NCBI GenBank assembly: GCA_016875015.1 | Contig: VGSJ01000016.1 | Span: 1-46,540, forward strand | Source: Deltaproteobacteria bacterium | GTDB lineage: Bacteria; Desulfobacterota; Desulfobaccia; Desulfobaccales; 0-14-0-80-60-11 | Length of the DNA stretch: 46,540 bases | Direction: 5' to 3' | In this document: positions 1-46,540 of the stretch, one piece after another | Layout: each line of letters starts with the position of its first letter | How positions within the stretch are numbered: the first letter of the stretch is position 1 | The notes under the pieces: model-generated | Database searches by the model: none | Told to the model about the DNA's origin: nothing | The model's input: the letters and a program-made list of their open reading frames with translations, nothing else | Translations under genes and position numbers: made by a program

Positions 1-60
1 CCAACTTCACCATGGACCTGATCCAGAAACAATTTCAACATTCCATCAGACTGGAGATAA

Positions 61-645
61 ATAAATGGAAGAAAGCCGCTTGATATCTGGATATCTAAAT
101 TTTACCCGTCGGTTTTGAGTTATTATACCGGCATGAGACAAGGCGAAATTCTTAATTTGACCTGGGGACAGGTGGACGTGAAGGAAGGGTTTATCAAGCT
201 GGAAGCGTGGGATACAAAAACCAGTGCTCCCCGCCTTGTGCCCCTTACCGGTGAACTGGTGGAGCTGTTCAAGGCCATGCCCAGGGGATTGCCGCCGGTG
301 AAGGTGTTTACCTATGCAGGGCGGCAAATCGGAGCTATTAAAAGAGGATTCACCACGGCCTACAAGGGGGCGGGGATAGAGGACTTCACCTTTCACGATT
401 TGAGACACACGGCAATCAATAACTGGCGGTTGCAGGGGCATGACTACTTTCGTATAATGGCGGCGACCGGCCATAAAACCATGACCGTTTTCAAGCGATA
501 TAACACCGTGAGTAAGGAAGAATTGAGAGCCTTGGTGGGAGAGAAAATCTTACGCATGGACACCTATATGGACACCATGGAATTTCTCAGGCCCGCAAAC
601 CCACGCCCCCGTAGCTCAGTTATGGATAGAGCAAGGGATTCCTAA
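61..645 (+). pseudogene. Tyrosine recombinase (integrase), catalytic C-terminal fragment
   Basis: This is the catalytic half of a phage or island integrase that would cut and rejoin DNA at a tRNA attachment site. The frame is open from 61; the only usable start is a TTG at 115. Counted from that TTG, the full catalytic set is visible: Arg8 (in GMRQGE), Lys35, His94-x-x-Arg97 (HDLRH), His120 (TGHK) and the nucleophile Tyr129 (FKRYN). The N-terminal arm and core-binding domains (about 200 residues) are missing: a TAA at 58-60 closes the frame upstream, so this is a truncated or frame-broken gene rather than a complete enzyme. The last 13 codons and the stop lie inside the downstream tRNA-Arg gene on the same strand, which marks that tRNA as the likely attachment site. 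The residues after about 145 look non-conserved and are partly tRNA-encoded. Confidence 0.82.
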
Positions 646-683
646 TCCCTGTGCCGCCCGTTCGAGTCGGGCCGGGGGCGCCA
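605..683 (+). tRNA. tRNA-Arg (anticodon CCU)
   Basis: The 7-bp acceptor stem GCCCCCG (605-611) pairs with CGGGGGC (673-679), followed by discriminator G and an encoded CCA (681-683). The D-arm contains TAGCTCAG, the anticodon arm is AGGGA-TTCCTAA-TCCCT with anticodon CCT, and the T-arm contains the GTTCGAGTC motif. It decodes AGG. The integrase fragment upstream reads into its 5' half and stops in the anticodon loop region (643-645). Confidence 0.95.
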
Positions 684-921
684 GTTATTTCAAGTGGTTA
701 GCTCAAATGCAGCCCTTCAAAAACACCCCAGGTTGCGGGGAGGTCGCAGGTAATGGCGCATAAACTTCATTTTGCTCCTGACGTTAATCTCCTGGGAACA
801 GCTACCGTTCCTGAACAATACGAACCCATAGGCTAACGGGATAAACAGCAGCAAAAAACCCGGAAATCAAGCATTCTCCTAGAAAAAAATTGAGCAATAA
901 TTATAAATCATTAAATGTACC
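684..921. other. Intergenic, nothing recognised
   Basis: AT-richer spacer between the tRNA and the convergent phosphodiesterase gene. I see no terminator with a T-run, no repeat of the tRNA 3' end and no convincing ORF. A 26-codon frame beginning near 754 has a GGAGG upstream but no recognisable features. Confidence 0.5.
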
Positions 922-1389
922 TCAAAGTTTCAAATTAACTAAGTCCGCATGCAGGGAAAAATTATCTATATGTAGGAAAGCTAGCGTTACCGGCAAGGTA
1001 AACCGCCGGGGCCCGGCGCTGCCGGGGTTCAGGTAGAGGACGCCGTTTTTGCGCTCCAGGCGGGGGGAGTGGGAGTGGCCGAAGATGACCGCGGCCAGGC
1101 CGGCGGCGGCGGGGTCCAGGTCCAGGGTGAACAGTTCGTGGAGGACGTAGAGGCGGAGGCCACCCACCTCCACCACCCGGGTGTGGGGGAGGTCAGCGGC
1201 CCAGTCGCCCCGGTCGGTGTTGCCCCTGACCGCGTGCACCGGGGCGATCCGCTCCAGATGGCGCAAAATCCGGGGGTCGCCGATGTCCCCGGCGTGGATG
1301 ATGAGCTCCACGCCCTTAAGGGCCTGGAGCGCCTGGGGGCGCAGCAACCCGTGGGTGTCGGAGATGACGCCGATAAGATGTTCAGTCAT
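922..1389 (-). CDS. YfcE/MJ0936-family metallophosphoesterase
   Basis: A 155-residue calcineurin-like phosphodiesterase; family members hydrolyse small phosphodiester or nucleotide substrates with two metal ions in the cytoplasm. Metal-binding motifs are in order: GVISDTHG near the N-terminus (D-x-H), HAGDIGD (GD), VRGNTD (GN-D), then LHE (residue pattern LHELF) and GHSHSP (GH-x-H), ending in the usual YLNPGSAG. That is the complete motif set of the YfcE group and the normal length. The start is the ATG at 1389, directly before the conserved ISDTHG strand; the open frame extends further upstream but there it overlaps the next gene and shows no homology. No clear Shine-Dalgarno precedes this ATG. 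It lies downstream of the small Cys protein on the same strand. The substrate cannot be told from sequence. Confidence 0.88.
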   Translation of the reverse strand: MTEHLIGVISDTHGLLRPQALQALKGVELIIHAGDIGDPRILRHLERIAPVHAVRGNTDRGDWAADLPHTRVVEVGGLRLYVLHELFTLDLDPAAAGLAAVIFGHSHSPRLERKNGVLYLNPGSAGPRRFTLPVTLAFLHIDNFSLHADLVNLKL

Positions 1390-1475
1390 AAAAGGAGGGT
1401 GGGGCAGGCCCCAGTATGACCCGACTAGCCTGGGAAAAGCTGAAACCACCCGCCGGCCTTCCCGGGGCCCGGGGG

Positions 1476-1688
1476 CTAATTCTTTTGATAAATGAGCTTG
1501 ACCAGCCGGCCCAGGTCTTCCAGGCTCATCCGGTTCTGGGCGTACATCTGGGTCGCCTTCACCAGGGAGGAGAGGAGCAGCAGGCCCCCTGCGGCATTCT
1601 CCTGTTGTTTCCGCAACTTCTGATCGTGACCGGCCAGAAATTTGGCCCTCTTGGTTTCCTCTCCGCAACCGCAGGCGCACTCAGGCAT
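1476..1688 (-). CDS. Small Cys-rich conserved hypothetical protein
   Basis: A 70-residue protein of unknown function. The N-terminus carries C-x-C-x-C (PECACGCGEE) followed by FLAGHDQKLR, a pattern that looks like a small metal-binding knuckle; the remainder is predicted helical with many Leu and Lys residues. The ATG at 1688 has a good ribosome site, GAGGAG, about 8 bases upstream, which supports it as a real gene. It sits 86 bases upstream of the phosphodiesterase gene on the same strand. I do not recognise a specific function. Confidence 0.65.
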   Translation of the reverse strand: MPECACGCGEETKRAKFLAGHDQKLRKQQENAAGGLLLLSSLVKATQMYAQNRMSLEDLGRLVKLIYQKN

Positions 1689-1900
1689 CGCATTCTCCTC
1701 TTCGGCTCAGATTAGCTTCCCAGGGATCAAGTGTCTAATTACCTTAATTCTTAAGGCAATTACGCCTTCAGCATACTAATCTTTCTGGAAAATTTCAAGT
1801 TTTTAGATTTCTTAAGGGGCATCATTGGGAGAAGGCTGGGCCGAGAGGGCAGGGCAGGGGGCCGGTTTTATTGTCGGCCTAAGAGCAATTTACCTTAAGA

Positions 1901-3442
1901 TTATAACCCGTTTCGCCTTTTTGTCGCTTCGCCTTTTCCCCATCTCTCACAGACCGGGGGCAGGAGGGACTCGCCGTGGGAGGCGGAGCAGACATCGTCT
2001 TCGAAGCAGGTCTTGGAGAAGTCTGACTCCAAGGACACGGGGTAGTCGCCCGTAAAGCAGGAGAGGCAGAAATCCTGGTGGGTTAAATGGGTGGCCTCCA
2101 CCAGCCCTTCCAGGCTCAGGTAGCCCAGGTAATCCAGGCCTAAAAAGTCGCGGATCTGATCGATTTCCTGCTGGGAGGCGATGAGTTCCCCTTTGCTGGA
2201 AAAATCGATGCCGTAGTAGCAGGGGAAACGGTGGGGCGGGCAGCTCACCACCATGCTCACTTCCCTGGCGCCGGCTTCCCGCAAGGATTTGACCCGGGAT
2301 CGCGTGGTAGTGCCCCGGATGATGGAGTCTTCGATCACCACCACCCGTTGGCCCCTGAGGATGTCCCGCACCGGGTTGAGTTTGATCCGGACGGAGAAAT
2401 CCCGCATGCTCTGGGAGGGCTGGATGAAGGTGCGGCCCACGTAATGATTACGGATGACCCCCATTTCAAAGGGGATGCCGGTGGCCGCGGCGTAGCCCAG
2501 GGCGGCGTAGGTGCCGGAGTCGGGGAAGGGCATTACCAGGTCGGCCGTCAGGGGGTGTTCCCGGGCCAGGGCGGCGCCCAGGCGCTTGCGCACCAGGTAA
2601 ACGCTCTGGCCGAAGATCAGGCTGTCCGGCCGGGCGAAATAGACGTATTCGAAGATGCAGTAACGGGGCGGCGCCGGCGGGAAGGGCTTGTGGGAATGGA
2701 GCCCGTTTTTGTCCATGACCACGATCTCGCCCGGTTCCACCTCCCGCCAGTAATCCGCCTGCACCAGGTCCAGGGCGCAGGACTCGGAGGCCACCACCCA
2801 GGCGCCGTTCAACTGCCCCAGGCACAGGGGCCGGAAGCCGTGGGGGTCCCGGGCGGCGATGACCTGGTCGGCGGTGGACAGCACCAGGGAATAGGAACCC
2901 TTGACTTCGGCCAGGGCCGCGGCCAGGGAGTCGATCAAATCGATGAGGTTGCCCCGGCGGTGCCGGGCCATGAGGTGGACGATGACCTCGGTGTCCATGG
3001 TGGACTGGAAGATGGAGCCCTCCGCCTCCAGGCGGCAGCGGATGGCCCGGGCGTTGGTGAGGGTGCCGTTGTGGCCGATGGCGATCATCAAACCGCCGTG
3101 CTGCACCACGAAGGGCTGGGCGTTGATGAGCATGGTGGAGCCGGTGGTGGAATAGCGCACATGGCCGATGGCCAGATGCCCCGGCAGCTCATCCAGGACC
3201 GCGGGGTTGAAGACCTCGGGCACCAGCCCCAGACCCCGGTGCATGCGGACCCGGGCGCCGTCGGCGGCGACGATGCCGCAGGACTCCTGGCCCCGGTGCT
3301 GGAGGGCGTAAAGGCCGAAAAAGGTGATGCGGGCCGCGTCGGGGTGCCCGTAGATGCCGAAGACGCCGCAGTGTTCTCGGGGTTTGTCGTCCTGCTGGAC
3401 GACATCGTTTTCCGTTTTCCGTTTTCCGTTTTCCGTTTTCAC
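1901..3442 (-). CDS. purF: Amidophosphoribosyltransferase (purine synthesis)
   Basis: PurF catalyses the first committed step of de novo purine synthesis, making phosphoribosylamine from PRPP and glutamine. The N-terminal class II glutaminase begins at the Cys of EHCGVFGIYG, which becomes the catalytic N-terminus after propeptide removal. Downstream are the glutaminase strands (HVRYSTTG, GHNGTL) and the PRPP-binding loop VVVIEDSIIRGTT. Cysteines in FPCYYG and FCLSCFTG match the iron-sulfur ligands of the Bacillus-type enzyme. Length is normal (about 513 residues from the chosen start). I chose the GTG at 3442, giving a 24-residue propeptide; an ATG at 3517 also opens the frame but that extension is made from REP palindromes and a GAAAACGG-type tandem repeat. 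The propeptide itself is still partly translated from that tandem repeat, so the start is uncertain. Confidence 0.93.
   Translation of the reverse strand: MKTENGKRKTENDVVQQDDKPREHCGVFGIYGHPDAARITFFGLYALQHRGQESCGIVAADGARVRMHRGLGLVPEVFNPAVLDELPGHLAIGHVRYSTTGSTMLINAQPFVVQHGGLMIAIGHNGTLTNARAIRCRLEAEGSIFQSTMDTEVIVHLMARHRRGNLIDLIDSLAAALAEVKGSYSLVLSTADQVIAARDPHGFRPLCLGQLNGAWVVASESCALDLVQADYWREVEPGEIVVMDKNGLHSHKPFPPAPPRYCIFEYVYFARPDSLIFGQSVYLVRKRLGAALAREHPLTADLVMPFPDSGTYAALGYAAATGIPFEMGVIRNHYVGRTFIQPSQSMRDFSVRIKLNPVRDILRGQRVVVIEDSIIRGTTTRSRVKSLREAGAREVSMVVSCPPHRFPCYYGIDFSSKGELIASQQEIDQIRDFLGLDYLGYLSLEGLVEATHLTHQDFCLSCFTGDYPVSLESDFSKTCFEDDVCSASHGESLLPPVCERWGKGEATKRRNGL
3402..3441. repeat. TTTTCCG tandem tract at the purF 5' end
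   Basis: Four to five copies of a TTTTCCG unit (GAAAACG on the purF strand) cover the first codons of purF. Related A-rich tracts sit at the 5' ends of the helicase fusion (21433-21461) and of the siroheme decarboxylase gene (26362-26395). Confidence 0.75.
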
Positions 3443-3475
3443 TTTAAACCCTTGCCCGACCGGCGAAAAGGTTGG

Positions 3476-3536
3476 GTAGCCGCAGGCTTCAGCCTGCCCA
3501 AAAAGCACTGGTAGCACAGGCTTTCCAGCCTGTGCT
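3476..3536 (+). repeat. Two REP palindromes with GTAG heads
   Basis: Two short imperfect palindromes each begin with GTAG: 3476-3497 (arms GCAGGCT/AGCCTGC) and 3511-3536 (arms GCACAGGCT/AGCCTGTGC). The GTAG head plus small hairpin is the classic layout of REP elements recognised by RAYT proteins. The last base of the second REP is the first base of the stop triplet of the RelE-like gene on the opposite strand. Confidence 0.85.
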
Positions 3537-3805
3537 CAATGGCCATGTTTGTATACATCTCCACGGGGCCTGATTTCGTAAATTCTAACTTCCTTCAGGG
3601 GTTCATCGACCTTATAGAGAATCCGCCAGCCGCCTACCTGGTATCTAAAGCAATCCGGTTTGCCTTTGAGTCTCTGAATGTTGGCGCCATACTTCGGGTT
3701 GTCTTCTAATTCAATGATACAGCGATCCGTTGCTGCCCTGAGTTTATAGGTTAATTTTTGGTAAACTCTCAGGGCCGGGCGGGTCAAGACCACATTATAC
3801 GGCAT
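3536..3805 (-). CDS. RelE/ParE-family toxin
   Basis: An 89-residue toxin of the RelE/ParE superfamily; relatives are mRNA-cleaving ribosome-dependent RNases or gyrase poisons. Seen here: N-terminal MPYNVVLTRPALR, the helical YQKLTYKLRAATDRCIIELEDNP region, then LKGKPDCFRYQVGGWRIL and YKV, and the terminal strand VRIYEIRPRGDVYK. The Arg in WRIL and the basic C-terminus are the residues normally used for RNA cleavage in RelE. The chosen ATG at 3805 begins at the family's usual N-terminus; the longer frame upstream lies in the antitoxin gene. It overlaps the antitoxin by 11 bases, typical of a coupled pair. The stop codon is shared with a REP palindrome, so the REP may have replaced the original 3' end. 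Confidence 0.85.
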   Translation of the reverse strand: MPYNVVLTRPALRVYQKLTYKLRAATDRCIIELEDNPKYGANIQRLKGKPDCFRYQVGGWRILYKVDEPLKEVRIYEIRPRGDVYKHGH

Positions 3806-4001
3806 CAGTCTTGATATCCCGCCATCTGACGTATTCGCCTTTGGCGTAAGCCTCTTCCCCCTGGGCGATGGCCTTGAGCTCGCCTTCGGTGGGCTCAACT
3901 TCTTCCGGCTCCTGGATAAATTGAATGTACTCCAGGACCCCTTCCAGGGCATCATCGGAGAGGGTATCCAGGTTTTTGATAATCTCGTCGCGGAGGTTCA
4001 T
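3795..4001 (-). CDS. Antitoxin partner of the RelE-like toxin
   Basis: A 68-residue acidic protein immediately upstream of, and overlapping, the RelE-like toxin gene. The sequence is helical with an EYIQFIQEPEEVEPTEGE stretch that resembles the hinge plus disordered toxin-binding tail of small type II antitoxins, and ends WRDIKTDAV. No clear DNA-binding domain can be assigned by eye. Its role as antitoxin is inferred from size, charge, order (antitoxin first) and the 11-base overlap. Confidence 0.75.
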   Translation of the reverse strand: MNLRDEIIKNLDTLSDDALEGVLEYIQFIQEPEEVEPTEGELKAIAQGEEAYAKGEYVRWRDIKTDAV

Positions 4002-4051
4002 AGCCGATACTCCCCTAGGGCTGTCCAGGATTAATGTACGGTTATATTTTA

Positions 4052-4219
4052 CTACGCAACCGGCAATTCATACAAGACCTTGCCGCGGTCCAGGGTTTCC
4101 ACATCTGAATCAGGGGTGGGATTGCCAGAGGCATAGGAACCGAACCGGATAATCCGCTCCGGTTGGAATTCTTGGACAGTGCGGTCGCATAAGTCCCGGA
4201 TGGTTTGTTCGTCAACCAT
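4052..4219 (-). pseudogene. Minimal nucleotidyltransferase (MNT) with internal deletion
   Basis: A 55-residue remnant. The N-terminal half is a normal MNT: MVDEQTIRDLCDR, then ERIIRFGSYASG and PTPDSDV, the G-S-x(n)-D-x-D nucleotide and metal site. After SDV the sequence jumps straight to ETLDRGKVLYELPVA, which resembles the extreme C-terminus of these proteins, so roughly 40 residues, including the third catalytic acidic strand, appear to be deleted in frame. The second Asp of the DxD is replaced by Glu at the junction. No HEPN partner follows. It sits between RelBE and VapBC and is presumably inactive. Confidence 0.75.
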
Positions 4220-4277
4220 GGCAAGTATTTTTAATACAGGGTGGGCATGGCAAGCCTTTATTGGTACGCAAGGCGCA

Positions 4278-4673
4278 CTACATAACTTCTTCCAAGGTCT
4301 TGCGGCCCCGGGGAGTGCGGTCAAAATCGCGGTCGAAACTCAACAGTTCTAAGTTGAATTTCTCGGCGGCTACATACTGATAGGAATCATCAAAATCGAG
4401 GCCAAAGGCTTGGGCAACTTCGCTTACTTTCGCCATATCCTCCACCCCTAGTCGCAGTAGGCCGATGACTTCCGAGAGGAACAAGTCTTTCACTGATCGG
4501 AGAAAGAGATCAAAGCGCTTCAGCCTTAAGAGAATAATCCCTATCGAATAAAGGGAAAATTCAGAGATATGGAGGCTGTCCGGCGCAGCCTGGTTGAGGA
4601 ACGCGGCGACCTGGTCGGCGTAGTCTTGATCGAGGAGAAGTTCCAGAATGATATTGGTGTCCAGGAGATACAT
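4278..4673 (-). CDS. PIN-domain toxin (VapC-like)
   Basis: A 131-residue PIN-domain RNase, the toxin of a VapBC pair. The N-terminal YLLDTNIILELL supplies the first catalytic Asp; ISEFSLYSIG carries the conserved Glu; the DFDDSYQYVAAEK region supplies the late Asp cluster and LLSFDRDFDRTPRG the last Asp. These four acidic positions bind the metal ions used to cleave RNA. The ATG at 4673 overlaps the antitoxin stop by one base in a TGATG junction, which indicates translational coupling and decides the start over the in-frame ATG further upstream. Confidence 0.87.
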   Translation of the reverse strand: MYLLDTNIILELLLDQDYADQVAAFLNQAAPDSLHISEFSLYSIGIILLRLKRFDLFLRSVKDLFLSEVIGLLRLGVEDMAKVSEVAQAFGLDFDDSYQYVAAEKFNLELLSFDRDFDRTPRGRKTLEEVM

Positions 4674-4888
4674 CAATCTCCCCACCATTCTTGAGCCTTA
4701 TGTTGGAGCTCCACTGAAGTGTATCGGTCTCGCAAATCCCGCAAGCCGCCGCGCCAGTCCAATTTTAAGGCTGCTTTTTTCTTGCGAGACCGCTTGGACA
4801 GGAGAGATTCCAGGAAATCCTCGGCGGCGCGGTGCAATTCGGGCGGCAGTTCCTTGACTAATTGCTCAAGCCGGGTCATTTTGTTCAC
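4673..4888 (-). CDS. DUF2281/VapB-type antitoxin
   Basis: A 71-residue antitoxin directly upstream of the PIN toxin. The sequence starts with a helical MTRLEQLVKELPPELHRAAEDFLESLL segment, then a basic RKKKA patch and LDWRGGLRDL, and ends with the toxin-binding tail containing SVELQHKAQEWW. This PPEL...FLESLL...L-x-W-x-G-x-L...ELQ layout is that of DUF2281-type antitoxins. Its TGA overlaps the toxin ATG. It likely autoregulates the operon, but I see no clear operator. Confidence 0.83.
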   Translation of the reverse strand: MNKMTRLEQLVKELPPELHRAAEDFLESLLSKRSRKKKAALKLDWRGGLRDLRDRYTSVELQHKAQEWWGD

Positions 4889-4965
4889 CTTTAATTTATA
4901 TTACCAGATTTGCTGGAAATTTTCTATGTAACCGACGTCCAAGGTATGCATTACCCGTAAAAATT

Positions 4966-5100
4966 GGTGCGCGGAGCGCACCCTACATTACTGAAAATCC
5001 TGAACGATGCGGTTACATAGGCCCTGGATGGTCTGTTTGCATATCATGGAAAAATTTTTTACAGTGGGCAAGGCCCCCCCATTGGTGGTGTGCAGTGCGC
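4966..5100. repeat. REP palindrome and second MNT-gene remnant
   Basis: 4966-4986 is a GTAG-headed REP in reverse orientation (GGTGCGC...GCGCACC then CTAC). Immediately after, about 5003-5085 resembles 4185-4260, the 5' part of the broken MNT gene and its leader: GCGGTTACATAGGCCCTGGA here against GCGGTCGCATAAGTCCCGGA there, then similar ATCATGG/ACCATGG and GTGGGCA words. It is a second, more decayed copy of the same 5' segment. Confidence 0.6.
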
Positions 5101-5115
5101 ACAAATTTATTAACG

Positions 5116-5679
5116 TTAGCTATCCCTTTTTATTAGAAGACACCATCGATCATTTTTCGGTCCAAAAGAAAATCTCTCACTCTCTTTATCAATCCATTTT
5201 CGTTTAATTTGTAAATTTGGCTTAAAGCCATCTGATTCTAAATGAATGACATTTTCATTTAAACCTCGAATAGATTTCCGATAAAGGGGATCAAATAATA
5301 AAATATAATCATCTTCGATATCCATTGCTAACATAAAATGATCTTCTTTTTTGAAATAACAAATAGCCACACCTGAATTCTTTAGACGTTTATAAATTTT
5401 ACTATCCTTACCGCAATGAACTTCTTTACCTTCAATAATATCAATGCTAAGAGTAAATTTTGGGGTTTTAAGTCTATTTTCTTGAAAAAATTCTCCCAAA
5501 AATTCCAAGGCGTAGGTGCTGGTTCCCATACACTTAGCGTAATCAAGAGTATAGCGATAAATGTAATCTATCGCCATCGGAGGAATAGATTTTTTATCAA
5601 ATAGATAGGTAATTGCATTGAGAAACGTTGTAGGGCCACAATCTCTTTCAGAGGCTTGATATCTTAAAGGCGTTTTCAT
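5116..5679 (-). CDS. Peptidase C39-like papain-fold protein
   Basis: A 187-residue protein resembling the C39-like cysteine peptidase fold (relatives trim leader peptides or process bacteriocins). The catalytic triad is visible: Cys14 in ERDCGPTTFLNAI, His114 in EDHFMLAMD and Asp130 in LLFDPLY. No ABC transporter domain is attached and there is no signal peptide or membrane segment, so a cytoplasmic role is likely. The gene is distinctly AT-rich compared with its neighbours, with ATT, AAA and TTT codons dominating, which suggests recent transfer. The ATG at 5679 is preceded by AAAAAGAGGTGAGTT, a good ribosome site. No obvious peptide substrate gene or transporter is adjacent. Function in the cell is unknown. 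Confidence 0.78.
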   Translation of the reverse strand: MKTPLRYQASERDCGPTTFLNAITYLFDKKSIPPMAIDYIYRYTLDYAKCMGTSTYALEFLGEFFQENRLKTPKFTLSIDIIEGKEVHCGKDSKIYKRLKNSGVAICYFKKEDHFMLAMDIEDDYILLFDPLYRKSIRGLNENVIHLESDGFKPNLQIKRKWIDKESERFSFGPKNDRWCLLIKRDS

Positions 5680-5741
5680 TTAACTCACCTCTTTTTCAGG
5701 ATTATTTCTTGAGGGCGAATAGCGTCCGGGGTGACTCGGGT

Positions 5742-6050
5742 CTATGAAGTTCGTCCGGCCCGTCCCTCCAGCCATTTCTTGAACGAACCTTGACTCTCAC
5801 CGGAAGGTTTTCCAGTTAGCAAGCCCTCAACGCTGATGTCTTCGTCCAGACCCTCCCAATGAATTCCGTGTCCTTTGCCAATGAGCCGCCAGTTCTGGCG
5901 TTCCTTCGGAGTGGCGCAGGCCAGTCTGGGATACCACGCTAAGGGCACTGAGAGGGTGCGTCCATCACTGAGTTCCACGGTCAGGCTATCTTCACTAATG
6001 GTAAGATTCTCCACATTGGGCAAATGTAATTCAACCGCTGAAATAGGCAT
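5742..6050 (-). CDS. DUF2442 domain protein
   Basis: A 102-residue protein with the DUF2442 core: VELHLPNVENLTI, then SLTVELSDGRTLSVPLAWYPRLACATPKER, followed by WRLIGKGHGIHWEGLDEDISVEGLL. DUF2442 proteins are small DNA-associated or antitoxin-like partners, often beside DUF4160. The ATG at 6050 starts at the domain border; the longer frame upstream lies in the next gene. It overlaps the DUF4160 gene by 20 bases. The C-terminal tail GSFKKWLEGRAGRTS looks unstructured. Confidence 0.85.
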   Translation of the reverse strand: MPISAVELHLPNVENLTISEDSLTVELSDGRTLSVPLAWYPRLACATPKERQNWRLIGKGHGIHWEGLDEDISVEGLLTGKPSGESQGSFKKWLEGRAGRTS

Positions 6051-6267
6051 TCCACGCCTCCATGAGGTGTATCCGTTGTTCTTGGATGATGCTCTCAATA
6101 CGACGGATTTCGACACGGCTAAAGCCAATACTGTATTGCAATCGAATCGGATCAAGCCAAAATTTGATCAGTTTATCGTCTCGGTCCACGTGAATATGCG
6201 GCGGTTCACTCCGATCAGTAGCATAGAAGAAAAAACGATACGGGCCTGTTCTAAGAACCGTAGGCAT
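6031..6267 (-). CDS. DUF4160 domain protein
   Basis: A 78-residue DUF4160 protein: MPTVLRTGPYRFFFYATDRSEPPHIHVDRDDKLIKFWLDP, with the hallmark YRFFFYA-x-D...EPPHIHV stretch, then VEIRRIESIIQEQRIHLMEAWNAYF. It is the upstream partner of DUF2442 and the pair recurs in many genomes, with features of a toxin-antitoxin module (tiny size, overlap, patchy spread). Which partner is toxic, if either, is not established here. Confidence 0.86.
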   Translation of the reverse strand: MPTVLRTGPYRFFFYATDRSEPPHIHVDRDDKLIKFWLDPIRLQYSIGFSRVEIRRIESIIQEQRIHLMEAWNAYFSG

Positions 6268-6323
6268 TTCAGATCCTTATAATAGATAATGGGGCTATCA
6301 GCGTCAAGCAGAGGTCGAAATCT

Positions 6324-9587
<3,264 letters not shown>

Positions 9588-9932
9588 TTTTCGTTGATAA
9601 TCGGAGCGCCGGCCAGAACGGATATCTCGGCCCTGCCCCAATGTTCCTTTCTCTTATCCGTAACCATAAAGGCGCCCTCACCGGCGCAGTTTATGCGGGT
9701 TTATTCAGATCTCCCAGCTGGGGCCGGCGAGGTGCCCCGGCAGGTAGAGCGCCTGGGAGAGGTCTCATCAATAGTATGCTTTTGCTCCTATCAAGGCCAG
9801 GAGATTTTTCCTTTTCCCGGCCCGGCCAAGGCCTCCGGGAGGGCATCCGGCCCCCTGCGGTCAGGCGCCCTCCCGGTCGTTCTCAACCCTCGGCCGGTCA
9901 AACGTTCAGGCCCAGCTTCGAAAGCCCGGGGC
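9588..9932. other. Intergenic gap before carB, no gene seen
   Basis: About 345 bases between the FecR-domain gene and carB. Open frames here have no start signals or recognisable residues. A possible minus-strand -35/-10 near 9770-9795 (TTGATA and TACTAT) has poor spacing and I do not call it a promoter. Confidence 0.4.
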
Positions 9933-10778
9933 TCAGGGAATGGTCCCGCCGCCAGAGCCGCTTTGATGCGGTGCCGGTGGGGCCGGAGGTGCAATTTGAG
10001 CCTTGGGGACGACCGGCGGGGGAATGGTTTGCTGTAAAATCTTTAGGTCCGGGCTCACCGGCAACCCCAAGGGAAACTGGTTGCCGGCGGCTCCAGGGTC
10101 TCCGGCCGGAGGTCCGGTCCACAACATACCCGGGGTTATCCCCGTAGTCATCATCTGTTCCAGCATTTGCTGCATCGCCGGGGTCAGAGTTTGGGGCAGA
10201 AAGGGTTGCCGGCCCAGGGGGATCTGGGTGAATTGCATATCTCTCAACATAACCTGGTAAGGAATCTGGGGGTCATTGGAACTCACCTCCAGGAGACCGC
10301 TGGGCAGGTACACCGAAGTAAAGCCGGGCATCAGGAGAAAATAGGGATTACTGCCGCGCACGCCGATGGTTGCAGTGTGCGTCTCAATGATGAAATCCGG
10401 CTCTTCGGTCTTGATGATGCGGGTGACCACAGTCTGCATCATGCCCCGGAAAAAGCGCAGCACCGCCCGGCGCTCCTGCCGGACGGAATCATATTGATAG
10501 TCGGCGATGGCCAGGCGGGACTCCGGCGCCAGGGTGATGATGGAGTCGTCCACCATGGTTAGCTGGGCCTTAGCCTTGGTCTTGGTGCGGATCACGTCGC
10601 CGGGCTCCACTCCGTCCTGGAACTTGGCGGCAATGGCGGGGATCGCGCCCTGCTTGAGGAGGTCCACCTGCCCGACCACCTGGGTGAAACGGCCGACCAC
10701 GGCGGCGTGGGCGGACAGGGCAAACAACCCAAAGAGCGTCAATATGGTGATGATGACCAACAGGTATTTCCGAGTCAT
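9933..10778 (-). CDS. Secreted FecR-domain protein
   Basis: A 281-residue exported protein. Residues 1 to about 26 are a signal peptide (MTRKYLLVIITILTL then FALSAHAA). The FecR domain follows: VGRFTQVVGQVDLL, then VEPGDVIRTKTKAKAQLTMVDDSIITLAPESRLAI and VLRFFRGMMQTVV, ending around GVRGSNPYF. FecR folds in sensors bind periplasmic partners, but this protein has no anti-sigma helix, so it is the free-standing FecR type often linked to surface structures. The C-terminal 100 residues are Pro, Gln and Gly rich (AQIAPPAPPAPHQSGSGGG), probably disordered. Start at ATG 10778 has a GGAGGAGGG ribosome site. Its partner is unknown. Confidence 0.83.
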   Translation of the reverse strand: MTRKYLLVIITILTLFGLFALSAHAAVVGRFTQVVGQVDLLKQGAIPAIAAKFQDGVEPGDVIRTKTKAKAQLTMVDDSIITLAPESRLAIADYQYDSVRQERRAVLRFFRGMMQTVVTRIIKTEEPDFIIETHTATIGVRGSNPYFLLMPGFTSVYLPSGLLEVSSNDPQIPYQVMLRDMQFTQIPLGRQPFLPQTLTPAMQQMLEQMMTTGITPGMLWTGPPAGDPGAAGNQFPLGLPVSPDLKILQQTIPPPVVPKAQIAPPAPPAPHQSGSGGGTIP

Positions 10779-10904
10779 TGTGGTGCCCTCCTCCATAGGA
10801 CCTGGGGTTGCGTTTAGGTTCAGTTATAGGCATGGTGCACTTGACCAAAAATTCCCTATAATGGGGATATTACATGGTAGGCTGGCCCCATCCCACAATA
10901 CGTC

Positions 10905-11315
10905 TCAAGCCTTGTCTTTCAATGCCAGGAAGATCGCTGCCTGCACTTTATCGGCAAGTCGCATTGCTTCTTCAGCGTCTTGCCCGGTAGTCTCCGGGAC
11001 ATCCCCGGGATAGCGAAGTTCCACCCCATAGGGATTGAGCAGGGAAACTTCGGTCAATGACCAAGCCAGAGTTGAATCGGTCGAGGCGATGAGACTAAGA
11101 AGCAATTCCAGGTCATGGGTTTTGGGGAACTCGATTTGATGCCAGGTGAGAAGTGCCTTGAAATACTTTTCCGCGGCCTGCTGGCTGTGAAAACAGATGG
11201 CGGAGAAAAATGGCCTCCCGGAAGCAAAAAGGAATTTTGCCGTCTCCAGGTCATTATCGGCCTTTGCCAGCCATTGCCGGACTAGATCGAGTTTTACGTG
11301 CTCAGGCGGCCTCAT
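10905..11315 (-). CDS. HEPN-domain protein, partner of MNT
   Basis: A 136-residue all-helical HEPN protein. MRPPEHVKLDLVRQWLAKADNDLETAKFL is followed by the conserved FFSAICFHSQQAAEKYFKALL helix and FPKTHDLELLL, then VELRYPGDVPETT and EEAMRLADKVQAAIF. HEPN proteins paired with MNT nucleotidyltransferases form toxin-antitoxin or defence modules in which the HEPN protein is usually the RNase toxin and MNT neutralises it by AMPylation. I do not see the R-x(4-6)-H catalytic motif clearly in this subgroup, so catalytic activity is uncertain. The gene overlaps the MNT gene by 14 bases. Confidence 0.85.
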   Translation of the reverse strand: MRPPEHVKLDLVRQWLAKADNDLETAKFLFASGRPFFSAICFHSQQAAEKYFKALLTWHQIEFPKTHDLELLLSLIASTDSTLAWSLTEVSLLNPYGVELRYPGDVPETTGQDAEEAMRLADKVQAAIFLALKDKA

Positions 11316-11622
11316 AGATTACTTTCCCATATTTGTTGGCCGGAAAGGCGATACCCCCGATGACCCCTTTGCTTTCATCGAAGCGCTCCGTGGCCATGAC
11401 AATGATGTCGAAGGGATAACCCAAACCACTCAAAGCCCGCCGGACCCGCACGCTTTCCCGGCGGGGATTATCGGGTGCAGACTTAAGCACCAAAAGGTCG
11501 ATATCGCTGTCTCGGGTCATTTTGCCAGCGGCGGCTGATCCGAAAATAATGATCCGCTCGGCTGGGGTAACAGCTAAAATGCGGCTAATGATCTCTTCAA
11601 TCAGGTTCTGGTCTAGGTCCAT
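11302..11622 (-). CDS. Minimal nucleotidyltransferase (MNT)
   Basis: A 106-residue nucleotidyltransferase of the DNA polymerase beta fold. Seen: ERIIIFGSAAAGKMTRDSDIDLLVL, which is the G-S-x(10)-D-x-D active site, and the third acidic residue in YPFDIIVM. The C-terminus has the usual GKVIYEA ending. ATG 11622 (MDLDQNL) follows GAGAAG at proper distance; an ATG at 11643 is also in frame. It lies between a 46-residue ORF upstream and the HEPN gene downstream, all three overlapping, so they are probably translated as one unit. In known pairs the MNT partner AMPylates the HEPN toxin. Confidence 0.88.
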   Translation of the reverse strand: MDLDQNLIEEIISRILAVTPAERIIIFGSAAAGKMTRDSDIDLLVLKSAPDNPRRESVRVRRALSGLGYPFDIIVMATERFDESKGVIGGIAFPANKYGKVIYEAA

Positions 11623-11753
11623 GGGACACTTCTCATTAACCATGGGGGATTAGCCTCTTGAATGTCCATTGGATCTATTTTAAGGCCATCCATCAACCCA
11701 TTGAGTGCATTTTTGAGTTGTTCCTCCAGTTCTGGCGGGTCAAAACTAAGCAT
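11613..11753 (-). CDS. 46-residue ORF leading the MNT/HEPN operon
   Basis: A short ORF beginning MLSFDPPELEEQLKNAL and ending in VPWT. The ATG at 11753 is preceded by CGGGGAGCAATC, a strong ribosome site, and its TAG overlaps the MNT start by 10 bases, the same overlap style as MNT to HEPN. The protein is acidic with an amphipathic helix (LEEQLKNALNGLMDGL). I recognise no family. It could be a third module component or a leader peptide that couples translation. Confidence 0.55.
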   Translation of the reverse strand: MLSFDPPELEEQLKNALNGLMDGLKIDPMDIQEANPPWLMRSVPWT

Positions 11754-11812
11754 GATTGCTCCCCGGATTATTATTTTCTCCAAATAGTTTAAAATGAGAC
11801 TGTTGCAAAAGA

Positions 11813-13051
11813 TTAATTATCCATTAACTTATAAGCAATCCGATACACCACCCCCGCCTTATCATCCGATATATAAATCACCCCATCATCCGTGATCAAA
11901 ATATCCACCGGGCGGCCCAGGGCGCCGGCCGGCGTCAGCCAACCGGTGATGAAATCCTCCACGTCCATAAAGTTGCCCGCGGCATCGAGCCGATAGCGCA
12001 CTACCTTCCCGCCCGTGGGTACGGCGCGGTTTGAGGAGCCGTGAAAGGCCACCAGGAGGTCATGGCGGAACTCCTTGGGCCACGAAGGCGGGAAGAAGGC
12101 CAGGCCCATGGGGGCTTCGTTGGCCGGGACGTCGATAAACGACGGGATGGTGTCCTGACAGAATTCCCGGTGGGTCCCGGCGGGATCGCTCTTATCGTCA
12201 TGGAGGCGCTTGCCGTAACAGTAAGGCCAGCCGTAATGGCTCCCTTCCATGATGATGTTGATTTCGTCCGGAGGCCAATTGCCCCCCAGATCGTCCCGGC
12301 CCCTTTCCGTGGCCCAGACGTGCTTACTCCGGGGATGGACGGCCATGAACGCCGAGTTGCGCAAACCCGCAGCAAAGGTCGAAAGATCGCCGCCGTCGGG
12401 GTCCACCGCCAGGATCTTGGCGCGCTGCGGGTCTTGCTCCTCGCCGGCGTCGCAACTGGAGCCCACGGAAATCAACAGGCGGTGGTCCCGAGCCGCGCGC
12501 AAAAACACCAGGGACCGGGTAAAATGTCGGCCGCCCGGGGGCAGGTCGGCGATTTTCTGCTGGTTAGTGGCCGTAAGCAGCAAAGGGTCGTAATCGTAGG
12601 CCGTCACCTGATCGGTCTCCGCCACATAGAGCCGGGGTTTTTCTTCAGGGCCGAAGACCAGGCCGTGAGGCTTATTCAGTCCATCAAGCACGGTCACCAC
12701 GGCATCGGCCGCGCCGTCGCCGTTTTTATCCGGCAGGGCCGCCACCCGGCCCTGGGAGGTGAGGCTGACCAGGAGGTTCCCGCCGGGGTCCAGGGCCAAA
12801 ACCCGGGCGCCTTCTAAACCCCTGGCGAAGATGGCGAAGGCGAATCCCGGCGGCAGCTTCAGGGGGAAGGAAGCGGGGTCGGCGGCGGGCTCGACGCCGG
12901 GGCCTTTGCCCTCCTCCGGGAGACCGGCGATGTCCCGGGGCGGGCGGGGCATCGCGGGACCGGGCACCCGCAGGTATTGCCAATAATACGCCGCCGCTCC
13001 CAGTCCTGCGGCCGCCAGGATAATGCCGATGATGAAAACGGGTTTTCTCAT
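11813..13051 (-). CDS. PQQ-type sugar (sorbosone) dehydrogenase-like beta-propeller protein
   Basis: A 412-residue membrane-anchored or secreted protein. One hydrophobic segment near the N-terminus (VFIIGIILAAAGLGAAAYYW) is followed by a Pro-rich linker and a six-bladed propeller: LPPGFAFAIFARGLEGAR, KPHGLVFGP, SVGSSCDAGEE, GLRNSAFMAVHP, WATERGRDDLGGNWPPDEIN, HYGWPYCYG, EAPMGLAFF and GRPVDILITDDGVIYISDD. The RN-G/E-R-G...LG...PPDE-N pattern is that of L-sorbosone and soluble glucose dehydrogenases, which act in the periplasm on sugars or aldehydes. Cofactor use in this subgroup is often unproven. ATG 13051 gives the natural signal segment. It lies between carA and the MNT/HEPN module. Confidence 0.82.
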   Translation of the reverse strand: MRKPVFIIGIILAAAGLGAAAYYWQYLRVPGPAMPRPPRDIAGLPEEGKGPGVEPAADPASFPLKLPPGFAFAIFARGLEGARVLALDPGGNLLVSLTSQGRVAALPDKNGDGAADAVVTVLDGLNKPHGLVFGPEEKPRLYVAETDQVTAYDYDPLLLTATNQQKIADLPPGGRHFTRSLVFLRAARDHRLLISVGSSCDAGEEQDPQRAKILAVDPDGGDLSTFAAGLRNSAFMAVHPRSKHVWATERGRDDLGGNWPPDEINIIMEGSHYGWPYCYGKRLHDDKSDPAGTHREFCQDTIPSFIDVPANEAPMGLAFFPPSWPKEFRHDLLVAFHGSSNRAVPTGGKVVRYRLDAAGNFMDVEDFITGWLTPAGALGRPVDILITDDGVIYISDDKAGVVYRIAYKLMDN

Positions 13052-13157
13052 TTAGCAAATTGCGCTTAAACTCGTTGCCGGATGAAGGCAGGCACGCGGA
13101 TTAAACTGACAACAGTTGCTCATGAACCTGAAAGATCCGAAAATCATAAAAGGGTCT

Positions 13158-13216
13158 GTGGGGCGGGCCTCCGTGCCCGCCATATCACTGCGGATGGTGC
13201 GTAAGACGCACCCTAC
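13158..13216. repeat. Two REP-like palindromes
   Basis: 13158-13181 has a GTGG head and GGCGGGC/GCCCGCC-type arms; 13196-13216 has GGTGCG/CGCACC arms with the GTAG head on the minus strand (CTAC at the right end). Copies of the first occur at 21307-21330 and 24535-24558. Confidence 0.8.
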
Positions 13217-13219
13217 GGC

Positions 13220-14347
13220 TCAGGATTTCCCCACCATCTCTAAGAATTCATCAAACAAATAGTCCGCGTCATGGGGGCCCGGGGAGGCCTCGGGGTGGTA
13301 CTGCACCGAGAAGGCCCGGAGTCCGGGGTGGCGCAACCCCTCTAACGTGCCGTCGTTGAGGTTGACGTGGGTCAACTCCACCGCCGGGTCGGGGATGGAG
13401 TCCAGGTCCACGGCAAAGCCGTGATTCTGGGAGGTGATCTCCACCCGGGCGCTTACAAAATTCTTCACCGGCTGGTTGGCCCCCCGGTGCCCGAACTTGA
13501 GCTTGAAAGTCCGGCCCCCCAGGGCCAGCCCCAAGATCTGGTGTCCCAGGCAGATGCCGAACATGGGCTGGGCCCCCAGGCACTGGCGGACGTTGTCCAC
13601 GGCATAGGTGACCGCGGCTGGGTCCCCAGGGCCGTTGCTCAGGACAACGCCGTCGGGCTTCAACGCCAGGACCATGGCGGCCGGGATGGTGGCCGGGACC
13701 ACCAGAACTTCCAGGCCCCGCTCGTTTAAACACCTGATAATATTGTATTTAACGCCGTAGTCGTAGAGGACCACTTTTTTGCCGCGCTTTTCCGCCCACA
13801 ACGCGGCCAGGTCAGAGGCTTCGCCCCCCGCAGCCGGCGCCTCGGGCCACCAGTAGGGTAGGGCGCAGGTCACCAGGGGCACCAGGTCCAGGCCCTCCAT
13901 GCTGGGGAGTTCCCGGGCCCGGCGCACCAGGGAGGCGGGGTCCAGGTCTTCCGTCGAAACCAGCCCCCGCATGGCTCCCGCTTCCCGGAGGCGCTTGGTG
14001 ATGGCCCGGGTGTCCAGGCCTTCCACCCCCAGTTTGCCGGCGGCCTTGAGGTAATCCGCCAAGTTGCCTTGGGCGCGCCAGTTAGAAGGGTAGGGGTGGC
14101 ACTCCTTGACCACAAACCCCTCCACCTGGACCCCCCGGGATTCCAGGTCCTCGGGGTTGACCCCGTAATTGCCCATGAGGGGATAGGTCATGGTAACGAT
14201 CTGCCCCTTGTAGGACGGGTCGGTGAGGACCTCCTGATAACCGGTCATGGCGGTGTTGAACACCACCTCGCCGGAACACTCGCCGGCGCCGGTGAAAGAC
14301 CGCCCCCACAAGACCAAACCATCTTCCAAAGCCAGTAACGCTTTCAA
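13220..14347 (-). CDS. carA: Carbamoyl-phosphate synthase small subunit
   Basis: CarA hydrolyses glutamine and passes ammonia to CarB. The 375-residue protein is full length. The N-terminal CarA-specific domain begins [18 protein letters not shown] and contains [21 protein letters not shown]. The class I glutaminase domain follows, with the nucleophile Cys266 in [16 protein letters not shown] and His351 plus Glu353 in [12 protein letters not shown]. The start at 14347 fits the family; no strong ribosome site is seen. It is transcribed toward carB but 3.6 kb of other genes intervene, so the subunits are probably expressed separately. Confidence 0.97.
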
Positions 14348-14759
14348 AGACTACCTCGAAATTCCATGGTTTTCCGTTAAATATACCATAAGCTAGGGGC
14401 TGGGGCGGGTTTTTTTTCGCCAGAGGGCCGCACTGAGGCCCCCGCCTGTCGTCCCTTCCCGCACGAAATACGTTTCCCCAGACCAGAATCCTGTGCACCT
14501 CAATGCAAAATCAGGGAAACTGAGCAAAGTCAGGAAAACTGATTATGAGGCCGGCCAGAGGCAGCCAGATAAAAGCTGATAAATCGACGGGTTATCTATG
14601 GCCGAACTATTGACCGCATATAAAGCCCGTGGCGGGGCGATTTTAAGGCCACCAAGGGGTAACCATGGACTCCTGTCAGTGAATCAGAAAGGTTTTGCAC
14701 CAGTGCCCATCTTAAAGGTTTTTCGTCCCACGTGGTGACCTGATAATGGACGCCTCCTC
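14348..14759. other. Intergenic gap between waaA and carA, no gene seen
   Basis: About 412 bases upstream of carA. It holds a short GGGCC/GGCCC hairpin and a run of eight T near 14411-14418, but no aligned terminator or PyrR-like structure that I can support. No coding signal. Confidence 0.4.
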
Positions 14760-16082
14760 CTAACTCGAAACTTCCTCCGCCAGCCCGGCAATCAATTCCG
14801 CCTGGCGGCGGGCCGCGCCCTGGTGGGGGATCAAGGCCGCCTGGGCCCGCCGGCCCAACTCCCGCCGCTCCTGGGGGTGGTCCAGGAGATGCCGGACGGC
14901 CTGGGCCAGGGCCGCGGCGTCTTTGACCATGATCCCGGCCCCGGCCGCTTCCAGGATGTGCTTCGCCCAGAGGAAATTTTCGAGATGCGGGCCGTAGATG
15001 GGCGCCCGGCCCCAGGCCGCGGGTTCCAGGATGTTCTGACCGCCATGGGGGATGAGGCTCCCGCCCACAAAAGCGACGTCGGCGGCGCCGCACAGGGTGA
15101 AGAGGTCGCCGATGGTGTCGATGATCACCACCGGATGCGTGCGGGTCTCTCGGCCGGCCTTGAGCGCGGTCCACAAATGGCAGGGGAGGCCGCGTCGGGC
15201 CAAGAGGCGCGCCAGGTCGGGGGCGCGCTGGGGGTGCCGGGGCGCCAAAACGAGCCTCAGAGCAGGGTAGGGGGCCAAAAGTTCCTGAAAGGCGTCCGCC
15301 ACCAATTCCTCTTCGCCCGGATGGGTGGAGGCCGCCAGCCATAACGGCCCGCCGGCCTGCCCCGGTTGACTCCCTTGCAAGCAGCCGCGAAATTCCTGGA
15401 GGCGAAGTTCGTCCCGGCTCTGGAGCAGACGGTCGTACTTCAGGTTGCCGGTGAGGTTTAGCCTGGACGGGGAAATCCCCAGGCGCTGAAACCGTTCTAA
15501 ATCGGGGAGAGACCCAGGGGCGACGATATCATAAAGATTAAATATATCAGAAAGATTTCGCTTATATTTAAGAAAGCTTCTTAAGGAATTATCGGAGAGA
15601 CGGGCGTTGACCAGGGCCAGGCGCACCCCCATTCGGTGGGCCTGGCTCAAGAAATTCGGCCAGATCTCCGATTCCAAGCCGATGAACACCTGGGGGCGCA
15701 AACAGTCCAGATAGCGCCGCACCGCCCAGGGGATGTCCAAGGGAAAGTAGCAGACCAAGGCGCCCTGGGGGGAAAAGTGTTTGCGGGCCAGCATTTGCCC
15801 GCTTTCGGTGCCGGTGCTGATGATGAAGGCCGCCCGGGGCAGGAGGTTCCGGAGTTCGGCGACCAGGGGGATGGCGGCCTGGATTTCGCCCACGGAGACG
15901 CCGTGGAGCCACAGGCGGGGATAACCCGGTGGCCGCAGCCCCGCCGGCAGCTTCAGGCCCAGGCGAGGCCAAAAGCTTTCCCCCTGGCCCCGGGATTTCA
16001 GGTGCCAGAAGAAATAGGGCCAGCCCACCAGACCGGCCGCGGCGCTGACCAATTTATAAAGGAATAATAATCTGTTATTCAC
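14760..16082 (-). CDS. waaA: Kdo transferase (3-deoxy-D-manno-octulosonic acid transferase)
   Basis: WaaA (KdtA) moves Kdo from CMP-Kdo onto lipid A at the inner face of the inner membrane during LPS synthesis. The 440-residue protein has an N-terminal membrane anchor (LLFLYKLVSAAAGLVGWPYFF), then LWLHGVSVGEIQAAIPLV, the catalytic-Glu motif of the family, and FIGLESEIWPNFL. The GT-B C-terminal half shows LWLAASTHPGEEELV, RLVLAPRHPQRAPDL, and the donor-binding segment FVGGSLIPHGGQNILEPAAWG. Length and motifs are normal. Start ATG 16082. The presence of this gene indicates an outer membrane with LPS. The Nudix gene ends 11 bases upstream on the same strand, so co-transcription is likely. Confidence 0.95.
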   Translation of the reverse strand: MNNRLLFLYKLVSAAAGLVGWPYFFWHLKSRGQGESFWPRLGLKLPAGLRPPGYPRLWLHGVSVGEIQAAIPLVAELRNLLPRAAFIISTGTESGQMLARKHFSPQGALVCYFPLDIPWAVRRYLDCLRPQVFIGLESEIWPNFLSQAHRMGVRLALVNARLSDNSLRSFLKYKRNLSDIFNLYDIVAPGSLPDLERFQRLGISPSRLNLTGNLKYDRLLQSRDELRLQEFRGCLQGSQPGQAGGPLWLAASTHPGEEELVADAFQELLAPYPALRLVLAPRHPQRAPDLARLLARRGLPCHLWTALKAGRETRTHPVVIIDTIGDLFTLCGAADVAFVGGSLIPHGGQNILEPAAWGRAPIYGPHLENFLWAKHILEAAGAGIMVKDAAALAQAVRHLLDHPQERRELGRRAQAALIPHQGAARRQAELIAGLAEEVSS

Positions 16083-16093
16083 TATATCTTATA

Positions 16094-16558
16094 TCACTTC
16101 TTAAGTTTAGTCAGCCATTGGGGGCGAACCTTGAGGTATTCCAGCAGGATAAGGCGGTGATCAAAAGCCAGGACCTGGGGCAACTGTTCCGGGGCAAAGA
16201 TCCCCAGGCCGCGGGCGTCGGTGGCGGCCTGGGGTAAACCTTCACCCTGAGCCACGTACACGGTGGTGATGGTGTGTTGCCGTGGGTCGCGCCGGGGGTC
16301 CGAATACGTATGGAACTGTCCCAGCAGGGTCACCGTAAGTCCCGTTTCCTCCCGGGCCTCGCGTATTGCCGCGGCCTCTAAAGATTCGCCGTAATCCACG
16401 AATCCCCCGGGCAACGCCCAGCCGTGCGGCGGACTGGCCCGTTCAATCAAGATCAGGCCCTGATCCCGGCACTCGATAATGATATCCACGGTGGGCGCCG
16501 GGTTGCGATACCTCCGGATCAGGTAACCGCACCGGGGGCACTTTTCTTCCATCAGCAT
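16094..16558 (-). CDS. Nudix hydrolase with N-terminal zinc ribbon
   Basis: A 154-residue Nudix protein that would hydrolyse a nucleoside diphosphate linked compound. The N-terminus carries a [19 protein letters not shown] half zinc-ribbon, common in ADP-ribose or NADH pyrophosphatase relatives. The Nudix box is complete: [24 protein letters not shown] matches G-x5-E-x7-R-E-U-x-E-E-x-G-U. Downstream, [21 protein letters not shown] is the pattern of ADP-ribose pyrophosphatases. An in-frame ATG at 16552 is an alternative start. It precedes waaA on the same strand with an 11-base gap. The exact substrate is unknown. Confidence 0.9.
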
Positions 16559-16596
16559 ATCTTAGTTGACATAATATATATTATCAGACGTTATGG

Positions 16597-17169
16597 TTAC
16601 GGGTGGAATTCTCGCTTGGAGAACCTCTTGAGGTCAGCGTAATTAACCGACACAATTTGCCAGGTGCCATGGTTGGGTTGGCGGCGCATGTGAAACCGCA
16701 AGGTATCTTTGGTTTTGGGGTCGGTCAGGATCACCCCGGCTTCATCGCCCTGGCTGTCGATCTGAGCCACGGTGGCCGCCGCAGCGATCACCAGGATCTG
16801 GGAATTGTCCAGACGGAGCAAATAACGTTCCACGACCCCCCGTATCTGGGACTCGAAGGCCTCAAATAATTTTGGCAATAAGACATGGGCGAACTTGCGC
16901 CCCAGTTGCCGGCACAACTTGCTCCATTCATCGGCCTGTTGGTCTGTCGGGACCTCCAGGTCCTTGCTGCAAGATTCGACAAAATCACTTAAAATATCTT
17001 TTAATTTAAGATACTTAAAAAACTTGTCCATGTCCCGGGCTTGAAGGGCCAGGGCCGCCTGCTGCAAGGCGTACCGGGGAGAGTTGGCCCAGCGCCAGTA
17101 AAGGCCGCCGGCCAGGGCCCCGCCCAGGAGCATGATGGCCACCGCGATTATCCAGGTTTTCCGCCGCAT
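16597..17169 (-). CDS. Membrane-anchored DUF2939-like protein
   Basis: A 190-residue protein with one N-terminal membrane segment (WIIAVAIMLLGGALAGGLYW) and an exported soluble domain: SPRYALQQAALALQARDMDKFFKYLKLKDIL, then FAHVLLPKLFEAFESQIRGVVERYLL, and a C-terminal beta region LRFHMRRQPNHGTWQIVSVNYADLKRF. This resembles the DUF2939 layout, in which a helical module is followed by a cystatin-like fold ending W-x-IV. ATG 17169 follows AAAGGTG; an upstream ATG at 17202 would add 11 unconserved residues. Function unknown. Confidence 0.7.
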   Translation of the reverse strand: MRRKTWIIAVAIMLLGGALAGGLYWRWANSPRYALQQAALALQARDMDKFFKYLKLKDILSDFVESCSKDLEVPTDQQADEWSKLCRQLGRKFAHVLLPKLFEAFESQIRGVVERYLLRLDNSQILVIAAAATVAQIDSQGDEAGVILTDPKTKDTLRFHMRRQPNHGTWQIVSVNYADLKRFSKREFHP

Positions 17170-17267
17170 AGTGCACCTTTGCTCTGGTTTTGCTATAGTC
17201 AAATTATACTATACCCTAATTGGTAGCGAGATTGAATCACCATGAAAACCTGCATCGGTCGAAGGCG

Positions 17268-17678
17268 ATGAACTCCCCGCGCTTGCTGGACCGCCATCCT
17301 CTGGACAATGGCCTTACCCTGGAATTTTGGGACCACTCCCGGCCGTTGGTCGGCGACCGCAGGTTCGTCTGCCTTGTGGCCCGGATAGCCATTCCCGTCC
17401 GGGCCAAGACGCTGCCGCCGGAGTTGAAAGCCCACGCCGCCCGGGTCGTGGAGGCGCTGGGAGAAGAGATTATCTTTTCTCAAAGGCAGGAGCGCAACTT
17501 TATTGCCGCGTCTGTCGCCCCGGCCCTGCTGCAGGAGATGCAAGACCGGATTCTGGCCCTGGCGCCCGGTTATTTCGGACATGCTGATTTCGCCGGCCGG
17601 CTTATCCGTAAAAAATTCGCCGAACGGCAGGCCCCGGAGAAGTGGCAGCGTTTAGATACCAGGGGCGAGAGCGCCTGA
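17268..17678 (+). CDS. Conserved hypothetical protein
   Basis: A 136-residue cytoplasmic protein with no signal or membrane segment. It begins MNSPRLLDRHPLDNGLTLEFWDHSRPL, then VCLVARIAIPVRAKTLPPELKAHAARVVEALGEEIIFSQRQERNFIAA, and a helical ALLQEMQDRILALAPGYFGHADFAGRLIRKKFAE. The pattern recalls unnamed proteins of sulfate reducers, but I cannot name a function. The ATG at 17268 has GAAGG five bases before; a GTG-type upstream start at 17220 lacks support. It is divergent from the DUF2939-like gene. Confidence 0.68.
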   Translation: MNSPRLLDRHPLDNGLTLEFWDHSRPLVGDRRFVCLVARIAIPVRAKTLPPELKAHAARVVEALGEEIIFSQRQERNFIAASVAPALLQEMQDRILALAPGYFGHADFAGRLIRKKFAERQAPEKWQRLDTRGESA

Positions 17679-17780
17679 CCGACCCTGCCCCTGCCCTACC
17701 CCGATAGGTTATAAAATCGGCTAAATTATAGGGAATGGCAAAAGTTTTTTCCGTTATGACATATGCTCCAAGAACCTAAA

Positions 17781-17864
17781 TCCCCCCTAACCACCCTTTT
17801 CCAAAGGGGGGAACTTAGCTAAATTACTTTGAAAATCCCCCTTTGAAAAAGGGGGATTTTCAAA
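17781..17864. repeat. Inverted-repeat element with perfect 17-bp palindrome
   Basis: 17828-17844 and 17848-17864 form a perfect 17-bp inverted repeat around a 3-base loop (arm core GAAAATCCCCCTTT). A related, less perfect CCCCCC...GGGGGG hairpin lies just before it (17785-17811). Similar C5/G5 palindromes are widespread intergenic repeats. The hairpin could also stop transcription from either side, but no separate T-run follows. Confidence 0.75.
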
Positions 17865-17931
17865 CCAGCAAACGGAAGAAATTTTTGGCAAACGCTATAC
17901 TACGTCTGAGCCTGCGATCCCGGGGAGAATT

Positions 17932-19125
17932 ATGAAGAACGAAGCACCGGGCCCCAGCCACCACTTACAAACGGTCCGGTTGACGGCCAAGGGACTCAGG
18001 TGGCGCCGCACCGGGCACCCCTGGGTCTACCGCAATGACCTGGAAGGCACGCCGGAGATTCCTGCGGGCGACCTGGTGGCCGTGGCCGACCCGGGAGGCC
18101 GTTTTCTGGGCCAGGCCTTTTACAGCGCCTCGTCCCGCATCGCCTTGCGGATGGTGACCGAAGGCGCCGAGCCGGTGGACCGCGACTTTTGGGAGGGCCG
18201 ACTTAAACGGGCCCTGGACTATCGGCGGCGGGTGGTGGCCGGGACCGACGCCTGCCGCCTGATCTACGGGGAGGCGGACGGGTTTCCGGGCCTGGTGGTG
18301 GACTCCTACGGCGGCCACCTGGCCCTCCAGACCCTGCATCCGGGCATGGAGCGGCGGCTGCCCGAGATCATAGAACTGCTGGTGGCCCACCTCTCCCCCC
18401 CGTCGGTGACCCTGCGCCATGATGCCGAAGTGAGGCTCCAGGAAGGGCTGCCCCTGGTGGTGGAAACGGTTTTGGGCGAGCTACCGCCCCGGGTGGAAGT
18501 CCGGGAGGGTCTTGTAAGGCTGTGGGTGGATATCCGGGGCGGTCAGAAAACCGGGCTGTTTCTGGACCAGCGGGAAAACCGGCTGGCCGCGGCGGCGCTC
18601 TCCCGGGGGGAAGTCCTGGACGCCTTCGCTTACCAGGGCGCGTTTGCCCTGCACCTGGCCCCCGGGGCCCAGAGGGTCACCCTGGTGGAGAGCTCGGGTG
18701 CGGCCCTGGCCGTAGCCCAGGACAACGCCAGCCTCAACGGTTTTAACCACCTGGACCTGGTCAAGGCCAACGTCTTTGCCTTTCTGAAGGAGGCGGTGGC
18801 CGCGGCGCGGCGTTTCGATTTCATCTCCCTGGACCCGCCGGCCTTTGCCAAGAGCCACCGGGACCGGGACGCGGCGTATAAAGGTTATAAGGAGATTAAC
18901 CGCCGGGCTTTTCAACTCTTGAACCCCGGGGGCGTTTTGGTCACCTGCTCCTGCTCGTATAACCTGAGCGAGCCCGAGTTTCTGGCCATCGTGCGGGAAG
19001 CCGCGGCCGACGCCCACCGCCAGGCCCGGCTGGTGGAACGCCGGGGCGCGGCCAAGGACCACCCGGCCCTGCTGTCCCTGCCGGAGAGCCTGTATTTGAA
19101 GTGCCTGATTTTGGAAGTTGAGTGA
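17932..19125 (+). CDS. rlmI: RlmI-like 23S rRNA (cytosine-5) methyltransferase
   Basis: A 397-residue SAM-dependent methyltransferase of the RlmI type, which methylates C1962 of 23S rRNA (E. coli numbering). An N-terminal PUA RNA-binding domain (residues about 15-95: GLRWRRTGHPWVYRND...GDLVAVADPGG) is followed by an EEHEE linker (YGEADGFPGLVVDSYGGHLALQ) and a Rossmann methyltransferase: GQKTGLFLDQRENR, VLDAFAYQGAFALHLAPGA (SAM loop), FISLDPPAFAKS (motif IV) and VTCSCSYNLS (motif VI, catalytic Cys). ATG 17932 is preceded by CCGGGGAGAATT, a good ribosome site. Assignment within the RlmI/RlmK/TrmB-like COG1092 group is by overall pattern. Confidence 0.9.
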   Translation: MKNEAPGPSHHLQTVRLTAKGLRWRRTGHPWVYRNDLEGTPEIPAGDLVAVADPGGRFLGQAFYSASSRIALRMVTEGAEPVDRDFWEGRLKRALDYRRRVVAGTDACRLIYGEADGFPGLVVDSYGGHLALQTLHPGMERRLPEIIELLVAHLSPPSVTLRHDAEVRLQEGLPLVVETVLGELPPRVEVREGLVRLWVDIRGGQKTGLFLDQRENRLAAAALSRGEVLDAFAYQGAFALHLAPGAQRVTLVESSGAALAVAQDNASLNGFNHLDLVKANVFAFLKEAVAAARRFDFISLDPPAFAKSHRDRDAAYKGYKEINRRAFQLLNPGGVLVTCSCSYNLSEPEFLAIVREAAADAHRQARLVERRGAAKDHPALLSLPESLYLKCLILEVE

Positions 19126-19219
19126 ATTCCAAGTAAATGGTCGTGCGGCTGTCCCCGCTCAGGTGATAGCGAGCGGTAAGCCATGCCTTTTTTACTTGCA
19201 TAACCCTTGCCAGAATAAT

Positions 19220-19282
19220 GTAGGGCGGGCATTGCCCGCCATATTGGAGCGCTACATTATACACAGGCTGGAAAGCCTGTGC
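19220..19282. repeat. Two REP-like palindromes
   Basis: 19220-19240 has a GTAG head and GGCGGGC/GCCCGCC arms. 19262-19281 is a CACAGGCT/AGCCTGTG palindrome of the same family as 3511-3536, in reverse orientation with a degenerate head. Confidence 0.78.
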
Positions 19283-19295
19283 CATCATAACCCCC

Positions 19296-19341
19296 TTGAC
19301 ATGACATGGTATTATGCATATTAATACATATAATTTATGCA
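19296..19341 (+). promoter_or_regulatory. Promoter and operator-like inverted repeat of vapBC
   Basis: A consensus -35 TTGACA (19296-19301) is separated by 17 bases from TATTAA (19319-19324, 4 of 6 matches to the -10). An inverted repeat TGCATA (19315-19320) ... TATGCA (19336-19341) overlaps the -10, a usual position for VapBC autorepression. Confidence 0.7.
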
Positions 19342-19360
19342 GCTGATTGAGGGAGAAGGC

Positions 19361-19558
19361 ATGAGAACCACCCTGAACATCGACGACGAATTACTGGCCA
19401 AGGCCGCGGAGTTGACCGGCATTAAGGTAAAAACCTCTCTGGTCAAACTAGGTCTGGAAGCTTTGATAGCCAGGGAAAGCGCCAGGAGACTCGCCGCTTT
19501 AGGGGGAACCGAAAATAAACTGGAGCTTATCCCCCGCCGAAGAAGAGAAGAATCATAA
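19361..19558 (+). CDS. VapB-type antitoxin
   Basis: A 65-residue antitoxin. It opens with a ribbon-helix-helix DNA-binding domain: MRTTLNIDDELLAKAAELTGIKVKTSLVKLGLEALIA, which is the standard VapB pattern, followed by a toxin-binding tail rich in Arg and Glu (LIPRRRREES). The ATG at 19361 has GGGAGAAGG directly upstream. The operator-like repeat in its promoter is consistent with autorepression. The toxin gene starts one base after its stop. Confidence 0.9.
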   Translation: MRTTLNIDDELLAKAAELTGIKVKTSLVKLGLEALIARESARRLAALGGTENKLELIPRRRREES

Positions 19559-19559
19559 C

Positions 19560-19916
19560 GTGGTCCTGGTTGACACTTCGATCTGGGTAGCGCATCTGCG
19601 GCATGGGGCCATCGGACTGGAAGCATTGCTGCATGAAGGCCGGGTAGTGTGCCATCCTTTCATTGTGGGTGAACTGGCGTGTGGCAATATCCGGAACCGC
19701 TTGGAGATTATTTCTCTTCTGCAGAAGCTTCCCGAGGCCATCCGGGCTGAGCATGAAGAAGTAATGCAGTTTATCGAAACTTATGGCCTGATGGGAAAAG
19801 GTTTAGGCTACATTGACGTACATTTGCTGGCTTCGGCGATGTTGACCGGGATTCCCCTCTGGACCCTGGATAAGAGGTTAAATGAGACTGCGATAAAACT
19901 GGGGTTAGCACCCTGA
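19560..19916 (+). CDS. VapC PIN-domain toxin
   Basis: A 118-residue PIN RNase toxin. Catalytic acidic positions are present: VLVDTSIWVAHL (first Asp), FIVGELACGNI (Glu), and YIDVHLLASA plus LWTLDKRL (late Asp residues). The start is a GTG one base after the vapB stop, so the pair is tightly coupled. VapC toxins usually cut tRNA or rRNA in the cytoplasm. Its full motif set suggests activity. Confidence 0.9.
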   Translation: MVLVDTSIWVAHLRHGAIGLEALLHEGRVVCHPFIVGELACGNIRNRLEIISLLQKLPEAIRAEHEEVMQFIETYGLMGKGLGYIDVHLLASAMLTGIPLWTLDKRLNETAIKLGLAP

Positions 19917-19988
19917 TCTTCTCTGTCGGGCATTGGTTGCACTGCTTGAAATGAAACAAATCATCCGGGTAATCTATTGTTATCACTC

Positions 19989-20017
19989 GTAGGGGCGGGT
20001 TTCAAACCCGCCCCTAC
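19989..20017. repeat. GTAG-headed 29-bp palindrome
   Basis: GTAGGGGCGGGT and its inverse flank a 5-base loop. Near-identical copies lie at 40207-40235 and 45344-45372, so this is a dispersed repeat family. Confidence 0.88.
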
Positions 20018-20099
20018 AAAACGAACACCGTAATACCCCTCCCCTGCCCTTTCCAACCCATCGCATTGACTGAACCGGCCTATTCACATAGAATTAGGC

Positions 20100-21158
20100 A
20101 TGTCCTCACAAGTTCTGGCCTGGAGCCTGGTTCCGGCCCTGTTCCTGGGTTTATGCCTGGTCCCGGCAGCCAAGGCCGCCGGCGTCCCACCGCCTCCTCC
20201 CAAAATTCTGGAAGCCGCCCGGGCCCCCCGAACGGCCGGAATTCTGCGCCAGGTGGCCCTGACCTACGCGCCCCAGATGTCGGAACGGGACCGGGAGATC
20301 GATTTTCTCCAGAAAGTCACCCTGGCCAAGCGCCTTCTGGGGGTGGGGCGGCTGGTGGGCTTGCGCCATGAAACCCTGGCCCTGCTGCCTCCGGGGCAGG
20401 AAGTCTCCTGGGAGGACGTGCGCCGCCGCCGCTGGCCGGGAGGCGAGCCGGTGGGCGTGACCCTGGAGGTCCCCGTGTGGGTCCCGGACCGGGCCCAGCG
20501 CCTCAAGGCTTACAGCGGCTTCGAGCCAAAGTGGCAGACCGTGGCCCTAAATACGCCCCGCCCTTCGGGCTGCGTCTGGTTCGTGCGCACCCTGGCCGAG
20601 GTCAATGACAAGACCCGCTACCGCCCGGAGACGATCCAGGTGGAGGTCAACAGCAAGTTCGCTCCCCTGGCGGCGCTGCTCCTTTCGTACATCTTCCGGG
20701 AGGGCTGGTATGACCCCGCTAAGCGGCTGCCGCTGCTGGTGGTGCGGGCGGGGGAAGACACCTACGCGGTGAGCGCCGCCTCCGGCCCCGTATCGGCGGA
20801 GTGTTTGAGTTTTCCCGACAATGACGGGGCCTCCATGGATGCCATCGTGGCGCAATGCTCCTATAACAGCCTGGCGGAGATCTTCCACGGCCGCCACGCC
20901 CCGGCCTCCAACCACCGCCTGGGCCTGGCCATGGACATAAATGACTTCAACTATGCCGGAGTGGTGGACGGGACCCCTAACCCCATCAGCCGGTCGCTGC
21001 GCCAGTACAACCGGGACGCCATGCATAAGATCGACGCCCGGCAACTGCCCATGTGGGTTTACCGGGCCGCGGGTTGGGTCGGCCTCCGCATCCCCCAATC
21101 CTGGGCCTACTACGGCTATAACGTCGACTGGCCGCACGTTGATGTGGGGACGAAGTGA
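20100..21158 (+). CDS. Secreted M15-like (D,D-carboxypeptidase fold) protein
   Basis: A 352-residue exported protein with a signal peptide (about residues 1-26, ending PAAKAAG). The C-terminal quarter carries the metallopeptidase M15 zinc pattern: SNHRLGLAMDIND (H-x6-D type) and VDWPHVDVG (final zinc His), typical of D-Ala-D-Ala carboxypeptidases and other peptidoglycan enzymes; relatives act in the periplasm. Residues about 30-250 show no recognised domain. The catalytic Glu cannot be assigned by eye. ATG 20100 gives a proper signal peptide; no strong ribosome site is seen. Role in cell-wall trimming is inferred. Confidence 0.65.
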   Translation: MSSQVLAWSLVPALFLGLCLVPAAKAAGVPPPPPKILEAARAPRTAGILRQVALTYAPQMSERDREIDFLQKVTLAKRLLGVGRLVGLRHETLALLPPGQEVSWEDVRRRRWPGGEPVGVTLEVPVWVPDRAQRLKAYSGFEPKWQTVALNTPRPSGCVWFVRTLAEVNDKTRYRPETIQVEVNSKFAPLAALLLSYIFREGWYDPAKRLPLLVVRAGEDTYAVSAASGPVSAECLSFPDNDGASMDAIVAQCSYNSLAEIFHGRHAPASNHRLGLAMDINDFNYAGVVDGTPNPISRSLRQYNRDAMHKIDARQLPMWVYRAAGWVGLRIPQSWAYYGYNVDWPHVDVGTK

Positions 21159-21470
21159 AGATGGTTTTCAGTTTTCGGTCTTTGTAAATGCCCTCGGCGG
21201 CGCTCGTGGAAATGGAAAAATTCATCTCGCTGCTGATTGGCCCAAGCTGAGCTTGGGCTCCAAATTCGTTCCCAAGTACAACTTGGGAACGAGAACAGAT
21301 AGATAGGGCGGGCACGGAGGCCCGCCCCACCGGTTGGTTTATAGCCTCGTTATTCTCGTTCCCAATCTCCTGCTTGGGGATGCGGCGAGATGGTGGGCAG
21401 TGCCCACCCTACATTACTTTTTAGTTTTTCACCGAAAACCGGAAACCGGAAACCGAAAACCATCACTTCC
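21159..21470. repeat. Repeat-filled spacer with four palindromes
   Basis: This 312-base gap contains no gene. It holds palindromes at 21240-21258 (GCCCAAGC/GCTTGGGC), 21267-21291 and 21357-21380 (CGTTCCCAAG type, the second degenerate), 21307-21330 (GTGG-headed REP, reverse) and 21392-21412 (GTAG-headed, reverse), then an AAACCGG tandem tract at 21433-21461 just before the helicase start. Confidence 0.78.
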
Positions 21471-24368
21471 ATGCTCCAGGATTTCATCAATGCCCTGAAA
21501 GAAGGGGCCGAACACCGGGATATTCTCAGCCATTACCATTATTTGCCTGAGAAGCCGGTGGAGTACGCGGTGGGGGATGCGGGGCTGTCGTCCATGGTGC
21601 TGGAGGCCTTGGCGCGGTTGGGGATTCCCCGGCTCTATTCCCACCAGGGGGAGGCGTTGGCGGCCATCCGGGCCGGGAAGAACCTGCTGGTGGCCACCCC
21701 CACGGCCAGCGGCAAGACCCTCATCTACAATTTGCCGGTGTTAGAATCGCTCTTACAAGATCCCCGGGGACACGCGCTGTATCTGTTTCCCTTGAAGGCG
21801 TTGGAGCAGGACCAGCTCAAGACCATCCAGGAGTTGGGCGCGGCCCTCCCCTCCCCTTCTCTGACCGCGGCCATCTATGACGGCGACACGCCCCCGGCGG
21901 CGCGCCAGGCCATCAAGGCGCACCCGCCCCACGTGCTCATCAGCAACCCGGACATGCTCCACCTGGGGCTGATGCCTTACCATGCCTCGTGGTCCGGCTT
22001 TTTTGCCCGGCTGAAGTTCGTGGTCATCGACGAGGTCCACACCTACCGGGGCATCATGGGCAGCCACATGGCCCAGGTGCTCAGGCGCCTGCGGCGGATC
22101 TGCGCCCACTACGGCTCGCACCCGCAATTTTTGCTGTCCTCCGCCACCATCGCCCAACCCCACATTTTTATACGGACGCTAACGGGGTTAGATGTTGAAA
22201 TCATTACGGAAAGCGGCGCGCCCCAGTCCGGGCGGCACTTTCTGTTCCTCAACCCCCCGGGCGGCGCGCCGGTCACCGCGGCCCAGATTTTTGCCCAGGC
22301 CATCCGGAAGGGTCTCAACACCATCTGCTTCACCCAGGCGAGAAAGCTCACGGAACTGATCCATGTCTGGTCCCAGCGCCTGGCGCCGGAGATGCGCCGC
22401 TTCATCAGCTCCTACCGGGCCGGGTTTTTGCCGGAGGAGCGCCGGGAGATCGAGCGCGCTCTCGCCAGCGGCAAGATGAAGGGCGTGATCTCCACCAGCG
22501 CCCTGGAGATGGGCATCGACATCGGCGGCCTGGACGTCTGCATCCTGGTGGGCTATCCCGGCACCATGGTGACCACCTGGCAGCGGGCCGGCCGGGTGGG
22601 ACGCCAGGGCCGGGACTCCCTCATCATCCTGGTGGCCCAGGCCGACGCCCTGGACCAGTACTTCATCAAGTACCCGGCGGAGTTTTTTGGCCGGCCCATG
22701 GAGACCGCGGTGGTGGACCCGGACAACCGTTTTGTGGTCAAGGCGCACCTGCCCTGTGCGGCCCAGGAACTGCCGCTCAATACCCGGGGCGAGACCTTTT
22801 TCAATCTCGACGCGTGTGCGCCGGTAATCGAGGAACTGGCCCGGGAACGCCACCTGCTGCACTCCGCCGCGGGGGACGCCTGGTTCGCCAGGTCTCGCTT
22901 CCCCCAGAAGGAAGTGAACATCCGGGGTATCGGGGAGAGCTTCGCTATCTTCCAGACCGGCAAAAAGCGCCCCCTGGGCTCCATTGACGGCCACCGGGCC
23001 CTGCGGGAGTGCCACCCCGGCGCCATTTATCTCCATAAGGCCCAGACCTGGGTGGTGGAGAAATTGGACCTGGCCCGGCGCAACGTCTGGGTCAACCCCA
23101 TCGATCCCAACTATTTCACCCGCATCCAGACGGACAAGGAGACGGAGATCCTGGAGGTGCTGGCGACCCGGCAGGTGGCCCGGTTCACGGCCCACATCGG
23201 GCGGCTCAAAGTCACCGAGCACCTGTTGAGCTATGAAAAGCGGCGGCTTCCGGGCCAGGAGCTCCTGGGCCAGGTCGAACTCGAATTGCCGCCCCAAATC
23301 TTCGAAACCGTGGGCATGTGGCTGGAAATCCCGGACGCGGTGAAAAACGCGGTTTACGCCGCCGGGCTCCACTTCATGGGGGGCATCCACGCCCTGGAGC
23401 ACGTCCTGATCAGCATGTTTCCGCTGTTTGCCCTGGCGGACCGCTACGACATCGGCGGTATCTCCCACCCGGCGCATCCTCAGGTGGGCCAGGCGGCCAT
23501 CTTTATCTATGACGGCTACCCCGGCGGCGTGGGTCTGTCGGCCCGGGCGTACGAGATCCTGGAGGACCTGGTGCGGCGCGCCTTTTCACTCACCGCGGCC
23601 TGCCCCTGCGAGGACGGTTGCCCCTCGTGCATCCACTCCCCCAAGTGCGGCTCGGGTAATAAGCCCCTGGACAAGGAAGCCACCCTGAAGATCGCCGCCC
23701 TGTTGCTGGGAGAGGAGGAGGCGGAGCCGCCGGCCGAGGGGTTGGGCTTCGAGTTGCCTTCGCCTGCCGCCGTCTCCGCCCCGGAGGGCGAGGCCGGGGT
23801 CCCCTGGTTCCAGAACCGTAAAATCGGCGTCCTGGACCTGGAAACCTGCTGCTCGGCGGCGGATGTGGGGGGCTGGGGCCAGTGCCACCGCATGGGGGTA
23901 TCCGTGGTGGTCGTGCAGGAAACCTGGCCGGAAGGCGTGACGGTGTACCGGGAGGCCGATCTGAAGCACCTCTGCCGGCGTCTCACGCAACTGGACCTGG
24001 TGGTCGGCTTCAACCTGAAGAATTTCGATTACCAGGTCTTGCAGCCTTATACCGACATCAAGCTGGCGGAACTCCCCACCCTGGACATCCTGGAGGAAGT
24101 CCATACCCTCCTGGGACACCGCCTCTCCCTCAATCACCTGGCGGAAAAGACCTTGGGGGAGAAAAAGACCGGCGACGGTCTCCTGGCCCTGGAACTCTAT
24201 GCCGCGGGCAAATGGGAGGAGTTGATCTCCTACTGCCGCCAGGACGTGCTCCTCACCCACCGTCTCTTTGAATACGGGGTGCGCCACGGGTATCTGGTCT
24301 ATCAGCACCGCCAGGGCGCCCTGGTCCGGATGCCGGTGGATTGGCGGGAGGAGCGCTTCTTCGCCTGA
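21471..24368 (+). CDS. Fused MrfA-like helicase and MrfB-like DnaQ exonuclease
   Basis: A 965-residue protein that joins two proteins known as separate neighbours in Bacillus (MrfA/YprA helicase and MrfB/YprB exonuclease, involved in mitomycin-type DNA damage repair). The superfamily 2 helicase part has ATPTASGKT (about residues 75-83), DEVH (about 184-187), SSATI (about 220-224), and motif VI QRAGRVGRQG (about 368). The DUF1998-like zinc region holds the cysteine cluster CPCEDGCPSC...PKC near 708-723. After a linker, an RNase H-fold DEDDy exonuclease follows: GVLDLET (about 783-789), GFNLKNFDYQ (Asp about 850) and SYCRQD (Tyr, Asp about 918-922), so all catalytic acids are kept. ATG 21471 is preferred; the upstream open frame is made of an AAACCGG tandem tract. 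Confidence 0.9.
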   Translation: MLQDFINALKEGAEHRDILSHYHYLPEKPVEYAVGDAGLSSMVLEALARLGIPRLYSHQGEALAAIRAGKNLLVATPTASGKTLIYNLPVLESLLQDPRGHALYLFPLKALEQDQLKTIQELGAALPSPSLTAAIYDGDTPPAARQAIKAHPPHVLISNPDMLHLGLMPYHASWSGFFARLKFVVIDEVHTYRGIMGSHMAQVLRRLRRICAHYGSHPQFLLSSATIAQPHIFIRTLTGLDVEIITESGAPQSGRHFLFLNPPGGAPVTAAQIFAQAIRKGLNTICFTQARKLTELIHVWSQRLAPEMRRFISSYRAGFLPEERREIERALASGKMKGVISTSALEMGIDIGGLDVCILVGYPGTMVTTWQRAGRVGRQGRDSLIILVAQADALDQYFIKYPAEFFGRPMETAVVDPDNRFVVKAHLPCAAQELPLNTRGETFFNLDACAPVIEELARERHLLHSAAGDAWFARSRFPQKEVNIRGIGESFAIFQTGKKRPLGSIDGHRALRECHPGAIYLHKAQTWVVEKLDLARRNVWVNPIDPNYFTRIQTDKETEILEVLATRQVARFTAHIGRLKVTEHLLSYEKRRLPGQELLGQVELELPPQIFETVGMWLEIPDAVKNAVYAAGLHFMGGIHALEHVLISMFPLFALADRYDIGGISHPAHPQVGQAAIFIYDGYPGGVGLSARAYEILEDLVRRAFSLTAACPCEDGCPSCIHSPKCGSGNKPLDKEATLKIAALLLGEEEAEPPAEGLGFELPSPAAVSAPEGEAGVPWFQNRKIGVLDLETCCSAADVGGWGQCHRMGVSVVVVQETWPEGVTVYREADLKHLCRRLTQLDLVVGFNLKNFDYQVLQPYTDIKLAELPTLDILEEVHTLLGHRLSLNHLAEKTLGEKKTGDGLLALELYAAGKWEELISYCRQDVLLTHRLFEYGVRHGYLVYQHRQGALVRMPVDWREERFFA

Positions 24369-24806
24369 GCGCGGCGGCCAGGGGGTGGACCCACTGATAC
24401 CAGGTTGCTCTCAGAAAAGTATTTTCAGATCCGGAGAATGGTTTCCCCAAGGCACAAAAATCCGTAGGGCGCGTCTCACGCGCCATTCTTGGTGCGTAAT
24501 ACCAAGTTCGCTTTCAAAAGAAACAAATTGGACAGTGGGGCGGGCCTCCGTGCCCGCCATGCCTTGAGATTTGTTGCATCCCAATAAGAACCCGGTATAA
24601 GACGCACCCTTGAAGGGGAATTACCTTTTTGAGCGCAGATTGGTATGAATCGCTGCCAGGCAACGCCAAGGCTCCCACAACTGAACCTGATTTTTGCTAA
24701 ACTTTCAAAAAATTGGGGTGAAAAAGCGCCGCAAGTGCGCTTTTCCTTTGCCCTTTGGCGGGCATTGATTTATCATTCAGTAAAAAGTCAGAAAAGGGGC
24801 TTGTTA
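24369..24806. other. Repeat-containing spacer upstream of the thioredoxin-like gene
   Basis: No gene seen. REP palindromes are at 24464-24484 (GTAG head, GGCGCG/CGCGCC arms) and 24535-24558 (GTGG head). A hairpin at 24721-24744 (AAAAGCGC/GCGCTTTT) resembles a weak terminator. A continuous open frame runs from 24645 into the next gene but carries no signal or ribosome site before 24807. Confidence 0.55.
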
Positions 24807-25373
24807 ATGATGAAGAATAAGGTACTGGTGTTGAGTTGTTGTCTGGCATTGCTCTTTTGCTTCGGAGCGGTATCCCTGGCGGGAGCGGCTGAGAAAGATC
24901 CAGTGGTCGGCCAGTCGGTGGGGATCGCGAAATTCAAGGCGCCCTTGACCGAAGATGGGGCTAAATATCTGGGTCTGGCCAAGGCCGACGCCTTTACGTT
25001 AGCGGACGTCAACGCGCCCTATCTGCTGGTGGAGCAGTTTAACACCAGTTGCCCGCACTGCATAGTGCAGGCTCCGGTGATGAACGCCCTGTTCAGCAAG
25101 GTGGAAGCGGATGCCCAACTGAAAGGCAAGCTGAAATTCGTCGGCGCGGGCCAGGGCAACGAGGCTCCCCAGTTAAAGATGTGGCAGGCCTTTCACAAGG
25201 TGCCCTTCCCCCTGGTGCCCGATCCCGACAACTCCTTCGGCAAGGCCTTGAATTTTACCCCTTATCCGGTCACTGTCATCCTGGATAAGACCGGCAAGGT
25301 CGTGTTCGTCCATATCGGGGCCTTCGAAAGCGTCGATGAAGTCCTTCCGAAAATCAAAGCTGTCGTGAAATAG
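24807..25373 (+). CDS. Secreted thioredoxin-like protein (TlpA/ResA type)
   Basis: A 188-residue periplasmic thioredoxin-fold protein. The signal peptide covers about residues 1-27 (NKVLVLSCCLALLFCFGAV then LAGAA). The redox motif is C-P-H-C (NTSCPHCIVQAP) at the start of helix 1, more DsbA-like than the usual CxPC of ResA. The cis-Pro loop is visible in FTPYPVTVILDKTGKVVF. Likely roles are thiol-disulfide exchange or redox sensing in the envelope. Start: adjacent ATG codons at 24807 and 24810; AAGGGG lies upstream. Possible partners are unknown. A long hairpin at 25386-25421 follows. Confidence 0.85.
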   Translation: MMKNKVLVLSCCLALLFCFGAVSLAGAAEKDPVVGQSVGIAKFKAPLTEDGAKYLGLAKADAFTLADVNAPYLLVEQFNTSCPHCIVQAPVMNALFSKVEADAQLKGKLKFVGAGQGNEAPQLKMWQAFHKVPFPLVPDPDNSFGKALNFTPYPVTVILDKTGKVVFVHIGAFESVDEVLPKIKAVVK

Positions 25374-25385
25374 TCTCGCCATAAC

Positions 25386-25421
25386 CGGGTCAGGCTGCCC
25401 CCAGCCGGGGAGCCTGACCCG
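25386..25421 (+). terminator. Strong hairpin after the thioredoxin-like gene
   Basis: CGGGTCAGGCT (25386-25396) pairs with AGCCTGACCCG (25411-25421), with a further CCCC/GGGG inside. No T-run follows, so it may be a processing or partial termination structure. Confidence 0.5.
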
Positions 25422-25454
25422 CGTTCCCCGCATGATTAAGGGGGAAACTTCCCC

Positions 25455-25934
25455 ATGGGTTTCAAAGCCATTCTGGTAGCCACCGACTTTTCCGAATGCG
25501 CCGGCGCCGCCTTCAAGGTGGCCAAAAGCCTGGCCCGGCAATTCGGGGCCAAAATAGTTCTCCTGCACGTCATCCAACAGCGGATCGTGAGTCGGGTAGC
25601 CGAACATCTGAAAGTGGAACCGGACAGCCTCCTGCTGGCCTTCCGGGAGGAGGCGCAACAGCACCTGGATGAATTTCTGGGGAAGTGCTGCCCCGACGGC
25701 CTGGAGGTGACCGGCATGGTGACCGTGGGCATACCCTTTCAGGAGATTGCGGTGATTGCCCGGGACCTGGCGGCGGATTTGATTGTCATGGGCGGCTATG
25801 GCCGGAGTGGCCGGGGACCCATTGAGGAGGTCTTTTTCGGCTCCACCGCCGAGAAGGTGGTGCGTCTGCTCCCCTGCCCGGTGTTGTGCGTGCCGGGGGA
25901 AAGCCAGGCCGCTACAGCTGAAAATCCACCTTGA
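25455..25934 (+). CDS. Universal stress protein (UspA family)
   Basis: A 159-residue single-domain Usp. It starts FKAILVATDFSECAGAAFKVA, then AKIVLLHVI, and has the ATP-binding signature GGYGRSGRGPIEEVFFGSTAEKVVR (G-x2-G-x9-G-S pattern), ending CPVLCVP. The motif is of the ATP-binding Usp class rather than the UspA-type that lacks it. These proteins accumulate under starvation or stress. ATG 25455; a GGGGG-rich stretch precedes it. Its 3' end overlaps by 23 bases the convergent siroheme decarboxylase gene on the other strand. Confidence 0.93.
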   Translation: MGFKAILVATDFSECAGAAFKVAKSLARQFGAKIVLLHVIQQRIVSRVAEHLKVEPDSLLLAFREEAQQHLDEFLGKCCPDGLEVTGMVTVGIPFQEIAVIARDLAADLIVMGGYGRSGRGPIEEVFFGSTAEKVVRLLPCPVLCVPGESQAATAENPP

Positions 25935-26403
25935 TCTTAAAAACCTCCTGGGCCGGGAGGCTCAAGATTTCCAACACTTCCGAGGCCCCGGAGATTTCCT
26001 CCAGGATCTGGTTCAGGCGCTCCTCCGATTCGGCGATGAGGGTGAACCAGACGTTGTAACGGTGCCGCCTCAGGTAGTTGTGGGTGACCCCGGGGTAGCG
26101 GTTGACCACGGCCACGAAGTGGTCCAGCGACTCAGGCGTAACCCGGGCGGCGCAGAGGGTGCTGGTGTAGCCCAGCTTCCGGGAGGTGAAGTTGGCCCCC
26201 AGGCGCCGGATGATGCCGGCCTCGGCCATAGCCATGACCCGGGCCAAAACCTCCTCTTCCGAGGCCCCTACCCTTTCCCCCACTTCGGCATACGGACGCG
26301 ACCCGATGGGAAAATGCGACTGGATCTCGTTTAAGATGGCCCGGTCCAACTCGTCTAAGGGCTGGTTTTTGGTTTTTGGTTTTTGGTTTTTCGTTATGGT
26401 CAT
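25912..26403 (-). CDS. Siroheme decarboxylase subunit (AhbA/AhbB type, Lrp-like)
   Basis: A 163-residue Lrp/AsnC-fold protein. Two such subunits (AhbA and AhbB) decarboxylate siroheme to 12,18-didecarboxysiroheme in the alternative haem pathway of sulfate reducers and archaea. The N-terminal winged helix (LDELDRAILNEIQSHFPIGSRPYAEVGERVGASEEEVLARV) is followed by GIIRRLGANFTSRKLGYTSTL, and the diagnostic VTHNYLRRHRYNVWFTLIA stretch carrying His and Arg residues of the active site. It lies beside an AhbD-like gene with hemB nearby, which supports this over a transcription factor. I cannot tell AhbA from AhbB; the partner subunit is not in the window. The first codons are an AAAACC tandem tract, so the true start may be slightly later, near Leu16. 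Confidence 0.85.
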   Translation of the reverse strand: MTITKNQKPKTKNQPLDELDRAILNEIQSHFPIGSRPYAEVGERVGASEEEVLARVMAMAEAGIIRRLGANFTSRKLGYTSTLCAARVTPESLDHFVAVVNRYPGVTHNYLRRHRYNVWFTLIAESEERLNQILEEISGASEVLEILSLPAQEVFKIKVDFQL

Positions 26404-26455
26404 AAGGAAGTTTTCTGTCTTGGCGTTTTAGCGCCTTGGCGTGAATTTCATAACT

Positions 26456-26508
26456 CGTTCCCAAGCTCCCGCTTGGGAACGCAATTTTTTAGCCCAAGCT
26501 CAGCTTGG
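26456..26508. repeat. Palindromes of the CGTTCCCAAGC family
   Basis: 26456-26481 is a near-perfect palindrome (CGTTCCCAAGC/GCTTGGGAACG). 26492-26508 is CCCAAGCT/AGCTTGG. The same two palindrome types occur together at 21240-21291. Confidence 0.82.
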
Positions 26509-26536
26509 TGACCTTGGCGCCTTGGCGGTTCATTTC

Positions 26537-27613
26537 TTATCCTACCGGCGCGTAGGGGCAGATGGAGTCTTCCCCCAGCACGTCCCCGGTCAGGGCATAG
26601 GCCCGGGCCCGGCAGCCCCCGCAGACCTTGCGGTACTGGCAGGCGCGGCACTTGCCGTGGTAGTCGCCCACCCGGCGCAGTTGCTGAAACAACTCCGAGT
26701 TGGCCCAGATTTCCGGGAACGGGGTCTGACGGATGTCGCCCGCCACCAGTTCCAGGTAGCCGCAGGGCTGCACCTCTCCCTGATAAGACACAAACGCGAA
26801 GCCCTGGCCGCCCAGGCAGCCCTTGGTCATGGCCTCCATGCCGCGGGTGGCGGCGGTGATGGACTCGCCCCGGGCGTGGGCGTCCTGGCGCCAGAGCCGG
26901 TAGTATTGCGGGGCGCAGGTGGGCTTGATGAACAGCCGCCCTTCTTGCTGCCGCGCCAACAGCCAGTTCAGGGTCTCTTCGTATTCCGAAGGCGACACCA
27001 ACTCCTCCCGGATCAGCTCCCCCCGGCCGGTGGGCACCAGCACAAAGACGTGGTGGGCGGCGGCGCCCAGCTTCAGGGCCAGTTCGTGGATGGCCGGGAG
27101 CTCGCCCCGGTTGGCCCGGGTGACGGTGGTGTTGATCTGAAAGGGCAGCCCCGCCGCCCGGCAGGCGGCGATGCCTGTTAGGGCCCCGTCGTAAGCCCCG
27201 GGGACCGCCCGCAGGCGGTCGTGGGATCCGGCGGTGGCCCCGTCGATGGAGATGCTCACCCGTTGGATGCCCGCGTCCTGGAGGCGGGCGGCGATGGCCG
27301 GGGTCAACAGCGTCCCGTTCACCGCCATGACCATTCGGTGGCCTAAGCCGGCGCCGTAAGCCGTCAGGTCGAAGATGTCGTCCCGGAGCAACGGTTCGCC
27401 GCCGGTCAAGATGACCACCACCTGCCCCAGGGTGGCCAGGTCGTCCAGGAGCCTTTTACCCTCCGCAGTGGTCAGCTCCCCGGGATAAGGCCCGGACCCC
27501 GCCGCGGCCCGGCAGTGCAGACAGGCCAGGTTGCAGCGCCGGGTCACCTCCCAGGCCAGCAGGCGGAGGGGGGGGATTTTATTCGCCCGGGAGGAATTTC
27601 GAGCCGCGGTCAT
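26537..27613 (-). CDS. ahbD: Radical SAM haem synthase, AhbD type
   Basis: A 358-residue radical SAM enzyme. AhbD converts Fe-coproporphyrin III to haem b by oxidative decarboxylation of two propionates, the last step of the siroheme-dependent pathway. The radical SAM cluster motif is WEVTRRCNLACLHCRAAA (C-x3-C-x2-C), followed by VVILTGGEPLLRDDIFDL and VSISIDGA. The C-terminal auxiliary cluster region has CRACQYRKVCGGCRARAYALTGD and SICPYAP, matching AhbD rather than AhbC, whose N-terminus has a DVLRYG leader. The start at 27613 is reasonable; the next Met lies well inside. It is upstream of the Lrp-like ahb gene on the same strand (133-base gap), so they may be co-transcribed. Assignment AhbD versus a NirJ-like relative is by pattern and context. 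Confidence 0.85.
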   Translation of the reverse strand: MTAARNSSRANKIPPLRLLAWEVTRRCNLACLHCRAAAGSGPYPGELTTAEGKRLLDDLATLGQVVVILTGGEPLLRDDIFDLTAYGAGLGHRMVMAVNGTLLTPAIAARLQDAGIQRVSISIDGATAGSHDRLRAVPGAYDGALTGIAACRAAGLPFQINTTVTRANRGELPAIHELALKLGAAAHHVFVLVPTGRGELIREELVSPSEYEETLNWLLARQQEGRLFIKPTCAPQYYRLWRQDAHARGESITAATRGMEAMTKGCLGGQGFAFVSYQGEVQPCGYLELVAGDIRQTPFPEIWANSELFQQLRRVGDYHGKCRACQYRKVCGGCRARAYALTGDVLGEDSICPYAPVG

Positions 27614-27735
27614 GGGTGAAATAATAACGAACTTGCCGGAGAAAAGCTATATCGCTTGGCATGGCCTCCGCCTGTTCGCACTCTTAACTTTGTGACAATG
27701 TAACTATAAAAATTTAATTTAATTAAAAAATTTGA

Positions 27736-27764
27736 TTGACATGGTTATAGTTATGTGCAATATT
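27736..27764 (+). promoter_or_regulatory. Promoter of the riboswitch transcript
   Basis: TTGACA at 27736-27741, 17-base spacer, AATATT at 27759-27764 (4 of 6 matches). Transcription would begin near 27771, a few bases before the riboswitch. Confidence 0.65.
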
Positions 27765-27775
27765 TCTCTTAATCA

Positions 27776-27853
27776 GTAAAAAGGCCAAACCCGTCGCGAG
27801 GCGGGGACGGAAAGCCACGGGTCTCCGAAAGGACATAAGACAGCCGGGCTGCC
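27776..27853 (+). ncRNA. Cyclic-di-GMP-I (GEMM-I) riboswitch
   Basis: The conserved core is present in order: AAAGGCCAAACC, then the GNRA-type CGCGAG-capped stem, GGGACGGAAAGCCACGGGT, a short variable stem (CTCCGAAAGGAC), and AAGACAGCCGGGCTGCC closing P1. This matches the GEMM-I consensus (GGCAAACC, GGGACGCAAAGCC, AGCCGGG), with one substitution, A-C-G-G-A instead of ACGCA. Ligand-binding positions around the junction look kept. The 3' strand of the aptamer forms the 5' arm of a terminator, so ligand binding likely controls read-through into the downstream PEP-CTERM-like gene. Confidence 0.9.
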
Positions 27854-27877
27854 TGGAAAGGCAGCCCGGTTTTTTTA
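27844..27877 (+). terminator. Rho-independent terminator overlapping the riboswitch
   Basis: CCGGGCTGCC (27844-27853) pairs with GGCAGCCCGG (27860-27869) around a six-base loop, then seven T residues (27870-27876). It shares its 5' arm with the aptamer, the layout of an ON switch: c-di-GMP binding would sequester the arm and permit transcription. Confidence 0.9.
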
Positions 27878-27901
27878 ATTCCCTCTGAACTAGGAGGTAA
27901 A

Positions 27902-28018
27902 ATGGGGGTTCCGGCTTTCGGAGCAAGGGGGGCGCGGCATTTCCCAGGATCGGAATGCCCTGCCGCCGGACGAAGAGCCGCTGGCCAAAGGTCTCGGCAG
28001 CGCAACACGTGCCGATAA
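27902..28018 (+). CDS. 38-residue leader ORF
   Basis: A short frame (MGVPAFGARGARHFPG...) with TAGGAGGTAAA immediately upstream, a strong ribosome site, located between the riboswitch terminator and the exported protein gene. It is Arg and Gly rich and resembles no family I know. A GGCATT/AATGCC hairpin lies inside it. It may be chance, or a regulatory leader peptide. Confidence 0.35.
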   Translation: MGVPAFGARGARHFPGSECPAAGRRAAGQRSRQRNTCR

Positions 28019-28063
28019 ATACCCTTAACCTGCAAAAGGCAAAAATTTCACAGGAGGAGAACA

Positions 28064-28816
28064 ATGCGGAAATTAATTTTGTTTACCCTCATGGTCCTGC
28101 TGGCTGCCTCCCCCGCGCTGGCGGATTTCACCAACGGCGGCTTTGAAGACGGGAGCTTTAACGGCTGGACCAAGGGTGGCGGACTTTTTACCGGGTCTTA
28201 CAGCTACTCGGGTGACCCGGGAAAATCGGCTATCGTAACCCCTGGTTTGGATCCTTATACAAACAACGCGCTGCAGCAAGTTGCTTACGGCAACTATGCG
28301 GCCCGGGTAAACAACTATGACTATGGTTATCATTTCTCTACCCTCAAACAACAGGCTGTCTGGACTGCCAACAATATCTATTTTGCCTGGGCCGCGGTTT
28401 TAGAAGAACCGGGCAATCTACATCCGGAGAGCGCTGCCCCCCACTTCAGCATCATCCTCAAAGACTTGACCAGCGGCCAAACGTTATACAACCAATCCTT
28501 TAACGTCTACAATGCCGGGAGCACCGGAATAACCTGGCTTAATGGGTACTACGATGGCTATAACCAATGGAAATATAGCAACTGGGTGATTGCGAATCTC
28601 GACACCTCTGGCGTTATTGGCCACACTTTGGAATTGTCGGTGCTGGCCTCGGACTGCGGTTGGTACGGCCACGGCGGCTATGCCTATGTGGACGGGTTCT
28701 CGCAATTCATTCCCCCGCCCCCGCCTGGGGCGGTGCCGGTGCCGGCCTCCGTTCTCCTCCTGGGCAGCGGCCTGGTGGGTCTGATCGGGTATGCCAGAAT
28801 GAGGTTGAACAAGTAA
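28064..28816 (+). CDS. PEP-CTERM-like exported protein under c-di-GMP control
   Basis: A 250-residue secreted protein: signal peptide (KLILFTLMVLLAASPALA), then a beta-sandwich ectodomain starting FTNGGFEDGSFNGWTKGGG, a carbohydrate-binding-like opening, rich in Tyr, Asn and Gly. The C-terminus has a sorting signal: VPVPASVLLLGSGLVGL then a basic YARMRLNK tail. This is the PEP-CTERM layout with VP-V/L-PAS instead of VPEP, a variant often seen in Desulfobacterota; an exosortase would process it and attach it in exopolysaccharide matrix. CACAGGAGGAGAACA precedes the ATG. A c-di-GMP-I riboswitch lies upstream and a terminator downstream, so it is a single-gene unit tied to biofilm signalling. 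Confidence 0.85.
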   Translation: MRKLILFTLMVLLAASPALADFTNGGFEDGSFNGWTKGGGLFTGSYSYSGDPGKSAIVTPGLDPYTNNALQQVAYGNYAARVNNYDYGYHFSTLKQQAVWTANNIYFAWAAVLEEPGNLHPESAAPHFSIILKDLTSGQTLYNQSFNVYNAGSTGITWLNGYYDGYNQWKYSNWVIANLDTSGVIGHTLELSVLASDCGWYGHGGYAYVDGFSQFIPPPPPGAVPVPASVLLLGSGLVGLIGYARMRLNK

Positions 28817-28836
28817 GGTTCTGTTCACTTCAGGTG

Positions 28837-28871
28837 AAAAGGCAGGTGGAGCACTTCCACCTGCCTTTTTT
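28837..28871 (+). terminator. Rho-independent terminator
   Basis: AAAAGGCAGGTGGA (28837-28850) pairs with TCCACCTGCCTTTT (28856-28869) and is followed by more T residues. It ends the PEP-CTERM transcript. Confidence 0.92.
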
Positions 28872-28940
28872 CATTGACCAGGGAGTTTGGCGGTTTATTT
28901 TTTATCAGGTTCAGTCAACGATCGGACTTATTGAGCCCTG

Positions 28941-28965
28941 GTAGCACAGACTTCCAGCCTGTGCT
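28941..28965 (+). repeat. REP with GTAG head at the RAYT 3' end
   Basis: GTAG, then arms CACAG..CT/AGCCTGTG. Its last base is the first base of the RAYT stop triplet on the minus strand. Confidence 0.88.
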
Positions 28966-29387
28966 CATTCCCCTCTTTCATAGAGCCAGGGATATTCTTC
29001 CGAGGATTGAGCCAGGTCCATTTTGATTGGGTTATTCCTGATATATTGCCACTTCTCCAGAAATTCCGCCTCATCCCGGACAATGCGGTCATAGCTCTCA
29101 GCTTGCCAGAGGGAGCCTGGTTCTCTTCTTTGCTGGTTAATTTTCTGTGAGCTAAAACTTTTGACGCTATGCAAAATTTCAGTCAGATTAAAAACACCTC
29201 CTGCCTGTTTTGGCAGGGGTTGAGCCAAGACATGGACATGGTCAGGCAAAATCACCGCGGCATAAACTATCCATTTGCGTGTATCCCAAAATCTTACCGC
29301 CTCCAGGGTAATGGTGCGCTCTTTTTCATTAAGAATCACACCATCTTTGCATCTCCAGGTGATGAAATATACCCTTCCCGGCTCTTG
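28965..29387 (-). pseudogene. REP-associated tyrosine transposase (RAYT), 5'-damaged
   Basis: A Y1/HUH-type transposase relative that in other bacteria cuts and spreads REP palindromes. Seen: VYFITWRCKDG at the N-terminal side, the HUH metal motif in VILPDHVHVLAQP, and the catalytic Tyr region LWQAESYDRIVRDEAEFLEKWQYIRNNP, closing near YPWLYERGE. The frame has no ATG: it is open upstream to a TAG at 29388-29390, and the preceding sequence reads LFRLDGETCP in another frame, as if one frameshift separates the first 15 or so residues. A GTG at 29339 gives a shorter product. It is flanked by REPs of matching type on both sides: 28941-28965 (+), 29426-29449 (-) and 29559-29583 (+). Confidence 0.8.
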
Positions 29388-29425
29388 CTAATGGGGCAGG
29401 TTTCTCCGTCTAACCTGAAAAGCTT

Positions 29426-29449
29426 GCACAGGCTGGAAGCCTGTGCTAC
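29426..29449 (-). repeat. REP with GTAG head, reverse orientation
   Basis: Arms GCACAGGCT and AGCCTGTGC with CTAC at the right end. It sits immediately upstream of the RAYT reading frame, opposite in orientation to the other two REPs. Confidence 0.88.
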
Positions 29450-29558
29450 CAGGGTTTTTCCGGTTAGTTTTTGTCCCTTTTCCATAGAAGCCCATATAGT
29501 TAACCCAAAGATTCAAGATAGGATCTATCTGTGAACTCGGATAAAACCTATGCCTTTG

Positions 29559-29583
29559 GTAGCACAGGCTTCCAGCCTGTGCT
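29559..29583 (+). repeat. REP with GTAG head
   Basis: GTAG followed by CACAGGCT...AGCCTGTG. It lies between the RAYT remnant and the hemB stop codon. Confidence 0.88.
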
Positions 29584-29606
29584 TTTTATCTGCTTTTCCT
29601 GTAGCC

Positions 29607-30584
29607 TTACCTTGCTTTTCCCAGCAGCGCCGCGGCCTGTTTGGCGAAATAAGTCAAAATCAGATCCGCGCCGGCCCGCTTGATGGCGAGGAGCGACTCC
29701 AGCATCACCGCGGTTTCGTCCAGCCAGCCGTTTTGGGCCGCGGCCTTGATCATGGCGTACTCGCCGCTCACCTGGTAGGCGGCCAGGGGGAGGTCAAACT
29801 CCGCGGCCAGTTGGGCGATGATGTCCAGGTACGGCAGGGCCGGCTTGACCATGAGGATATCCGCGCCCTCCTCCACGTCCAGGGCCGCCTCGCGCAAGGC
29901 CTCCCGGGCGTTGGCCGGGTCCATCTGGTAGGCCCGGCGGTCCCCGAAGGCCGGGGCGGACTCCGCCGCGTCCCTGAAGGGGCCGTAGAAACTGGAGGCG
30001 TATTTCACCGCATACGACATGATGGGCGCCATCTCGAAGCCGCGCTCGTCCAGGGCTTCCCGGATGGCCCCGATGCGTCCGTCCATCATGTCCGAGGGCG
30101 CCACCATGTCGGCCCCGGCCTCGGCGTGGGACACCGCCACCTGGCCCAGGACCTCCAGGGTGGCGTCGTTGTCCACTTCCCGGCCGGACAGCAAGCCGCA
30201 GTGGCCGTGGGAGGTGTAGCCGCACAGGCAGACGTCGGTGATCACCACCAGTTCGGGCAGCTTTTTCTTGAGCAGCCGCACCGCCTGCTGCACCGCGCCC
30301 TTGGGGGAGGCGGCCTCGGAGCCGGTGTCGTCTTTCTTAACCGGCAGCCCGAAGAGGAGGACCGCGGGCACCCCCGCGTCCAGGGCGGCTTTGGCCTCCT
30401 CCACCAGCAGGTCCGGGGACAGGCGGCAGACGCCGGGCATGGAAGTCACTTCCTGGCGCACCCGGCTCCCCGGGGCCGCAAACATGGGGTAGATGAAGTC
30501 TTCGGGGCGCAGATGCGTCTCCCGCACCATGCGCCGCAAGGGTTCCCGCCGTCTTAAGCGCCGGGGGCGAAATAACAGTTCCAT
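29607..30584 (-). CDS. hemB: Porphobilinogen synthase (5-aminolaevulinate dehydratase)
   Basis: HemB condenses two 5-aminolaevulinate molecules into porphobilinogen, an early common step of tetrapyrrole synthesis. The 325-residue enzyme is full length. The zinc-binding site [14 protein letters not shown] supplies Cys119, Cys121 and Cys129, so it is the zinc-dependent type. The catalytic lysines are Lys194 in [17 protein letters not shown] and the Schiff-base Lys247 in [14 protein letters not shown] 30584 fits the usual N-terminus ([17 protein letters not shown]). It lies near ahbD and the Lrp-like gene, with the riboswitch and RAYT units inserted between, and matches the hemB-ahb clusters of sulfate reducers. 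Confidence 0.96.
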
Positions 30585-30708
30585 GATCTTGACCTCTTAT
30601 ATGGTTATCAAAAAAGGTTTGGCCGGTACGTCGGGCAGTCGAAGGTTTATTGTTATCCCGCCGACGCCTGCCTGTCAAGCTCACCGGTCTATCCCCGGGC
30701 GGCAGGCC

Positions 30709-33138
30709 TCATTGGACGACCACCTCCACGGCATCGCCCTGGCCGCCCGGCCCGACCACGGTGAGCCGGTGACGGCCCCGGGATAAGTCCAGGGGAAGTT
30801 CATAGGGCGGGCCGGTGGCGGCGACTTCCCGGCCGTCCACGAACCAGGTGACGGCGTTGAGCGGGTCCCGGCACAGGGCCTTGGAAGTCACCCGGATGAC
30901 TTCGGCGCGAGGCGGCAACAGAAACCGGTCCCCGGGCAGCGGGTAGATGATGCTGACCCGAAGCGCTAGGCCGCCGTCCCTGGCCGGGGGGAGATCGCCG
31001 ACCGGGGGGGGCGGATGCAGGCCGAGGACCAGGGCGTCTCCCCGGCGGCGGGGTTGGGCCGCGCCCTTAGAGTTGGCGGTCACCGGTCCCCGGAAGGTTT
31101 TCCCCAGGTCATGATCAAAGTCGGCCAGGCGAAATCGGCCGGCTCCGCTCGTCTCGAAGCGCTGGCGGAGCCAGCCGGCATAATTGGCGGGCATGCGGTG
31201 CCAGGGTTCCTGGGCGTGGTGATAGGAACAGACCGCCTGGGGTTCGGCGCCGGCCATCAACAGCTCTTGGCGCTGGTGGACGCAGCCCGGCCCGGGTTTC
31301 AAGCCGGAGAAGGCGCACACCGTGGCGGTGGCGACCCCGGCGGGTTTCCTGAACGCCGGCGGCGAACTCCCGGCAAACAGGGCCTCGGCCAGGTCGGCCA
31401 CAATGGGGGCCGCGGCGCCGGCGCCGCTGAGATCCGCGGTGGGCCGGCCGTTGAAATTGCCCACCCACACGGCCAGGGTGTAATCCGGGGTGTAGGCCAC
31501 GGCCCACAAGTCCCGGAAATGGGTGCTGGTCCCGGTCTTGATGGCCATGCGGTAAGGCGGGTTCATGGCCGAGGAACCGCCGAAGATGCGGGTCCGGGCC
31601 ATGGGGTCGCTCAAGATGTCGCTGATGATAAAGGCCGCCTCGGGAGAAAAAACCGGCGTCCCGTCTTCTTGGGGCGAATTTAGGGTGAACCGCAGGGGCG
31701 CAAATCTCCCGCCGTTCCCCAGGCAGGCGTAAGCCGCGGCCAGTTGCAGGAGACTGACTTCGGGGTTGCCCACCACCAGGCCCAGGCCGTAGTGCTCCGG
31801 GGGGAATTGCGGGCGGTTGATGAGTTGCAGCCCGGCCAGGGCGTCGTAGTACGTCTCCGGTCCCATCAGGTTGAGCAGGTGGACGGCGGAGAGGTTCAGG
31901 GAATTGCCCAGGGCCTCCCGGAAAGAAATGGGGCCGTGGGACACGCGATCGAAGTTGGCCGGGATAAACTCGCCCCGGGGAGTGCGATAGCGCCGTTCCA
32001 CGTCCTCCAGCACCGAGGCGGGCGTGAACCCCTGGTCCAGGGCCAGGGCGTAGAGAAACGGCTTGAGGGTGGAACCCGGCGAGCGCCAGGCGGCGGCGCC
32101 GTTGTTGAAGCCCTGGTCCCGGGGGCCATAGGCGCAGGAGCCCACCAGGGCCATGACTTCCCTCCCGCGGTTGGCGACGATCACTGCGGCCGCCTGGGAG
32201 GCGCCGGCTTTCAGGAGCCGGGTCCGGTGCGAGTCCACGATGGCCTGGGCCCGCCGCTGGAGCGGCAGATCCAGGGTCGTCCTGATCCGCTGGGAACCCG
32301 GGGCCGCCGGTCTTTCCCGGGCCAGGACCAGGTTGACGAAATGCGGGGCTTCGAAGGGGAACGCCGGGGGGCGGGGGCCGTTGCCCCGGAACCTGACGGG
32401 GTCCGAGTGCCGGGTCTGGAGTTCCTGGGGGCTGAGATATCCCAGCCGCGCCAGGCGGGAGAGAACCCAGCGCTGCCGCGCCAGGAGGCGGTCGCGGTGC
32501 GGGCCATAGGGGTTCAAGGCCCCCGGGGCTTTGACCAGGGCGGCCAGGGTTGCTGCTTCACCTATGGTCAACTGGGAGGCGGTTTTGCCGAAATAGGCAT
32601 TGGCCCCGGCCTCCACCCCCATGAGGTTATTGCCCAGGGGGACCCGGTCGAGGTAGCGCCGCATGATCTCGTCCTTGCTGAGGACCAGCTCCATCCTGAG
32701 GCTGCGGCCCATTTCCACCAGCTTGCGATAATAACTGCGGGGCCCGGGGTAGGTGAGGCGGGCCAGTTGCTGGGTGAGGGTGGAAGCCCCGGACACGATG
32801 CGGCCGTGGCTCAGGTTGCTCATGGCGGCCCGGAGGATGGCCAGGGGGTCGATGCCCGGATGGCGCCAGAACCTCTGGTCCTCCGCCGCCACGAAGGCCG
32901 CGGCCACGAGTTGGGGGACGGCGCCCTCGGGCAAGGTGATGAGCTTGCCCCCCTGGGCCTCGGGCGCCAGGCGCAAGACCCGGCCCGTCCGGTCCAGCAC
33001 CAGGGGGCCGGGCCTGGGTTCAAGGAGCCCCGGGGTAAGGCGCGAGGCGGCCTCAAAATGCCAGGCCAGGCCGGTCAGAACCAGCAGGGCCGCAGTGAGG
33101 CGCCAGGCGAGACGGCCCGATGGCAGCCACTTAAGCAT
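30709..33138 (-). CDS. pbpC: Penicillin-binding protein 1C
   Basis: An 809-residue bifunctional class A PBP of the PBP1C group. A membrane anchor (LTAALLVLTGLAWHF) is followed by the transglycosylase domain, with catalytic Glu86 in FVAAEDQRFWRHPGID and RIVSGASTLTQQLAR. The transpeptidase domain has Ser356 and Lys359 in SPGSTLKPFLYAL, the SLNLS motif (SxN) and Lys534 in IKTGTST. A C-terminal BiPBP_C domain follows (RVSIIYPLPGDRFLLPP...WFVDGREV). The ATG at 33138 overlaps the stop of the alpha-2-macroglobulin gene by one base (TGATG), so translation is coupled; the upstream in-frame ATG is rejected. The pair matches the E. coli yfhM-pbpC operon, in which PBP1C is thought to repair breaches where the macroglobulin traps proteases. 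Confidence 0.95.
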   Translation of the reverse strand: MLKWLPSGRLAWRLTAALLVLTGLAWHFEAASRLTPGLLEPRPGPLVLDRTGRVLRLAPEAQGGKLITLPEGAVPQLVAAAFVAAEDQRFWRHPGIDPLAILRAAMSNLSHGRIVSGASTLTQQLARLTYPGPRSYYRKLVEMGRSLRMELVLSKDEIMRRYLDRVPLGNNLMGVEAGANAYFGKTASQLTIGEAATLAALVKAPGALNPYGPHRDRLLARQRWVLSRLARLGYLSPQELQTRHSDPVRFRGNGPRPPAFPFEAPHFVNLVLARERPAAPGSQRIRTTLDLPLQRRAQAIVDSHRTRLLKAGASQAAAVIVANRGREVMALVGSCAYGPRDQGFNNGAAAWRSPGSTLKPFLYALALDQGFTPASVLEDVERRYRTPRGEFIPANFDRVSHGPISFREALGNSLNLSAVHLLNLMGPETYYDALAGLQLINRPQFPPEHYGLGLVVGNPEVSLLQLAAAYACLGNGGRFAPLRFTLNSPQEDGTPVFSPEAAFIISDILSDPMARTRIFGGSSAMNPPYRMAIKTGTSTHFRDLWAVAYTPDYTLAVWVGNFNGRPTADLSGAGAAAPIVADLAEALFAGSSPPAFRKPAGVATATVCAFSGLKPGPGCVHQRQELLMAGAEPQAVCSYHHAQEPWHRMPANYAGWLRQRFETSGAGRFRLADFDHDLGKTFRGPVTANSKGAAQPRRRGDALVLGLHPPPPVGDLPPARDGGLALRVSIIYPLPGDRFLLPPRAEVIRVTSKALCRDPLNAVTWFVDGREVAATGPPYELPLDLSRGRHRLTVVGPGGQGDAVEVVVQ

Positions 33139-36100
33139 CAGCGCCCCTTGACGGTCAGTTCTCCCTGGGGGGAGTAGCCGTGCACTCCGGGCGAATACAT
33201 GGCCGCCACCCGGGTGGCGGGGGCCATAAACTTGCCTTCGCACACGGCCCGGCAGTAATACTCAAACCGGTAGGAGCCGGCGTAAACCTGGTCCCGGAAG
33301 GCCAGCACCCGGTCGTCTCTGATCTCAAAATAATTGGGCCGAAACCGGATGGTCCCATCCCGGGTGACGTAATCGAAGTCGTCGTCGCGCTCCGGCTCGC
33401 CGCCCTCCGGGATAAGCTCCTCGGTCTTGAAGGCCGTATTGAGGGCCATCAGCCCCGCGGGCAGGGGGTCATCCAGCACCACGTAGCGCTGCCCCTTGCC
33501 GGCGACCTCCATGAAGACCGTGACTTTCACCAGGTCGCCCACCTTGATAACGTCAGAGCCGTCGGTGTTTTTGATTTCTCGCCGGACCTTGAAACCGTTG
33601 GCGGCCCCGGCGCCGGCGATATCCAGCCGGGGGGCGGTCAACTCCAGCTTGTAGAGCCAGGTCTTGCCGGCCTGGCCATCAACTTTGACCACCGGGTTCT
33701 TGAGCAGGGCCTCGGGGCTAAGATCTATGGTGCGAAAGCCCTTGGGGGCCAGTTTGAGGCGTTGAATGATGGGAACGCCGGGCTGGCTGATGCCGATCGA
33801 AACCGGTGCGGTTTCGAAGCTCGCATCCTTGAAGTAGCTTCCCAGGGCCAGAAGGGCCCAGCCGGTATCGGCCGTGGAGGTCCAGATGCCCTGGTTGTCC
33901 AAACCGCCCAGGAGGATCAGCGCCTCCTCCTGGGTGAGGGGGTCCCCGGGCAGGATGGCCTGAGCCGCCAGGAGGGCCAGGGCCGGGCTGCGGAAACGGC
34001 ACTGGAAATCACCCGGATCGTCCTGGGCCGCCTCGGCCTTGCCGCCCAACAGCGGTTTCAGGTCGGCCTGGAGTTCCTTCAAGGGCCGCAACTCGGCTTG
34101 CCTGGCCGCCAAGAGCACCAGGATTTTGCTCTCCCGGTGCATCTGGGAAAATTGCGCGCTGGCGGTGTTAAGGGTATCGCGGTCCAGAGTCTGGTTGATG
34201 GCCAGGACGTAGGCGGCAAAGGCCTTGATGGCGGGGGACCGTTTTTCCTCCTGGATCTGGGCTTTCAGGAACACCGCGGCCTGGTTCAGGGCATCTTCCG
34301 GCACGGCGATCCCATGGTGGCGCGCCAGACTCAAGGCCGCGGTGGCGTAGATCGAGCCCCAGATGTGAGGTTCTCGCTGGCCCGGCCAGTAGGCAAAGCC
34401 GCCGGAGTCGGTCTGGAGGCTCAGGATGCGCTGCACCCCGCGGTTCAGATAGTTATCCGTTTCGGGCAGGCTCACCCCGGAAACCAACCCTTTCTGAATG
34501 GCTCCCCGGAGGGCCGCCAGGGCCAGGACCCCGGAACTGGTCTGTTCCACGCACCCATACGGGTAATTGAGGAGGTAGTGAATCGCCTCGGTCATCCGCA
34601 AAAAGGGCGATCCGGCCACGGTCAGGATGGCCTTGACCTCATCCGGGTTAATCTGTCCGGCCGGTTCGCCGGTCAGGTAATCGGGAAGCGGAACTTTGAT
34701 CTCCGTGGTCCCGGACAGGGAACCGAACCACACCTGGGTGTCCCGGACCTGCCCGGAGTTGATGCGCAGCTTGAGTTCCACCGCGTCGGTCCGCCCCTGG
34801 AATTGGCCGGCAAAACGGGCGCCGGCCAGCCCGCTGGCGGCTGCCTGGCCGGTGACCTCGATCTTTAAGCTGTCTTTGGGATTGAGCTGCTCTTTCGGCT
34901 CCGCCGCGGTGAGAAACAGCCCGCCATCCCCGACGGCGCTGAACTTAACCGGCCCGGTCTCGCCGGTGGCGTTGAACGCGGCCACCTGAAACTTAAATTG
35001 GTCTGCCCGGGTGAAGAACCCGGGCAGACCGGGCTCCAGGTAAAAGTCCTTGAAGGCCAGCATCGGGCGCTCGACGCTGGCAAAGCGGCTCCCCCGGTCC
35101 AAGACCACGGCATAAATCCGGTAGGTGGTCATATTGTCGGGCAGGGTGAAGGTCACCTGAGCCCGTCCCTGGGCGTCGGTGCGCACCCGGGGGTTGAAAT
35201 AAGCCACTGCCTCGAAGCGCCGCCTGAGCTTGGACATGACCTCATCGCTCAGACCGCCGCCGCCGGTTAAGGGCTCGTTCTTGGAAAGATAGAAGGGAGT
35301 CTGGTGGACCAGGAAAGAGCGCAGTTCCCCGGTAAACACCTCCAAGGGGCGGTCAAACCTGGTCAGGGACTCCAGGGTGGGAGTTTTAAACCCGGTAAGG
35401 GCCAGGACGGCTTCATCCACCACCGCCACGGCCATCTCCGCTTCCACCCCGCCGCCCGCGGGGGCGAGGACGGTGAAGTCCAGGGTCACGTTGGCCCCGG
35501 GCTCGGCCTTGAGTTCCCTGACCGCCGGGCTGATCTTGACCTGGAGACCTTCCACGTCGTGGCGGACCGGCAGGTTGAGGGTGCCCCAGTAAAAGCTGGG
35601 AGCCTGGGTATCGTAGTGGCCGGCGTACACCGGGAATTCACCCCGGGGCGTCAGTCCCAGGACCGAGACGTAAAGGTTGGGGGCATATTCGGCCCGGATG
35701 GGAACTTCCAGGTTATCGGCGTCCGATTTCGGGGTGATTACCTCGTACTTCAGCACGCCTTCCTGCTCCAGAGTGACCAGGTAGCGGGACACCGGGCTCC
35801 GGGGCCGGGCCGTGAGCCGGGCCGTTTCTCCCGGCTTATACGCGGGCTGGTCCGCGGACAGAGCCAGGGGCAGGTACGGCAGTTCCCGGTTTTCGTACGC
35901 GTAGCTGTCGCCGTTCACCTCAAAGGCCGTGGCCGAAGTGAAACTGCGGCCGGCGTCGTCTTTGTAGGTAAAGGCCAGGAGATAGCGGCCGCCCCAGGCA
36001 AAAGCGAACCGGAAGGCGACCGCGCCTTTCGTGAGGGTGAGGTCGCTGGTCACGGTCTTGCGCCAGATTTCCTGCTCATCCCAATAGAGGTCGCCCTGCT

Positions 36101-38309
36101 CGTTGCGCTTGGCCACGTAGGCCCAGCTTTTTTGCAGGATTTCCGCCTGGAGGGCGCCCTGGTTGATCCGCGTACCATCCGGCTTGGTCAGCATAACCGT
36201 GAGGACCTGCTCCTCATCGGCCCTGGCCTCCTCCGGGTGGCGGCTGATGCCCACCAAAAAGTCCGGCGTAACTTGAAAAGCCTTGGTTTCCGACGCGGCC
36301 CGGCCGTCGAAGTCCACGATGGTGGCCACCACGGAGAGGCTGTGCTGCCCGTTCATGACCTGACGGTCCAGGGGAAACTCCAGTTCCGCCCTCCCCTTCT
36401 CATCCAAAATGGCCTGGCCGCTCTCGATCAACGCGCCCTGATCTTCGCTACTATAACCGAAGGTGAAGTTGTCATAGCCCGGCACCTGATAGCTGGTCTT
36501 GGACTGAAAAATCTTCCAGCGCACCTGGCCGTGTTTGACCTGCCCCCCGGCGTAGTACGAGCCATCGAGAATGATCCGCACAAAGGGAGATTGCTGCTCC
36601 CCCCGATTGACGTAACCTTGCAGGGGCCGGGTGAATTGCTGGAAGTTGATGCCCACGAAGTGCCGGGGCGGCTTGAACTCCTGCAGCTGAAAGGCGACGC
36701 TCACCTGGTTTTTGGGGCCGGTCTCCTTCCCCTTGAGCGAAGGGTCCTCTCCCCGGCGGCCCTTACCGGCAGTGGCGGCTTCGGCAGGAGTTTCCGGGCC
36801 ATAAGTCAGGTTCAGGGTGTAGGTCCCCAGGGGCCAGTAACTCTGGGTCATGATTTCCCCGGCCGCCGTGCCGAAATCCGAAGTCCGCTCCTCCTTGGTA
36901 AAGACCTGCTCGCCTTTGGGGCTTATGACCTCAAAAACGCATACCTCGCCCTTGGGGGGAAAAATGCGGCCATTGCCATATTCCCGGACCGCGCCCTTGA
37001 AAAAGACCTTTTCGCCGGGCCGGTAGACGCCCCGTTCCGTGAACACGTTGCCCCTGAGGTTGCGGATTTTTTCGCCGGCCTTCACCTGCCAGATTCCCTG
37101 GGGCTTGAGGTTGCCCTGGGGCGTCACCTGGATGAAGGCCACGTCGTCGCCGGTCCCGGCCATCAGCGCCACCAGGTCGTCCCGGTTTACCACCCGCTTT
37201 ACCGGTTGCAATTTTTTGGGGTTCTTGAGGGACAACCCCGCCAGGTCATGGGATTCGAAGAGCAGCACCCCGTCTAAGTTGGTGCGCCCCAGGAAAAAGA
37301 CCTCCATGTCCCGGGTGAAGCCGATAACCCGGGCCCCGGCCACGGGCGTCCCGGCCTTGAGCGAAGTGACCCAGAGGAGCAGATTTTGTGGGCCGCGTTT
37401 ATAGGTCAGGCCCAGATTGGTGATTGCAAATACCCGGGGCGGAGTGGCCGCGACGCTTCCGGCCTCGTTGTCCTGCACCCGGATAAGTTCCAGGGCGCCG
37501 GCCTCCTTGCCCTGTCTGAAGCTCAACGGCAGGGTGACCGCCCAGGGCTTGTTCTTCTCGCCGGCCGCGGGAAAGAGTTGCTTTTCGGCCAGGGGCGGGG
37601 TGACAAATTCGGCCAGATCCTTATGGGAGGTGATAAAGGGTTTGAACCCTTCGGATGCGGTCTTGAGGTCATCGAGGCTGCGGTCCCAGTCGCCCGGGGA
37701 CTTTTCCACCGCCAGGGCCAGGGGCAGCAAGAGAGGCGGCACCCGGATCCCTTCAAACCTCAGGTTGTTGACGTTCTGAGCCCGGACGTGCAGCAACTGC
37801 CGGCTGTCCCGTTCGATGACGCTCTGGGGCCCCACGAATTCCACCTTGGGGGGCCGGTCGGTCATGAAAAAAGAGTTGACCGTTTTGTGGTAGGTCTTGT
37901 TCCCCACCCTCAGGGTTTCGGGCAGGGCAATGAGATAGCCGGCGCCGTACCGGAAAGCCCCCCGCAGCGTCAAGACCCCTTTGGGGTCAAGCTTGGTGCG
38001 GTTCCAGTCGATCTTGACCCGGGGCAGCAGCCGCAGATTGCCCTGGAGGCTCTCAAGCAAGAGGGGTTGGCTGAAAAAGACCCTGACCTCCTCGGCCCGG
38101 GCATCCGGTTCGATCTTCACGACGGTGAAGTGTTGCTTGGGGTCGAACCCGTCTTTGGCGGTTGACTTGGGCTGTTCCTGGGCCGCGGCCAGACCGGCGG
38201 CCGCCCACCAAGCCAGCGCCACCCCGAAGATCAATAAATAAGCCAGTTGGCGGGCGAAAGCGCCGGCGCCCCGAGACGGTTGCGGGAACATCTTGCTTGA
38301 TAAGCCCAT
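33138..38309 (-). CDS. Bacterial alpha-2-macroglobulin with thioester
   Basis: A 1723-residue periplasmic protease trap of the bacterial alpha-2-macroglobulin type (YfhM relative). The N-terminus has a signal peptide (LAYLLIFGVALAWWAAAGLAAA) with no lipobox Cys, so unlike E. coli YfhM it is probably not a lipoprotein. Multiple macroglobulin beta-sandwich domains follow (for example VFTERGVYRPGEKVFFKGAVR, ADQPAYKPGETARLTARP). The thioester motif CVEQ is at Cys1253-Gln1256 in NYPYGCVEQTSSG, inside the alpha-toroid domain; the bait-like region cannot be pinpointed. Its start at 38309 is preceded by CAGGATTAAACC. It is coupled with pbpC downstream. Proteases that attack it would be bound covalently. 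Confidence 0.94.
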   Translation of the reverse strand: MGLSSKMFPQPSRGAGAFARQLAYLLIFGVALAWWAAAGLAAAQEQPKSTAKDGFDPKQHFTVVKIEPDARAEEVRVFFSQPLLLESLQGNLRLLPRVKIDWNRTKLDPKGVLTLRGAFRYGAGYLIALPETLRVGNKTYHKTVNSFFMTDRPPKVEFVGPQSVIERDSRQLLHVRAQNVNNLRFEGIRVPPLLLPLALAVEKSPGDWDRSLDDLKTASEGFKPFITSHKDLAEFVTPPLAEKQLFPAAGEKNKPWAVTLPLSFRQGKEAGALELIRVQDNEAGSVAATPPRVFAITNLGLTYKRGPQNLLLWVTSLKAGTPVAGARVIGFTRDMEVFFLGRTNLDGVLLFESHDLAGLSLKNPKKLQPVKRVVNRDDLVALMAGTGDDVAFIQVTPQGNLKPQGIWQVKAGEKIRNLRGNVFTERGVYRPGEKVFFKGAVREYGNGRIFPPKGEVCVFEVISPKGEQVFTKEERTSDFGTAAGEIMTQSYWPLGTYTLNLTYGPETPAEAATAGKGRRGEDPSLKGKETGPKNQVSVAFQLQEFKPPRHFVGINFQQFTRPLQGYVNRGEQQSPFVRIILDGSYYAGGQVKHGQVRWKIFQSKTSYQVPGYDNFTFGYSSEDQGALIESGQAILDEKGRAELEFPLDRQVMNGQHSLSVVATIVDFDGRAASETKAFQVTPDFLVGISRHPEEARADEEQVLTVMLTKPDGTRINQGALQAEILQKSWAYVAKRNEQGDLYWDEQEIWRKTVTSDLTLTKGAVAFRFAFAWGGRYLLAFTYKDDAGRSFTSATAFEVNGDSYAYENRELPYLPLALSADQPAYKPGETARLTARPRSPVSRYLVTLEQEGVLKYEVITPKSDADNLEVPIRAEYAPNLYVSVLGLTPRGEFPVYAGHYDTQAPSFYWGTLNLPVRHDVEGLQVKISPAVRELKAEPGANVTLDFTVLAPAGGGVEAEMAVAVVDEAVLALTGFKTPTLESLTRFDRPLEVFTGELRSFLVHQTPFYLSKNEPLTGGGGLSDEVMSKLRRRFEAVAYFNPRVRTDAQGRAQVTFTLPDNMTTYRIYAVVLDRGSRFASVERPMLAFKDFYLEPGLPGFFTRADQFKFQVAAFNATGETGPVKFSAVGDGGLFLTAAEPKEQLNPKDSLKIEVTGQAAASGLAGARFAGQFQGRTDAVELKLRINSGQVRDTQVWFGSLSGTTEIKVPLPDYLTGEPAGQINPDEVKAILTVAGSPFLRMTEAIHYLLNYPYGCVEQTSSGVLALAALRGAIQKGLVSGVSLPETDNYLNRGVQRILSLQTDSGGFAYWPGQREPHIWGSIYATAALSLARHHGIAVPEDALNQAAVFLKAQIQEEKRSPAIKAFAAYVLAINQTLDRDTLNTASAQFSQMHRESKILVLLAARQAELRPLKELQADLKPLLGGKAEAAQDDPGDFQCRFRSPALALLAAQAILPGDPLTQEEALILLGGLDNQGIWTSTADTGWALLALGSYFKDASFETAPVSIGISQPGVPIIQRLKLAPKGFRTIDLSPEALLKNPVVKVDGQAGKTWLYKLELTAPRLDIAGAGAANGFKVRREIKNTDGSDVIKVGDLVKVTVFMEVAGKGQRYVVLDDPLPAGLMALNTAFKTEELIPEGGEPERDDDFDYVTRDGTIRFRPNYFEIRDDRVLAFRDQVYAGSYRFEYYCRAVCEGKFMAPATRVAAMYSPGVHGYSPQGELTVKGR

Positions 38310-38436
38310 GGTTTAATCCTGCCTGTTCCGAAAAGTTCAAGGTTCAAAGTTCAAAGTTGGGGGAAGGCCCATGAATGACTGCCAAGGTGAATAACCGTGA
38401 AAAGAGGACCCTACGCCTTCACCCTCAGTACCTTTT

Positions 38437-38648
38437 TTCATAAATACGGTAACGTGATATATTGCCCCCCTCACCCAACCCTTTCCCCCCGAAGCGGGTG
38501 GAGAGGGGGTAGGTTAGGTCGCCGGGTTTTTTATGATGGCAGAGCATCAAATCAGTCCTATCTTTTCCCCTCTCCCCCAATGGGGGGGGTCAGGGTGAGG
38601 GGGAAGTGATCTTCACGGAGTTAAGAAATACGTTGCCGTATTTATGAA
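38437..38648. mobile_element. MITE-like element with 19-bp terminal inverted repeats
   Basis: TTCATAAATACGGTAACGT (38437-38455) faces its reverse complement at 38630-38648 with one mismatch (GTAACGT against GCAACGT). The 174-base interior has no transposase; it is built of C-run/G-run palindromes (CCTCACCC...CGGGTGGAGAGGG and CTCTCCCCCAATGGGGG...GGTGAGGG). GTAC occurs close outside both ends but no clear target duplication is seen. Confidence 0.7.
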
Positions 38649-38873
38649 CCGTTGTACTTAGGTTCGCACCGGCTGCCATGGCCCGAGGGATGCCTGCAAT
38701 TATCAGCATAACTGGCGCAATTCACCAGTATATTATCAAGTTTTCCACCTGCCGGACCAGCGTTAAATTATATCACGAAACGCTGCTCAAACCGGCTAAA
38801 ATATGAAAGATGCGATGACCGGAAGGCGGGAAAATCCTTTGCGCGGAAACGGGGATGGCAATGAGAAATGAGG
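38649..38873. other. Spacer, nothing recognised
   Basis: No ORF, RNA or repeat recognised. Part of the 620-base gap between the alpha-2-macroglobulin and LivK genes. Confidence 0.45.
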
Positions 38874-38899
38874 CAGGGGCCCGCCGCGACGGGCCCCTG
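38874..38899 (-). terminator. Hairpin after the livK gene
   Basis: CAGGGGCCCG (38874-38883) pairs perfectly with CGGGCCCCTG (38890-38899), 31 bases after the stop. No T-run follows on the minus strand, so termination efficiency is uncertain. Confidence 0.55.
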
Positions 38900-38930
38900 A
38901 ATGGTTAGGTTTTGGGCTGAGAAGCCGGCC

Positions 38931-40103
38931 CTATTTAGCCGTCTTGAACTTGCCGTCCTGGACCTGGATGATGACCATGGAATCCAGACCCAGGCCGTTG
39001 TGGTCCTCGGGGCTCAGGTTATAGGTGCCCGAAATCCCCACATAACCCTTGGTCCCCTCGATGGCGGCGCGCAGGGCCTTGGGGTCGGTGCCCGCCTTCC
39101 GCATGGCATCGGCTACGATGGTAATGGCGTCCCAGGCGTAGCCCGAGTGGGTATTGATGGGGAACTGCTTGTCGAAATGGTAGACGTCCGTGTAGAGGCG
39201 GATGAAGTTCTGGATGACCTTCTTCTGGGCATCGGTATCCGGCAACTCGGCGGCCACCATCAACTTCGTGGACGGCATGCGGTCCCCCTCGGAGGCCTTC
39301 CCGGCCAACTGGATATATTCCGGTCCCGGCTGGCCGTGGCACTGGAACAAGGGGATGGTTATGCCCAATTGGGCCTTGTTCTTGGCCACGATGGCCCCCG
39401 CCGGCCCGATGGTCCAGCAGATGATGGCGTCAGGACCGGCGTTCTTGATCTTGGTGAGCTGGGGGGTCATGTCCGTGTCTTTCGGGCCGAAAGACTCTTT
39501 GGCCACAAAGGTGACGCCGTAGTCCGGGGCCAGTTTTTCCAACCAGACGGCCCCGTCCTTGCCAAAGGGGTCCGACGCGGTGAGCATGGCCACTTTGGTA
39601 AGTTTCTTCTCTTTCAGGTATTCAAAGAGCTTCGTGATGGCGGTGGAGGAGCGCTGGGGCGACTTGAAAATATAGGTGAAGGGCCCGGTCTGCTGCATGA
39701 TGGGCGGATCACCCCCCACGGTCATGAAGATCGGGATGCCCGCCTCTTCCACGATCTTCTTCACCTGCATCCCCTCGCCCGTGGAGGTGGGCCCGATGAT
39801 GGCCGCCACCTGGTCGGAGTGGATAAATTTCTTGGCGATGGTGGCGGCCTTGGCCGGGTCGCTCTCGGTGTCGCCGATAATCAGCTCCAGGGGTCTGCCA
39901 TTTATGCCCCCCGCCTTGTTGATCTGGTCCACCGCCATTTCCGCCACCAGCTTGGTGGGCGTGCCGATGGGCGCCACCGGTCCCGACAGGGCGAAAAAGG
40001 CCCCTATCTTGATGGGTTGCTTTGGGTCCTTAGCCTGGGCGCCGCCAGCCACGAAAATTACCAGGGCCGCGGCCACGAGAACCCTTGACAGTACTCGGCT
40101 CAT
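38931..40103 (-). CDS. Branched-chain amino-acid type ABC substrate-binding protein
   Basis: A 390-residue periplasmic LivK-like binding protein. The signal peptide (VLVAAALVIFVAGGAQA) is followed by IKIGAFFALSGPVAPIGTP and AEMAVDQINKAGGINGRPLELIIGDTESDP, then AAIIGPTSTGEGMQV, the peripheral-binding-protein class I pattern. Start ATG 40103 has GGAGGGAGGACAAG upstream, a strong ribosome site. The ligand could be branched-chain or aromatic acids, amides or other carboxylates: many Desulfobacterota Liv-type systems serve aromatic or short-chain acids. The only other ABC component in the window is the LivF-PaaK fusion about 1.8 kb upstream on the same strand; permeases LivH and LivM and ATPase LivG are not here. 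Confidence 0.93.
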   Translation of the reverse strand: MSRVLSRVLVAAALVIFVAGGAQAKDPKQPIKIGAFFALSGPVAPIGTPTKLVAEMAVDQINKAGGINGRPLELIIGDTESDPAKAATIAKKFIHSDQVAAIIGPTSTGEGMQVKKIVEEAGIPIFMTVGGDPPIMQQTGPFTYIFKSPQRSSTAITKLFEYLKEKKLTKVAMLTASDPFGKDGAVWLEKLAPDYGVTFVAKESFGPKDTDMTPQLTKIKNAGPDAIICWTIGPAGAIVAKNKAQLGITIPLFQCHGQPGPEYIQLAGKASEGDRMPSTKLMVAAELPDTDAQKKVIQNFIRLYTDVYHFDKQFPINTHSGYAWDAITIVADAMRKAGTDPKALRAAIEGTKGYVGISGTYNLSPEDHNGLGLDSMVIIQVQDGKFKTAK

Positions 40104-40206
40104 CTTGTCCTCCCTCCTCAGAAAATATAATCTCATTGATGGCTTAGTTTAGGCCATAATGTCAACTCAAAAATCTCATTTCAGGCAATTATACCGCGTT
40201 CGTTTT

Positions 40207-40235
40207 GTAGGGGCGGGTTTGAAACCCGCCCCTAC
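40207..40235. repeat. GTAG-headed 29-bp palindrome
   Basis: Near-identical to 19989-20017 (loop TTTGAAA-type instead of TTTCAAA). It lies upstream of the LivK gene start. Confidence 0.88.
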
Positions 40236-40390
40236 GAGAGATATCAATAGGTTATCTGGATGGTTTGTTTCATTTCAAAGGGAACACGGTATTATCGGTC
40301 AAATTCGAGCCCTGGACCGGGGGGGGGAATGGTTACCTGAGGCGTTCAAGGCCCCGGGGCCCAAAATCTTCTGGGGTCCGGTTAGCGGAA

Positions 40391-40921
40391 TTAAGGCGCG
40401 AGGAAGCCAAAGATTATCTGCTGATTGCGCAGGGCATAAATTGCCGACTTGATGGAGAGATTTTGCACCTGGAGATATCCTTCTCTGGACTCGCGTAAGG
40501 CTGCGTCGCCCGCCTCTGCCTGCCCCTGGGCTTGCAGGTCCAGGGCTTGCTTCTTCTTAGCGGCGGCGGCCGGAAGCAGGCGATCCGCCTGGGCCTGGGC
40601 GTCGACGGCCAGTTTTTGGTTGATGGCCACCTGCTGATCGTCTTTGGGGGAAAGCTGGCGCTCCGCCAGTGCCGAGGCGCATTCTTTCTGAAGGAGCGTA
40701 AATAATTCATTGGACTGTTTCACCAGGGTCAGGGCCGCGGAAAGATTACCGGCAGTTAATTGCTGTTGCGCCTGTTCCAGGAGCGAAACCGCCCGGCCGT
40801 AGAGCTTAGCCGGCTCAGGTGCAGGGGGGGTGGCGGTTTGGGCCCAGCCGGGGCCCACCAGGGCCAGGGCCAATAATAGCAGGCAGATGACGTAGGCGCC
40901 GCGGGATACGATCATCATCAC
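40391..40921 (-). CDS. Secreted helical protein, function unknown
   Basis: A 176-residue protein with a signal peptide (YVICLLLLALALVGPGWA) and an almost entirely helical mature part: AVSLLEQAQQQLTAGNLSAALTLVKQSNELFTLLQKECA, then AINQKLAVDAQAQADRLLPAAAAKKKQALDLQAQGQAEAGDAALRES. Repeated Ala, Gln and Leu suggest TPR-like or coiled-coil helices. It ends AIYALRNQQIIFGFLAP. No family recognised. MMM codons at the start leave the exact ATG open (40921, 40918 or 40915). Confidence 0.7.
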   Translation of the reverse strand: MMMIVSRGAYVICLLLLALALVGPGWAQTATPPAPEPAKLYGRAVSLLEQAQQQLTAGNLSAALTLVKQSNELFTLLQKECASALAERQLSPKDDQQVAINQKLAVDAQAQADRLLPAAAAKKKQALDLQAQGQAEAGDAALRESREGYLQVQNLSIKSAIYALRNQQIIFGFLAP

Positions 40922-41007
40922 AAGTCACCTCAATGAGATTTGGTGTGGTCTTGCCGGCCGCTCCGGGTAATCCCGGCGCCGACTGCCTTGACCGGTCAGG
41001 GGTGGGA

Positions 41008-41060
41008 TAAACACCGGTGCTTGACCACGCAGCGCAGCATTTCCCAGACCAATTTAACAG
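41008..41060 (-). pseudogene. Decayed fragment of a PaaK-like 3' end
   Basis: Read on the minus strand it gives LVWEMLRCVVKHRCLSHP and then a stop, matching the LSREVRYVVKHRLMVTP segment of the PaaK half of the nearby fusion (41865-43976); the shared DNA core CCGGTGCTTGACCACG is identical. Only about 18 codons are recognisable. It lies on the far side of the MNT/HEPN module. Confidence 0.5.
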
Positions 41061-41064
41061 GTTA

Positions 41065-41480
41065 TTACAAGGGTCTGACGTCCTCAGGCAACAGGCCGAG
41101 GACAGCTTCGTAAACCTCCCGGGCAATCTGGAGGGCTTCTTTAGTCTCATCGAAGGATGGTTCTTCCGGGTCTCCCGGGTAGCGAAATTTCCAGGCATAC
41201 TCCGTGAGGGGCGCGGCACAATCAATGAGGGCTCGCAAAGTTGAATCCACGTCGAGGCACTGCTCACCCAGTTCTTCCAGGCTGTGGGTCTTGCGAAAAG
41301 GCACGCTGTGCCACATGAGAAAGGATTGTAACACTTTTCCACTGCCTGTTGACAGTGAACGGCGGCATCAGCCAAAAGCGGTGGACTGGCGGCTAAATCG
41401 TGTTTTGCGGCCCTGAGGTCCGTGGCCGCCTTGCGAAGCCATCCCTGCGTGTCGGCCACCAGAATTGGATCAGCCGGCAT
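41065..41480 (-). pseudogene. HEPN-domain gene with a frameshift
   Basis: The HEPN protein of a second MNT/HEPN pair. The first part reads MPADPILVADTQGWLRKAATDLRAAKHDL then VHCQQAVEK; in the next frame it continues VLQSFLMWHSVPFRKTHSLEELGE, LIDCAAPLTEYAWKFRYPGDPEEPSF and ends LLPEDVRPL. The two parts join if one A is added to the AAAA run at 41335-41338 (T run on the plus strand): GTG GAA AAA GTG would replace GTG GAA AAG TGT. So it is either a recent one-base loss, a sequencing error in a homopolymer, or a frame change during translation. It overlaps its MNT partner by 11 bases. The protein resembles the intact HEPN at 10905-11315. Confidence 0.85.
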
Positions 41481-41811
41481 ATAATAATTTTCCTTCCCGG
41501 ACGATGGTCGCAGGCAGTGAGGCGGGAAGATGCAGGCGGCTGTCAAAGGCCTCCCTCGTCCAGACCAGGATGTCGGCAGCCGCACGGGTGCCGCGCAAGG
41601 CCTGATATGCCCGACGACTACGCCGGCGCTCCGGGGGAACATCATCAGGAACCACGATCATCAGGTCATAATCGCTGTCCGGACCGGCATCGCTTCTGGC
41701 CTTCGAGCCGAACAGATAGATGCGCTCCGGCTGGAAGGCCTTGACGAGGCGGTGCAGAATCTCACTCAGCACCGGATCGCCAGCTTGCAGGTTCCCTCTC
41801 CAACTAACCAT
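41470..41811 (-). CDS. Minimal nucleotidyltransferase (MNT)
   Basis: A 113-residue MNT-type nucleotidyltransferase. Active-site motif: ERIYLFGSKARSDAGPDSDYDLMIVV (G-S-x(n)-D-x-D); the third acidic residue is in ADILVWT. It ends IVREGKLLYAG, the family's usual tail. The ATG at 41811 is only about five bases after TATAAT on its strand, so it may be translated with little or no leader, or start further in. It overlaps the frameshifted HEPN gene and, if HEPN is dead, may be an orphan antitoxin. Confidence 0.85.
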   Translation of the reverse strand: MVSWRGNLQAGDPVLSEILHRLVKAFQPERIYLFGSKARSDAGPDSDYDLMIVVPDDVPPERRRSRRAYQALRGTRAAADILVWTREAFDSRLHLPASLPATIVREGKLLYAG

Positions 41812-41864
41812 TATATTATAACCCGAGAAATAAGGTTTACCGGACTAATTTAGCCGTAACACTC

Positions 41865-43976
41865 CTATACCACAGAATCCGTGATCCGGCCATCGAAAAC
41901 CCGCTGGCTCTTGCGCTCGGAGCGGGGGAGTTCGCCGTAGCCCACCACCGCCACCTCCGGCGTGACCATGAGCCGGTGCTTGACCACGTAGCGCACCTCC
42001 CGGCTCAGCTCGTCGGTGCGGCCGGCTTCCACCCCTTCGGCCCGCTCCACCTTGAGGAGCATGTGGTCCCGGCCGGCTTCGTCCCGGGCCAGGTGGATCT
42101 GGTACTCGGAACCCAGGCCCGGGACCTCCGAGAGGATGCGGTCGACGCTGGAAGGATAGATGTTCACCGCCCGGAACTTGAACATGTCGTCGGTGCGGCC
42201 CCGGAGGCGGGAGTGCCGGGGCAGGACGGCGCCGCAGGTGCAGGGCCCCGGGATGATGCGGGTGATGTCCCCGGTGCGGTAGCGGATCAGGGGCGCGGCC
42301 TCCTTGCACAGGGTGGTGACCACCATCTCCCCCCACTCGCCGTCGGGGAGCGGCGTCAGGGTCTCCGGGTCCAGGATTTCCAGGAGGTAGTAGTCGGCCC
42401 AGTAGTGGATGCAGTCGTGGTCCGGGCACTCGATGCCGGTCCCCGGCCCGTAGAGCTCCGTCAGGCCGGGGATGTCGAAGAGTTCGACGCCCCCCAGGAG
42501 CTCCGAAATCTTGCGGCGCATGGACACGGAGGAGCGCTCGGAGCCGTAGATGACCTTCTTCAGATTGATCTTGTCGGCGATGCCCCGCTTGTTGACCTCT
42601 TCGGCCATCAGGAGTCCCATGGAGGCGGTGCAGCACAGCACCGTACTCTGCAGGTCCACCAGGAACTCGCACTGCAAATCCACATTCCCCGGCCCCACAG
42701 GTATTACCAAGGCCCCCAGGGCTTCGGCGCCCGCCTGGAAGCCCGCCCCGGCGGTCCAAACCCCGTAGCCCACCGCGATCTGCACCCGGTCCAGGGGGGT
42801 CACTCCAGCCATCTCGTAGGCCCGGGCGAAGAAGTGGCGCCAGTCCGCCAGGTCCTTGCCGGTGTAGCACATGATCTTGCGCTTGCCGGTGGTGCCGCTG
42901 GAGGCGTGGAGGCGCACGATCTGTTCAAAGGGCACGGACCTGAACGAAAAGGGGTAGCCGTCCCTGAGGTCCTCCCCCGTGGTCAGGGGGAGTTTTTGTA
43001 AGTCGGCCAGGTCCAGGATATCCGCAGGGGAAACCCCGGCGGCGTCCAGGTGGGCCCGGTAAAAGCTGGAGCCCTCAAAGGCGTGGCGCACCGTCCATTT
43101 GAGCCCCGCCAGCTGGTGGGCCTGGAGTTCGCCCCCGGTCTGGAAGGGTGGCATAAAGGTCTGCTTGCTCAAATTCGGCTTCTCCAGTCTGATATTGGTA
43201 AATCCCGCCGCGCCCAGCCGCGACGCGGCCGGGTTGTTGTCAGAGCCCGCTCCCAGGAAGGCCCGGCGTAGTTCCGGGTCCAACAGGAGTTCGTGGCTTT
43301 TGCCCTGGCCCACGATCCGGCCGTTGGCCAAAAGATACGCGGACCGGGAGGAGGTGAGGGCCCGGGCGGCGTTTTGCTCCACCAGGAGTATGGTAACCCC
43401 GCCCCGGGCAAGCTGCTTGATGATGTCAAAGATCTCGTCGGTGATCAGCGGCGCCAGCCCCAGGGACGGCTCATCCAGGAGCAAAAGCCGGGGCTGGGCC
43501 ATCAGGGCCCGGCCCATGGCCACCATCTGCTGCTCCCCGCCGGAGAGCGTGTTGCTCCGCTGGCCGGCCCTTTCTCGGAGCTTGGGGAACCGGGCATAGA
43601 CCGCGGCCAGGCGCCGGGCCAGCTCCAGCCGGCTTATCTTCAAGGCCAGGGACCCCAACTCCAGGTTCTCCTTGACCGTCAGGTCCCCGAACATCTCCCG
43701 GCCCTCGGGGCACAGGGCCACGCCTTTGGCCGCCATGGCCGCGGGGGACGAGCCGGTGACCTCGAGGCCGTCCAGGAAGATGCGGCCGCCCGACGGCGGC
43801 GCCAGCCCCATGACGGCCTTGAGCAGGCTGGTCTTGCCAGCCCCGTTGGCCCCCACCAGGGCTACGGTCTCGCCTGGCGCCACCGCCAGGTCGATGCCGA
43901 ACAGGGCCTGCGCGGCGCCGTAATGCACCGTCAGGTTGTCGATGCGGAGTAAGGAGTCTTTTGTTAAATGCACCAT
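41865..43976 (-). CDS. LivF ABC ATPase fused to phenylacetate-CoA ligase
   Basis: A 703-residue fusion. Residues 1 to about 245 form a complete LivF-type ABC ATPase: Walker A GANGAGKT (42-49), Q-loop CPEGREMFGDLTVKENL, signature LSGGEQQ (144-150), Walker B LLLLDEP (164-170) and the LivF-type LLVEQN. After a linker (about 245-290) the rest is a phenylacetate-CoA ligase (PaaK-like, ANL superfamily): SSGTTGKRK (359-367), YGSERSSVSMRRK, PGLTELYGPGTGIEC, YRTGDITRI and GRTDDMFKFRAVNIYPS, with a basic ERKSQRVFDGRI tail. Both halves keep catalytic residues. Liv and PaaK genes are often neighbours in anaerobes; here they are one protein, suggesting uptake coupled to CoA activation. The LivK-like gene downstream is a likely partner. 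Confidence 0.92.
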   Translation of the reverse strand: MVHLTKDSLLRIDNLTVHYGAAQALFGIDLAVAPGETVALVGANGAGKTSLLKAVMGLAPPSGGRIFLDGLEVTGSSPAAMAAKGVALCPEGREMFGDLTVKENLELGSLALKISRLELARRLAAVYARFPKLRERAGQRSNTLSGGEQQMVAMGRALMAQPRLLLLDEPSLGLAPLITDEIFDIIKQLARGGVTILLVEQNAARALTSSRSAYLLANGRIVGQGKSHELLLDPELRRAFLGAGSDNNPAASRLGAAGFTNIRLEKPNLSKQTFMPPFQTGGELQAHQLAGLKWTVRHAFEGSSFYRAHLDAAGVSPADILDLADLQKLPLTTGEDLRDGYPFSFRSVPFEQIVRLHASSGTTGKRKIMCYTGKDLADWRHFFARAYEMAGVTPLDRVQIAVGYGVWTAGAGFQAGAEALGALVIPVGPGNVDLQCEFLVDLQSTVLCCTASMGLLMAEEVNKRGIADKINLKKVIYGSERSSVSMRRKISELLGGVELFDIPGLTELYGPGTGIECPDHDCIHYWADYYLLEILDPETLTPLPDGEWGEMVVTTLCKEAAPLIRYRTGDITRIIPGPCTCGAVLPRHSRLRGRTDDMFKFRAVNIYPSSVDRILSEVPGLGSEYQIHLARDEAGRDHMLLKVERAEGVEAGRTDELSREVRYVVKHRLMVTPEVAVVGYGELPRSERKSQRVFDGRITDSVV

Positions 43977-44026
43977 TTTATTTATTATCTGTTCCTATAT
44001 AATTATCCAATTATATTACGTTATTA

Positions 44027-45163
44027 TTAGAATGGAATATCATCATCCGAAATCTCAAATTGAGGCTGTATTTCTTTGAATAAATCATATGTTGGCTTAA
44101 GCGCCACCTTCCAACCTTGATAATTATCACTTTCCATTACCAATCGTAATGAATTATAAAATCTTATATCTCCTTTTTTAAGGCCATCTTTAATTGCAGA
44201 TATAATTGATATTGATGGTTTTTCTGATAATTCAAATAAATTTGAAAAGAAAAAGGCGAAAATATAATCCTGTCCATATTTATTAGCTGAGCGCAATTTT
44301 CCTCCTAACGCTATGCTTAAATCACTTTTTAGTTAAAAATAACGAAAGATATTTCTTGACCATGTTCCCAATGATCCTCCGAGACATTTAGACCTTTTTA
44401 TATCGTATGAACCATCTCTAATCGACTGTATTAATTTGTTCTCAATTCTAAGTCGAGAAACCTCAGAGTATCGGTTCCACCATTCTGCAGGAAAACATTG
44501 CAAAACTATTCTAACAACTTGATCATCATTTGTACATTTAAGTTCTTCTGAAATAATTTCAATTGCTTGCTTAATCTCTTCATCATTAAGTACCTTAGAA
44601 ATTGCATAAAAAAATAATCGTAATTTTTTTCCTTCTCCTGTGGTTATTTTTCTAAAAACCTCGACAAAAACTTCAAACCTCGTCTTTATAGGTATTTCGT
44701 CAATTAATAATTCAGCATATCTTTCTTTTTCAACAAAATCAGGTTCAAACACCCTTTCTAAGAATGATTCCATAGTAAATAAAGACTTTGATTTATCAAT
44801 GATTTTAATTAAATAATTCAAGAATATAATTATGGCTACGGCGTCCATTTTATCATCTATGTGCTTTTCATGGCTCCTAGGATTTCTGATTGCTTGATAT
44901 ATCCCTCTTAATATTTGTTCGATACCTTTCTGTTCATTAATGTCCGATTCTGTCTCTAACTTATTAACTTTAAGTTTAGGAGATTTACCACCTAATGATT
45001 CGCCAACTAGAACTACTCCATCACTTTGCAATCCTGTTTTTTTCCTTAAGAGGTTCCCCAAATAATGAATAGCATCTATAATGCAACCAGTATAGTTTCT
45101 ATTTGTATAACAATTATCGATTGCCTGCCACAGCCTTTGATCCAATAAAGTTTCTAAGTTCAT
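44027..45163 (-). pseudogene. AT-rich abortive-infection-like gene split by an in-frame TAA
   Basis: The first frame (45163-44333, 276 residues) starts MNLETLLDQRLWQAIDNCY and contains QILRGIYQAIRNPRSHEKHIDDKMDAVAIIIFLNYLIKIID, a HEPN-type segment with RNPRSH (R-x4-H), as in TIGR02391/Ymh abortive-infection proteins. It stops at TAA 44333-44335. The same frame continues without another stop for 101 codons, through LKSDLSIALGGK and RSANKYGQDYIFAFFFSNLFELSEKP, to 44027. That continuation keeps the same AT-rich codon use and looks like one protein, so the stop seems to be a point mutation in a longer gene of about 378 codons. The region is far poorer in GC than its neighbours, a sign of transfer. 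If the first part alone works, it may still be a HEPN RNase. Confidence 0.7.
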
Positions 45164-45497
45164 TTTTCTAACCCCTTATTTGACTCGCATTACGGGCAGT
45201 TGACGATTTTATCCCGGCCCCAGGAGGTTAAGAGGTTTTACCGGGGTCTCTTTTTTATCAGCAATCATAATCAGTTCGCATTATATACCGTGCTTTACTG
45301 CATGTCGAGTGAGACTATCTTGTCCGATTGCCGCTTAGTGAGTGTAGGGGCGGGTTTTAAACCAGCCCCTACAGGGGCCTTCATTTTTAGGGGTGGCACT
45401 TCGTCGGTCATGCCTCGCAATCTCTAAAAAAAGCAGTGATTCTGGCTAACCAACATGGTAACCTGAACCATCGAGAAGGAATTATCGGCAAAGACCC
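45164..45497. repeat. Spacer with a GTAG-headed palindrome
   Basis: 333 bases without a gene. 45344-45372 is a third copy of the 29-bp palindrome (GTAGGGGCGGGT arms, one mismatch in the right arm). Nothing else recognised. Confidence 0.8.
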
Positions 45498-46202
45498 ATG
45501 AAATTATTCGGCAAACAGCAACACCTGTATTTCATCAATGAAGAGCTGTCGGACCGGGTGAAAGCCTTGGTGGCGGGAACCCTGAGCTGCGGCCGGAATG
45601 AAGCGGCGGCGCTGGCCCTGGCCTCCCAGGCCCTCAGCCTGGCCGATCAGCTCATCAATTATTTCGAGTCGGCCAACCACCTGCCCCACCCCATCGCCTG
45701 CCGGGAAGGCTGCAGCTTTTGCTGCTATAACCGGGTGGAACTGACGCCGCCGGAAGCCTTGCGCATCGGCCACCACATTGCCGAGAATTTTTCCGAAGCC
45801 GAAAAGGCGACGGTGCTGGCCGCCGTGGGCCGGAACCTCGCCCTCACCGAGGGGAAGACCCCGGCCGCGATCGCGGCGCGGCGGGCCGAGCTGCCCTGCC
45901 CGTTGTTGAGGGCGCATAGGTGCTCGGTTTACCCGGTCAGGCCCCTCATGTGCCGGGCCATGCACGCCCTGGACCGGGAGCGCTGCGCCGCGGAACTCAG
46001 CGCCAGCAGCCTGGCGGGAAGTCAATACTACGCCCACCGCCACGAAATCGCCATTTCGGTTGCCGCCGGGCTGAGGGAGGGGTGCCGGGCCGCGGGCTTA
46101 CAGTCCGAAGCGCTTAACCTGGCCCAGGCCCTGCACGATTTTTTCACTCAGGAAAACCCGGTGGAAAGGTGGATAATGGGAGAAGAGGTGTTCGGACCGT
46201 GA
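45498..46202 (+). CDS. YkgJ-family Cys-cluster protein
   Basis: A 234-residue protein of the YkgJ (zinc or iron-sulfur Cys-cluster) type. The N-terminal half is helical; the cysteine cluster starts with CREGCSFCCYNRVELTP (C-x3-C-x2-C-C) and is completed by CPLLRAHRCSVYPVRPLMCR (C-x7-C-x9-C), the pattern of this family, which probably binds a metal or FeS cluster. Biochemical function is unknown. The ATG at 45498 has AAGGAATT about 20 bases before but no close ribosome site. It is isolated from neighbours on both sides. Confidence 0.88.
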   Translation: MKLFGKQQHLYFINEELSDRVKALVAGTLSCGRNEAAALALASQALSLADQLINYFESANHLPHPIACREGCSFCCYNRVELTPPEALRIGHHIAENFSEAEKATVLAAVGRNLALTEGKTPAAIAARRAELPCPLLRAHRCSVYPVRPLMCRAMHALDRERCAAELSASSLAGSQYYAHRHEIAISVAAGLREGCRAAGLQSEALNLAQALHDFFTQENPVERWIMGEEVFGP

Positions 46203-46419
46203 CCCGGGCGAGCCCAAGCGTGGTTTAGTGTAATGGTCAAGATTTTACCAGATAACCTCTTCATCAAGGCATAATATCAGCGGACAATAAAGGATTCTGG
46301 AAATCCCCCCACAAAAGGTCAATTTCACTATGCCGATCAATCATATATTCAACTCTTTGGGATTTTTAAGAAGTTTCTTTTTTGGCAAGCAATCCATTAT
46401 CTCACTCGGACAAATCGAC
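46203..46419. other. Spacer, nothing recognised
   Basis: AT-richer spacer between the YkgJ gene and the group II intron boundary. No ORF or repeat seen. It is the 3' exon side of the intron on the minus strand. Confidence 0.45.
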
Positions 46420-46540
46420 ATAGGTAGGCCCTTGCGGGCTTTCCCTGTCACACCACCGGGCGTACGGGTCCGTACCCGGCGGTTCGGATGGTTAAGCTAT
46501 CTTTCTGGTGCTAAAGTTGGGAGGCCAAGCGAGATAAAAT
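46420..46540 (-). mobile_element. Group II intron 3' end (domains V and VI), partial
   Basis: Read on the minus strand, 46485-46451 is a domain V hairpin: GAACCGCC, then GGG, TACG, a four-base loop GACC, CGTA, a two-base bulge CG, CCC and GGTGGTG. The CGC triad and the two-base bulge are the catalytic features of domain V (the class C type uses CGC in place of AGC). Next is a domain VI-like stem (GGGAAAGCCC GCAA GGGCCTACC) ending CTAT, so the intron's 3' boundary is near 46420. Its RNA and any reverse transcriptase lie beyond the right edge. Confidence 0.8.

Follow-up and report, generated by a model that had tools for sequence, protein, structure and literature searches.

The window analysed here, a stretch of 46,540 nucleotides from a draft genome of a Deltaproteobacteria bacterium (contig VGSJ01000016.1), carries on its minus strand a gene whose 703 codons run without interruption from an ATG at 43976 to a stop at 41865 (Table 1). 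The original prediction, made from the letters alone, had read this frame as a LivF ABC ATPase joined to a ligase of the phenylacetate-CoA type, both halves being complete, and the comparison with domain models bears this out. The first half was matched by the Pfam family ABC_tran (4e-28) and by the NCBIfam LivF model over its whole length (2e-68), as well as by the ABC transporter structure 1ji0. In the second half, AMP-binding was recognised at residues 355-553 (1e-9) and AMP-binding_C_2 at 603-696 (2e-23), the PaaK model TIGR02155 was covered entirely by residues 282-696 (4e-110), and solved phenylacetate-CoA ligases resemble this half along its length. All six quoted motifs are intact in the translation, i.e. 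Walker A, signature and Walker B in the ATPase (GANGAGKT, LSGGEQQ and LLLLDEP) and the adenylation motifs SSGTTGKRK, YRTGD and GRTDDMFK in the ligase. The earlier description in two halves is refined in one respect, as the ligase part begins only around residue 269 and is preceded by a linker.

Table 1. Features of the fusion locus, in positions of the window.
Feature	Position	Strand	Remarks
livF-paaK fusion gene, 703 aa	41865..43976	-	single open frame, two complete domains; same fusion in at least 39 distinct loci
LivF-type ABC ATPase half, residues 1-242	43251..43976	-	ABC_tran 26-170; NCBIfam LivF model 6-241; 1ji0 5-242
Linker, residues 243-268, core NPAASRLGAAGFTNIRLEKP	43173..43250	-	near-invariant in 39 fusions
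PaaK-type AMP-forming CoA ligase half, residues 269-703	41865..43172	-	AMP-binding, AMP-binding_C_2; 4r1l 1e-93
GGAG, Shine-Dalgarno-like, candidate internal ribosome site for free PaaK	43182..43185	-	position conserved in most fusions
TTG, candidate internal PaaK start codon	43170..43172	-	aligns with start of free PaaK proteins
livK-type periplasmic binding protein, same system	38931..40136	-	Peripla_BP_6 5e-61; 74-75% identity to the fusion-adjacent livK of L056

The LivF half reached 230 bits against an equivalog cut-off of 441, and the PaaK half 368 bits against 646 for TIGR02155. Since both scores are far above chance yet under the NCBI equivalog cut-offs, 'LivF-type' and 'PaaK-type' are, by these scores, the right wording for the two halves, and one that leaves the exact substrate of the ligase unspecified. 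The genome of the window holds a single copy of the fusion, together with ordinary separate livF, livG and paaK genes (clusters C50 and C10) at 36-49% identity to the fusion halves; its other PaaK-like proteins are about 40% identical to the PaaK half.

Parsing of the open reading frames in the matches recovered the same domain order, in one frame, in at least 39 distinct loci including that of the window, with 67-93% identity to the window's fusion among the matches listed. Full-length, stop-free matches with the same arrangement, 80-93% identical, occur in another 13 genomes of the window's family and in one genome from a different family of its taxonomic order, and a scan of all species gave further loci at about 70-74% in Desulfosarcina, Desulfopila, Desulfofustis, Desulfoprunum, Desulfuromonas, Malonomonas, Geoalkalibacter and others. 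Two of the carriers are complete isolate chromosomes, those of Desulfopila sp. IMCC35008 and Desulfosarcina alkanivorans PL12 (NZ_CP050700.1 and NZ_AP021874.1). In an even sample of the phylum, the full fusion was present in 16 of 395 genomes, and the PaaK half alone, usually without LivF, in about 140, these making up the bulk of the other matches. Matches over both halves in Rhodobacteraceae (L093-L109) were rejected as fusions, being two separate ORFs of low identity.

Full-length homologues and a conserved linker across Desulfobacterota, which the original prediction had proposed to look for, were thus both found, and in several families. The observations that it had named as refuting are not borne out either: none of the 39 loci has a stop or frameshift between the halves, and the relatives with separate genes fall outside the fused clade or resemble secondary losses. 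The genome of the window is a draft of 148 contigs, but a merging of two genes by an assembly join or a sequencing error is vanishingly improbable, because the identical single frame, with its conserved linker, recurs in at least 39 distinct loci from independent projects and on two complete chromosomes; the same recurrence excludes chance. As judged from sequence comparison, the fusion is genuine, old and conserved across several Desulfobacterota families, whose members reduce sulfate or metals. Searches of the open-access literature turned up no account of it, and within that literature it is apparently undescribed.

The gene order around the fusion was compared by clustering the neighbours of 36 loci, and a recurrent arrangement livH-iorA-iorB-livM-livG-[livF-paaK]-livK was observed. 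The family assignments of the operon were confirmed, with IorA at 1e-188; against the IorA model TIGR03336, scores of 628 and 644 bits lie just under the cut-off of 651. The livHMG genes that had been expected near the fusion in relatives are present, livG directly upstream and livH and livM, along with livK, in the same operon, so that the fusion has there the complete set of partners of a HAAT importer. In L061, the last sense codon of livG ends at 10780 and the first start codon of the fusion begins at 10783; the livG stop and the fusion start thus have one base in common, an overlap typical of translational coupling. The pair iorA-iorB stands in the conserved operon beside an aryl ligase of AMP-forming type, the arrangement of IOR-linked aryl-acid salvage, and no recognised ring-degradation gene belongs to the operon as it recurs among the 36 neighbourhoods. 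Downstream of the fusion, YkuD transpeptidases are common to L088 and L092, as is a histidine kinase with a sigma-54 response regulator. Another fusion was seen in a related liv-paaK cluster, at 2827-4641 of L151 (genome G099), where livM and livG are joined (BPD_transp_2, ABC_tran and BCA_ABC_TP_C) and immediately followed by an unfused paaK and by livK.

In the LivF tree, all fused halves are placed on one side of a branch with 99% support. The fused PaaK halves can form a single clade, provided that two free copies nested among them (L085 and L086) are read as having lost their LivF portion (AU test, p 0.71); with these two copies excluded, a fused clade was rejected (p 0.002). This tree is consistent with one fusion event and subsequent losses. 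What the state before the fusion may have looked like is suggested by genome G079, in which livM, livG, livF, a stop, paaK and livK follow in tandem in an unfused orthologous arrangement. Paralogous livF and paaK neighbours separated by stop codons, at 35-42% identity over both halves, are common in the fusion-carrying genomes (G016:C13, G013:C6, G006:C11, G010:C33 and G004:C36), livF-paaK adjacency being therefore a general theme. One locus of the window's family, L037 in G018, has a split fusion: the LivF frame departs from the PaaK frame at residue 229, part of the linker is missing and PaaK could then start at the internal ATG described below; this may be a real fission or an assembly error.

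The window's own genome has kept all the operon partners, at 65-77% identity to the intact operon of L056, but distributed over three contigs: livH-iorA-iorB-livM on C30, livG alone amid unrelated genes on C6, and the fusion with livK on C16, i.e. the window, where livK is the only partner remaining near the fusion. Intermediate stages of this dispersal are represented by L056 and L055. A 1273-aa open frame flagged in this genome for iorA and livM was rejected as a fusion, since it resolves into separate ORFs. Directly upstream of the fusion lies an AT-rich island (44000-45250; GC of about 0.29-0.35 against 0.65 around it) that looks recently acquired and contains a Hypoth_Ymh-family gene (44333-45163, minus strand) and a small ORF (44027-44296, minus strand). 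Between the fusion and livK, at 40815-41811, a nucleotidyltransferase gene (MNT, 41470-41811, minus strand) is paired with a HEPN gene, which may be frameshifted, its domain being spread over two frames near 41331-41334.

The linker (NPAASRLGAAGLTNIRLEKP) is conserved on a par with the catalytic motifs. Its core, NPAASRLGAAG[LF]TNIRLE, has a weighted majority frequency of 0.94 over the 18 residues from 248 and ranks 17 of 686 windows; the linker was seen in the fusions only, and none of the inspected free PaaK genes is preceded by it. In the AlphaFold model of the fusion, which is of low confidence overall (mean pLDDT 66.8) and too weak to carry a claim on docking, the linker is unstructured with a pLDDT below 50, and this would fit a hinge or a partner-binding segment.

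At the end of the linker, the GGAG box precedes an in-frame start-type codon by 9 bases in the window, and most fusions are alike in this. It is plausible, although we lean slightly against it, that this internal ribosome site at residue 269 is used and that the gene yields a free PaaK besides the fusion, hence a membrane-bound and a soluble ligase, an outcome compatible with coupled import and activation as well as with mere co-expression. Residue 269 is encoded by a start-type codon in 38 of 39 fused loci (ATG in 34, TTG in 4) although the neighbouring residues vary, codon uniformity is in excess at E265 and K266 (0.33 and 0.30, against a mean of 0.06 with sd 0.12), and anti-Shine-Dalgarno pairing upstream of it is stronger than at other in-frame ATGs (-5.9 against -4.1 kcal/mol); moreover, the free PaaK of L086, a copy that falls within the fused clade, begins at this Met, and L037 is split at that point. 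The fused loci behind these statistics are, however, kin to one another and hence not independent rows. In single genes, an equally strong upstream box is found at 7-79% of the other in-frame start-type codons, the local contrast of M269 is merely 12th of 693, L146 has no start-type codon at this residue, and the codon could be a relic of an ancestral start.

Taken together, these data are somewhat in favour of a Liv-type importer with a built-in aryl-acid CoA ligase, which would trap the imported aryl acid as a thioester and hand it on to IorAB; we infer the substrate, the direction, the docking and the trapping or coupling. The fusion would be the bifunctional subunit of a Liv-type ABC importer of the HAAT family, its LivF half pairing with LivG beneath the permease formed by LivH and LivM. 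Attached through the conserved linker, the PaaK half would use ATP and CoA to turn the imported acid, for example phenylacetate, indoleacetate or a similar compound, into a CoA thioester near the membrane, and the uptake would become irreversible. IorAB, from the same operon, would interconvert arylacetyl-CoA and arylpyruvate and so provide a link to aromatic amino acids, probably by salvage, the overall route being import, activation and carboxylation of aryl acids to arylpyruvates. Salvage is favoured over degradation by the AMP-forming type of the ligase and by the lack of recognised ring-degradation genes in the conserved operon. In support of this importer-ligase are the single clade of fused LivF halves, the repeated operon, the retention of all partners in the window's genome and the conserved linker. 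Counting against it are the loss of operon integrity in that same genome and the high frequency of the unfused PaaK half, by which the chemistry of PaaK does not need the transporter; in addition, the direction of the IOR could be oxidative.

The original prediction had placed the ligase at the exit of the permease, where an imported acid would be trapped. Such a coupling would predict a conserved fusion and liv partner genes, so it is partly supported by a real fusion that has been conserved together with its linker and that the liv partners adjoin in relatives. Benzoate, which had been considered along with phenylacetate, is less favoured, iorA-iorB pointing to arylacetates and arylpyruvates of aromatic amino acid metabolism. 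With a join of this age and conservation, and no artefact, there may be a physical coupling between import and chemical trapping. A more specific version, in which the near-invariant linker either brings the ligase to the exit of the permease or links it with the transport cycle for a coupled uptake and thioesterification of aryl acids, with the internal start adding free ligase, is quite doubtful.

Amino acids are common ligands of LivK and HAAT proteins, and the system could be degradative: aromatic amino acids or arylpyruvates would be imported, IorAB would oxidise them to arylacetyl-CoA and PaaK would recover leaked arylacetate. The IORs of fermenting organisms do operate in the oxidative direction (PMC13285125). 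We consider this role unlikely, since an AMP-forming ligase favours thioester synthesis and downstream degradation genes are not conserved in the operon.

It is rather improbable that the fusion serves co-expression or stoichiometry only, linked neighbours having lost a stop codon and the ATPase and the ligase acting independently, with no channelling or trapping at the membrane. The frequency with which paaK comes right after livF, separated from it by a stop as in the orthologous unfused arrangement of G079, and the wide occurrence of free PaaK orthologues agree with such an origin, but a passive join needs no constraint of the kind that has kept the linker almost invariant across a long divergence, and the fusion persisted even where the operon is dispersed.

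The proposed importer with a built-in ligase can be compared with several known systems. Like the LivF of E. coli LivKHMGF, a HAAT system, the fusion has a complete LivF-type ATPase with all motifs, in an operon of the same partner genes in relatives; it differs by its C-terminal CoA ligase and conserved linker and by a score under the LivF equivalog cut-off, and the ligand of its system is probably not a branched-chain amino acid. The ligase shares with PaaK (TIGR02155; PDB 4r1l, 2y4o and 2y27) a whole-length match, the adenylation motifs and the AMP-forming family, whereas it sits behind an ABC ATPase and scores under the equivalog cut-off. In Bacteroides, an IOR colocalises with an AMP-forming ligase that was assayed there as an arylacetate-CoA ligase, and a role of the pair in making aromatic amino acids, as in methanogens, has been argued for (PMC13285125). 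Here, iorA-iorB likewise adjoins an aryl ligase belonging to that enzyme type, but the pair is combined with a complete ABC importer, to whose ATPase the ligase is fused. Finally, the peroxisomal ABCD transporters, which are reported to be physically associated with acyl-CoA synthetases (COMATOSE-LACS6/7, Pxa1/2-Faa2; PMC8201181), also combine ABC import with CoA activation on the exit side; these are separate proteins, eukaryotic and acting on fatty acids, and the likeness is an analogy of working, not of membership.

For these peroxisomal transporters, a coupling between ABC import and the activation with CoA has been discussed with separate proteins, whereas here both parts lie on one chain. 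As the join and its linker are retained across several bacterial families, vectorial thioesterification becomes directly testable, and the fusion suggests an aryl-acid specificity for a class of importers usually annotated as branched-chain amino acid transport.
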